Shown here: one piece after another, positions 1 to 64,000 of the stretch
Layout: each line of letters opens with the position of its first letter
Numbering within the stretch: the stretch's first letter is position 1
NCBI RefSeq assembly: GCF_032854445.1
Contig: NC_088295.1
Location: forward strand, 10,403,385 to 10,467,384
Reading direction: 5' to 3'
DNA: 64,000 nt
Source of the DNA: Liolophura sinensis
Taxonomy: Eukaryota > Mollusca > Polyplacophora > Chitonida > Chitonidae
Translations under genes and position numbers: made by a program
The notes under the pieces: model-generated
The model's input: the letters and a program-made list of their open reading frames with translations, nothing else
Databases searched by the model: none
Told to the model about the DNA's origin: nothing

Positions 1-2260
1 CTCGTCATTTTCGAACTGCATCTAATACCGCTTAAACTGGGCCTAGGGGCCGTAAAGGCAGCCATGCTCATTACATCTGCATGATGTCTTTATGAACAGT
101 TGCAATCAAAGCGCGACTGAGATACCTTGTTTAATTGTTATTTGGCCTGGAACTCATTCATGGACTACGAAGTTGAACTTCATGATATGGAATTCATGCC
201 TGGAATATCAACCGTCTGCCCGGCATCATTGAAAACTGATGACCGCTTCACTCTTGTGTGCTACCGGCTTTATTTCCTATTTGTATAATTTCTTGCATAC
301 CTTTGTATTTGGAAGCTAGTGTTAAATGTTGTTTTGGAAGTGGATCTTCCGATTATCCACTTGGAACGCCCTTTACGGACTACGAATGGGACACGAATGT
401 CGGACTTGACGCTTATATAAATATAATTATTATTCTTCACATATATGTTTATGACTAATTCAATTTTCTCAATCTTAACTTCAAATTATTCTATATTTCC
501 ACTTTGGAAGTCATATTTCGTGCTGAGAATTCAACCATCATTTCGTCCTTGGCTGCAAAAATTATCTAGTACCTTAACCTAGATGAAGGTTAGATAAATA
601 ACCAGGAAGAATCGTCAGTATTACCATTACTAATTAAAGGCAATATCACATCAGTACAACTAAGATCTGGTTAATCTCTAAAATCAACGGAAAACTACTG
701 AATTTCGCTATATATAACTTGTGCACACTGAATTTACGTTTTGCCTGTTGCTTCTACGACGCATAATAAAGACAATTATTTTCAGAAAGCATCCACTTCA
801 TTTTAGTCCAATCATATTCCACCATTTTTAATCTTCCCACGAGTTCCAGTTGGCCATATCCTGTTTTGACCATTTGAACAGACTTGGTCTAATTACCACC
901 ATAGGTACGGAAAAATTCCTGTTCAGTGAAAACAACCCGAAAAGAGAGGCCTTCTCCGGGCGGTTCATTCTGTTGGGTCATGGAGTACGTAGTTGGAGCT
1001 ATTCGATACACGTACACATGAAATCAAGGACGGATGTCAAACTTCAGGTCCTAAAGACAACCTATAGAGGTTTAATACAAAACACAATAAAAAAGTTATC
1101 TCGGTTAACCTTAACTGGATGCTTATATTGCCTCTTCTGTGTGCTACACCAAACGTTCTGCCCATATCTACCAACAGGAAAGGTGTTTGCCGCTTGTATG
1201 ATTGAAGACTTGGAACGAAAGCGCTGTAATTTTGTGCTTTTTTTTTTCGTGAAACTTTTGAAATTAAATGAGTGCAGTTAAAACTAACTATATTCTATTT
1301 CCTTTGTTGCCACGAGATGGCTGAAATACTCTCCATGCATGTGACGTTAAGCCCTAACCATTCATTTATTTTCTTTCATTAGTGTATGCTCGTGTAAGAA
1401 CAAGACTACTGCAAACATCTCTAAACTTCACATAGACGATGGATTATAACTGTAAACGTGTTTGGCTAAACATCTTGCTAAATCTGGTTGGCCTATGACA
1501 CAGTAACACAGACCTGCTTAAATCTCTGTGCTACTTCTATAAGGAAATCCTCACTTAACCTCGACCCGGCCGGGAGATGGATTTGGGTTCCCATGAAGGA
1601 GGGGAAACTGTGTTGTTATCATGTGGTACTACACGACTCCCACCACTGACTATGAACAATGCATGGGACATGAAGACGTATACATAGTTAGCATTGTTTC
1701 CCAGCTTAATGCAGACAGTTTTCACAATACCGCCAAACGAAGCATGCCATAAAAGCATAGCGCGATGTCTATTGCGAATGTTTCAAATCGGACCAATATT
1801 ATGTTGGTTATGTACAGTTTAAAATTCTATCTTAGAATTTTCTATGTATTACCCGCACGCCGTCACATCCTCACTCTGTCCTGTAACAACTTACCTTATC
1901 TGGAAAAGGAGCTCCTAACCCCAACACGGCAAAACTCCATATCATCCAACTGACGTGTGTAAAATCCAAACACTGTACCTTCATTTTTGCTCTTTAATCA
2001 GCAATGTACACAATAGATGTTGTTAAACATAGATCTATTCCATGTACTACAAAAGCACTTGTATGGCGTTCGTTTGACACAGTTAGTGACGAATGACCGG
2101 GCGACTATCGCTGACCTCGTGTTCCAGTTTGATGCAGTGGAAGACGATAGCTTTTCCAACCATTACGCCAATCGACCAGGATCCGGTGCCGGCTACGTCA
2201 CGCGGAAAATATCGATGACAAATCGCTTATACTGTGCATGAAAATAATGACTGCTGACAA
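1..2260. other. Intergenic DNA, no supported gene
   Basis: I see no convincing coding sequence here. An open frame at 850-1281 has no ATG at its start and ends in a run of T. A 74-codon ATG frame at 2017-2241 is somewhat richer in G and C between about 2090 and 2210, but I do not recognise the product and see no clear splice partners. Confidence 0.6.
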
Positions 2261-2267
2261 CCTTTGA

Positions 2268-2453
2268 CAGAAATTCAAGAAAAGCCGTCTTCTTAAGAAC
2301 TATTAAGGAATAAAATCTGTCCTTCTTCAATAGCTATTTCAACATCAACAGGCTAATTTGCAGAAATTCAAGAAAAGCCGTCTTCTTAAGAACTATTAAG
2401 GAATAAAATCTGTCCTTCTTCAATAGCTATTTCAACATCAACAGGCTAATTCT
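2268..2453. repeat. 93-bp tandem duplication
   Basis: Two adjacent copies of a 93-bp unit, starting at 2268 and 2361, appear essentially identical. The near-perfect match indicates a very recent duplication or an assembly artefact. No coding content is visible. Confidence 0.95.
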
Positions 2454-2696
2454 AAACATTCTTCACTGTAGCAATAAAATGCTTCAAATCAGACTACCTT
2501 GAAGGTGGGGGAAATTATCTTTGAAACAATTGACCCACATCAGAGCACAAATGTCATTTATGTCCACACTGACTTTGCTCAAAAAAGACTATTTTGGGCT
2601 GTATTTCCTTGTTATTAATTCTAAAGTTGACGAAAGTCAAAATTTAACGCATGTTTGTGATCTTTAGGAGTTGAAATGGGGTACTAAGAATTTATA

Positions 2697-3528
2697 ATCC
2701 ATTTCTTTTTAGAGAGTCGCCTATATTCATCTGTCTGTAAATTCAGTCATACTTACTACTAAAATTGCCTGTAGCTAGTGACACGTAACAATCCAAGCTC
2801 TACACATTGACATGTTGAACGTCCATATTATTACAAGGAAAATGCAGTTAGAATACTTTTTTTAATTCATAATGTCAAACTCCAAAAGTTTAGTTTCGAT
2901 ACCAAGAGCCAAATGCCTCGGGTAATGTCATAGTTATTCAAAAGCAAGTTGCATGCTGGACAACGGGCGTGTGGAGTAATTTGTTTTACAATGGCTGAAC
3001 CAACAAGCGGTTAGAACAAACTCCACGCAGTGACACAGCCTACACTACTGTCTCTGAGAATCGACTATATGGCTTTAATTTCCTAATGTCCATCTTTAAA
3101 TCCACACCGCCTTGGAATCATATACTACAAGAGTTAAAATAACATTCATTTACTTAGGTTATATCATATTAAAACGTGTAAACAATTTAAAACATGGTTG
3201 TGTATGTAACAGGGTTTACAGTTACGTCGATAGCAGTTTAGGTAACTGGTGTCGCCCTCCATCAAAACAGGTTGAACTCCGCCATATATCCAGCATGCCA
3301 CTGCTTTTTGAATAATTGTGACGTCGAAACCGAGCTTATGGACTTTAACATTACGAATTAGAAAAAGTGCTCTAGCTTCATTTTCCGGCGAGACAGACTT
3401 GCAACATATCCATGTGTAGAGCTTGTGTTGTTACGTGTCACTGATTAAAGGCAATTTTGGTAGCGAGTATGACTGATTTTACAGGGAAGCTGAATACAGA
3501 CGACTATCTAAAGGAAATAAACTTTCGT
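2697..3528. repeat. Long imperfect inverted repeat (fold-back element)
   Basis: The left arm, about 2697-2970, pairs with the reverse complement of about 3265-3528. A well-matched block is the pair 2785-2810 and 3412-3445, which shares GTGACACGTAACA followed by AAGCTCTACACAT. Arms of more than 200 bp flank a short centre near 3110. This looks like a fold-back transposon or two copies of one repeat inserted head to head. No transposase is visible inside. Confidence 0.8.
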
Positions 3529-3743
3529 TAAAACAAAACAGTAGATTGGGTCATACGCAACGTAATATACTGAGCATTAAAATTTTAACTTAAGTAAAAT
3601 ATCGCATCGTGGAATCGATCCCATTACCAGGGCCCTTCATAACCGGACAGATAAAGTGAAACCTATAAGCTAATGACTAAACTGTAGTAATTCGTGGCCC
3701 TGTAAGCATGAACCAAATGAACAACCTATGTACACACTGTTAT

Positions 3744-4126
3744 GGTCCAGAGAGAGTGAGTGAGTGAGTGAGTGAGTGCTTGGGGTTTAACGTCGTACTC
3801 AACAATTTTTCAGTCATATGACGACGAAGGAATCCTTAGGGTGCATGCACGTGTAATGTGCCTCCTTGTTGCAGGACGGATTTCCACCGCTCTTTTATTT
3901 AGTGCTGCTTCACTGAGACGCCTTACCGAAGGCAAGTAAGCCGCCCCGCCCGAGCCATTATACTGATACGGGTCAACCAGTCGTTGCACTATCCCCTTCA
4001 TGCTGAACGCCAAGCGAGGAAGTTACAACTTCCTCTTTTCAAGTCTTAGGTGTGACTCGATCAAGGATTGATCCTGGATCTACCGGTTAAGAAACGGACG
4101 CTCTACCAACTGTGGGTCCAGAGAGA
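3744..4126 (-). mobile_element. tRNA-headed SINE with target-site duplication
   Basis: Read on the minus strand, the element starts near 4114 with a tRNA-like head: an A-box-like TTGGTAGAGCG and a B-box-like GGATCAATCC. It ends near 3756 in a repeated CACT tail. A 12-bp direct repeat, GGTCCAGAGAGA, flanks it exactly at 3744-3755 and 4115-4126, which is the expected target-site duplication. The body matches a second, more decayed copy at about 26606-26935. No open frame is expected; mobilisation would depend on LINE enzymes. Confidence 0.85.
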
Positions 4127-4127
4127 A

Positions 4128-4390
4128 GCCATACACACATTGTGATGATTCACATAGAAACCATGCATGCACTCACAAGATTCACAAAGAAACCATGCTC
4201 CCATTGTCAAGGTTCACAAAGAAACCATTAACACATTGTCATGGTTCAACAAAAAAGCATGCATGCGTTGTCATAATTTGTAAAGAAACCATGAACACTT
4301 TGTGCTGGTTCATATGGCAGCCCTTCACGCACCCTCACAGTCTACACAGAAACAATACCCATATTGCCATGGTATACGTTTCCTATGTCC
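4128..4390. repeat. Degenerate ~36-bp minisatellite
   Basis: About seven diverged copies of a unit containing CACAAAGAAACCATG followed by a variable CATTGTCA segment. The 71-codon frame at 4195-4410 is a by-product of this repeat. Confidence 0.7.
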
Positions 4391-4502
4391 CGCTATTCCT
4401 GATCTCATAGTTCAAAGGCTATGAATCACGACCCACGCAAGATGCATGTTCAGTTCTAGCCTTGGATCCCCTGACCCCTTCCTCTCAATACCGGTGGCCC
4501 CA

Positions 4503-4684
4503 GGATCATCAAGCTGTGTGACACTTACGTCAGACTTAGTCCTAACGTGTGGTGTCATTCCTGAACTTATAGTTTAATATGAACGCTAATGCTCAGAGAA
4601 TATCATGAAATTCTAAGACAACACTTAAACTGTTTTGATGTTAACACTAAGTCTGACGTACGTCTAAGGCAGCTTCGTGATCCC
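4503..4684. mobile_element. MITE-like fold-back element
   Basis: The arms 4503-4546 and 4641-4684 are inverted copies of each other sharing a core ACGTCAGACTTAGT. About 95 bp lie between them. Small size, terminal inverted repeats and no coding capacity fit a non-autonomous DNA transposon, but no target-site duplication was confirmed. Confidence 0.6.
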
Positions 4685-5044
4685 TTTTCCTTAATCTTAC
4701 AGCCTCCCTTCAAAGAGTCTTAACACTGTTTTCACTGTTATGAATCTTGCTTTCATTTGAAGTTAGCTTTATTTTAGACTTTACAAATGCTGTCTTAAAT
4801 GCACCATCATTCTACTGCAGTGAATTCTGAATAAAGCATCATGTTCGAAAACATTTCTGACCAACCGTTAAAGAGAAGTGGTGTCTTTGAATCAGACTTG
4901 ATAAGATCGAATGTTTGCTCTATCTTCAGATTTTACAGATCTATAATATGGTTAGGCTTGTAAATACAACTTATTTCCGTTTTTTCAGCTTTCATTTGTA
5001 TGCATCCTTCGAATGAAGTGGCGTTCCACACAGAGACTTAATGT

Positions 5045-6262
5045 CTAAAACAAAACCGCTACGATCTCTCCTTTTTTCCTTCTGTGTATTTTGCTCCATT
5101 TGGATTTCGGTTTTGTGATGACGGTACTATTTTCGCAGCCAGATACCACGCTAGAGTTTTGTGAAGAGGGTTGACATTCACTCATGTTGTCCACAGTGTC
5201 TGTCCCAGTCTGATTTCTAGAAGGATCCTCTTGTTGATCAGATCTACCTATGTAAGATCTGTAGATGTAATGGCAGAAAGGCAGATTGTCTGGAATCGCC
5301 AATGGCTCTTCATCTACTCTGCCCTTGTGTACAACTGAGGACTTCATGAGTGGAATGTTAACGTTGTCTAACCACTTCCAAGTGTGGTAGTCGGGAATTC
5401 CGGGTAAGAACACCGGCGAGACCTTATCACAACCTTCTATTCCAGACCAGAGGTTCGCCTCACCATAGCCTAACAGGATAGGTAAGGTGAATTCACGGAA
5501 ATTCGTCGTCCCCAAGAAGTCAAGCAGCCTCTGTTGTAGTGAACATTTGCTACTCTTCCTTGGCACAGGCACTTGGCAAATCTTGCCGAGGATAATGAAA
5601 CGCGATTCTGTAGTTATTTTGTCCAAAGATTCTGTCCAAATAAACTGAGCCTGTCGAGTGGTTGACATTTTGAAAACCGGGTGTGACTTGAGCTCCCCAG
5701 AAAACACGATGCGATAAGTCCCCTCTTCAATGTAAGGTACTTCCATCATAACCATGTTACCGTTGTTGTCGTATGTTACTGTGACGTCAGTGGTATCAAG
5801 TCGACAACCATGTTTGGGGTGATGTCTGGATGACGTCACCACGGTCAAGACCTGAGCGGTGTACACTGAGCTCGATAACAGTCTGCCAGCGGACTGGTTG
5901 GATATGTGTAAGACCAAAGAAAGCTTCACCAAGCAACATTTCCCATCTCTCATAGAAACGATCTTTCGGCTGTTTGTCTGAAGTGAGTTGCAGTCCTTGT
6001 CTGACATTAATGACTGCCCTTCTGTGCTCACAATGTCAGCTTCCATTGGTGCCTTTGCGTTTGAAACTGTACCAAGACTATCCTCTATCTGCGTGACTAC
6101 CGCCTCGCTTCGATCACTCTTGTCTCCTTCGGGCATCATAAACACAAACTTTTTCGAGTTTTCTGGGTCAGTGAATGAATTTTTAACCATTATTTTAGCA
6201 TAATTCGGATGAACGTTCCACAGCTTACAAGTTACATTAACGTCGTCACTAATATTAGACAT
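5045..6262 (-). CDS. Intronless 405-codon hypothetical protein
   Basis: A single uninterrupted frame runs from ATG at 6262 to a stop at 5045. Upstream of the ATG the frame is open for only ten codons before a TGA, so this is the first usable start. I do not recognise the product. It lacks a signal peptide or membrane segment. Residues about 1-110 are polar. Residues about 110-240 alternate hydrophobic and polar residues in a way that could form beta strands. A tryptophan-containing segment (HTWKWLDN) sits near residue 300. The last 60 residues are rich in S, N and Q and end in a basic stretch (KSKWSKIHRRKK). A frame this long is unlikely by chance in AT-rich DNA. It may be a single-exon gene, a retrocopy, or a domesticated element. 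Confidence 0.6.
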   Translation of the reverse strand: MSNISDDVNVTCKLWNVHPNYAKIMVKNSFTDPENSKKFVFMMPEGDKSDRSEAVVTQIEDSLGTVSNAKAPMEADIVSTEGQSLMSDKDCNSLQTNSRKIVSMRDGKCCLVKLSLVLHISNQSAGRLLSSSVYTAQVLTVVTSSRHHPKHGCRLDTTDVTVTYDNNGNMVMMEVPYIEEGTYRIVFSGELKSHPVFKMSTTRQAQFIWTESLDKITTESRFIILGKICQVPVPRKSSKCSLQQRLLDFLGTTNFREFTLPILLGYGEANLWSGIEGCDKVSPVFLPGIPDYHTWKWLDNVNIPLMKSSVVHKGRVDEEPLAIPDNLPFCHYIYRSYIGRSDQQEDPSRNQTGTDTVDNMSECQPSSQNSSVVSGCENSTVITKPKSKWSKIHRRKKGEIVAVLF

Positions 6263-7487
6263 TTGTTCTGATGCATGTATTATATAAAAAGGATGTCACG
6301 AGCACCGCTTTGATTGCTCACCATGCCGGGTGTAAACAGCAGGAACACGTCGTGGCCGAATATACTGGGTGCGAAATCCACCTGCAAAAGTACAACATAA
6401 AACTGAATAAAAACAATACGCGGAAAAGCAATTATACAGTGTATGCGATTAAAGGCTTTATTTATTTATTTGTTTTTTCATTTATGTCAACAGTGGACAG
6501 CATTGCTCTAGTTTAATTCGTTTATCTGATAGATTTCACAGAAACGGTAAATATCACACGTCTATTACTGTCTTGTATATTGAAGGGCAATAAAATACAT
6601 GCCTCATCCTATATCGTATGTGGTATCAAGACGTATCGTATTTCCACAATACATACAAAATAAAGTACTTTTGTTTTTGTAACTTTATAGATAAATCCAG
6701 TTGGAAGCAATCTTAAACGACCACAGCTATTTTGTTCTGACGTTTTTGGTAACTGTATAAATCAGCTTTTAAAGTGGAATATTACCCTCTGTGAGGGAGA
6801 CCAAGAAATACGATCGCATTGTCTATACAATTTGTGTAATGCTGACTTCAAGTACAATAAACTAGTTTTTGTCTTTTGTGTGCTGGACATCTTTTATATA
6901 GACGAAGGAGATGTAGACGGAAATTTCAACAATTTCTATGACATAAAAGACTGCATGCCACAGCAAACTGTTCCATCCAGAAAATACTCGGCGTTGTGTG
7001 ATAATGATCTTAAGACTCCACTGAAAGAAAAGAGCGTGCACACGGAATGCTCAAGTCCACAAATAGGCCATCCGACTATGACATTTTTAAAAAGTCAAGA
7101 AAACTCTTTAAAGGCTCGAAAAAACAAAACTACGCACAGTATGTTGAGTCCACTGAACACCCTGTGTCTTCCAAAGAGGTTTTTGGACATTAGTAAGATC
7201 ATGTTCTAGTACAAGGAGTATACATTCGTGTGTTCATCTTGATAACGAAACGGTGGACAAGAATAATTAAACCGCTGAACAGTTCATTTTGTACTTTAAA
7301 TATGTCTTTAATACAGGTAATTCAACTTCTTTGTCAGTTTTTGACGACTTGCAAGTGTTGGTACCTAACAATGTGCATATTAAATCTATAACTGGCATGA
7401 TATATCTGGTCGTTTTATCACAGAATGTGCTCAACAATGGTGCATTCCATTAAGAAAGTTTGTTGTTCATTATTTTTCTTTTTCAGG
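6263..7487. other. Intergenic stretch with one unassigned ORF
   Basis: The region is AT-rich. A plus-strand frame at 6832-7209 (125 codons) is rich in K, S and N and matches no family I know; its first codon is not ATG. It could be an exon fragment or chance. Nothing else is evident. Confidence 0.45.
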
Positions 7488-8860
7488 GTATTTATCCTCA
7501 TGTATTCAAAAAGTACATGCTGTATCTATTTTGAGTGAAAACAGAAACGAAGACAAAAAACTACCGAGATGTTTCTGTTTTACCGTTATTTAGCAAGCTT
7601 TTGAAAAGGCAGTTTTTAATACATTGTGTAAACATGAGGAAAATTCAGTTAACGTTCAGCAACATGGATTTGTAGGAAACTGAAAGGTTGAATATAATTT
7701 AGTAACATACATAGATGAAAAATCTAAAGCTCTCGACAGTGCATGGTCATCAAATCGATGTAGTATATTTAGATTTCTCCAAGGCATTTGATTCGGTACC
7801 ACTTTGATTCAAGTGTTTCTCTATCTGTATTTTCCCGCTTGTATTCAAAAGGCACATGCTGCTCCGATTTTTAAAAGAGGAAACAGAAACGATGACATGA
7901 CTTGTTAGTACAGAAGTCAATGTATTATGGCCTCACTGATCCGTGAAATCTTATCTCATCCAATGTATTGCTGCAAACGAAGGCACCTCTAGTGGAGTAG
8001 TGTTATATCTGGTGTGAACCAGGAGTCCATAACTGCACCATTGCTTTTTGTCCTCTGTGTAACCGATTTACCTAAATATATTACTTATTCCAAACTTTCA
8101 ACGTATGCTAACGTATGCCAAGGTTTTTAAACAAACTGACTCTGTGCAGCATAGCTCAGGCTTTCAAAATGATTTGAAAGAATTTCAAAAATTTTGCAAA
8201 AACTTGGCCGCTGTCGCTTAATGTCAACAAGGCTTGTGCACTCCTTTGCCAATAAGCGTAAACAAATTATCACTGACTATTTTGTGAACATTTTCAAGCT
8301 TGTACCTCTTGTAAAAGACCTTGGGGTGTTTCTTTCCCTTAACTTGCCATTTAAATTTTCTCGCACATGCAACTGTGAGCAAGGTGCGGAGACTTTTTTT
8401 TTAAACGAACGTTTAATGTTTTTATAGGTTTTAAGGGGCTAAAAACATTATACTTGTCAATTCTACGATGCACATGAAAATTTACGTCCGCTGTGTGGAG
8501 CCCCCCAAAATACTTATGTGATAAAATAGAAAACGTTCAAAGTAGTTCGTAAAATTTCCATGTTTTTAATCAAATGTTGTATATATATTAGAGAAATACA
8601 CAGAAACAATTTGGTGTACAGCCACTGTATATTCGGTATATACTGTATATAATCTTTTCAATATTATACGAGGTCGCTTAAATCTAAGAAAAGCGTACTT
8701 TTCCCCACAAGACAGGACCTACTTAACCAGCTTACTGACATGGACAACTCATCAGACATTTTACCTCTAAAGATTGTTTTAAACGATCTGTCAAGAAAGT
8801 GCTATGGAAGTGACTTTAATAATCTTCATGCTCCCTCTAATTTTAGCTAGGGTAGGCCGA
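7488..8860 (+). pseudogene. Decayed non-LTR retrotransposon reverse transcriptase
   Basis: Translating in shifting frames recovers the reverse transcriptase motifs in order. An NYRP-VS-like segment lies at about 7555-7600. YLDFSKAFDSVP lies at about 7765-7802. A degraded SGV-QGS---PLLF segment lies at about 8005-8055. A YADD-like remnant lies near 8105, and the downstream KDLGV motif at about 8317-8331. Frameshifts and stops break it throughout. At 7806-7905 the segment found at 7490-7550 recurs, so a second copy or internal duplication interrupts the first. The motif order suggests the Jockey/CR1-like group, but clade assignment needs a tree. Confidence 0.85.
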
Positions 8861-9780
8861 GGCCTATTTACTCATTATTTAAGTATTTATTTATTTTATG
8901 TATTTATTCCTTGAACTATTACTACTTATAGGCCTATATATGTAAATTTCGAGCAAGTAAATGTCTGTTGGCTCTCGAAAACATAAATAAACATTTCCAA
9001 TATGGCAATGGGATACGCCCAGCTCTGAGATCGGATGGTCATGTTCCCAGTTTAGCTTCCACATTAACTATTTCTGAAAACTAAGCTGGGAAGAAGTTAA
9101 CAGACTTCAGATCTAGGGTACACCACGTTAGAAAGCCCGAAACACCATGTCTCGTCATTCGATACCCACGCCCATATAGCTACAGGACAAAACATGGCCA
9201 AGGTGACGTCAGCGGAAACAGCTGCTTTTCGGATCACAACAATAACCCGCGCCTGGTTGGATAAAACTGATAGGCCTAACATGGCTGCGCTTCGATTTTC
9301 TCAATGTGTGCGAATTGGCTTATACCTTGAACTGTGATATCTCGGTTAGGCAACATCACAAAAATATAAAGTCATGCTTTTTAAAACTTTATGTGGGATG
9401 CCTACTTCATCGATCAATATATATATAGACTAGTTTTAACTTTTCTCTTGACATTAAATATTCTGCCTTTTTGCCGATTTTATATAGGCCCCTAGTATTG
9501 AGTCAAAACGAAAAAAAAAACCTTTCTGCATTTCCTTCAAAAGATTTTCCTTACCTCATGATTTGTAGCATCATAAAGTTACGTTGACGTTGACATTTAA
9601 ACGGCGCTTACATTGGCGAACATATTTACGTCATTGACGTCACAATGGATACTTAATCCATTCACGTGTATAATGCAACAATGTGTAGTTAAATTAAAAA
9701 CTAAAAAAGTCAGTGCCGTAGGCCTAAGTGCATCAACGAGACATAATATATGAAAACATCTCCCGACTAATGCCAAGAAG
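8861..9780. other. Non-coding stretch
   Basis: No coding sequence or recognisable repeat was identified. The short open frames here lack family resemblance. Confidence 0.5.
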
Positions 9781-9965
9781 GTCGAATTCAAGACCAGCTC
9801 ATGATGGCTTGAATTTCCCTCCTATTGTACATGTACGTGGGAAAGCCTTTCAGCAACCTGCGGGTGGTTCTGGGTTTCCCTCGGCTCTGTCCGGTTCTTC
9901 CCCGGTTTCCATAAAGGCCTATACCCCTATGGTACGGCGTAAAACACCAACCAAATAAATAAATA
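9781..9965 (+). mobile_element. 5'-truncated SINE, second family
   Basis: This segment matches the 3' part of the complete element at 59403-59665. Shared features are the CAGCTCATGATGGCTT segment, the GGTTTCC-CGG-CTCTG core, GGCGTAAAACACCAA and a terminal AAAT repeat. The tRNA head is absent. Confidence 0.8.
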
Positions 9966-10298
9966 CGAAGAAGGATATAACTCATGACAGTAGGCCTATA
10001 TCTTTCATAAGATGTCCGTGTTTACTGTCTGTACAACACTATACTTTTAATTATTCATTCATTTACTCAACATGTCTGTACCATGATTGCATAGTTGCTA
10101 GGCCTATAAAAAGGAGAACAGTTCGTGATATGCATCACTGCATCAGTATTCTGCATATACAGACTATCTATTTAAATATTTATTTCTTTATTTATTTAGA
10201 TTATCATACCTTTTATCTTCATTTATATGTCTTATACTCAAGAATGTTTTAGTGTAGGCCTATTATATACGACACATTTCAAGTCGTTTCACCAGAAG

Positions 10299-10326
10299 TC
10301 TATTAACCTCTCGGGTTAATAGACCT
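10299..10326. repeat. 11-bp perfect hairpin
   Basis: GTCTATTAACC and its inverted copy GGTTAATAGAC are separated by five bases. It may be a short transposon remnant; no function is implied. Confidence 0.6.
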
Positions 10327-10550
10327 CTGATTTCGCTTTATAACTCCCGTGCACGCGAGGCACTTGAATTAGGCTCAACTTGGTCTATATTTTAGGCTAT
10401 ATGCCCAATATTGATCGATCCATGCTCCAACATTGCTCCATGTTTGTGTTTGACGTGCTTGAAAACAGCTTGTATTCTTTGGTTTTCAGTTGATATGATT
10501 CCAGTTACACTGCCAGTTTAAGAGTAGCGTTTACGCAAAGAAGGGAGGTA

Positions 10551-13255
10551 ATGTCGATAGATGTCGCTCTATTTAATCAACAGAATGCCGGCAAGATGTT
10601 GATAAAATATGTTGGTAGGCCGAGTCCATGGAAAGGCAAAACACTTTACAATATTGCGTGCAATTTGAAAAATAGAGGCGAAGGGAGAGTGGTGATAAGA
10701 TGGTCTTTTGCAAACCGCTATCCGGAGAAGTGTTTTTACAGATTAACTAAAGTAGAGCCGGATACAACAGACCCGGTAAATTATCAAAATAGCATTAGAT
10801 TATACCAGATTGCGTCCAGTTTTCGTTATTACATATCGTGCCAGATATAACAATGAGTTGGCTGTTAATTGTTATTGGTCTTATGCCTTTTAGCTTGAGG
10901 AATTTCAAACTCTTTATCCCTGACTCTTTTAGCAAGATACCATGTAAAATACCGTACAAAATACAACTCTTCTTGGCAGAAGTAATGTAAAGTATCCTGT
11001 GACACGTTTGACCTCGTTTCGCGTTGTACTAAATTCTCAACTGTTGGTTGAGGAATATTTGGATACGCCATATTCATGGCTGCTCAACCTAACAAGGTGC
11101 ACTCGGACTATAAATTCTCATGGCTGCTCCACTCGAGTCAGAGTTACATGTTTGTCTCTGTTTTCTCAGCAGTTTAAACAGTTTTCTCCATGGTGTAGGC
11201 TAGTTGCAGAATGTAACTCAGAAATTGATCAACATGAAATGTTGTGAGAGTTACAGAGAATAACTGCTTCTTATGTGTCAGATCGATGGTAAGCCACATT
11301 TACCACATCTTCACGTGAGCGTTAAATCTTCCCTAGCATAAATGGATGTCAACTGATTGGTCCCCATAATCAACTAACCTGTTCTCAGTCTTGCTGAACC
11401 TAAAATGGTCCCTGACCACCACACAAATTCAGAAAACAAATACATTTTTAGATGCTACAACCAGTGTGGCTGTAAACCGTCTGTCACCATTTTGATCACT
11501 TTGGATCACGAATGAAGCTGAACCGATTAGCGCCATCTGACGACAGGGGGAGTTTATCACTTCATAGATAGAAGCACATCTAGCTGCATGTCTGTGGCTC
11601 AACTGATATGACGATACACTAACATATCAGGCAGTACAGACCTGCTCAGAATGTTAGTACATTGTTAAATCAGGTGAGAGCTTCACTTGTAATTCAACAA
11701 CGTTAAATGTACGTACTACCTCCATGTCTGATATTTTTGACATTCAAATGTCAGTATGTTAAATAAGGAGGGAGATCATTTAGCTAGCTGAATTACTTCA
11801 CTCGTGGAGCTATAGCCCATGGAGATGTGCTATACTAACGTAATATGAGCAGCCCTTCTCTTGGCCATATTTCAGCCAGCAAGAAAATTTCACAAACCTT
11901 TATAACTCGAGTCCATCCTAATGTTTAGGGTACACTGATTCAACAAGTTATCCACGTTTAAGACGTCAGAACGTGCACCAGTAAACCTAGTTTCGGAATG
12001 GGTGACTCTTAGCGAGCAACGTAGTTACAGAGAGAAACGGCCCTAAATGTGTTTGATTTGCGGTAAGGAACATTTACTGCTGTTCACACGTGCATTAAGT
12101 ATTCCCTAGTATAAACTGATGTCAAGGGAAGATTCGTTGAGCATGTGAACAGCGGTAAATGTTCCTTACCATCAGTCAGAGTTACCCCGCTCTTCAAATA
12201 TATTTTTTTCATCTTTTAACAATAATCCAGCTGTTGAGAATTTTGAATCAAAAAGTGCAACTGACAACTGCCACGTGTCATGCTCGAACCTGAGACAAGA
12301 TACGTGCTGACTGCTTGAAGGATAAACTGTTGACAAGGAAATCCAATAACTAGAATAACCTTACTTTGGAAGGTTCAAAAACAGTTAACAAATTATTCCC
12401 AAGGAAAAGTATTGACAAAATTTTTTTTGAGCTGACGTGCTTTGACGTGTTTACATTTCGGATGTTTTAGGGAATCGGTGCTGTGCATATCAAATGTAAG
12501 GTAGCTGGGATTCAAGCTGTGATGCAAGTGAAATTTTCCGACCCAAGCTGGGCATTACATAAGTATGTCTAGCTAGCTTTTATTAATAAATAGCACTTAA
12601 GTGTCACAGGGGAAATCTTTTCACCAGGCTAAAATCATAATAGCACAGATACAAGTAGAAAACCTTTTCACATGGGAAAAAAATTATTTCCACCGAGTAG
12701 AAAACATTTACATCACAGGGAAAAACTTTCCACCATGGAGAAAACTATTTACACTGCAGTATAAACATGTTCACTGTGGGAAAACCTTTGCACTGCATAG
12801 GAAACTGTTCCACCATGAAAAAACCTTTGCCTTGCATTGGAAACCGTTCAACCATGGAGAAAAGCTTTGCCCCGCAGGGGAGGATACTGCACTGCAAGTG
12901 GTTATTTTAATGCCCATTGTGAATTCTGTGCTTGTAGGAATTCATGAGAGGATCAGCCTGGGGGTTACGAGTGTTTCGTGGCAAGGTCTATCCTAAAGAG
13001 ACAAAGATTGAGACGGGAAACCGGGCGGACTGGAGACTTATCCCTAGAGAGGAGGAAGAGGAGTTCTGTAAACTGACTGAAAAGGATGTGTATAAAAGGC
13101 CAGAGCCCCCACCCAGGGAAATGACTCTGCCACCATTATTGGGTGCTCTCTATAAACAACATCTGGAAAATAAAGGAGAGTCTGTGGAAGGTCCAATCAC
13201 AGTCAGCTTGAGACTACGAAGAACAAAAGAACGAAATTCTGCAACGGACCTGTGA
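10551..13255 (+). CDS. MRPS34: Mitochondrial ribosomal protein S34 (mS34)
   Basis: mS34 is an animal small-subunit mitoribosomal protein with no bacterial counterpart; it acts in mitochondrial translation. There are two coding exons: 10551-10775 and 12938-13255 (stop at 13253-13255), giving 180 residues. Exon 1 carries GKTLYNIACNLKN and CFYRLTKVEPD, matching the conserved CYWRLTRVRPD region of the vertebrate protein. Exon 2 carries AWGLRVFRGKVYPK, DWRLIPREEEEEF and LPPLLGAL, matching DWRLVPKHEEEAF and PPLLRAM. The donor is CCG|GTAAAT and the acceptor TTGTAG|GAATTC; the join is in phase 0. The ATG at 10551 is the first after an in-frame stop; a second in-frame ATG at 10596 would give a start more like shorter insect versions. 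A GTGAGT overlaps the stop region, so an alternative 3' exon is possible. An AATAAA lies near 13625. Confidence 0.92.
10865..11077 (-). CDS. Small antisense ORF inside the MRPS34 intron
   Basis: This is a 70-codon ATG frame on the minus strand. Its composition looks protein-like (charged, with YFVRYFTWYLAKRVRDKEFE near the C terminus and a basic tail KRHKTNNN). It starts inside MRPS34 intron 1 and ends 90 bases downstream of the exon 1 donor. I do not recognise it. It may be a nested small gene, an exon of one, or chance. Confidence 0.3.
   Translation of the reverse strand: MNMAYPNIPQPTVENLVQRETRSNVSQDTLHYFCQEELYFVRYFTWYLAKRVRDKEFEIPQAKRHKTNNN
12062..12170. mobile_element. Short MITE-like hairpin in the MRPS34 intron
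   Basis: About 30 bases at each end are inverted copies (GGTAAGGAACATTTACTGC and its complement) with only two or three mismatches. A related, more diverged half copy is at about 11294-11356. Repeated occurrence plus terminal inverted repeats suggests a small non-autonomous DNA transposon family. Confidence 0.65.
12605..12885. repeat. Degenerate ~20-bp minisatellite
   Basis: About 13 diverged units resembling GGAAAACCTTTGCACTGCAT. In one frame this reads like a chain of HCGKTF-like motifs, but the cysteine-histidine spacing does not fit C2H2 fingers, so I call it a repeat within the MRPS34 intron. Confidence 0.7.
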
Positions 13256-14546
13256 GTCACTTCATGGTGAAGTGTGACTGGATAGTGAAATGTTTGTTTT
13301 TTTTCATTGTCATTAGATAGTGCTGAATGATAAAAAATCATTTTTGACTGAGAAGATATGTACATTATGTAAGAAATATGATAAACCCATTTATAGAAGA
13401 GTGTGATGCACGGAGATGAAAATGATGGGATGTTGGATTTTTGGAGATAGCAGAAGATTCTGTAATAGTATTCAGCACTCTGCTACATAGGTGTGGCATG
13501 TCAATGTTTTTACATGATCAACCCTTTAGCCAGCACTATTCACAGTTGGCGGAGAAAACTGGATTGTTTCTTACTGTGTGTAACCTTTTATCTCACATCC
13601 AGGACATACTTTTTCTTTTTCTTAAAATAAACCACAAGCAAAATAATAGTGGTTTACTATCCAAGATTTTCTTTTTGCCCTTGCGCTCTGTGACTCTCAC
13701 GCACTTGGTGACAAAAAAAATCCACAACACTGGCCAATTGGATGAGGGTAATACAGCTAGTGCTGCTCCTTAAGGTCATCACTGATGTGCTTGGGCCTGA
13801 AATCAGGTTGATCAGGTGTCTTCATTGAACCAGGATTGAGCAACAGGTGGTTCCTCTTGAAAAAGAAGGTTTTCTGTTGTGAAAGTGAATATTCTGAGAT
13901 GGTATAACACCACAACAACAAATGGTTTTACATTACAGGCTTTGTAAAGGATGTGTGGATGTCATTGACATAATATAATATATCTTTGTCTTTTCTTTCG
14001 AAATTTAAGGTTTGTTGGAAAATTCTCGTCCATTTCTAATGTCCAAGCATGCATAGATTTACGGAACTGGGGACAACTGAATGCTTTGAGTCGCAGAAAA
14101 GTAGCACATGTTCAACTCTGAGCAACTGCTGAGTCTGCAGTTGTCGATGATCGCAAGTGCACGTAGATTGACTAAAACGAGTGTCCGATCCTATGCTCCC
14201 AGTTGCTCCTAGTTACTTCCACTTGCCAAAAACCCAGTTGCTCCCAGTTGTAAGGTCGATATACATCCAGTTTTAAGATAAAGCTGCAATAATCTAAAAT
14301 GTCATGATCACATTGGGGAATAATCGACAGACCAAGCAGTAAAATCCTCGACATCTCTCTATATACAAAGTGATGAATTGTGTTTTCAACATTTGGAGCT
14401 CTTAAGTCAGTTGACTTTCCAGGCATTTCGGTCCTTGTATTATAAAGTAATACAACTTCTTACAGTTCATCTCTAAGATTTACAAGAATCTAAGGCCATG
14501 TTGTAGATATATAATGACACTAAAAGGCTTGTTTTACAAGATAACT
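13256..14546. other. Region between convergent genes
   Basis: It holds the presumed MRPS34 3' UTR (AATAAA near 13625) and then unassigned sequence. No coding exon was identified. Confidence 0.5.
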
Positions 14547-14552
14547 TTTATT
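14547..14552 (-). terminator. Candidate poly(A) signal of the tetraspanin gene
   Basis: TTTATT on the plus strand is AATAAA on the minus strand. If used, the 3' UTR would be about 3.2 kb. A nearer candidate lies near 15726. Which is used cannot be decided from sequence alone. Confidence 0.3.
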
Positions 14553-17500
14553 TGAATAAACTGCATGATTGGTCAATGTGAGTAATTATGAACACCAAAG
14601 ACAACACTTAGAGATTTTGTCAAATGGTCAGGTGACTTAGCAGAAGCACCACAAGCTTTCTAGCATTTGCGAACTTGAAGACAATCTGTACTTCTAGTCA
14701 TACCCTGCAGTCAGGAGGACTAGCACTGACAAAAACAGAACTACTTACATGTACAACTACACACATTCAGATTCACTCCAGAAAACAAAATTACAAAATC
14801 CCTTAAAACTGCATCTCACAAAAAGGAAAGTGCTTCATCAAATCTGGAGGAAGTTGTGGATAAATCAAGGCAAGTGATATAGGCGGACATCCTGGATTTC
14901 AATATGTCGTGCTTCCTGATGGTGAACTAGAAACAAAATATTACTAGTCTGAATTTCAACAGATACATGTAGTTCAGGATTTCTTGTGCAATGGCTTCGA
15001 CACGGGTCTCTGCTTGATCACAAGGCTTTGATCTTGTAATCATGCCTGGGTACTCTGGTACAGCATGTCAACATTACGTTATGATCAACCACACAAATTC
15101 ATGGTATTTGGCAAAAAAATGCTGTGTGAAAACTCTTTACAAAAAAATTGACATTAAATATATATTTGCTGTAGTTTGAAAAAGTGGATCAAAGTAAAGA
15201 TGCACATATACTGATCATTTCTCTGCTGTAAACCTGGTCGTCTATCTATATGATGGTCCAGGTGATCACAGATTAGACTTTTCCTCCAGCCACATGCCAT
15301 GTACTAGTACCAGTTACGGTCTGTTGATACCCCCAGCTTATGCAGTATGCCCAGGTCACATGATCATGGATTTCTCACCTCATACAATAGCACCTTTCTT
15401 TCAGATTTGACAATGATGATAATATAGTCAATAACAAACCATAATTCTTTATATTTTCATGTGGTATATTTCTGATATATTTAAATGGTTTGCACACATT
15501 TCACACTATGTTCATATCTCATGCACACTGAGTAAGATCTCCCAGTCAGTTTTAAATCCATGCTGGTGTGCTTCACACTAAAGTAAAGTGCTGTCTGAAT
15601 ATTAAAACTGTTAGTGGGAATTGACTAGAATTTCACTACAAGACTCTTAGTTAAAGAGCAAACTGTGTGACACCTTAATCTTGATAATCACATACCTATC
15701 ATCTATCAGTTGAGGAAAGTGGGAACTTTATTAATTTAACTTGCACAAATGGACATCAGATCTGTTACTATGCACAACATCCATCTTGGACAGTGGCAAG
15801 TTCTAGATACAGAGGCAGTGAGACAGCTAATGCTAACACAGGATACAAGAATGGCTGAACATGGCCACACAGGAAGAACATGGCGATTGTTAACAACATG
15901 AATTATACACTGTAAATGCATCTACCTACTAAAAGTTACTTTAATTACATGTAAGTTGTTTGATTAGTGTAATAAAATAATGACATACAAATGTAAACTA
16001 CATGTGGGGTCCATCAAACCAGGGCTGAAAATATGCCTGATGACTTCAAATCCTCAATGGATGTGCACGTGGACACGTAACCCTGTGATATTTTCCCTTG
16101 CAAATATTTTCTGTAGCTTTTCTCCTAATGGTGCCATATAGCTTCATAAAGTAGACGATGTCAATTTTGAGTTAAAAGTTGAGAAAATAGATGTGAAGTG
16201 TTGTGACAGCTGTTTCAAAAGTTACAGATATTTGTGACATCTTAGAACCAAACATTCTCCTTAAACCAAATCAGACTGTGTCAAACACGTTTGCATAAAA
16301 CATGGAAAATGTACTCCAAATTATCACCTTGTAGGACACTTGTACTCGCTTGTAGGGTCAAATCCCATACGTTTTGTACTCCTTTGGCAATGTGTCCTTA
16401 TCTTAAATACATGTACATTCCCTACACAAGTACACGTCATTATGTTTGGTGTCTTTAAAAGTTTCTCCAGCTAAGGCTGTACTCATCTTCAATATCATTC
16501 ATATACACATGGTCTATCTTAGTTATTCACTTTACTATCTACTGTCAGTTAAGAGCAAAACTGGATATTAGTACCCATGCATGTGTACCTTCCTGGTTCT
16601 TTGCGTATAAAGTGTGAAGTGCCTGTGACCTGTGCTGCTGAACACAAACTTAGCAGTCCATATGGAATAATCAAAATGTTCACCTTCAATAAGTGTAAGA
16701 TAATACGGCACATATATATATATACAGTTAAGATAAGGAATCTAGGAGTCCAACTAGAAGGACTACACAATGGTTAAAAAAGTAATGGTTTGGAAAAGAA
16801 AAAACATGTTGCCCTCTGTTAAACCATATAAGCCATTTGCACATCCGCTTTTGATTATTGGCGCAAAATACAGCTGATTACAAGGGAAGATACATGTACA
16901 ATACAAAATATACAAGAGCAATCTGTTATACAAAGGGAGATAACCCATCAATCTCTTCAGTCAATTTGTTCCCCGTAGCCTTTACAATGCCATGAGGGGC
17001 TTTAATACAGAGTACTACAGCAAACATGCATAAGGAGTCTTATTATTTCTGTTTGACCTCAACATAATCTCAATGTCATGGTAAGAAGAACCATTCTCAT
17101 GTTTAAAACTGCCATGAATGAAAAGTGTAAAATGCTCAAAACACAACATTCCTTGTACAATAATAAAAAGTATTTGGCCAAAGAAAAACGTAAAATACAT
17201 GTATGTAAAAAAAGATAAAAGCACTCTGCACATTACATTCTGGTCTGGCATAATGACAAATCATGTATAGTTACACAATATGTAACCATTTTTAAGAATT
17301 GCACAAACTGGACGTCTTCTAAATATTATGCTTAAACTTACACAATATAAATGTAAACTAAATTTAAAGAAAAATGTGAAAATACAAACAACCTAATTTC
17401 TGGCACATTTACTGTACAGAGTTTGTTCAAGCATCAAACAGATCGAAAAACAGAAAAGTGGGAAAACATAGCTGACCAAAACAGTGGGTAGCTCTTGTTA

Positions 17501-17749
17501 CTCTAGTCCATCTTACACAAAGCAATTGGAGCGTTACATGCAGTAACTACCATGGTAACGCTATGACTTTAGCATTGGTTGCTATGGTAGTTTTGTGGAC
17601 ACTCTACATCCGCTTTGTGTGAGTAGGCCCAGTCTCTCTTACACAGGATGCACATGGGCAGGGACAAGTTCTCCAGCCATAAGTGCCAATATTTGTACAA
17701 GGATAAAAAATGGACAGATATGGCTGTTCCTGCTCGGGGTGGAGAAATC

Positions 17750-20700
17750 TCAGAAGTTCCCGACACGGTACCACACTATCATCTCCTCAACGCGACGGAT
17801 GAAGAAGTAGGCCAGGAGAATGCCAAATATCTGCAATGTCAATAATAATTATTTACATATATTTAGTGAAAATGAACCTGAAGATTAACACTTAAATTTG
17901 ACACAGGTTTGCATTTCAGTTTGTTCATTGCCTCTTTGGTTTCATTTGAACTTTGCTTCCGTACCTACAGGCCATGCAGCATGCTGATCTAGCCAACAAA
18001 CACTTATTTTGCATGGTACTTTTGTTACCTGCAAGTATCAAATTGTCATCATACAATATACAATATGTAACCACTGCCCAAGGACTGTGAAATGGGTCTA
18101 TTGTTTTTCTTATATTTTTATTTTTCTTGTCTAATACAATTCATTGGTCTTCTCCAACCACAAAGGGGCTATCAGTTACTCTGTCTGTAATGGAGGACCT
18201 CGCCCCACCTCATTACGATATGACTTTAAAGAGAATGCAATGAAACAGAACGTCAAATGATGATATACTGTAAGATTGTAGACATTTTCCCGAAATTTCT
18301 TGGCAACTAAGTCGTTACCATTTCTATTTGTTTGGTTAGTGTCAGCATGACAATCTTCATTATTTGTACCACCGTCATATCTTGAAACAGATCAAGGCAA
18401 CATATCGGATACGTGTTTTGGTCCTTACATAGCATAGTTGCATTTCAACAGTACAAATATGGCAAGGACACATAAAATACATGTACAATTTGTCAACCTT
18501 TTTTTTTTCACCTTTTCAGAATTACATCCAACTGTTCATCACATATAGAAATCGTAATTAACAGATCATTCCACAATTTAACAGATAACTTCTTCAACAG
18601 ACCAAAGTTTGTTGGCATTCATGCAATTAGGAAGATCAACTACTGTGCAGTAACCCAAGGGGTCAAGCAGTGCTACAGATAAATTTCAGAGGTAGTGCGG
18701 TCCTTCTTACTTTTCCAAGAAAAGGAGTACTGGGTAAGCCTACCGCAGTACACATTTTTGGAAAATACTCAACACTTGACTTTTCTGGGTCCCTTGCAAC
18801 ACACCTGGAAAGCGTTAAGTTGACTGAGTGAAGGGGGTTGATAAAATCAAGAGACATACATGTATAGGCCTAAATAGATCTACCTGTACAGAGATTCTTG
18901 TAGTTACATATAGGACTACAGGTAAATGTACGTACATGTCGACTGCCCAGAATTACGACTTTACGAATGTCATAACATTCTAGAATAAATTAATTATTTC
19001 AGCCCTTCCTCACAAGGAATGAACATGAATGGTGCTCATAGGTCTACATTTATTTATTACACGTCAATTTGTAGGCCAACTGGGTTTATTGCAATAACTC
19101 ACTCACTGACAACTTTACCTTTTCATTTTGTTTTCATAGCAGGGGTTGCAATGTTATTTGATTCTATGGTAACCTGCCTGATGTGACTGGTAATTTCCTT
19201 TTACCTGTTGAAACATTTCAATATTAAGGACTAAGAGCCAATTTGGGACCAAAACATGATACGCTTCTTATGCTAAATCCAAATGTAGAAGACATTAGAT
19301 GACAAAAATTGATTATTTGCTGTATTTATTTATTGGCAGTATACAGTATAAATCTAAAGTGTATCTGAACACAAGCTGTTCTCGTGATTGCTGTATTTCA
19401 TTGCATTTGCTTCTTTCCTCCGAAATCACTGATACATGTTCACGTTCGAAACTGGACCCTTACAACAGCACAAATTACTGATTATCTATGTTTCTGAACA
19501 CTAGCTGTTCTCACGATCGTATTTCATTCCTCTCCTCGCAAATCACTGATACACAAAGACTTTGGAGACAGGACCCTCGATGACACTTTAACATAGCACA
19601 AATAACTGAGGATCGGTGTAGAAAGAAAACCATACATCGGGAGCGATACTAGGAATATTTAACGCAGTATAGTAGAGAACTGGCTGTATAGTAACTCAAA
19701 TGACCATTTTTTTAACCCTTGCTACATCTTCTTCAACACTAGAGAATGTCACAATTACAAATGTGACAAATACAAATATCACAGTAGTCGTGTAGTAGTG
19801 GTACATGAGCCTTTGCTGTAACCTTCAGTTTCTGAAAACTAACATGTCGTTGAGAGTGTCGTGCAGATGAACTTCTTTGGAGACCTACTTTCGATCTTGA
19901 CTCTTTGCTTTAAAGGAGAAGAAAATTTCAATATCAATCAAATACCACTGAAATTAGTATGCATTTCCTTGCAGGTGCATGCCATAAAAAAAATTCTAAT
20001 ATGTATCTCAAGTTGATAAATTATTAATAAAGTCAACGCCAAAATCCGCTGTGGGGGGACTCCATTCTGCCTAAGAATTAGTCCTGAAGTCTTCTGTGTT
20101 AGGAGTAGAATTTCCGTAGGAAACCACCAAAGTGCAATTCATACATTTCCGGTAGAACTCTTCTACCCAGAAGGTAGCGAAAAGTACAGCTTGTTTTCGG
20201 CTTGACAATCGGTAACAAAGAATGTTGGACATAGGTTCCGAATTTACATCAACACGACTCTCATTGGCTGAGAGGCAACACACTTCCAGCATAAATTACA
20301 AGGGTGTTAAAGATGTAGGACGCCATGGACTCAGGCATTTATGCCAGCTTTGCCGTTTTCAGGCTTTATGAGTATGGCAAGGAAAAATCGCAAAATTATC
20401 CTGCTGGCACCACCAGACAGAAAAAACATGCTCTTTTCAGCCTATAACGTCATTTTTTTAAAGTTTTCTTTTCCTTTAAATCTTGCATGTTAGCTATAGT
20501 TTTCAGGAATTTAGGCGTACACACAAATTATCATGCATATTCAGTATGCTCTGTTTTAATTTTAGAAGCATATCATCTAATTTTTACGCTCATTTACAAC
20601 TGCACACCCTTAGCTGTAGCACTGAGGTCGAGGTTAAATGGCATACCCGCCATCTGATAACTTCCACATTCTTTATTCTCACCATTTTGGAGACTAACAA

Positions 20701-23700
20701 AACACTTGATTGCCTTAAGGTAGGCTTAAATATTACTAGAAGCTGTTAAATACATGAATGTAGGCTGCCTTACATAGTGTAAATAAATGAACAGTCCACC
20801 CTACATGGTGTAAATCTTTTCGCTATATACGCTATCAAAGGCAATCAAGGTACCAACTGGTATGAGGCATTTACCGTCACGATCTTCCAAATAGTGCAAG
20901 CGCAATCGATAACCATTCTTGACAAAAAACAAATCCCAACAAAACAACAAAGTAAACGTCACGAAAGGAAGCTAATACTAGTATTTGCAAAATAACACAC
21001 GGTCTATGTTATTAAGCGTACTGACACTTCGTACTTGGGTGAAACTACTTCTGGCAATTTCTTGACAATTTTTCATGCCTCTATAATGAGACTCTGGCAA
21101 TTCTCACCAAAGATCCATAAAACGTACAGGTACATTACAGAGATAAGATATACACTATGAGATCACCATTCCCGTCCCTCAATCTGACTTTATATCAAAC
21201 ATACTTACTAAAATCTGACATGACTGCACAACTTTCAGTGCCACACTCAATATACATGAACTGCACACCTGCAGTGAAAAAAACTGGTCTACCTCTACTT
21301 GTACACACCTGAGGGATGGCAAATCCCAGAGCCACGGCCCCAACCACATCCAGGTGTTCCACAATCCAGGTCTTGAAGGTGGAAATACAGCCCCGGTAGA
21401 AGATCCGTTCTTCAATCTTCACACTCTTCAATAAATCACCCAATAATATGCATTTTGCATCAGAAAAGATGAAAGTTTATTCCAAGATCAATGAGTCTAG
21501 AAATTTTTTGCATAAACCAGGCCTGTCTACCACCTAGTGAATGTAAGATGACTCCTGCTTATGCGTACAAATCAAATTTTATGTACACGAAATCGCGACA
21601 ACCACTGATGCCAGTCTGTTACATTTATATTTTCAACCCCTCTTTAAAATTAATTCAAAAAGAAGCAACAATACAAAATAAAGTTTTAATTAACTTGTGT
21701 CAATAAAACTGAGATGTCAGAAATTTCCAAAAATGAGAGTGAGGTGCCCTAGAGAGAAACAAAAGACATGTTTGGTGTCATAGTTTGGATTATTGAGAGA
21801 AAAATTTTGTATGTTCTAGTCCATGCCATTGTATTTTCTACATAATGAGACAAGATTAGCTGGTGTTACTCTTCATTGTGTTCAGTATATTTTCTGAGGC
21901 TTATTTTAACTGGTTGCTTTCTGTGATGTTAAAAATTTTTCAGGCTTGCACAAATGTCACTCTTCAATAATCCTGATAGTTTGAATCTTGAGTTTGTTGA
22001 CAGTTAATTAAGTTGCACTTGAAGTAACTTGAACGGCATTTGAAGACCGGCAGAAAACTTTTCAGGGCCATACACAGATCATGTTATGGTCTGGATTTGT
22101 CCTGCTGTGACACTTTAATTCTGAGAATTAAAGTGTATTTGTTCAAGAATTTCTGATTGTAAGTGGCTGTGTGTTCTTTTACATCTGCTTTCTTTGGGCA
22201 CCTCACTGCTAGCAGCCATTTTGTCAGGAAAAGCTAGCTCAATGACAAGGGTTGACATAAAAAGACGGATTAACCAGGTCACCGTTCAGAAACCCTTGAT
22301 GCCCTAAATTTAAACCATATTAATTCACAAGTTTTCCTACTGTATCTTCGGTGTAATAGGTAATACTAAAACAGTGGATCAGATACCAAAAATGGATCTG
22401 TATATATAACAATAAAAATGAAACTGGACTTGATTTTATTTTCTTCCATGTATGGCGTTTAAGCAAATTTTCTAATTTTTGGCGCACAATTGTATTTTCT
22501 ACATCTATGGCAAACAAACTATGCCAAATTTGAAAAGAAGGCAGGTCTGATGATTTCATCAATATGAGTAGATTTGAAAACCATAAACTGTTTACAAGAT
22601 CTAATTCTTTCACAATTTCATAAAAAATGTCATAATCTTCCACATGAACTTTCCATTACAAAAAAAATTAAACAAACGATTACTATCGCTACGAGTGTTT
22701 AAGCAATTTAAATGTATACAGAGATGGGTATGCCTTATATTGTATCTAGTTCAAAAATAATACTTAACTTTTAGACTAAAACATTCATGCAGAATTATAT
22801 ACTTACCGAAACATTGTACCGGATAGCCACGCCACAGTTCACATCCCGGGTCCCATCCTACCATAAACATCACATGTTTTAAACACAACCAAATTTCTAA
22901 TTTTCTTGTAATATCAGATGTCAAGCTGGTCTTGGGAGTCAACAAGAGCTCATTTAATTTATTTGCGTAAAGAGATGAAATAACTCAAACCAGTGAGAGT
23001 TTTGATGAGTTCTTTTTTTAACCATATGGGGTAACAATTTAAATATTTTAGCTTCACAGCTTTTCACTAGTTTACAACAAAGCACAGCTGACAAAAGACA
23101 CAGATGCCAATGTGCTTCACAAGTTACTCACTTCTGCAGGTCTGCAACAGGACTGGGGCACACTGCAGGCTTCCGGCTTGCCAGAGCCACATGCAAAGTC
23201 AGCGTTCTCTTCATAGTCCTTGTACGATTCGAGCCCACAGCATTCCAACTGAAAGTGATAATTTCCATGAAATATGTCAGGCTCCTTACATCACTCTCCA
23301 GGTCTATATTATAGCATTGTCGCAGAACTGTGCCCAGTTTCACAAAAATGTTGTACATGCACGATAATCACACATATAGGACAATACGACAAATGTATGA
23401 TAAAAAAATGCTGTATGCCGTTTTGAAGAAATGGGCCCAAAACTTACAAAAACCTTTATTCATGATGCTTTCTCCTCCTAAAACATTCCAATATGTCTCC
23501 ATCGTGAAGGCAGATAAAATCCTCCAAAAGGTCTCTACACACTATACTCAGCTAGCAAAGTTAACAAAGTATAGTGAAAAGGAACATCTATAGTGTCTGT
23601 AATTCTATAACAAATTAAAGGCAATGATCTATTAGCCCCTTAACCGGATGGACTGAAACTTGAATGATTAAAGTTAGCTAACAGGGGTTTGACAACAAAA

Positions 23701-26700
23701 CAGTGTACACTTAATGGAGGCTCTTCATCAAAAGTATGGAGTGATATTGACAATAAATTGAAAATCAGACTACAACTTCCACAAACAAAAGGCCAACATC
23801 ACAATTTATGCCACAAACGTTCTAGTATCCATTCACCTGCCAGGTGCAGATAACTTTTGGCGTCACGTGTATAAACACATATATTGTTATAGGAAGTTTG
23901 ATGCATCAGTGAACAAACATTTTCTACATTTCCAAATTTATGTACATCAGAAATGTATGCCTAAGGGGCAAACATCAAGAGTTAGTCAGGCAAATAAAGG
24001 TACAGGCAACAGTCTGGAATCTGAATTCCCTATTCCAGATTTTAAACCATGGCAATGTGGTAATTTATCATATATATATCATTTGTGATATCATTTGTAC
24101 ATATTATGATTGTGGTGATTTATCATTTGAACATGTTACAACTGTGGTGATTTATCATTTTGCACATGTTACGACTGTGGTGATTTATCATTTGTACAAG
24201 TTATGATGGTGGCGATTTATGATTTGTACATGTTACAACTGTGGTGATTTATTATTTTGTACATGTTACAACTGTGGTGATTTACCATTTTGTACATGTT
24301 ACGACTTTGGTGATTTATCATTTTGTACATGTTACGCCTGTGGTGATTTATCATTTCTTCATGTTACGACTGTGGTGATTTATCATTTGCACATGTTACG
24401 ATTATTATCATATGTACTCACCCCCATTTGCAGCCGGTCCACAGACAGCCGTATATTATCACTACTGGTATAATCCTCAATGGCAAACAGGAAACCATGC
24501 TTTGTCAAAGCAGGAATCTGCAAAATATGGAATAATGTTTATTAGTTATCAGTATAACTAGTATACTTGTTAGTCCAACTAACAATTGTGCCAGGTAGCA
24601 ACTTCATAGTAAAATGGCACCAGTAGATGAAGTTCAAGCAATAAGTTGAAAACTAGTACAGATATTTCCCCTAATGTCTCTGGTAGTCCTCTGGATGGAT
24701 TAATTGTAGCAATCATACAATTCACTGAATATCTCAAGAGACGGAAAATAACAGTAATTGTTGCTTTGAAGGCTGAAACTTGACGAAAGAAGGAGTCTGC
24801 AAAAGATGGTATAAACAGGACTTGTTCACAAGCTCTGAAGAGAAAATGCCCTCTTCAGGGAAAAAAAGCTCACTTGAAAGCGGGACTACAGTATACTTGG
24901 ATGAGAGTCAAAGGAATAATTATGGCTTAATGCCTCACTGGAGATCTGAATTGGCTGTTAAGAAATTGTAGAAGTTTAAATATATGTCTCACTCTTGCAG
25001 TGCAAATGGTGATTATGAACGGTACTGCTCTGATGAATTTCTTTCATATTTAAAGGAATTCTAACAAATTTCTTCTTTCTTCCTAATTTTCTTCTCTGTG
25101 TAGTAGTAGGAATCATCCAAACTGATTTACTTTTGAATCAGAAAGTGCTTTTGAATCTGTTGAGAGCAAGACAGGTAGACAACCATGGGGACATATATGT
25201 TTTTTTCAAAACTTAAAATGAATGCTGTCTAGCTTAAAATAAATTAAGATAGCATTGTTTCGTTCCCTCATAAATCTCCTTATCATTAAACAGTTTTCAA
25301 TTAAGCACTCTTCACTATGAAACCAGACAATCCACTTCCTGCCTTATTGAATGAAAATTTACCTACACCTCTAGTACACATACATGTATATGTAGGTTTA
25401 TTTCAGAACATTTTTTGGGGGGGGGGGGTGGGGGGGGGGTGTAAAAGTAATTGGGTTGATTCTGAACTATGTAATGCTGCTTTTAACAATGCTTGAGTAT
25501 CAGTTACAATCTAAAAGCTGGTCAGTAACAAAGTCCATGCATTATCACCCTACAATGGGTAAAATAAAGAACACTGCGTGGATTTTATCATGGTGCCTGC
25601 TGAAGTTCATTGTGCACATAGGCACAAGTGGCTATATTCAGGTCAAGATAACAACCCAAATGTCAACACAGGGAAAACACAGGCTTACTCTCTCCTGTTT
25701 CTTTCAAGTAAAGCTGAAATATGGCGAAGTGCTGATATAAATATGCATAAACACCTTTAAGTCTGAAGAATAAATTAAATCTGCAGTACCCGAAAATGTC
25801 ACAAATCTGTTTTTAAACCAAAGACATAGTATGATGCATAAAGTTGACTGATTTATCCAGAAAATAATACAGCAACGGTTAAATGGTATAAAGACATAAC
25901 CACTGTGTAGCTTTATTAAAGGCCAAGCTATGTTATTATTCACATCCCTGCATGATATTTTGATCACTTGATTTTCTACACATCAATGTAATAATACCAC
26001 AATAAAACATATACACTCATGCTGGAATATGCAAAAGTTTACAATCATTGTTATATTATCATGAAACCATACTCAAAAGTAGATACCTTTTTCCATAAAA
26101 TACTGAACTTTGGTACACAGTTAAGCTCGAGCTGATAGCAAAAAAGAAAAGAAATATGCAACTAACATGGGATGCTTGTTGTTTAGGGGTGATATCACTA
26201 CAGCTGAGTATGCTTACTTCAAAATGTATTTGAATAAAGGAAAAAAAAAGTTCTACTCCACGATGGTTTACTGCACCCTACAGGCAAAAAAAATGTGAAA
26301 GGGAACTCGTATAACTCCTTCCCATCTGTATCAAGATGGTCCACTCATTAAATGAACTCATTAATTCTTACCTTCACAACTGTTGGTGTATGTGTGTTTA
26401 TAAAACATGTATGAAATACACAGGCACTGCAACGTCACAGAGGGAAAGGTTGTGTTCTACTGTCATTTGGACATTCTGTGTAGCTCATCCTCGAGTCTCC
26501 CATTGACACTGATAAAGTGTATGTTAGCTTTATGCACGAGTCCATAACTAAATTTTCATCTCCATCAGACATACAAGTAGTCATCGAAATAAATACTAAA
26601 ATCGATTAACTGAGCGAGCGAGTGCCTAGGGTTTAACGTCATACTTAATTTTTCAGTCATATGACGACGTCTGCATGTGTGTGTAATGTGCCTCTTTGCA

Positions 26701-29700
26701 GCAGGACCTATTTCCTCTGCACTTTTATCTAGTGCTGCTTCACTGAGACAACTTACCAAAGGCAAGCACCAAAGCCATTATACTGATATGGGTCAACCAG
26801 TCGTTGCACCACCCCCTTAATGCTGAATGCCAAGCAAGGGAGCTACAAATTTCTCTTTTAAGGTCTTTAGTATGACCCAATCCAGGAGTGACCCTTAATC
26901 TTCCGCCCCCAAAACGGACGCTTTGATCAATGGTATGCATTTTTAATATACAAATGATTTAATTTAATTTTTTAATTACAACATGAGTATATGTGCTTTT
27001 TATGAGTGAACTGCATTTCCCGAGCAGCATATGGAATCCTGACACTTGTTAATGAGTTCAATTTAAGCCAAAATACACCTGTGATATCAATAAACTTGCA
27101 TGGGGCAGTGGCGTGTAAGCCGCTAGATAACTGGATAAGCTGTGTGCTTCAGTCGTACAGCTCATCCAGTTTGCCATGACTCACCCCACACAGGATGTCA
27201 TCAAATCACATGACTGCATCTAATGCGCCAGCTTCACTGACAAGCTCTCCTCATAGATCTATAGAGTCTGACAGCCCATTATGTACCCTTGATGCAGCCA
27301 CTTCCTCACTGGCCTTACAGGGACATTGTGAAGTGAGATGGTGGGTGGGCAGCTAAGGCACATTGCAACCACTCCACAGGACAGATGCTTGTCACCTCTA
27401 TGTGGCAGGCCTCTAATTTCAGTCTTTGTTCTGCACATCCCCCAGGCACAATTACATCCATTAGTAAAATGCTATCAGCCAAGACAAGCCACTTGCCACA
27501 TCTGTTGCAGAGGGCAGAAGTTACCTCATGTTGTACACAGTCTGGATCCCACAACATGCACTGACTCCATAAACCATGCATCCCTTTGTGTGTACTTAAG
27601 CATGACCAGGTACAACTATAACTGACTTTCCACTCAATATCACCCCAGCTACATGTACATACTTTTAAATATCCCATTACATAAATATAACAAGGTATCA
27701 CTATCTTGTCAATACTGATATCATCCCATTATCTTGCCAATTTCAACCCAACTACATGTACATACTTTTAAATATCCCATTACATAATATAAGAAGGTAT
27801 CACTATCTTGTCAATACTGATATCATCCCATTAGCTTGTCAATATCACCCGAGCTACATATCCTTGTACACTTCTAATATCCCATTATATGTAAATCAAT
27901 AGGCACTAGCTTGCCAATATAACCATACTGCACTTTTACGTACTTCTAAATATCCATTTTACAAATAAATGTATCCCCTACACTGAGTAGTCTCCAAATA
28001 AGTGGAGCTTTTGAAGAAGACCTGTGGATGTTATTCGATTTTGTGTAATTATCTCTACTGATGACATGGCAAACTACACCATCTACAACCACCACGGAGA
28101 AGTAAACGCCAGCCTTACCAAAGTAGCTGACCATGAAGTTAACACAAAACAGCATGCACAATCATGATGTAAGAAGAAACTGTGTCAAAGATTACAAACA
28201 TCCACTTGTGAGAAATATGACTTCACAAACAATCAGGAGAACCTGCAGTCAACGATGTATATTAGTTCCAAAACACATCCAATCTGACGGAAGATGACTA
28301 TGAACATTAAAGTGCAAATTAATTACTCTTATTAACAGCTTCACTATTTTCCCTATAACTATCAAGAGAAATGCCCATATACATGTATGTATCAAAGCAT
28401 CATTCAATTTTCTTCACAATCGGCATGCTCTGACCTAGCTACCCTAATTTTTTCTAACCTTTTGAACTGCCTCTTCAAAAAATATTTTGAAACATTCTGA
28501 GAGAACTATGGGGTGTGAGAGAAATAATATGCAGTCTTATAAAGATTGTGTCATCTTTAATGACACAAACAAATGATTTTTAACACAATAATTGTATGCA
28601 TAACTGCCAATGAAGAAAGTGCTTTAGTGGTTGAAAAGGGACTTTTACAGTACATTATCCTCACAGATATGGAAATAATATCCCTAATAGGCGGTAATGT
28701 AGAGTAAAATGGAAAAGATGGCATAATCAACCACTATAGCATAGCTAGGCTGTTATCTTTGCCTTCTTTCTAAATGTATATTTACTCAGCACTTCAATGA
28801 TATGTACAGTTACTCAAGCAGCTCTCCATGTAATAGCAGAGGTTTTGTATGTTGAGTTGAGCCAACCACATGATTCATATCGGAGTTTATCCTAAGACAA
28901 AAAAATGTAAGAATAATGAGGGAAAATAATGTACTGTTTGTGGAAGACCTCACATTACCTATGATACAAAACATATTATATATGGGTGTCAACACAGCTT
29001 ATAGTGAAGAAATGGACAGACATAGGCAAGTAAATATAGAATTATTGATCCATTGCATCTTAGCAGACAACTTATATAGCTACATGCAGACACACAATAA
29101 CAACAGCTCAATAATTTATGGTTTACACTAATAAGGTTGGCTAACTGACAGAGGGGCCTATCTTGACCTGAATTCCTCTCTTACAATTTCCTCTCTCCTC
29201 TGTGCTGCTAGTGGACGGATATCTCTGTCCAATTTGGGAAGGTATTGATTTTAGTGGAGAGCTGGTGTGAAGTAGCCGCATTGGTTTGGTTAGAAGAGAC
29301 CAGCTGTCAAGTAGCCGCATCTTATAGACCATAACAATCAGGATAGTCAGAATCCCCCACCCAGATCATCCCAAGCTTCATCCCCTGATCAGCTTACAGC
29401 CTTAGCAAGCAAAAGTAATAACCCGCCTTTAGATCAAGTCCCATCATTGTCATTGCTATAAACAGTTCTGTAAACTTACAAATTAATTTCCATTCATTAA
29501 TATATTATCTTTAATATAAAAATGGCAAACTGTTGCAGATATATAGTGATGGCACCTGCCTGTTACAGCAAAATACGAACAATAATCAAACATGGCCTGA
29601 CAAAAGAAACTTTTGAAAGCCATCTGTAGTTTAGCAGAACTTACTTTGAAAGATTATGTCCTTCAGCAGCAATAATATATGTGTCTAGATAAAACCCATA

Positions 29701-32700
29701 AACTGCCATCAACCATGACTTACAGGAAAAACAAGACAAAACAAAAACGTCTGTAGCATGCTTGTTTCACAGAAGTGTTGATCGTTCTTTTGAATTCAAT
29801 TATACATGATAATGACACCTGATAATGGCAAGGTCCACCACATTTTCAGATTAAAATTTGAAGACTATACTTTAATATAAAACCTTGTGTTCCACTCATA
29901 AATCTGACACGATACACTAGTGGGACAAATATAAGTTCGAAAATGGCGACTTATTATGACAAAATCTTTTGGCACTCTATTTTGCTATCATCAGAAAAGC
30001 GGAAATATCCAACTCTTCTTCAGTTTATTGACGACTCATGTATCAAGTTCTAATGGGAGATCCAAAATGCGGCTAATGTCCAGTGAAAACTTCTGCCTTC
30101 CTGACAGGTCTAAACCTACACTTTCTACACAGAGTCAGGTTCATGCAGGTTACACAGAGCTATACCAACAGAAGGTTCTTCTTAGGTTATACATCCCTAC
30201 AACCTGTGACCAGAGCTTTTTAACACAGCAGCAGTCTACGAGGGTGGTCCCACTAACAGCACCTTAGGGAAATAAACCTGGGGTTAACAGGGACTACTCA
30301 GGGGAATGGTCAAGAACAAGTATACATATTAACAGACAACAGCCAATCTCCTGTAAAATGTGGCTCTATCTGACCATTGGTCAGTAATGGATTAACTGGA
30401 TCAAACTGGATTTAGCTCATTGGGAAGACTCGTTGATTAATGTCATGTACTTCGCGACCAGTTCGAACTAAATACATGCATGTGGATTGAAAATGGTCTT
30501 GCAGCACAGCATAATGCGAGTGCTTCCAGTCTATGTTCAACTTTATTCCAAGAACATAGTAACAGATTGATCTAGACCAACCCAAGCAAGGTAGTAAATG
30601 CCATACTAGAGAATATTTCACTTCTACAATGCCTACTATGCCGAGACTGTGCTACTGCAACTTATATCAGGAAGTTTACCTGTAACCATGGCTACCATAC
30701 CCAACCGGCCTTGACAAGATATTTTCTTAGTCTGCTAACCACAGTTGTGATAGAAAAATAGCCTAGACAAGATTTAACTACAAGTCACTGGTGAGGTTTA
30801 GGATTTCATTTGGCGGCCATTAGTAATTTACTGTACAGAGATATGGCCCAGCCAAGATTCTATCCCACTGTGTATAGGCTGATAAATACAGCTGTCACTC
30901 AAGTTAGACATTTACACCACTAACTGAACCTAAGTATTGCCAAGAGAGGACTGTCTACAGACCGAGAAAGCTATCACAAGTCTATGAACGGCCACATGAT
31001 AAACATTTCATTCAGAGAAATGTACACATTTGTATGTATATGTGTTTCTAGTTACATCATGCTCTGCAGATCAGGTTAAATTGAAACCATTACGTGTCAT
31101 GGTTTATTCTCACTTATCTCTCTACACCACAAAATTGCAAGGTTAGATATTAAGTTGATAGGTGTGCTCTAACAGTAAGACAGCTGTAATGGCACTGCGC
31201 TGCAATTATGGTGTCAAATCTAGTACTGTCTGCGCCAGAAGTGACTAAATGTAGTCAGTCTAAACAAGTGGGGCTTATTATCCCATCAGGAGCATGTTTC
31301 ACTCTCATCAGGTTTATATAGATAAATAAAGCTCCACTATGCCTATACACCAGCCAGGCTTTGGTAGTCAGCTGAGGAGTCTGAGGCTGACATTTGACTG
31401 ACTGCCTTATTCCCTTCATCATAATCATGTCAGAGAATAATGGGCAATAAAACTAACTGGTCTCCCCTGACAAATCCAATTACAACCACTGCCTGAGCTG
31501 TGAGTTAGAGGCTCCACGTATAAATGCATGCTTGGCACACACATGTTTAAAGTCAGCCACAAGTCATTTACATGTGCATAACAACAAGCTGTAATTTGCA
31601 GAGCACAAAAAAGAACAGCCTATAGAAATACATGTAATTACTTGTCTTCAGAGTACAAAAAGAAATTAATCCTGGATGACTAATGTGAGTCATTACTGCA
31701 TGAAAACCTGAATATCAGTAACCGAATGCTCTATTTCAAAAACTTGGTGGCCAGTGTAGACTACATCTACTTACATGTACATGCATTTAAAAATACTGAT
31801 CCTTAAATTGTTAACAAAAAAGAATCACACATTTTACTACAACCAGTTTTTGATCATACATGTACAACCTGTCAGTTTTAAAATACCTGTGCACATAAAT
31901 CTTACAGTATGAATTTTCTGACTGGCATAAAATTTTGCGTGCAGGTTCACAGCGCAGAACCCGACATCTTTGAAAACCAACTCAATCTATGCATACGTTT
32001 TGCAAATTTTATGAATTTCATAATAGTGAGGTTTGCATAATCAATTACTTCAATGATTCAGAGACAGATGGACAGCACAGTGGCCAGACAGACACACTGA
32101 TGGACAGACTGACAAACCAAAATTAACATCCATCACTTTCACTACACTGTGGAATAAAACTAGTATTAACATTCAGTCTGTTTTTTAAAGCCACTTTTTC
32201 TCCACCAAACCCAATTTGGCAATCAAGTTCCCACAGCCCGAATTATTACTACTGAATTTTCAGAAGTTAGTAAGGAAACTCAATATTTTCCAATCTAACT
32301 TCATGTTTTTTCCACATGGATAAAACTCAATTTCAAATTTCTTTAGAACTCAGTTTGAAGTACTTTTTTATCATGTTCCTTGGGTGGTAAAATACGTCCT
32401 TTTTGTGCAGTCATGTGAAAACCAATTTCCACACTGGTTCTACCTCTACGATGACAATCAGGTGGATGAGAAAACACATACATGTATGCATGACTTCAGC
32501 AATGTAGATTCATGAATAGTCTGGCACACAACATACATGCAGTCAAATAATGTTTGCACAAAATGTAGAGAAATTGATCCGTTCTGCCACATCTGATAAA
32601 TCAATACACAGTTATGTCGACTGAATTTACTGGAACTGATAAAGCAGCCAAAAGGTTATTCATGGTACACAGGTGTTAATGCAGTGCAAGTCAGATACAC

Positions 32701-35700
32701 ATTTGATCTTTTCAGTGAGCCTTAAACAGAACATCATAGAGCATTTTGCTGATATTACAGCCAAGGTTTTCAAATTGTTCCAGCCTTTTTTTTAAAATTC
32801 AGAATGTGCTGGGGAAAGAAAAAGGCAAATTTGAATTCCTCACCCCAGAAAAAGTGTTGATTACAAATATTGGCAAAAGCCTGTCTACATGCTGCAAGCC
32901 TGTGTTTTTTTCTCTTTTCCAGGTTAGAACATTATTAATATGATAGTGCCTGAGGCTATTCAGAATTTGTCCATGATCAGACGAGTCTGAGGCATGTATC
33001 TGCCTGGGTTAGCCCTTAGTAAATATACTCCCTACTCCGGACCCAGGCCTGGTTACAGTCATCCTCAGTCAATCAGTGATCACGCTACTGGCAAAGCACC
33101 GATCTCTCTCCAAGTCAGTTTATCAAGGCTCCACAGTGACATGATTCCATTCTAACTGTTCAAACAGGACACAAGGATCACTCCAGTTGATAACATCCCC
33201 GAGGCATCCTGACATTTTCATCCAATTTTTTTTTTGCCTTGGGTCCCAAAAGTCTCTCTCATATGGATATATTTATATAATGACCGTAGTATGAACATTA
33301 ACAGATGAAAAAGTAACAATACAGGTTCATATAGAAACAGGACATTCAACAGCCCAACCAAATGGGTCCTGAGAAATGACTTTCATTGACTATCATTGAT
33401 CAGGACGGAAATTTGAATTAACTGAATATTAGGGCATATTATTTTTAGCCAAGAAGTGGAGCAAGCAAATAAGTGAACATATGTAATTTTTTCAAAAGTT
33501 CATTTTAAAATAAATTAGAAGCACAATTTTCATAATCTACTGTTAAGGGCAACCTGAAAATTCTGAACATGGAAGGTGCATTAGGCCAGAGGATGCTGTG
33601 ATAGCACTGCTGTCCCCAACTGAAATGTTAAAGACTCATTCTTGCAGCAACCATGAGGATCAAGGCAGAGTCCCTAGCTCACATCAATGTTGACACGAGC
33701 TGATTTTGAGGTAGTTCTCTGATCTACCTTTTGCTGGAAATTACAACTAAAAAAAACTAGGTAACTTCTTCAAAGAAACATGTTATCACCATGATATGGC
33801 CGCAATACTGCAGATATGGCCGCAATACTGCAGATATGGCCGCAATACTGCAGATATGGCCGCAATACTGCAGATATGGCCGCAATACTGCAGAAGTGGA
33901 ATTAGGTCATAATCATTCATTCCTTGTGAATACATGTACTAATAAATGATCAAAAATTCTGCCCAACGAAGTGCACCATGAGAGGCAAATAAATGTCATC
34001 AAATATTACATTTGTTCCTATATTTTCCAGGTGGAAATCATCCTACATGCTGAACAAACCTCAAAACACCTAAGGTCAAACAAACTCTCAGAATCTGTCA
34101 AATTGTGCACCTTAATCACAAGCCAAATTTGAAGTCTTCTATAGATAGTAAATACTCACCCTCTCTCTGAAGACAAAGCCTAAAATACCAATAACCACCT
34201 GAGCCAGGAATGCCAAGACTGTTAGAACCAGGAACTGCAAAAAGGAACAAAACTAATATGTTAACATCAACCACTGACTTTGATTGTTTACTTACACTTG
34301 AAAAGCATATTTAATGTACCCCAGTAGCCACATCTGAAGTGCTTCCATTCTTGAAACACCATGTCAAAAAAGATCACACCTGAAGCCCCACCAAGAGGCA
34401 GGATACACACACCAAGGTGACTGGTAATGGGCTTAATAGTTTATCACCACAACATACTCTTAAAGGATGAACTCTTGTACTGGGATAAGAATCTGACGAA
34501 GAGGATGACAGATTCAAAGTACATGTAGTAAGTATGTATAAAGGCATTTACAGAGGATACGATACGTTCATGATAGCAAACAGCACCTGCTGTATTGGTA
34601 AACTTCAGCACTTAATAAAGTCTGCCAGTTTATTTATCTATTTTCATCCATTTATCATTGTTGTTTTATAATGCCATACTGAAGAATTTTTACTTAGGCA
34701 ATGGAGGTCAGTATTATGGCTGGGGGAAACCAGAGTTCCTGGGGAAAAACCACTGACCTTTGCAAGTTACTGACTTTCTCCTGTGTAATGATGTATGCAC
34801 ATCATAATGATGAAAGACCATGCAGTGGTCTGCAAGAAATGTTTGACTCTGCAAACTGCCACAAAAACATTGTTGATTACTTATAAGAGGGGGGAAATCA
34901 ACAAATTCCCTCCCCATAGCTGCAATGGGAAATTCGTAAATCTCCCTCCTGCTTGTAAAAAAAGTCCAAAGTTGTGAACTTTTTTGTTCTTTTCTTTATT
35001 ACATCGCACCAATCAGTATATAGGTGCTCATAAAACACATGCAAAGTACACAAGCACTGGAACTTCACAAAAGAAAACGACATGTTCTACAGCGATTAAG
35101 AACTCCTGGGTAGCTCATCCTCAAGTCTCCCATTGTACCCCCACTTTAAGAGTCCTCACAAGCATCTTAGTCCCAGGCTGTGTTTTGTCTAAACAGAAAA
35201 CATATGCAAACGTCTAAATCTCCTTCATCAAGGCACATATAAAATACTGTATTTTTTAATACCCACCAATTTAAGGAGCGTAACATTTTCCTTCAGCGTT
35301 CCCAGGACTCCAAATAGTGAGTTTACCGCGATGAATAGTCCAACAAATATCAGTAGGGCAACAGGAGCAGATAACTGGTTGTTGAGGTAACGGTACTGGC
35401 GGCGTTCTGTTTCTGCCCAGATCCCAACCACCAACAGTATCAATCCGATTATCTGCCAAAAGAAAAAAAGTCAGGTCATGAAAATGATGCATGGTGAACA
35501 CATTTCTAGTTCAAAATATACATGTATGAGTAAAAAGTACAGGTTTAAAAAATTAAAACTTTGGATCATAAATTTTGTCTTCTGACAGATCATCAGTTTG
35601 ACATGTCGATTTCAAGTTCAATTATCTATTCAAATACATACATTACATGTACCGGTACCATTGTGCGTTATTGACAAAACTTATATAGACTGCTAGTCTT

Positions 35701-38700
35701 TCCTAAGGTCATTGAAAAGTTGAATTTTAGATGAGTATATCTGCAATACATGAGGGGGTGTGAAAACATGCTATTCATTTACATTGTATTGATGTCATTT
35801 AAACATCACATAAAACGCCTGCAGTATGACAGACAATGAATAATGGAACATGGAAGTGCAAATAAATGAACAGAGAGATTGTAGAATTGCTGCTGTATGG
35901 TGACCTGTGCTGACATACACCCGTATTTATATGCACCTGTATCTTTGTGAGTGACTATTTATGACACTAGGTCACATTGCAGTCCGCCTTAAATCTCTGT
36001 TATTCACCCAGCTCCCTCCGGGAAGAGATCAATCCATACCTTCCATACAGACATTGTGGATATACATGTACCTCCACTAAGCTATATTTATATAGAACCC
36101 AGACATCACATATGATAATCTACACATACATCTTTCTTCTCAATAAACCACTGGCAGTGGAGTATGTTCCTGCCTACTGAAATTAGGTACAAACATATCT
36201 ATATACAATGTAGTGGGAAAGCATGAAAATCTACAACAGACTCATTTTTACCAACCTGACCTCAATGTGACTGGGAGAATGGGAACTCTTAACAAAATTT
36301 ACATTTGTTTCTACTGGATGAGTTACAGAGTACTAATCACTGTTTCCATACATTTCACTGAATCTGTATTATTGTTACTGGTGTTATGTTTTTTCAAAAC
36401 ATTTTTTGACTGCTAATTTCACTGGTGTTGAGCAAAACGTACTGCTCTTGTCACTGTCATTCACAATCTGACTAGCCCCATTGGTCTGCTGTGCCACTAT
36501 TGGTATCACTTGCATACGGCTTGACCTGGATATTCAGCTTTTGTGGATTGCAAAACCATGCCAAATTCTCCACTGGCACTACCATCATTCCATGGATGTC
36601 TGATTCGTGAGAGAAAAACCAGAGCCAAAATCAGTTGTAGTATTGCCCAGTCGCTTTCGGCACACCGGGTACAATTACAAGGATCCATTGCAACTCTCTT
36701 CCCTTCCACAATATTTGCTGTAAAACTGTTAAACTTATATAATTTCAGGGTTCCAACTAAGAGCTGAACAAATGACATGTAGGGATTATTACAGATTAAG
36801 TCCACATCATGGCTTCTGCAAAAGCACACAGTGTGTGTAGTTGTGATTTGTCCACAGGCCTGTGCTTTACAGGGCTTCTGAATACCTAATCCCGACAGAG
36901 CTTCATAGCATGACATTGCCCGCCCAGGCTCTGTGCTAGACGATATAGGCAGTTCAACAGGGTTTGTTCTGTTATTTATTTATTTCCATTGGTGTTTTAC
37001 GCCGACACTCAAGAATACTCCACTTATACGACGGCCGCCAGCATTATGATGGAGGCCTTCCTGCTTACAACCGGAAAGGAAGCTGGGCTTGGACTCACAG
37101 CGATCGCATTGGTGAGAGGCTCCTGGGTCATTGTGTCGTGCTGGCGTGATAATCGCCTCTGCCAGAGAACCCCTTGTGTTTTTTTAAAGTGGAACTGGTT
37201 AACATTTTATTTTTTGGACAATTAAGCCCACTATAATCCATGTAGTTGATAATATGAAGTTTTGTTTTTCTACATGTACATGGGAATGCTTCAAATGAGT
37301 TCGCATAATACCGGTTAACTAGTTATGCTCAAAGAATGAATACATCCACATTCTGAATAACAAATTACTTTGTTACCAGAGACTGACTGAACAAGCACGT
37401 CATGTTCACTTATATTGTAACAGAGCAAGGCAGAAGCCAGAATACAAGAGGTGTCTTTTGTAGCCTATTATCACAGAAACACCCCGTTACATTCACTTAC
37501 TCTTCAAACCATGCCTGCATGATAAGGGTAGTAAACCACCCACTCAGTTGGATGGTGAGATGGGGTAGCATAAGTGCAGCCTTTGGTTTCAATTGAAAAA
37601 CAGGGTGAATGTATAAATAGGGTGCTTTGTACAGGGTACAGTTTAGAATCCAAAACAAAAACAGCACCATCACTTTCAGCTTTTCAGTCAAGATATTTGA
37701 AAAAGTATTTCAATCAGCAAATTGGAACTCTTGAATATTTATTTATAATTTCAGCTGGTGTATATAGTGATGTATTAATGAGTGTTTTCATGTTTCAAAA
37801 AAAATGGAATAGCATTTACTGTTTCTAACTGTTTATGTATTGCCATAAAGGCCCTGTGTAAAGAGCAAACCGCATAATTTGACGGACTTCCTCCACCATA
37901 AGCCCAAGGCTTGTTCACCCTGCATATGTCTTAAATTCCTATTTTCAATAACTAACACTTTTATGCTCAAATGACATGATAAAATATTAAAAGAAATTTT
38001 GTTTCCATTCAGGTATTTTTTGACAAAAAGAGGGAAAATTTGAAAGAAATGAGATGGGAGATACTTAAGTGATTAAAACAAAACAGATCTGCACCAACAC
38101 CCAAAAAAAGCCCCAAAAACCTTCAGCCTATGGGCTGTGAAATCTGTCTATTGCTCTTCTATTTTTATTTTTCTTATGACTAATGACCAATTATCTTCTA
38201 ATACAATTCATTGGTCTTCTCCACCTGCAAAGGGCCTATCAGTTATTTTGTCTGTAAAGAACGACCTGACCCAGCCTCATTATGACATGACATTAAAGAG
38301 AACACATTGCACCAGAATATCATATTATGATATACTGTAAGATTGTAGACATTTTCTCAAATTGTTTTTCTCAACTAAGTCATCACCATTTCTATTTGTT
38401 CGGTTAGGGTGAGCATGAAAACCTTCATTATTTGCACTACTGCCATACGTGGCAACAGATCAAGGCATATCTAGGCCTACATAGACCTACCTGTACAGAG
38501 ATTCCTGTAGCTAACATATAGGACTACAAGTATATGCATGTACAGGTCCATTGCCAACAATTACGACTTGTCCTAACATTCTAGAATAAATTAATTATTT
38601 TAGCTCTCCCTCACGAGGAATGAATCTGAATGATGTTCATAGGCCTACATTTATTCATTACACATCAACCTGTAGGCCTACTACTTTTATTTCAATAACT

Positions 38701-40358
38701 CACTCACTGACAAATTTACCTTCTCATTTTGTTTTGATAGCAGGGGTTGCAGTATTATTTTATTTTATGGTAACTTGCCTAATGCGATTGGTAATTTTTT
38801 TTTTCACCTGTCAAAACATTTCTGTATGCATGAACAACAGCCGATTCAAGATCAAAACATGATACACTTGTTATGCTAGATCCAAATGTAGAAGATATTA
38901 GACGACAAAATTTATTATTTGCACTTTAGTTACTGGCAGTATACAGTATAAATCTAAAGTGTATCTGAACACAAGCCGTTCTCGTGATTGTTGTAATTCA
39001 TCGCATTAGCTTCTTTCCTCAGAAATCACTGATACATGTACACGTTCGAAACTGGACCCTCGATGACACTTTACAACAGCACAAAATAAATGATCATCGG
39101 TGTAAAACTAAAACCATACATCCAGAGCGATAATAGGAAGATTTAATACAGTACAGTAACCTTCAGTTTCTGAAAACCAACATGTCGTGGAGAGCGCCGC
39201 GCACGTAAATTACTTTGGATATCTACTTTCAATTTTGACATGATTGTTTGCTTTAAATCTCATATGTATGCTTTAGCTTTCAGGAATTTAGGAGTACATA
39301 CAAATTGTCCTGAATATTCAGTACGCTGTTTTAATTTTAGATGCGTATCATCTACTTTTTAAGCACATTTACAGCTGCACGCCCTTAGCTGTAGCACTGG
39401 GGTCAAGGTCAAATGGCATACCTGCCGTCTAATAACTTTCACATTCTTTATTTTCACCATTTTGGTGACTAACAAAACGCTCGGCTGCCGCAAGGTAGGC
39501 CTAAATATTATTAAGAACTGTTAAACAGATGAACTTAGGGTACCTTACAAGCTGTAAATCTTTTTGCTAGATATACTATCACAGGCAATCAAGGTACATG
39601 TACCAACTGGTAAATGACATCTACCGCCACTATCCTCAAAATAGTACAAGCTTATTCAATATCCTTTCGTAACATAAAACTAAATGAATAATAAATGAAA
39701 GCACGACTCCAAACATAATTAATTTTTGTTCAATGCTCAATCATAACATATAAATCCCAAGAAAACAATGAAGAAAACATCACGAAAAGCTGATATTTGA
39801 CCATAACACACAGTCTACATCATTAAGCGTACTGAGTGAAACTACTTCTGGAAATTTCTTTACAATTTTTCATGCCTCTACAATGGGCCTCTGGCGATTC
39901 TCACCAATGAATTCATCAAAAAAAAATCCCCCACCACAAAAACCACCATGCCAAGGTTCACCCTCCTTTCGCTTTCTGGCAAAGAAATATGTCAGCTTCC
40001 CAGTCTGCAAAAGTCGCTAATTTCCAACTGAGCGAAATTACAAACACTGTTTCATCTGATGCTATCTCATTTAAGTGTGTTACATTTCAGACAACATTAT
40101 CACACTGCTTGCTCACAAACACGGCATGCTGTGGTTGACCTCAACATCAGCAGCTGCATGCAAGTCAAGATGAGGCGCCTGCAGCCGGCTACATCTTACA
40201 CACTATATACTCACCAAAAACAAAAATGCGTAGATGAAGAGAAACAATTTGTTCAGACTGTAAGTTGTGCATGCACACAGCGGTTTTCGCGGGTGCGAGC
40301 GTGGTTTGCTGTCGCTGTTTGGAAGCATCTTCTTCCCATCTTCGTTTTCTGCCGCCAT
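17750..40358 (-). CDS. Tetraspanin of the TspanC8 group, TSPAN15-like
   Basis: A complete gene of eight coding exons, all in phase 0: 40215-40358, 35267-35452, 34160-34234, 24422-24517, 23132-23248, 22807-22857, 21309-21425 and 17750-17830. It encodes 288 residues, close to human TSPAN15 (294). Four membrane segments lie at about 35-60, 75-100, 111-132 and 249-273. The large outer loop has eight cysteines: C170-C171 (in the CCG motif), C187, C195, C201-C202 (VPQSCC), C214 and C236. That count defines the TspanC8 group, whose members bind ADAM10 and control its exit from the ER and its substrate choice. AETERRQY after the first membrane segment and RRVEEMI at the C terminus resemble TSPAN15 most. 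C28 and C30 are possible palmitoylation sites. The exons use GT donors, one as GTGTGT (exon 7) and one as GTGGGT (exon 2). The introns are full of repeats. Confidence 0.93.
18075..21115 (+). repeat. Large dispersed repeat, copy A (last introns of the tetraspanin gene)
   Basis: This segment aligns in the same orientation with 38140-39905 in stretches. Shared blocks include the GATATACTGTAAGATTGTAG block (18259 and 38328), the TCTAGAATAAATTAATTATTT block (18980 and 38580), the GTATACAGTATAAATCTAAA block and the CTTAGCTGTAGCACTG block. Copy A is ~1.2 kb longer because of additional segments. No coding frame is evident. The block spans exon 7's downstream intron and stops just short of exon 7. 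Confidence 0.8.
24095..24415. repeat. 33-bp minisatellite next to tetraspanin exon 4
   Basis: About nine copies of a unit resembling TGTACATGTTACAACTGTGG followed by TGATTTATCATTT. Because 33 is a multiple of three, it produces a false open frame at 24219-24473 with repeated CYNCGDL. It ends about 10 bases from the exon 4 donor. Confidence 0.9.
25417..25440 (+). other. G-run, possible G-quadruplex
   Basis: Two long runs of G are separated by a single T. On the gene's coding strand this is a C-run. It could fold as a G-quadruplex on the plus strand; the exact length is prone to assembly error. Confidence 0.5.
26300..26510. repeat. Dispersed repeat Y, copy 1
   Basis: Similar to 34915-35145 and 61556-61757. 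The shared landmarks are a GGGAA-CTCCT-like start, an ACAC-AGCACTG-AA-TCACAG segment and GTAGCTCATCCTC-AGTCTCC. Its class is unknown. Confidence 0.65.
26606..26935 (-). mobile_element. Decayed copy of the tRNA-headed SINE
   Basis: It matches the element at 3756-4114 along most of its length, including AGTGCTGCTTCACTGAGAC and GGGTCAACCAGTCGTTGCA, but with many substitutions and a weakened A box and B box. Confidence 0.85.
27628..27965. repeat. ~102-bp tandem repeat
   Basis: Roughly three diverged copies starting near 27651, 27754 and 27855. Each contains an ACATGTACAT-like start followed by TAAATATCCCATTA and a TATCACTATCTTGTCAATA segment. Confidence 0.75.
28480..28655. repeat. Dispersed repeat X, copy 1
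   Basis: A ~175-bp element also found at 44541-44725 and 53005-53178. All copies share GAGAAATAAT-TGCA, AATAATTGTATGCATAA and AAAGTGCTTT-G-GGT in order. No coding content. Confidence 0.8.
33793..33893. repeat. Five perfect 20-bp tandem repeats
   Basis: The unit is GATATGGCCGCAATACTGCA, repeated without change. The absence of divergence marks a recent expansion and probably a variable locus. Confidence 0.95.
34915..35145. repeat. Dispersed repeat Y, copy 2
   Basis: Related to the copies at 26300-26510 and 61556-61757, sharing TTGTTCTTT-CTTTATTA, the ACAAGCACTG-AA-TTCACA block and AGCTCATCCTCAAGTCTCC. Confidence 0.65.
36972..37165 (-). mobile_element. SINE of the second family, minus strand
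   Basis: The reverse complement matches 59403-59665: an AAAT tail (here ATTT at 36972), GGCGTAAAACACCAAT, the CCGTC-TATAAGTG segment and GCCAGGAGCCTCTCACCAATG. Part of the middle is deleted. Confidence 0.8.
38140..39905 (+). repeat. Large dispersed repeat, copy B (first tetraspanin intron)
   Basis: Same-orientation counterpart of 18075-21115, more compact. Both copies end with a TTTCATGCCTCTA-AATG-G-CTCTGG block. Two copies in one gene, either side of the coding exons, suggest either a transposable element family or an intragenic segmental duplication. Confidence 0.8.
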
Positions 40359-40885
40359 CGCGTCAAGTTTTCGGACTAATCTGCAGAAACGTCATTCCAA
40401 ATGAGGTTAAGGATTATTCAGAATGTAAATGCTTAACCAGAAAAAAGGCCGAAATGAGAGATTACAATGATTTCCAACTCCACCACCAACTGCATGCTTC
40501 GTTTTGACGGCTTCAAATTTTTGGAAAGCATAATGCAATTTAAATTATCACGTGCTGTGTCGTTTGTCGAATTTCAGCCTAGGACTGGTACTTAGCTTAG
40601 AAAATAAAAGAATTTAAGTCTGTGCTTTGTCACTCATATACTAAGTTTTTCATTGTTTTATGATTTTCCGGATTGCATAACTCTATGTAACGAATAAATA
40701 TTTTTCTAGTATCAAAAAAAGGCAAAAAAAAAGCAGAGAAAATATGTTTTAATAAGTCAAGAGAAATAATGATTTGAACTGTATTGGTCCGTTTTTCGAT
40801 TTAAACTGACATTTTGTATTTTTAAGTTAAGATTTTTAAGCCGTCACATGACTTATCACATGACTGCGTCTGCTGGCCAGCCAAC
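40359..40885. promoter_or_regulatory. Shared head-to-head promoter with E-box/CLEAR-like sites
   Basis: This 527-bp interval separates the tetraspanin ATG (minus) from the prosaposin ATG (plus). It contains ATCACGTGCT at 40547-40556 (a CACGTG E-box), GTCACATGAC at 40843-40852 and ATCACATGAC at 40855-40864. The last two differ by one and two bases from the CLEAR consensus GTCACGTGAC bound by TFEB. Vertebrate PSAP belongs to the CLEAR network. The two tandem sites sit only 20-45 bases before the ATG. Transcription starts are not visible. Confidence 0.5.
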
Positions 40886-43800
40886 ATGATGGAGAAAAAC
40901 ACGTTCACGATTTTGCTGGTAGTTTTGTTTTACGGAGTTTACCTCTGTCATGCCCTGGGTAATATACGTTTACTTACATTTAGTTCGAATTCAGTTTTAT
41001 GTTTATTTTACTTATGTTTTTCTTGACAACTGTGATAAACGTACAAACATCTTCCAGACATTGTCACTGAATGTGCCTTGGGGGCCTAGATAGTACAGGC
41101 ACTTTAAAAAACTCCGTTGGTATCCGTTGGTAAGAACATGGCGCGGCTTTCAAACTCAGACCTATTTTGCACTTACATCCATAGAACAGTCTTCTGTAGC
41201 TCTGGGCTGGTATTTATCAAGCAGCTGAAGACTTAAAGTGATAGACAGCACCTGATTAATGTTTGTGCCCACTGGAAGACTACCATTCAAAAGTGTCTTA
41301 AACTGGCATTAAATATTTTTTAGAATTTTTTTCAACTCAGTGAAACTTGAGTGAGACTTCATCTTGACACAGCCTCAGCAGGTCCCCATTAGAGAAAGCA
41401 AAGTTATGTCACTTTACTCTAGCTCTTTGAGTCTAATCAGTAGTCTGTAGTGGATAAAAGTTTGTGGCAATGAGGGCCCTGTGTGATAAATATAGTTTTC
41501 TCAGAAAGTGGACATACTGGAAGAATGTTTCTTCCACTGCTGGCACGGTTGATGCAGAAAGCCTACTATATCATTTCCAGGGAACTACAGCAACCCTGTT
41601 TAAATAACCTGTTCAAATAACCTTTGACCTTTTGCAGATGCACGGCCCGGGTACTCCTGGCTTAGGTTGTAGCCTCAGGAGAGGTTGTGCTGGTGATTTT
41701 GACCCCTATTAAATGTTTACAAAATTACAATAGGATTGGTGTACAACTAGATTCATGCTCAATTCTGAAACAGATGAAAATAAATGTAAGCACCACTGAG
41801 GCTGATCTAAGCAATCAACTGTCGCTAAATTTTATGCTTCAGTTTTATTGCAGTGGCTTCTAAGGTGAAAGCAGTGCTGACCTAGTTACCGTACACATCA
41901 GAGAAAGCACCTTGGCTGGAACATGGCATTTCAATAATATTTCTGTATTTTTTAAAAGAAAATAGTGCTTTAATCAATCAAATCTGCATAATTCGATATA
42001 AATACTGTTTTTTGTAGCAATCCCTGATTCTGCTGATGAGAGGTTTTCAACATGTTCATTGTGTCATCAGATAGTGGACAAAACATCCTCTACTATACTC
42101 AAGTCAAATGGACGGGTATGTGTTCATAGAAATTATATATTCCTGTGTAATCGTTGACAGCCAGTCAAAACACTGATATAAACATTCACATATACACACA
42201 GGTTCTGTTTCTTAGCTATAGTTGAGAGGTGACTTTCTGTGTGCTCACATTTTTTAAGGTCATGTCTTATGAAAAAAATATTATACAAATTCTTTGAAAA
42301 AAATATGATATGCTGTACATGTGTGACAGCTACGGTGTTGATTAGATGGAGAGGGTAGATCTGAAGTAGAATACACACTTCCGGTTTTGTGGTTATCTGT
42401 TTTTCTTGCTTATAGGAAGAAGTAGGTGTTCAAGCTATGGTACAATTCTGCCAGTTATTGACAAGGCCTTCAGAATTGCAGTCTTGTTCTGAGTTTGTGG
42501 AAAATTTTGGGCTGACAGTGGTAGATTATGTTCTGTCAGGACAGGCAAGTACACGTATATAAATGATAATGACATAGAATCTTTAAAAATACAAAGTAAA
42601 CTGTTTATTGAAATTGTCATGGCGATGTTGAGGATGACCAACTAAATATATAGCAAATATAATAAAATTATATTAAGATAATGATAGAGTAAATATAAAA
42701 TCATATCCTACATGTAGTTTGCATATATTCCAGCTGTGAACTTGTAGCTGTGTTAACATTTTATTGATTGAGGTACTTTTGTTATACACAGGGAACTAAA
42801 CAAGTCTGTGCTAATATTCAAGCCTGCTATGCTGAAAACTTTGTCGCAGAACCACATGTCATAAATGAGGTTGGCATTGAATCAGAGATGCAGCAAAACC
42901 TTCCAGAGACGCAGCAAAATCTCTCAGAGACAGGTGGCTTCAAGGTAGGGGGGGGTTCATTCAATGAGGTTTATCCCTCTTTGATTGTTAAGTGTGATGG
43001 CTGACAATAGTTTGTTCAGTTTTATTATTATGGCATATACTGATAAAAATGCTGAACATGGCGCTCATTTATCACGTAAATATATCTTCAGTGGTGTAGA
43101 CGATGAATTCAACACAAATGGCTGTTGGGATCTTGTATGCTGATATCTGGCTTTAATATACCATCATTCATAACCATACATAGATAGTTTTCTGTACTAT
43201 CACACAAAGATGGGTCAGAATGTTCACCCTGGCATACAGGCTGGTAATCAGTTGCAATTAGTTGTGCTCAGTTGTTACCAGATGTTATCGGTAGTTATCA
43301 GTAGTTATCAGGTCCAAGCTGGAGTGAAAACAAACCTTGGATTACCTTACTATTTATGAAGTATCAGACAATACGCAAATTTACGGTAATTTACCAAAAT
43401 CAAAGTTTTATATCAGGAAGCATTTTTCCACGTAATTCTGCTACATATGCACTAAACACTACTCTTATTTCTTAAACAACAAACTACAGATACAGTATAG
43501 AACATAAAACAATGAAAAAGTACATATTTATTCACATTCCTGCTGCTTAACATAAACATTATGTTGTTGTTATTACATCCAATATGCCACATGTACTCAT
43601 AAACTCAAAAAAGTCCACAAAAGTCCACTTCACACCTACATCAGGTAATTAACTTCACAGTTCTTCTGACAAGTATTGCTTTACAACACGACATCACTGA
43701 TGCTACTTTATTCAGTTACATCGCCTCAACAAATTCAAAGACTCATGAAGTAAACTTGTCCGAACTACATGTCAACGATTATTTTTTGCCTCTCTCCCGT

Positions 43801-46800
43801 TGCATTCAAAACCTTAACTGTCTATTACCAAAAATGCGGAGCGGGACTATCCGCCATCAACAAATGGGAAATTGATATGATACTGCACATTTTTCACAAT
43901 CTAGGTGATTTTCAAGTTCAGTTATTTTTATATCCTCCTCCAACATTGGAAAGAGATCTATTCTCTGATCTACAGATCAGCAACAGTTGGTTTGGCATGA
44001 TGTACCCATTGCGTCAGATTGACAACGACTTTCAGCTGTGTAACTGTTTTGATCAGCTAAACACATGTATCCTTTAAAGTGTCCCATTATTATTTCAGGC
44101 TGATGCCCGCTGTGAGCTGTGCAATTGTTTTGATCAGATAACATGTTTCCTGTGAAGTATTGCTTAATTGTTTTAGGCTGGCACCCACTCTCAGCTTTTT
44201 TTGATCAGCTAATACATGTACATGAGTCCTGTGAAGTATCCGTTATTTAAATATACCTTGTAACACGTAATTGTTTCAGGCTGATGCCCGCTGTGAGCTG
44301 TGCAAGTTTTTTGTCCAGCTTCTAGACAGTAGCCTGGCTGAGGAGAAGACCCTGGCTACCATCAATGGCACCCTCATGGCCATATGCAACTCCCTCACTC
44401 AGCCTCTTCTCAAGTCTGTTGTAAGAAACAAATTATCGCATGTATTATTGTTGTCAGTGAAAAACATATTGGTGCTTGAAAATTTTTGAAATACCTGTCT
44501 GCCCAGGTAATTCTTTGACCTTCAGTCACCACTGCAAAAAATATTTTGAATTATTCTCTGAGAACTATGGGGCGTAGAGAAATAATTTGCACAGTTTTAT
44601 GAATCTTACATCTTGAAAAGTGAAACAACTAAGTCATTTTTCACATCATTTTCATAATAATTGTATGCATAAATTCCACTGAAAAAACTGCTTTAGAGGT
44701 CAAAAAGGTTGAAGATTTACAGTAACACCAAATCTTACTTTCTAAACAGTGATGTTTATATTATAAAACATATTACATAGCCTTTTTTGCGTCACAGTCA
44801 TGACAATGGTTTATGTTCTACATTCTTGGCATTTCATTTATTGCTATTTACAGGTAGATAATTCCATTGCTTCAAAACCTATCGATTTTTATTGTATAAT
44901 TTTGTTTAGATGTTATTTACTGATTATTTCTTGTTGGTAGTGTCTTGCCCTGGACTCACAAGTGATTACACTTTTTGAACAAGGCCTGGATCCCTCAACG
45001 TCTTGTCAGAAGACTAATTTTTGTCCAGGTAAGTATAAAACATACATATAACAAGATTTTCAAACTTTTTATTAAGGATGCTATATGAGAGACTTTGGAC
45101 AAAAAATTCATATTTGCCAATCAATTCGAATTTTTCTTCACTCAGCAAGAATAGCTCAAATCATTGCTTTTCAGTAATTATCAAACTTAAAAAATAATCA
45201 AATTTTTAAAGCAACCATCATTGAATATAAATTTTAGGAACTTTATAATTCATTTTGAACAGTAACAGGGGCAAAAACAAGGCTGATAGTTTGTGAAAGG
45301 TAAGACTGATGTCCACATTCTTTTGCAGCATCCATTCCGGCAGATATCAATGTCTCTGGCATAGAGGGTTTAACATGTGATATGTGTAATATCCTGATTG
45401 AAGACATTGCCATACATGCAAATGTCATGTCAGAGGTGAGTGGATGGAGTGTAGCTGAATGCCACACATGCAAATGTCATGTCAGAGGTGAATGGATGGA
45501 GTGTAGCTGAATGCCACACATGCAAATGTCATGTCAGAGGTGAATGGATGGAGTGTAGTTGAATGCCATGGATGCAAATGTCATGTCAGAGGTGAGTGGA
45601 TGGAGTGTAGCTGAATGCCATGGATGCAAATGTTATGTCAGAGGTGAGTGGATGGAGTGTAGCTGAATGCCATGGATGCAAATGTCATGTCAGAGGTGAG
45701 TGGATGGAGTGTAGCTGAATGCCACACATGCAAATGTCATGTCAGAGGTGAATGGATGGAGTGTAGTTGAATTCCATGGATGCAAATGTCATGTCAGAGG
45801 TGAGTGGATGGAGTGTAGCTGAATGCCATGGATGCAAATGTTATGTCAGAGGTGAGTGGATGGAGTGTAGCTGAATGCCATGGATGCAAATGTCATGTCA
45901 GAGGTGAGTGGATGGAGTGTAGCTGAATGCCACACATGCAAATGTCATGTCAGAGGTGAATGGATGGAGTGTAGTTGAATGCCATGGATGCAAATGTCAT
46001 GTCAGAGGTGAGTGGATGGAGTGTAGCTGAATGCCATGGATGCAAATGTTATGTCAGAGGTGAGTGGATGGAGTGTAGCTGAATGCCATGGATGCAAATG
46101 TCATGTCAGAGGTGAGTGGATGGAGTGTAGCTGAATGCCATGGATGCAAATGTCATTTCAGAGGTGAGTGGATGGAGTGTAGCTGAATGTCATGGATGCA
46201 AATGTCATGTCAGAGTAGACCACACATGCAAATGTCATGTCAGAAGTGAGTGGATGGAGTGTAGCTGAATGCCATGGATGCAAATGTCATGTCAGAGGTG
46301 AGTGGATGGAGTGTAGCTGAATGCTATGGATGCAGATTTCATGCCAGAGGTGAATGGATGGAGTGTAGCTGAATGCCACACATGCAGATTTCATGTCAGA
46401 GGTGAGTGGATGGAGTGTAGTTGAATGCCATTGATGCAAATGTCATGTCAGATGTGCGTGGATGGAGTGTAGCTGATTGCCATGGATGCAAATGTCATGT
46501 CAGAGGTGAGTGGATGGAGTGTAGCTGAATGCCACACATGCAAATGTCATGTCAGAGGTGAGTGGATGGAGTGTAGCTGAATGCCATGGATGCAGATGTC
46601 ATGTCAGAGGTGAGTGGATGGAGTGTAGCTGAATGCCATTGATGCAAATGTCATGTCAGAGGTGAGTGGATGGAGTGTAGCTGAATGCCATGGATGCAGA
46701 TGTCATGTCAGAGGTGAGTTTATGGAGTGTAGCTGAATGCCATGGATGCAGATGTCATGTCAGAGGTGAGTGGATGGAGTGTAGCTGAATGCCATGGATG

Positions 46801-49800
46801 CAGATGTCATGTCAGAGGTGAGTGGATGGAGTGTAGCTGAATGCCATGGATGCAAATGTCATGTCAGAGGTGAGTGGATGGAGTGTAGCTGAATGCCATG
46901 GATGCAAATGCCATGTCAGAGGTGAGTGGATGGAGTGTAGCTGAATGCCACACATGCAGATGTCATGTCAGAGGTGAGTGGATGGAGTGTAGCTGATTGC
47001 CATGGATGCAGATGTCATGTCAGAGGTGAGTGGATGGAGTGTAGCTGAATGCCACACATGCAAATGTCATGTCAGAGGTGAGTGGATGGAGTGTAGCTGA
47101 ATGCCATGGATGCAGATTTCATGCCAGAGGTGAATGGATGGAGTGTAGCTGAATGCCACACATGCAGATTTCATGTCAGAGGTGAGTGGATGGAGTGTAG
47201 TTGAATGCCATGGATGCAAATGTCATGTCAGATGTGCGTGGATGGAGTGTAGCTGAATGCCATGGATGCAAATGTCATGTCAGATGTGCGTGGATGGAGT
47301 GTAGCTGAATGCCATTGATGCAGATGTCATGTCAGAGGTGAGTGGATGGAGTGTAGCTGAATGCCATGGATGCAAATGTCATGTCAGAGGTGAGTGTTGT
47401 GGCTTACTGTGTCATGTAAGTGTGGAATGTGTTTTGTTATGAAGTCCTTTTGAATATTTATGTTGTTTTGGACCTAATGACACTTTGTTTTCTTTTAACA
47501 GGAATTGTCCGAGTTTTGCTTAGCTTTTCAGGTGTGTGACAGTGGTACTGGACAAATGGCAGCTGACACATTTAATACCTTCCATCACAATCCTGGGGTA
47601 TGCGAGCTCAGTATTTAGTAACAATATATATATTTGCATATGCATGTATGTGATAGTTTTGGCATAATATGTGAGGCTACAACAGGTAATCATATTTTAA
47701 GTGCAAGTTTCATTGCCTTCGTGAATGGGGATGTATGTGGAGCCCATTATACACGGGAGCCTGATTCTAAGTGATTGAGTATGCAAAATAATGATGCAAC
47801 TCAACTCAAGTTGCATGCTAGTTGTTACGTGTATGGCAGTTTCATCCAGAGTCATATGTACCTACAACTGGGACAAACTCCACACAACCAGTCGAACTGA
47901 GTTGTGTCTCTTGTGTGTGCTGAGATTTAAACTCAAATTAACCTATATATGTACACACGTGTGGATCTGTCTGTGTTATATGGACATATCTCCCAGACCA
48001 TGGTGTACAGTAGATGTATCATGTTTCTTTGTCTCTGAAGGACTCGCTGGGCTGTGAAATCTGTGAGTTCCTCATCAACATGTTGGACCAGTACATAGCA
48101 AACAACAAGAGTGAAGCTGCCATTAATGCCACCGTCTTCAAGCTGTGCAATGATTTACCTGCAACATTCCAGCCAGTGGTGCGTTGACATTTCATGTTAT
48201 CATACCTGATGGAGTGATTCTTGGATATATGGTGTATAGTATGTTTACATGCCTGTGTATGTGTATCAGATTATCAAACATTGTGTATGAACTGAAATTA
48301 AGGAGAGAGTAAATTTGCAATGTGTACTTCATCAAGAGAGTAAACTTACTATGTGTGCTTCATCAAAAAATGTAAAATTTTTAAAATTATGATGAAATTA
48401 GCTATTAGTAATGTCAAGAATGTAGTAGTGGATGAAGTCACATGTCTGTTTCTTTATTCAAACCCTCAACTGTCAATACCTTTGCAAATTCAATCCCCTT
48501 CCTCCGACTTCAAGTGGCTATGTTGAAGTTACACTCTCTCCTGTAGATGCTGCTGTAGCTATACATCTCCGTGAAGAAGTTGCAGAAACACAATAAGATT
48601 TGGGAACTAGTTATCCATGTACATATACTAGCCTGCAACTGAATGTGGAACAGCGATGTTGTTGTTGTCCAGGAGAGGATGTATGATGTGTGTGTCGTGT
48701 AATAGCTGGAGTTGCCTGTCTATTTGGATGTGGGACTAGAATGTTGTTCTTGTTGTCCATTGTATAGTGCAGTTCAGGAGAGGGTGTATATGTGTGTGTC
48801 CTGTAATTGCTGGAGTTATCTGTCTAACTGGATGTAGGACTAGAATGTTGTTCTTGTTGTCCATTGTATAGTGCAGTTCAGGAGAGGGTGTATATGTGTG
48901 TGTCCTGTAATAGCTGGAGTTATCTGTCTACCTGGATGTGAGACTACAATGTTGTTCTTGTTGTCCATTGTATAGTGCAGTTCAGGAGAGGGTGTATATG
49001 TATGTGTCCTGTAATTGCTGGGGTTATCTGTCTACCTAGATGTGGGACTAGAATGTTGTTCTTGTTTTCCATTGTATAGTGCAGTTCAGAAGAGGGTGTA
49101 TATGTGTGTGTCCTGTAATAGCTGGAGTTATCTGTCTACCTGGATGTGGGACTAGAATGTTGTTCTTGTTGTCCATTGCATAGTGCAGTTCAGGAGAGGG
49201 TGTATATGTGTGTGTCCTGTATTAGCTGGAGTTATCTGTCTACCTGGATGTGGGACTAGAATGTTGTTCTTGTTGTCCATTGTATAGTGCAGTTCAAGAG
49301 AGGGTGTATATGTATGTGTCCTGTAATTGCTGGGGCTATCTGTCTACCTAGATGTGGGACTAGAATGTTGTTCTTGTTGTGCATTGTATAGTGCAGTTCA
49401 GGAGAGGGTGTATATGTGTGTGTCCTGTAATAGCTGGAGTTATCTGTCTACCTGGATGTGGGACTAGAATGTTGTTCTTGTTGTCCATTGTATAGTGCAG
49501 TTCAGGAGAGGGTGTATATGTATGTGTCCTGTAATTGCTGGGGTTATCTGTCTACCTAGATGTGGGACTAGAATGTTGTTCTTGTTGTCCATTGTATAGT
49601 GCAGTTCAGGAGAGGGTGTATATGTGTGTGTCCTGTAATTGCTGGGGTTATCTGTCTACCTGGATGTGGGACTAGAATGTTGTTCTTGTTGTCCATTGTA
49701 TAGTGCAGTTCAGGAGAGGATGTATATGTATGTGTCCTGTAATAGCTGGAGTTATCTGTCTACCTGGATGTGGGACTAGAATGTTGTTCTTGTTGTCCAT

Positions 49801-52800
49801 TGTATAGTGCAGTTCAGGAGAGGGTGTATATGTATGTGTCCTGTAATAGCTGGAGTTATCTGTCTACCTGGATGTGGGACTAGAATGTTGTTTTTTGTCC
49901 ATTGTATAGTGCAATTCAGGAGAGGGTGTATATGTGTGTGTCCTGTAATAGCTGGAGTTATCTGTCTACCTGGATGTGAGACTAGAATGTTGTTCTTGTT
50001 GTCCATTGTATAGTGCAGTTTAGGAGAGGGTGTATATGTATGTGTCCTGTAATAGCTGGAGTTATCTACCTGGATGTGGGACTAGAATGTTGTTCTTGTT
50101 GTCCATTGTATAGTGCAGTTCAAGAGAGGGTGTATATGTATGTGTCCTGTAATAGCTGGGGCTATCTGTCTACCTGGATGTGGGACTAGAATGTTGTTCT
50201 TGTCCATTGTATAGTGCAATTCAGGAGAGGGTGTATATGTATGTGTCCTGTAATAGCTGGAGTTATCTGTCTACCTGGATGTGAGACTAGAATGTTGTTC
50301 TTGTTGTCCATTGTATAGTGCAGTTTAGGAGAGGGTGTATATGTATGTGTCCTGTAATAGCTGGAGTTATCTGTCTACCTGGATGTGGGACTAGAATGTT
50401 GTTCTTGTTGTCCATTGTATAGTGCAGTTCAAGAGAGGGTGTATATGTATGTGTCCTGTAATTGCTGGGGCTATCTGTCTACCTAGATGTGGGACTAGAA
50501 TGTTGTTCTTGTTGTGCATTGTATAGTGCAGTTCAGGAGAGGGTGTATATGTGTGTGTCCTGTAATAGCTGGAGTTATCTGTCTACCTGGATGTGGGACT
50601 AGAATGTTGTTCTTGTTGTCCATTGTATAGTGCAGTTCAAGAGAGGGTGTATATGTATGTGTCCTGTAATAGCTGGGGTTATCTGTCTACCTAGATGTGG
50701 GACTAGAATGTTGTTCTTGTTGTCCATTGTATAGTGCAGTTCAGGAGAGGATGTATATGTGTATGTCCTGTAATTGCTGGAGTTATCTGTCTACCTGGAT
50801 GTGGGACTAGAATGTTGTTCTTGTTGTCCATTGTATAGTGCAGTTCAGGAGAGGGTGTATATGTGTGTGTCCTGTAATAGCTGGAGTTATCTGTCTACCT
50901 GGATGTGGGACTAGAATGTTGTTCTTGTTGTCCATTGTATAGTGCAGTTCAGGAGAGGGTGTATATGTGTGTGTCCTGTAATAGCTGGAGTTATCTGTCT
51001 ACCTGGATGTGGGACTAGAATGTTGTTCTTGTCCATTGTATAGTGCAGTTCAGGAGAGGGTGTATATGTGTGTGTCCTGTAATAGCTGGAGTTATCTGTC
51101 TACCTGGATGTGGGACTAGAATGTTGTTCTTGTTGTCCATTGTATAGTGCAGTTCAAGAGAGGGTGTATATGTGTGTGTCCTGTAATAGCTGGAGTTATC
51201 TGTCTACCTGGATGTGAGACTACAATGTTGTTCTTGTTGTCCATTGTATAGTGCATTTCAAGAGAGGGTGTATATGTGTGTGTCCTGTAATAGCTGGAGT
51301 TATCTGTCTACCTGGATGTGGGACTAGAATGTTGTTCTTGTTGTCCATGGTATAGTGCATTTCAAGAGAGGGTGTATATGTGTGTGTCCTGTAATAGCTG
51401 GAGTTATCTGTCTACCTGGATGTGGGACTAGAATGTTGTTCTTGTTGTCCATTGTATAGTGCATTTCAAGAGAGGGTGTATATGTGTGTGCCCTGTAATA
51501 GCTGGAGTTATCTGTCTACCTGGATGTGGGACTACAATGTTGTTCTTGTTGTCCATTGTATAGTGCAGTTCAAGAGAGTGTATATGTGTGTGTCCTGTAA
51601 TAGCTGGAGTTATCTGTCTACCTAGATGTGGAACTACAATGTTGTTCTTGTCTGTTGTAGTGTTTCAGTCTTGCTCCAGCTGTAGTCTCTGCTTTGGCCC
51701 GAGGCTTGGACCCTGCCACAGCGTGTACTGATATCAAACTATGTACAGGTCAGATGCAACAATGTTATAAAGCCAAAGGTTACCATGTCAATGTGCTCTC
51801 TCTTATCTCAATACAGTTGTATGTTGACCTTTATCAGTATAGTGAAGTAGGCCTATACTATTCATGTTTTTGCTATGCAGTAGCTAGGACTGTCTATTAC
51901 TTTTAATGAAATTGTCCCATAAAACTTCTCTGTTTATTTAAATGACTATGATAGTAACTTTAATGCACCTGTATTGCTGTTGAAAAAGAAAGTAATAACT
52001 TCTACATATCAAACAAAAATCTCTGTAATTAAATTAGCGGAACAATTTTCAAGTACTTTTTTCACAAAATTTATTTCCATTTTATTTCATTGGATATATT
52101 TTGCGCGCTGCCAGGCCAGTCAGAACTGAACCAGCTGATTCCTCAAACTCGGCCACAGCATGATGAAATTGAGGTAAGGCTGCTACATGTAACTCGTCTG
52201 CACAAAACACATGTACAAGTGTAGCTTACATCACACCCCATGCGTGTATGCATCAGGTAACAGGGAGAGCAGTGTTAAGTAAATATTGGGGTGCTACTAC
52301 ATGCATTGAGCTCAGGTTTTGCATGCATGTAGAGCATAAGGACACAAGGGGGATGTTCCTTTGTTGATGCAGTGTGTACATATGAAGTACAGTAACATAC
52401 AAAATTCATGACAGTGTATTGTCTGTTAGAATCCATGTCATGACAGTGTATTGTCTGTTAGAATCCATGTCATGACAGTGTATTGTCTGTTAGAATCCAT
52501 GTCATGACAGTGTATTGTCTGTTAGAATCAATGTCATGACATTGTATTTTATCCTGAAAATCTGGTCATCATATATCAAGAAAATAACCATTTACTTCCT
52601 TTCCATTGTTTATTTTGGATAAACATTGTCTTTTCTTCATTCAGGCTTCTTTGGGCTGTGAGATTTGTGAGTTTCTCATTGACACAGCTGACCAGTATTT
52701 ACAGAACAACAAGAGTGAGGCAGCCATCAATGCAACCCTCTACAAGCTGTGCAATGATCTGCCAGATACATTTCAGTCCTTCGTAAGTCTGCAGTTGTCA

Positions 52801-55800
52801 ATCTGAGGATTAAATCTGAGTGTTAAATATGTAGCCCTTGATAAAGCATGCTTCTGGCAGCAGGCAATGGTTGTGACAGATAATGCCACAGTATGGAGGG
52901 AGGTGCGCACAGTATCTGGCAAAGGAGCTTACTCCACGCTCTCCAGTTTCCTCCACCCTGAAATCTGATCCTCTGATCCTTCAACATCCTCTGTAATCAG
53001 TATGTTGAAACATTCTGAGAGACCTGTGGAGTGCAGAGAAATAATTTGCATAGTTTTATGAAGCATACATCTTTACTGACAAATCATTTTTAGCATCATT
53101 TTTCTAATACTTGCGTGCATAACTTCCACTGAAAAAGTGCTTTGGTGGTGGAAAAGGTTGAGGATTTACAGTAAGTTCCAATCAAAATCATCGTACTCAG
53201 CAAAGACATTTTCTTTTTAAGTACAATATCAATACTATATATACAGTGTACACTGTCACAGTTTTCTACAATTATGCACCTTCCATTATAGATTTTCCTT
53301 TAATAAATGGACAGGCAAGGAAAAAAAAAATAGTTCATTTTGAATCTGAAAGCTAGGGTATTTCGAATTCCAAACATGGCAGAAATCTCAATAATTATGT
53401 TGGATATTTTATATTTCTAGTGTTTTTCCTACGCACCAATGATAGTAAGCCTTCTGTCAAAGGGCTTTGACCCACAGAAAGTCTGTACAGAAATCAAGCT
53501 GTGCACAGGTATGTTTATGTTTATGCCAAATTTATTTTTAACTGTTACATGGAGTGTCAGTTTGAAGAAAACCAACAGTGAGAATCACAACATTCCAAAT
53601 AATTATACCAGTTGAAAGCATCTCATTACGCGTACAGTGTGCCCTGCTGTGATAAAAAAACTTGGTTTACAAGTAATCTCAGGTAACTAGTTTGTTAAAG
53701 GCCTGTGGGCTTGTTGAGTCATAATGGAATTTGTGGGAGAAGTGAACTCCAAATTTGGCATCATGAACTGCCGTAGTGCAGCCTTTATTGTTTGTTCACC
53801 TTCAGCAATATGTTAGCCCCTTATCTCCTGAATGGCTGATGGGTTGATTGCATAATATATCTCTTAATTTATAGCATTCACTTAACCTCTCAGGGGGATG
53901 TAGTTATTTGTTTCAATGTTGCGTTGTAAACAGGAAGTGACGAATCAGCTGAGCACACCGTAAGTCCAGAGCATCAAAGCCAAAAAGATCATGATCAGGT
54001 GAGTAGTTGTCTCCCTTTACTGGTAACAGGTTGTAAGACATGCAGATTATATCTTACATTTATATATGTATATATGTTATATTTGTTTGTTTCTTTTATT
54101 CACATTGGGGCTTGTTTCATACTGGATTATTTTAATTCAACTCATGACTCACAGTTAATAAAATTACTGCTGTAACAACCTTCAAGTTTTCATGTACTAC
54201 TCATCGTCATTTTTTACAGATCTCCTTGGGCTGTGAGATTTGTGAGTTTCTCATTGACACAGCTGACCAGTATTTACAGAACAACAAGAGTGAGGCAGCC
54301 ATCAATGCAACCCTCTACAAGCTGTGCAATGATCTGCCCTCAACATTTCAGCCACTGGTAAGACCAGCCTTCACTGTCATTGTGGTTGGAATGTCAGTAT
54401 AAATCAGGGGTTCAAACCTGCACAATGAACCCCGTGTTTTTATCCAGTCTGCAAAAGTTTCCTGTGTCCTGTATCCACTTAACTTTGCACAAATTATATA
54501 TTACCAATTGTCAGATAATATGTAAATATGATGATTGCTGTCATTATTTGTAATTGATTGATTGGAAAGATGTTGATTACATGTATAACTGAATTCATTC
54601 ATTATTGTTTATTCCTCAGTGCATAGCCTATGTTCCTCAGATAGTGGCAGCTCTGGCTCAAGGCTTAGACCCTCAGAAAGTCTGCACAGAAGTCAAGCTC
54701 TGCACAGGTACAGAAAACAATTAACAGTTGTGTTAATCTGCCAACAAAGTTGAAGTCAGTAACATGGCAAGTCATTTCTTCACATTCCATATATCTTATT
54801 TTATACTTTTACATCATTAAATGCTGTTAGTCATTAAATGTTTCAGTCATCAAATGATAGAGTTAACTAACTTTTCTTTTGTTTCAGGCAATAGTACCTC
54901 CAGCAGTCACAGTCACAACAAGCCTCAGGCTACAGCACAGATCAAGGTAGGTTCAGCTTGTACGTCTTAGTAACTAATTAAGTACCGTGGACTTATAAGA
55001 CAAGAAAAGTCTATGTATATCAAGGTGTATCAGTAACCATGTAGCTAAAGTCCAAAAAAACGAGAAAGGACAGGTACATGGTCAACTGGAAACCCTCTTC
55101 AAATTTGACAGAAAACTGTAGGAACTGTTGTGTTTCAGCTCACTTGTTTTGTCTTGTTTATCATCATGTTGATTAATGATCTCATTTGCCCAATCACATC
55201 AGGGCAACTTTGCTGTGATAATTTTATAAGTAGAAATAAGCTTTTCTGTTTGTATTTATCTGAGAATTCTCTAGACAAATTTTAATTGAGCAACTTTGTA
55301 TGGATTGGCTGTTAAACTGAAGACATTGGTATGTTCAGGAGAATCAGTGCCAGACTAAGACACGTATACAATGTATGTTGCTAGGAATCCTAATTGGATA
55401 AAATCTGTTGGTATGGATCCAAACCATCGCATAAACTACGGTATTTCACCGAAAGTTTAGCATTTTTCAAGTGACACAGTCTAATGAATTCATCCACACT
55501 ATAGTGCCATTTAAGGATATTTTATGGATATTCTATCAAACTTTTTAGGTTATTCTGTGTTTTTGATTTGATCAGGCTTCCTTGGGCTGTGAGATTTGTG
55601 AGTTTCTCATTGACACAGCTGACCAGTATTTACAGAACAACAAGAGTGAGGCAGCCATTAATGCAACCCTCTACAAGCTGTGCAATGATCTGCCCTCAAC
55701 ATTTCAGCCACTGGTAAGACCAGCCTTCACTACCACTATGGTTTGGTTTCATTGGTCAGTGGGATAGTCTGCTTAGTGCTTTAAGTTGTTTATGTTTGAG

Positions 55801-58800
55801 TTGCTAGGCTATGGATTCAAACGTGGCCTTGGACAGAGAAATTGTTCATTTCCCCTCTCACTGTTTTGGATGCTCAAGACACAGTCTAACGATCATTGAA
55901 GAGCACTTGCATTCCACCAGCATGGCACGCATATCTGTACATCAAATGTGGACAAGTTTGTCTGTAGCTTGCCAAAGGCCAGTGGTTTACCCCTGAACTC
56001 GAGGAAAAAAAAGAGTTGGGCATGAATCAGTCAATCAATCAAATATATGCAGTCAGTGAAATTGGAAGTTCAGATCTGCATGTTGAGAAGTTTGTCTTTC
56101 TGCCAGATAATGTGTCAGTCTTGTGCTAATTATAAAATGTCATAAGTCATGAGTGAATATAGTGATTGGTGTTGTTATCCGTTGTTGATTGAAAAAGTAT
56201 TGACGCTACACAAATTCCTAAAGTACTTTTTTTTTTATTCCTCAGTGTATAGCCTATGTTCCTCAGATAGTGGCAGCTCTGGCTAAAGGCTTAGACCCTC
56301 AGAAAGTCTGCACAGAAGTCAAGCTCTGCACAGGTACAGAAAACAGTTAACAGTTAAATCTGATGAACAACAGATCACTCCTTTATTCCTTATTGAAAGT
56401 TTGAAATGCAACAGACTTCCATCACACTACATTTATTATTGCAGATTTAACATGAAGTTAAAGTAAAGGCAAAGAAAACACTAACATAAAGTATATGTCA
56501 GATAAAAGATCAAACGTGCTGTTCATAAAAATTGATTGATTTATTTTTGGGGGAATTTTTTTCAACCTCCGGGTCACTACAGAACTCCTGGACAGTGGTC
56601 TTTTGATGGTCTTTCATCACTGTATGCAGGGTCCAAAATAGTCTTAGACAATCTGTAGCCAATACTGAACTTGAACCACCCTGCTGAAGTTACAACATGA
56701 TAAGTTATGATAAGTTGATACACTTTTTATGTGTACTTTTTTGTCATAGTAGCTAGAAAATAGTATTATGTCATGTTTTGTGTTTCAGGGAATGGTACTT
56801 CTACCAGCAGAACTCAGAACAAACTTCAGTCCAAAGTGCAGATCAAGGTATGTCTTTTTAGTGAAGAACCAGGCTATTAAGGCTGAGAAAGTCATAAAAA
56901 AAATAACAAAAATGCTCAGTGGCATGTTAGCAGTAGATTGTGTACTCAGTGGCATGTTAGCAATAGTTTGTATACTCAGTGGCATGTTAGCAGTAGTTTG
57001 TGTACTCAGTGGCATGTTAGCAGTAGTTTGTGTACTCAGTGGCATGTTAGCAGTAGTTTGTGTACTCGGTGGCATGTTAGCAGTAGTTTGTGAACACAGT
57101 GGCATGTTAGCAGTAGTTTGTGTATTTGTACAATTAATGTAAGGTAATGTGTGTTAACGTGTAAGGTGTTAAATCATTATTGGAATAAATCTGTGAAATT
57201 CTTAGTACTCACATTAATATTCAGATATATGTCATAATCGATGATGAAGTGGAGCCCTTGCTGTCTCGGACAGTGAAAGCACTAGCTCAGTGTGATTGTC
57301 CAGCCCTTGCTGTCTCGGACAGTGAAAGCACTAGCTCAGTGTGATTGTCCGGCCCTTGCTGTCTCAGACAGTGAAAGCACTAGCTCACTGTGATTGTCCA
57401 GCCCTTGCTGTCTCAGACAGTGAAAACACTAGCTCAGTCTGATTGCCCGGCCCTTGCTGTCTCAGACAGTGAAAGCACTAGCTCAGTGTGATTGTCCAGC
57501 CCTTGACCATTGAGGTCAGTTGTTCATATCCAGTTTTCGTTGCTTTGCCTGTGGTTTTAGATTGGAAGGTTCGTCAGGTAGCTGACAAAAGGCAGTGGTT
57601 TACTCTGTTTATTCTGGTTTTCTCCACTCTGAATCTTGACTGTGTCATATAGGTGAAAACTTCTTTTTCATCAAAACATCAATTAATAGAATAAATAAAA
57701 TGTAGCTGCTAAAGCAGCGATGCTGGGGTTCAAGCCAGTATTGCCGGCCTATGCGGCGTCACTTTGGGTTACCCTAATGATGCCCATATATAGATACATA
57801 ACCAACTTAATTAGAAAGCCTACATTCTTCGTAGTCTTTAGTGCATTGTAAGTACACTGTATATCATTTGTATGTAGATGTACCAAACTAAGTAAATTGA
57901 CCTTTGGGCCATATTTGAGGTAGTGCATGTCCTCTCTTTTTTTTTTAACACAGCTCTGTGATTTTCAGCATACATATATAGCGCTTTTCAGTGATTTTCA
58001 GCTATACGGCTGTAACAGTTTTCTGTCACGTGACCTCTAAATGGTGGAAATTGTGCTTTTTCACAGTTTGATCACAACGTTGCAACTCCCGCATTTATTA
58101 AGACACTTCAACAATTTTCCGCTCACATATGATACACATACATCCCTTTGCACTCAGCCATTTTCAGCTTTACAACTGTAGTTTTGTTTCGCGCGACCTC
58201 AAAATGTAGGGGGAAAATTGCACTTTTTCATACTTAAATTGTTTAAATTCAAAAAACTGACAAATTCGGTAAGCTGGAATCGAACCCTGACATGACTGAC
58301 TGGCGTGAGCGATATAAGCCCGGTGCGATCTGCCAAAATGTCAATTTTCTAACGTCAATCATCATGGGGCATTGTTAGCGTACAGTAAAGAAAACATGGT
58401 TTGCGCAAAACAAAGCTAACTTTACACACATGCACAACATACACTGACTGGCCATGCAAAAAGTTTAGGTGTACATGTATATTTCCATGTGTGTTAAAAA
58501 TAGAGAACTTGTAATCTTGTCTATCTTGTATTCAAAATTTTCATCTAACAAAGTGTCTGTTTGCATTTTAAAATCTTATCATTTGATCTTATCCTTGTTG
58601 CCTTATTTTAACTTTATTACGCAGATCATTCAGGATTGACTCGTGTACATAACTCTATCCAGTTTATCTATAAGCACATTTCACCACTAGCTTGGCAGTA
58701 AACACAGTTTTGAAGATGATGTAAATAAAACACCAATGAGATAACAACAAATATTTCTTCTTTTGCCTTTCAGGTTACCAGTTTTGAATGTGACATGTGT

Positions 58801-61800
58801 GAATTCGTTGTTGCCAATGCTGATGCTTACCTGAAGAACAAGAATTTTACACCTGCTGAAGCCAATAATACTCTTTATGCCCTCTGTGACAATATTCCTG
58901 CCTCATTCAGGAGTTACGTAAGTGTAGTTTAAAACACCTGTCACTGTATCTGAGCTGAATAATATCCAATTAAGAATGCTAGAAATGAAACTCTTTGATT
59001 TTATGATCAGATGTGATCAGTGTTCTCTTTCATGAAATGAATGACTTCTGGCATTATTTCGAGTATAACATTGATAACATTGATCACATAAATTACCCTA
59101 ATGAAATTGTACACATCATATTTGCATGATTTACTAAGTGTAGTTTACATGTTAATTAAAATACTAATTTTAATAATTCTTATTTAATGCATGTATGTAC
59201 ATGTACTCAGTTAGACACAACTATATGGTGTTTCCTCGAGGCTCTGCCTGGTTTCCTCCGACCATAATGCTGGCCGCCGTCATACAAGCTGGAAGTAAAG
59301 TATTAGTCCCAGATATAAGTGAGACAATCTTGAGTATGGCCTGAAACACCAATCAAATAAATAAATAAATAAATAAATATGATGAGCGACGATAAATATA
59401 AAGAGGAGACCTCCGTGGCTCCGTTGGTTAGCACAGCGTAATGAGCCAGGAGCCTCTCACCAATGTGGTTGCTGTGAGTTCAAGTCCAGCTCATGATGGC
59501 TTCCTTTCTCGTATGTGGGAAGGTCTACCAGCAAGCTGCAGATGGTCGTGGGTTTCCCCGGGCTCTGCCCGGTTTCCTCCTACCATAATGCTGGCGGCTG
59601 TCATATAAGTGAAATATTTTTCAGTATGGCGTAAAACACCAATCAAATAAATAAATAAATAAATATAAAGGGTAAAGTCAGTTGTGAGGATCGAGGTGTT
59701 TTAATACTTTGTGCTAGTTTCACAGGTGTAATGCTATGCCTGGTGTAACTACATGTACATGCACCTTAATGGCAGTGTAGCTACATATAAACATCACTAC
59801 ACTTCATTACAGTGCTATTCCATTGTTCCTAAGCTGGTGACAGTGCTGGTCAATGGAGTGGATCCAGTCAAGGCGTGTGAAGAAATCAAGTTGTGCTCAG
59901 GTAAATTCCCTTTACTTCAGGAATGTGGTCAAGCCATTTTATACTGTCCAACATGTTTTGACGATACCAAAGATCTGGGAAAGATCTCGTTGTGCCGATG
60001 TTATATGATCATATCGAATACACTGATGTTACAACGATGAGAAAGGATAGCCACTACTCTTGTTTTTTTTTTTTTATAACTACCTTCCGTGAACCAAAAT
60101 GTGGAAACCAACTTGCATTGTGATAGTCAGTTCTTGCTGTTTCTCAAGAATTGCGACATAACTTTAAAGAGGCTATACTGGAGATTTGGGGCAAAAAAAT
60201 CGATATTCCCTAATGAAATCAGTTTTTCTATATTACCTATATACCTGGAATAGCTCATTATCACCTTAATATAAAATATGATACATGTACCTGTACCATT
60301 TATAGTGCTACATTAATTGTAAAGTTTGAAAAATGCATTATAAATTTTGTTAACTTTATTACTGATTTTGAATGTTGAGATATGCACAGACAAGGTTGAA
60401 GTTATATAAAATGTAATTATTTTGACTATTCTGAAATAATAGCAAAAATTTGATATGATTTGTGCTTCTCTGTTTTTTGGCCAAAAATCTCTGGTATAGC
60501 CATTTTAGTGCATAAAACTTGTCATTGCAAATTATGACAGTTTCAAGTATATTTACCTGAAGATGATATGTGGGGTCAGTTTAGAGTTGATATGTCTCTG
60601 ATTGTGTGATCATGGGGTCTCCATTCTCTGCTCATTAGGAAACCTTCAAAAAAAAGTTCAGAGGAGGAAAATGTCAAGACGATTGCCTCTAAAACAACAG
60701 GTGGGAAAATCTACTGTAGGGTGTTCTGCATCAAACCAACTCATTGGAGGAATTATGCACTGTAAACATTATTTACTGAACTGCTTAAGCATAAAGATAT
60801 TATAAACTGTCTGTATACTTCTTGTTCAAACTATACAAAAACGATTTTATTCTCCTGATAAGTCATATCATTGCTGATTTGTTGTGATAACTGTGAAGTA
60901 CCTGAAGGTTAGAGGTGTCTCAACCTAGTTGTGCCTCCACAACATGGTGAGACAGGTGATTGATATATTAATGTCAACAAACATACGAAACATTTTTGAC
61001 AAGTTACATTATACAGTAGGACTTATTTTACTGTTCGTTATTGCACCTGTACTTAGCTGTCTGTACTCTACGTTAATTCTATAGCTGATCTTGTCTGTAC
61101 TTATATCCTATAGCTCTCCTCTCCTCTCCTATGTTTTTGCAGGCAGCAAGTCTGGAGTGCGAACTGTGCGAGTTTGTGGTAATGGAGGTTGATACTTACC
61201 TGAAGAACAGAAACTCAACACCTGCAGAAGTAAACAACACTGTCTATCAGCTCTGTCAGGATCTACCCACAACATTCCAGAGTTTTGTGAGTATAATGAC
61301 AAGCAACCAGTATTTAGTTCTCTTTGACATGGGCTCTTTACATGTCTTCCACTAGGCTCTTCCTGAAGACAGTTTAGATGTCTATCCCTTGACCAGTGAG
61401 CTCGCACTTATCAGTCTAGCTTAAATTGTTAGTTTTTGGCCAGGATTAGTAGGTGCCTAATAGGACAGGAATTTTAGCTAATCTGTGGACATTTCTCTCT
61501 CCCCATTAAGCTGACACCTGTTAGTGAAAGAGTTTTGAATATGGCATAAAACACAAGTGGGAAACTCCTAAAACTCTCTCCCACCGGTAACAAAATGATC
61601 TGTACGCTTTTGTTCTTTCCTTTATTAGGTCAGAATAATAGTTATACATGTGGTTGTAAAGGGTATAGAGCACATGTGTATACAAGCACTGCAATGTCAC
61701 AGAAGAAAACAATGTGTTCCTACAATGAGTAGCACCGTCTGCCTCCAGTCCCCCAGTATTGGCAGTTTTTGAAATATGTTCAGTTTTGTTATGATATGCT

Positions 61801-62304
61801 CAACACAAAAGCATAGGTTGAGGAATGCTCTTTTGAATTACACTAAATACAGCATGTATTGCATATTAATGTACATGGGTAAAATCAGAAAAGAATGACG
61901 ATTATTTCCTCTGTGTTAAAATTTTTCTTAAATTTGCTGACATTCTTTCATTCCTGCAATTATCCTGTCACAATATAACATATATTTCCAGTGTTACTAT
62001 TATGCCCCAAACATCGTCAGTGTTGTGGTGAACGGAGTTGACCCCCAGCAAGCTTGTACTGAAATAAGACTCTGCTCAGGTAAGACTGTATGTACAAATC
62101 TATTGCAAATCTGGACAAATACATCTAATAATGTTGAACACTTTAGTCTTCTGAATCAATTGCGTTAATATATAAATATGTTAATAATATTAATTAAATA
62201 TATAATATGTACATAATGGCATTGTCATTGTAAAGTTTAGATGGAATATTAATCTTTTGTTCTCTTCTGCAGGGGCACAGGACAACAAAATCAAGAAAAT
62301 TCAG
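40886..62304 (+). CDS. PSAP: Prosaposin, 3' end outside the window
   Basis: Prosaposin is cleaved in the lysosome into saposins that present sphingolipids to hydrolases. Twenty-six exons give 863 codons with no stop: 40886-40958, 42018-42115, 42416-42544, 42792-42944, 44280-44420, 44941-45028, 45329-45435, 47502-47597, 48041-48178, 51661-51748, 52115-52173, 52645-52782, 53421-53508, 53934-53998, 54220-54357, 54620-54707, 54888-54946, 55576-55713, 56246-56333, 56789-56847, 58774-58917, 59813-59900, 60639-60700, 61143-61286, 61992-62079, 62273-62304. All have AG acceptors; exon 3 uses a GC donor. Residues 1-23 are a signal peptide (LLVVLFYGVYLCHA). Eight full saposin B domains and one truncated one follow, against four in vertebrates. 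No N-terminal saposin A domain is present. Most domains keep an N-A-T or N-N-T glycosylation site before the third cysteine. Confidence 0.93.
42018..42944 (+). CDS. PSAP: Saposin domain 1 (exons 2-4)
   Basis: Residues 37-112 have six cysteines: C37 and C40 (CSLC), C68, C80, C106 and C112. Unlike the later domains it is spread over three exons (C1-C2, C3-C4, C5-C6). Exon 3 ends in a GC donor (CAG|GCAAGT). Exon 4 continues into an E/Q-rich linker (residues 113-151). It is the most divergent full domain. Confidence 0.85.
44029..44215 (+). pseudogene. Three decayed copies of the exon 5 acceptor and start
   Basis: At 44092-44135 a TTATTTCAG acceptor is followed by GCTGATGCCCGCTGTGAGCT, identical to the start of exon 5 (44280). 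More degraded copies lie at 44029-44060 and 44165-44205. Each then carries TTTTGATCAG in place of the exon's TTTTGTCCAG. They are partial tandem duplications of the 3' splice region of exon 5. Confidence 0.85.
44280..45028 (+). CDS. PSAP: Saposin domain 2 (exons 5-6)
   Basis: Residues 156-226 hold C156 and C159 (CELC), the third cysteine in MAIC, C199, C220 and C226. From here on full domains are encoded by two exons: the first carries C1-C3 (phase 0 at both ends) and the second carries C4-C6 (88 bases, ending in phase 1). An INGT glycosylation site precedes C3. Confidence 0.9.
44541..44725. repeat. Dispersed repeat X, copy 2 (PSAP intron 5)
   Basis: Counterpart of 28480-28655 and 53005-53178. 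Its presence in introns of both neighbouring genes shows it is a mobile family rather than a gene part. Confidence 0.8.
45329..47597 (+). CDS. PSAP: Truncated saposin domain (exons 7-8)
   Basis: Residues 244-275 hold only four cysteines: C244 and C247 (CDMC), C269 and C275 (FCLAFQVC). The C3-C4 spacing is five residues instead of ten, and no exon supplies C5-C6 before the next domain starts in exon 9. Exon phases (1-0, then 0-0) match exons 2 and 3 of domain 1, so this appears to be a copy of that domain type that has lost its third exon. The remaining 20 residues (276-295) form a linker ending HHNPG. I looked in intron 8 for a missing exon and saw none. Confidence 0.8.
45411..47395 (+). repeat. 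52-bp minisatellite built from the exon 7 5' splice site
   Basis: The unit is the last 25 bases of exon 7 (ending ATGTCAGAG) plus the first 27 bases of intron 7 (starting GTGAGTGGATGGAGTG). Authentic donor: 45436; last copy: 47390. The distance of 1954 equals 37 x 52 plus one 30-bp short unit near 46210, so 38 further units follow the real one. Most carry a strong AGAG|GTGAGT; some have GTGAAT or GTGCGT. A four-unit (208-bp) higher-order pattern is visible from a TGTTATGTCAG variant at 45631, 45839 and 46047. Confidence 0.95.
48041..52173 (+). CDS. PSAP: Saposin domain 3 and linker (exons 9-11)
   Basis: Residues 300-369 form a full saposin with CEIC, KLC, C342, C363 and C369, then a 20-residue linker in exon 11. 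It is the first of the three-exon cassettes (domain half, domain half, linker; phases 0-0, 0-1, 1-0) from which the rest of the visible gene is made. Its protein resembles domains 4-6, but its silent sites differ from theirs. Confidence 0.92.
48640..51660 (+). repeat. ~104-bp minisatellite filling PSAP intron 9 up to the exon 10 acceptor
   Basis: About 28 copies of a 104-bp unit containing GGACTAGAATGTTGTTCTTG, CCATTGTATAGTGCAGTTCA and AATAGCTGGAGTTATCTGTC. Some units are 98-100 bp. The last partial unit ends in the exon 10 acceptor (TTGTTCTTGTCTGTTGTAG|TGTTTCAG). Each unit has a parallel TTGTTCTTG...TTGTATAG|TGCAGTTCAG, so the unit seems to include a copy of the acceptor region. It generates false frames on both strands. 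Confidence 0.92.
52408..52540. repeat. Four copies of a 32-bp repeat (PSAP intron 11)
   Basis: The unit starts CATGACAGTGTATTGTCTGT and continues TAGAATCCATGT. The last copy has a few changes. Confidence 0.95.
52645..53998 (+). CDS. PSAP: Saposin domain 4 and linker (exons 12-14)
   Basis: Residues 395-464 form a full saposin (CEIC, KLC, C437, VC, LC464), then a 22-residue acidic and histidine-containing linker. The first-half exon (12) is nearly identical in DNA to exons 15 and 18, while the second-half exon (13) has clearly diverged from exons 16 and 19. Confidence 0.92.
53005..53178. repeat. Dispersed repeat X, copy 3 (PSAP intron 12)
   Basis: Third copy of the ~175-bp family, with CATTCTGAGAGA at its start and GGTTGAGGATTTACAGTAA at its end, shared with the copy at 44541-44725. 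Confidence 0.8.
54220..54946 (+). CDS. PSAP: Saposin domain 5 and linker (exons 15-17)
   Basis: Residues 492-561 form a full saposin followed by a 20-residue serine/histidine linker (exon 17). The domain differs from domain 6 by about two residues. Exons 15 and 18 differ at only four of 138 bases and exons 16 and 19 at two of 88, while the introns between them differ in length and sequence. Confidence 0.93.
55576..56847 (+). CDS. PSAP: Saposin domain 6 and linker (exons 18-20)
   Basis: Residues 587-656 are a near twin of domain 5. The 20-residue linker (exon 20) begins GNGTSTS and is similar to that of exon 17 (GNSTSSS), ending QIK in both. The matching linkers show the whole three-exon cassette was duplicated. 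Confidence 0.93.
56912..57125. repeat. 30-bp minisatellite (PSAP intron 20)
   Basis: Seven copies of CTCAGTGGCATGTTAGCAGT plus AGTTTGTGTA. A period divisible by three keeps frames open on both strands (56768-57142 and 56785-57105); neither is a gene. Confidence 0.95.
57250..57505. repeat. 49-bp minisatellite (PSAP intron 20)
   Basis: Five copies of a unit with CCCTTGCTGTCTC-GACAGTG, AAAGCACTAGCTCAGTGTG and ATTGTC. It lies about 130 bp downstream of the 30-bp array, with no sequence relation to it. Confidence 0.95.
57506..58773. other. Remainder of PSAP intron 20
   Basis: Unassigned sequence. A short internal similarity is visible between about 57960-58060 and 58120-58230: TTTTCAGC-TTAC-GCTGTA-C followed by a TCACGTGACCTC- or CGCGACCTC-containing segment and GCACTTTTTCA. 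It is probably a decayed repeat. Confidence 0.4.
58774..60700 (+). CDS. PSAP: Saposin domain 7 and linker (exons 21-23)
   Basis: Residues 683-753 form a full saposin starting CDMC with an insertion of two residues relative to domains 3-6 (exon 21 is 144 rather than 138 bases). Exon 23 encodes a very basic 21-residue linker (GNLQKKVQRRKMSRRL), a likely site for proteolytic release; it is short and rests on splice sites and phase. Confidence 0.87.
59220..59383 (+). mobile_element. Truncated SINE, second family
   Basis: It shares GGCTCTGCC-GGTTTCCTCC, ACCATAATGCTGGC and the ACACCAATCAAAT tail followed by an AAAT run with the element just downstream. Confidence 0.8.
59403..59665 (+). mobile_element. 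Full-length tRNA-derived SINE in PSAP intron 21
   Basis: A tRNA-like head carries an A box (TGGCTCCGTTGGTTAGC) and a B box (GAGTTCAAGTCC) about 50 bp apart. A central region and an AAAT tail follow. This is the reference copy for the fragments at 9781-9965, 36972-37165 and 59220-59383. Confidence 0.88.
61143..62304 (+). CDS. PSAP: Saposin domain 8 and start of the next linker (exons 24-26)
   Basis: Residues 781-851 form a full saposin (CELC, QLC, C824, C845, C851), most like domain 7 in its 144-base first exon. Exon 26 is an 11-codon lysine-rich linker ending on a GTACAT donor, so at least one more exon lies outside the window. A C-terminal saposin A domain could be there but cannot be seen. 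Confidence 0.9.
61556..61757. repeat. Dispersed repeat Y, copy 3 (PSAP intron 24)
   Basis: Shares GGGAAACTCCTAAAACTC, TTTTGTTCTTTCCTTTATTA and ACAAGCACTGCAATGTCACA with the copies at 26300 and 34915. Confidence 0.65.
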
Positions 62305-62696
62305 GTACATATCATAGATTTACATGTTAAGTGATATTTTCACAATAGAATTGTTGATCTCCGAAGTAGACACCTAATTGTGAGCATCACGTGTCTGTTG
62401 TCTAAAATTGTCAAGACACAATGGGAGTTCCCGGTACATTTGGTTGACTGGTTGATGTTACAGAGAACATGCATTATCCTGCATCAGACAAAATACTATG
62501 TGCTTTTCATTGGACAGCAGCGGTCACGTGGGGCGCAGATGTATTCTCGAATCCTGCAGACGATGTCAGATGTGTCTGCTGAGTAGGTTATCTCCGTTTG
62601 CTGGGTTGTGAAGACAGTGGTCACTTCGCCGAAGCAATTCGTCTATACATCGGTCTTCTGCACTGATTTGAAGGGTCTTTGCAGGAGAAATTCATT

Positions 62697-64000
62697 ACAT
62701 GGTTACTCAGTGATAGGATACACAAATATATGGTGTCAGTAATCCTCAGATTGGGTGAGGCGTCCCCTTATATGGTTACTCAGTGACAGAATACGCAAAT
62801 GTATGGTGTCAATAATCCTCAGATTGGGTGAGGCGTCCCCTTATATGGTTACTCAGTGACAGAATACGCAAATGTATGGTGTCAATAATCCTCAGATTGG
62901 GTGAGGCGTCCCCTTATATGGTCACTCAGTGATAGAATATGCAAACATATGGTGTCAATAATCCTCATATTGGGCGAAGCATCCCCTTATATGGTTACTG
63001 AATGATAGAATACGCAATTGTATGGTGTCAATAATCCTCATATTGGGCGAAGCATCACTATATATGGTTACTCAGTGACAGAATACGTAAATGTATGGTG
63101 TCAATAATCCTCAAATTGGGTGAGGCGTCCCCTTATATGGTTACTCAGTGACAGAATACGCAAATGTATGGTGTCAATAATCCTCATATTGGGCAAAGCA
63201 TCGCCATATATGGTCACTCAGTGACAGAATACGCAAATGTATGGTGTCAATAATCCTCAGATTGGGTGAGGCGTCCCCTTATATGGTCACTCAGTGATAG
63301 AATATGCAAACATATGGTGTCAATAATCCTCATATTGGGCGAAGCATCCCCTTATATGGTTACTGAATGATAGAATACGCAATTTTATGGTGTCAATAAT
63401 CCTCATATTGGGCGAAGCATCACTATATATGGTTACTCAGTGACAGAATACGTAAATGTATGGTGTCAATAATCCTCAGATTGGGTGAGGCGTCCCCTTA
63501 TATGGTCACTCAGTGATAGAATATGCAAACATATGGTGTCAATAATCCTCATATTGGGCAAGGCGTCCCCTTATATGTTTACTAAGCGATAGAATATGCA
63601 AACATATGGTGTCAATAATCCTCATATTGGGCAAGGCATCCCCTTATATGTTTACTAAGTGATAGAATATGCAAATATATGGTGTCAATATTCCTCATAT
63701 TGGGCGAGGCGTCCCCTTATATGGTTACTCAGTGACAGAATACGCAAATGTATGGTGTCAATAATCCTCAGATTGGGTGAGGCGTCCCCTTATATGGTTA
63801 CTCAGTGACAGAATACGCAAATGTATGGTGTCAATAATCCTCAGATTGGGTGAGGCGTCCCCTTATATGGTCACTCAGTGATAGAATATGCAAACATATG
63901 GTGTCAATAATCCTCATATTGGGCGAAGCATCCCCTTATATGGTTACTGAATGATAGAATACGCAATTTTATGGTGTCAATAATCCTCATATTGGGCGAA
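62697..64000 (+). repeat. 73-bp minisatellite, continues past the window
   Basis: About 18 units, each with GGTTACTCAGTGACAGAATA, TGGTGTCAATAATCCTCA and a CCCCTTATAT end. Two unit types alternate (GATTGGGTGAGGCGTC and TATTGGGCGAAGCATC). A GGTCACTCAGTGATAG variant occurs at about 62921, 63286, 63505 and 63870, spaced 5, 3 and 5 units apart, so multi-unit blocks have been copied. Confidence 0.95.

Follow-up and report, generated by a model that had tools for sequence, protein, structure and literature searches.

A long mirage-type minisatellite spanning the end of exon 7 in a chiton prosaposin gene

Introduction

The prosaposin gene of the chiton Liolophura sinensis raises the question of how a 5' splice site is recognised when it is followed, within its own intron, by dozens of near-identical copies of itself. 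The original prediction, made on the 64,000-nucleotide stretch analysed here (the window), was that choice among these donors could set the amount of functional prosaposin. We find instead that the array looks like a junction minisatellite of the known "mirage" kind, tolerated rather than serving as a special prosaposin switch, because the same kind of array stands at exon ends of several unrelated genes in this genome.

Anatomy of the prosaposin array

Tandem Repeats Finder (TRF) reports a single array with a period of 52, 37.7 copies and a score of 2465, far beyond chance. The features needed for the argument, set on a 20-exon prosaposin gene model (a slash marks the splice position in motifs), are these:

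45329-45435, + strand: exon 7, 107 nt, phase 1 to 0 (open frame, acceptor ...ttcttttgcag, donor GAG/gtgagt, frame fit between exons 6 and 9)
45408-47396, + strand: 52-bp junction minisatellite, its first unit inside exon 7 (TRF, unit table, column statistics)
45436-45441, + strand: true 5' splice site GTGAGT, donor 1 of 38 (the sole donor that, joined to exon 8, keeps the model free of stops)
45488-47395, + strand: 37 decoy donors, the first at 45488 and the last at 47390 (27 GAG/GTGAGT, 6 GAG/GTGAAT, 3 GAT/GTGCGT, 1 GAA/GTGAGT)
45508-45510, + strand: TGA in unit 2, met from any of donors 3-38 (computed donor-by-donor joins)
46187-46268, + strand: unit 16, 82 bp, holding one truncated extra copy without a donor (unit table; TRF rows of periods 82 and 134)
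47502-47597, + strand: exon 8, 96 nt, with its 3' splice site and a TGA at 47537 (gene model)
48670-51651, + strand: minisatellite in intron 9 made of 28.8 copies of a 104-bp unit, the array ending 9 bp short of exon 10 (TRF)

Each 52-bp unit consists of 28 bp derived from exon 7 and 24 bp derived from the intron, and the array overlaps exon 7 by 28 bp. TRF, the unit table and the gene model thus bear out the prediction that the unit begins inside exon 7 and takes in the exon end and its donor. Three traits of mirage minisatellites are present: head-to-tail repeats of minisatellite size, a unit that spans an exon-intron boundary (starting 28 bp inside the modelled exon), and copies carrying splice signals with the potential to serve as cryptic sites. 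The units share a mean pairwise identity of 93%. A 213-bp probe from the array matched its own locus only, in a search that scored a single candidate and does not by itself prove rarity.

The gene model gives 300 nt for intron 6 and 2,066 nt for intron 7. For the peptide of exons 7-8, Pfam gave no significant match and the genome no second copy or paralogue, so the support for exon 7 comes from phase, frame and splice signals, and the exon pair itself cannot show conservation across the prosaposin junction, a point that counts against our main reading.

Donor strength and the reading frame

There are 38 donor positions in the array including the true one, and hence 37 decoys; the original prediction was right about an array of near-identical donors but overcounted in placing about 38 decoys, or 38 copied units, after the true donor. 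As it also stated, most of the 38 (28) read exactly AGAG/GTGAGT; the remainder are 6 GAG/GTGAAT (those of units 2 and 3 among them), 3 GAT/GTGCGT and 1 GAA/GTGAGT. Computed U1 pairing is -10.3 kcal/mol for GAG/GTGAGT, -7.0 for GAG/GTGAAT, -0.6 for GAT/GTGCGT and -5.2 for GAA/GTGAGT, and for the other 19 donors in the 20-exon model the values lie between -4.3 and -11.7 kcal/mol.

The predicted consequences for the frame hold throughout. Use of donor 2 leads to a stop at 47537 in exon 8, while donors 3-38 (36 of the 38) meet the TGA of the second unit at 45508, so that donor 1 alone leaves prosaposin readable and would have to be the one used.

Within the array of this one species, the donor columns carry 1.44 non-consensus copies per column as against 1.63 elsewhere in the unit, and the donor window ranks 32 of 52 for fewest changes in the same within-array comparison; the donor columns are neither conserved nor eroded. 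Selective conservation of the alternative donors, as looked for in a regulated 5' splice site or poison-exon switch, was not found in this within-array column test.

A proposed working under exon definition

Very probably, we think, this is a passive junction minisatellite, one of a class in this genome, in which the exon 7 acceptor is paired with donor 1 and the array is tolerated but not maintained. Tandem duplication of a segment made of the final 28 bp of exon 7 and the adjoining 24 bp of intron 7, with amplification to 38 copies, would have left every copy except the first within the intron. Pairing across the exon, the spliceosome would match the exon 7 acceptor to donor 1, the closest one, and would largely ignore the other 37 donors because the donor nearest the upstream acceptor is chosen. 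That preference, under exon definition, is the likeliest reason why a duplication across an exon-intron junction may be tolerated. Rare use of a decoy would give a stop and presumably mRNA decay.

The published minigene work of Carranza, Shenasa and Hertel 2022 (PMC9225289) states that exon definition takes over beyond an intron length of 200-250 nt, and introns 6 and 7 both exceed it. In that minigene, two equal strong donors 52 nt apart, between flanking introns of 365 nt, led to exclusive use of the upstream donor. The likeness to the chiton case is close (equal donors 52 nt apart, flanking introns above 250 nt, an internal exon), but the minigene had two artificial donors in human cells where chiton prosaposin has 38 natural ones. 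Two reports from the same source count against our main reading: the downstream donor is preferred in about 60% of human alternative-donor events overall, and with weakened donors the larger exons of the minigene were skipped.

Donor arrays elsewhere in the genome

To the prosaposin array can be set 38 other loci with arrays of a donor word, 20 found with AGGTGAGT and 18 with AGGTAAGT; two further AGGTGAGT loci, C1:49776747 and C1:51876031, were left out of this sample. At 11 of the 38, an open frame with recognisable homology leads into the first donor, and the exon end is the first copy. Three of these lie in what is apparently one BTAF1 gene, and the others in OGDH, MRP1/ABCC, BMS1, a choline transporter, RAPTOR, a Branch-family enzyme, an ankyrin gene and an EGF gene. 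In all 11, the surroundings of the first donor (36 nt of exon and 20 nt of intron) are a copy of the array unit, with 41-56 nt aligned across the donor, 41-54 of them identical, and a score above the best of 300 shuffles.

Some of the sample counts against so general a picture. No exon was verified at 27 of the 38 loci, although in 3 of the 27 the array start fell outside the piece examined, and in some of the 11 the homology stops short of the donor, as at L005, by 12 residues (where DUF3535 scored 26.1 bits against a cut-off of 26.2), and at L054, by 13. Six loci (L008, L020, L051, L058, L060 and L062) have exon-like sequence at the donor without verified homology, and an NCBIfam search with six peptides gave a match for OGDH only.

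A downstream exon was sought at six sister loci and found at four, with none within 4.5 kb at L003 or within 4.0 kb at L015. In four genes, joining the first donor to the next exon restores a conserved protein, as gap-free alignments to solved relatives show (Mot1/BTAF1, E = 3e-31; OGDH, 5.5e-65; MRP1, 1.5e-25; BMS1, 3.2e-63). These intact proteins lend indirect support to the view that normal mRNA is made while the later copies stay intronic. The junction peptides of BMS1 and BTAF1 were found nowhere else in the genome, so the first donor should work in these two genes. The first donors are not the strongest: decoys pairing with U1 as well as or better than the first donor number 13 of 22 in BTAF1 (L004), 14 of 28 in OGDH, 5 of 6 in ABCC (whose first donor reads GTTAGT) and 12 of 18 in BMS1. 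For 21/22, 28/28, 6/6 and 18/18 of the decoys, respectively, use would give a stop, either inside the array or no more than 90 nt into the following exon. Unlike the equal donors of the minigene (PMC9225289), the true ABCC donor is thus weaker than most of its competitors.

Comparison with known systems

Mirage minisatellites are described from lancelets in Adh3, the globins BflGb6 and BflGb9 and troponin C, with similar repeats in PGBD5, and are reported not to interfere with regular splicing (PMC3087553, PMC3902484). According to these accounts they share the anatomy of the chiton arrays, the exon end being the first copy, and their units measure 10-72 bp in Adh3 and 150-160 bp in the globins (PMC3087553). 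The chiton differs in host, in copy number (38 in prosaposin as against 6 and 3 units in two reported BflGb6 haplotypes and a triplication in PGBD5), and in showing the arrangement in about ten genes within a single genome, several being core cellular genes. Human segmental-duplication genes with internal tandem repeats at exon-intron boundaries (PMC2812944) likewise show minisatellite expansion at exon borders and altered introns, but those arrays are reported as short (a mean of 4 units of 30 bp), in recent human paralogues, and linked to new introns. The available text on earthworm metallothionein (PMC12783039) places its minisatellites inside intron 1 and describes no junction array. The chiton array is a long example of a known mirage kind, in a phylum for which we found no report of junction minisatellites in the literature consulted.

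Alternative explanations

If decoys leaked, part of the prosaposin mRNA would be unproductive and array length could set the share. The ingredients are there, in that 27 of the 37 decoys share the sequence of the true donor and all 37 lead to a premature stop, and amphioxus mirages are said to vary in length and to be somatically unstable at Adh3 (as told in PMC3087553). Unrelated genes carry the same anatomy, however, the donor columns lack conservation, and the exon-definition minigene chose the upstream donor exclusively (PMC9225289). On the sequence, regulation by donor choice is unlikely, and we hold a regulatory array to be quite improbable. Neither control of prosaposin amount through donor choice nor tuning by array length finds support: unrelated genes have the same arrangement, the donor columns are neither conserved nor eroded, the lancelet cases are reported as non-disturbing (PMC3087553, PMC3902484), and exon definition predicts the first site (PMC9225289).

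Exon 7 or 8 might instead be mis-modelled, the array then being a plain intronic minisatellite that happens to carry GTGAGT. This would suit the lack of a Pfam match or paralogue for the exon 7-8 peptide, and later prosaposin domains are joined via a single 59- or 65-nt linker exon. Skipping both exons, however, would join phase 1 to phase 0 and break the frame, which exons 7 and 8 together, or exon 7 alone, restore; the splice signals are good, and the same anatomy occurs at the homology-supported exon ends of 11 sister arrays. We consider a mis-modelled exon improbable. Tandem arrays can be wrongly sized in assemblies, but the copies carry distinct variants, similar junction arrays are found in further genes of the same assembly, and the PacBio HiFi reads (mean 8,347 bp, 14x; PMC11068029) are longer than the 2-kb array, so that an artefact is scarcely credible. 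The preferred reading remains a tolerated junction minisatellite.

Acceptor-side arrays and the origin of junction arrays

The 104-bp array of intron 9 has acceptor-like ATAG/TGCA in 28 copies, and its similarity extends through TTGTTCTTGT at the end of the intron. Into exon 10 the similarity is not significant (679 of 2000 shuffles score as well), so the array abuts the 3' splice site but cannot be shown to span it, and we rejected it as a spanning acceptor array. Elsewhere, three copies of TTTTCAGG gave 270 matches as against 96 for the reverse, in a count of such triplets only. One of 16 acceptor-side array ends examined begins a verified exon (L037, PSMD2); L034 is exon-like without a Pfam match, and at 14 of the 16, L032, L033, L035 and L041 included, no exon was verified.

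Searches for three copies of a word 46-66 bp apart gave 1012 matches for AGGTGAGT (24,391 single copies), 389 for TGAGTGGA (18,804), 748 for GGATGTGA (21,838) and 466 for AGTGTAGG (15,505), and for AGGTAAGT 390 as against 421 for its reverse. The listed GGATGTGA places all belong to three loci of a single dispersed 52-bp satellite. We dropped any claim that donor words are enriched in arrays, because these counts are of units and not loci and the TGAGTGGA control overlaps GGTGAGTGGA donors. Preferential formation at junctions is likewise not upheld: in 64 kb drawn at random (8 x 8 kb) there were four arrays with a period of 20-150 and at least 5 copies (six TRF rows, three being one array), or about 60 per Mb, and with so few, chance placement followed by tolerance also fits.

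Recursive splicing from unit to unit, with AGAG/GT as a possible joint site, was set aside because the preceding atgcaaatgtcatgtcag has, judged by eye, no clear pyrimidine tract. Intron gain through AGGT duplication does not fit either, as exon 8 begins 106 bp past the last array base and so outside the array. A bolder picture would make splice junctions hot spots of minisatellite birth in this genome, with donor arrays seeded preferentially at junctions and present at hundreds of exon ends, a near-absolute first-donor rule letting them grow, and lengths that vary between individuals and, in some genes including prosaposin, leak into unproductive splicing at a measurable level; we think this unlikely.

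Significance

Minisatellites of this junction type occur outside lancelets too, and in a mollusc both gene annotation and the alignment of short reads will have to face them. One genome here offers a set of natural experiments, in which a true donor stands against copies of equal or greater strength, as many as dozens of them, lying tens of bases further downstream. Sequencing reads that cross the array junctions would gauge how strict donor choice under exon definition is in core cellular genes, with the number, strength and spacing of the decoys forming a dose series.

The array at the end of prosaposin exon 7

The genome searched comprises 609,464,459 bases in 632 contigs, with the window at positions 10403385 to 10467384 of contig C1; the chiton assembly of PMC11068029 had been assigned to Liolophura japonica, a name since corrected to L. 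sinensis (PMC12441733). The host gene encodes a multi-domain prosaposin, with three SapB_1 and three SapB_2 stretches within residues 1-487 of the model (Pfam). The peptides of saposin domain exons 12/13, 15/16 and 18/19 (window 52645-56333) are very similar, which suggests that domains were duplicated recently inside this gene. A GC donor (CAG/GCAAGT) closes model exon 3 at window 42545. The features considered here are:

45329-45435, exon 7, 107 nt, with a strong donor, between introns of 300 and 2,066 nt
45408-47396, array of the 52-bp unit, whose first unit straddles the end of exon 7

The array thus overlaps exon 7, in keeping with the original prediction that the 52-bp unit starts inside the exon and covers the donor. 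That prediction had also counted about 38 decoys (downstream copies of the first donor); an array of copied donors is present, although 38 is the total with the true donor included. Most donors were expected to share AGAG/GTGAGT, which holds for the 28 of 38 that read GAG/GTGAGT (computed U1 pairing -10.3 kcal/mol; the other 19 donors in the 20-exon model span -4.3 to -11.7), but not for the nearest decoys, donors 2 and 3, which have the weaker GTGAAT. By computed joining, donor 1 and exon 8 preserve the reading frame, while, as anticipated, reading from donor 2 terminates in exon 8 (47537) and from donors 3-38 in the second unit (45508). A transcript lacking both exon 7 and exon 8 would be out of frame, going by the phases of the gene model. 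Pfam gave no significant match to the exon 7-8 peptide, nor was another genomic place found for it, so the exon status of this pair is model-based.

Column statistics were taken over the 37 full units, the comparison being within the array. The mean number of non-consensus copies per column is 1.44 in the nine donor columns versus 1.63 in the 43 others, and the donor window ranks 32nd among 52 circular windows ordered by fewest changes. The donor columns change about like the rest of the unit, and by this within-array test the donors are therefore neither kept nor purged. The exon-derived part changes more per column (2.32) than the intron-derived part (0.75), and unit 1 averages 94% identity to the remaining units.

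Arrays at exon ends of other genes

A scan for three AGGTGAGT spaced 46-66 bp gave, among the matches listed, which reach C1:51.9 Mb, at least 23 loci by our own grouping, prosaposin among them. In nine of the 20 examined (from 22 other than prosaposin), the peptide is open through the first donor and has recognisable homology. With the second donor word, AGGTAAGT, 18 loci were found on C1 (one being L041), all examined, of which two were verified by homology; the array start lies outside the sequence piece examined in three (L052, L057, L065). Homology-supported exon ends therefore number 11 of 38 other donor-word loci; with the model-based prosaposin exon added, the tally is 12 of 39. Genome word-count comparisons did not reveal an enrichment of donor words in arrays.

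Other donor-word arrays at homology-supported exon ends
L001, ankyrin, Ank_2 2e-11
L003, SNF2 domain, 7e-6; PDB 1.8e-18
L004, HEAT/Mot1, Pfam under cut-off; PDB 3e-31 with next exon joined
L005, DUF3535, 6.6e-6, just short of its cut-off
L010, OGDH, homology of peptide open through first donor
L014, MRP1, homology of peptide open through first donor
L015, choline transporter, homology of peptide open through first donor
L016, RIBIOP_C, 4e-11
L018, EGF_CA, 9e-11
L053, RAPTOR, 1.8e-15 (AGGTAAGT)
L054, Branch-family enzyme, 1.5e-6 (AGGTAAGT)

L003 to L005 lie on the same strand, all inside 24 kb, which fits a single gene. The matching PDB entries are named helicase-like protein; the gene is probably BTAF1/Mot1, judged in part by position, and presumably includes L005. 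Ten arrays, with prosaposin, in 51.9 of 609 Mb suggest roughly a hundred genome-wide for AGGTGAGT only, as an estimate rather than a count.

The exon end as first copy

TRF places the array start immediately past the first donor in L016 and L054, and all 11 loci were therefore tested by direct alignment. In every one, the 56 nt around the first donor match the downstream array over 41-56 nt (41-54 identities), crossing the donor and extending 21-36 nt into the exon, with scores of 70-106 against at most 34 for shuffles (300 per locus). Because the exon encodes a conserved peptide, we infer that the array was copied from the exon and not the reverse.

The next exon was located for four of six sister loci sought, and in all four its joining to the first donor gives a gap-free alignment over the junction to a solved relative:

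BTAF1 (L004), MPLE/AGIPDPP
OGDH, GMPH-R-GRLNV
MRP1, NMVQ/TSVSMKR
BMS1, GYVQ/ARLKKHRW

The BTAF1 and BMS1 peptides had no second place among the genome candidates scored. Decoys with U1 pairing at least equal to that of the first donor number 13 of 22 in BTAF1, 14 of 28 in OGDH, 5 of 6 in ABCC (the MRP1 locus) and 12 of 18 in BMS1; the ABCC first donor, GTTAGT, pairs at -7.7 against a decoy median of -11.7. The first donors in these four genes are not the strongest; if the conserved proteins are produced, donor choice must follow position and not strength.

Acceptor-side arrays and other repeats

The mirror case exists, in which acceptors are copied and the last is real: the L037 array ends TTTTTCAG/GCTGTGGATGTTGTG at the start of a PSMD2 exon, the one acceptor-side array verified among 16 array ends examined. 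The prosaposin gene holds a second large minisatellite (window 48670-51651, 104 bp x 28.8), with 28 acceptor-like ATAG/TGCA copies, that stops 9 bp short of exon 10. From a random sample came a 3.2-kb array (L046 4786-7966; C5, about 12.005-12.008 Mb) whose 53-bp unit carries an acceptor-like TTTACCTTCCTGCAG/GTATAAAG; it is possibly another junction array.

A 52-bp satellite family (GGATGTGACATCA...) occurs on both strands at C1:2737548, C1:2765604-2768983 and C1:5133724-5136069 of the whole assembly; it is a dispersed tandem repeat, whereas the junction arrays are single-locus. Window 62695-63999, up to the window end, holds a minisatellite with a 73-bp unit and at least 17.9 copies, and window 36960-37170 and 59240-59660 resemble the common molluscan SINE.

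Donor choice and the proposed tolerance of junction arrays

According to PMC9225289, the classical rule that the donor closer to the downstream acceptor wins is valid when introns are short; where the flanking introns are long, the winning donor is the one closest across the exon. In a minigene described there, with 365-nt introns and two CAG/guaagu donors 52 nt apart, the upstream one was used exclusively; larger minigene exons were skipped when donors were weakened, and all human events together showed a downstream preference of about 60%. Prosaposin exon 7, 107 nt long and with a strong donor, lies between introns of 300 and 2,066 nt. Proximity across the exon would select donor 1 of exon 7, and duplication of a junction would leave the exon-proximal site intact.

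Lancelet "mirages", as PMC3087553 and PMC3902484 describe them, are minisatellite-like duplications of exon-intron boundaries, found on both intron sides and said to leave splicing undisturbed. The chiton arrays, known here from genomic anatomy, share the anatomical features so described and are therefore placed with mirages on anatomy; no mollusc case of junction minisatellites was found in the open-licence literature searched. We propose that such arrays may be tolerated because duplication across the junction spares the exon-proximal donor.
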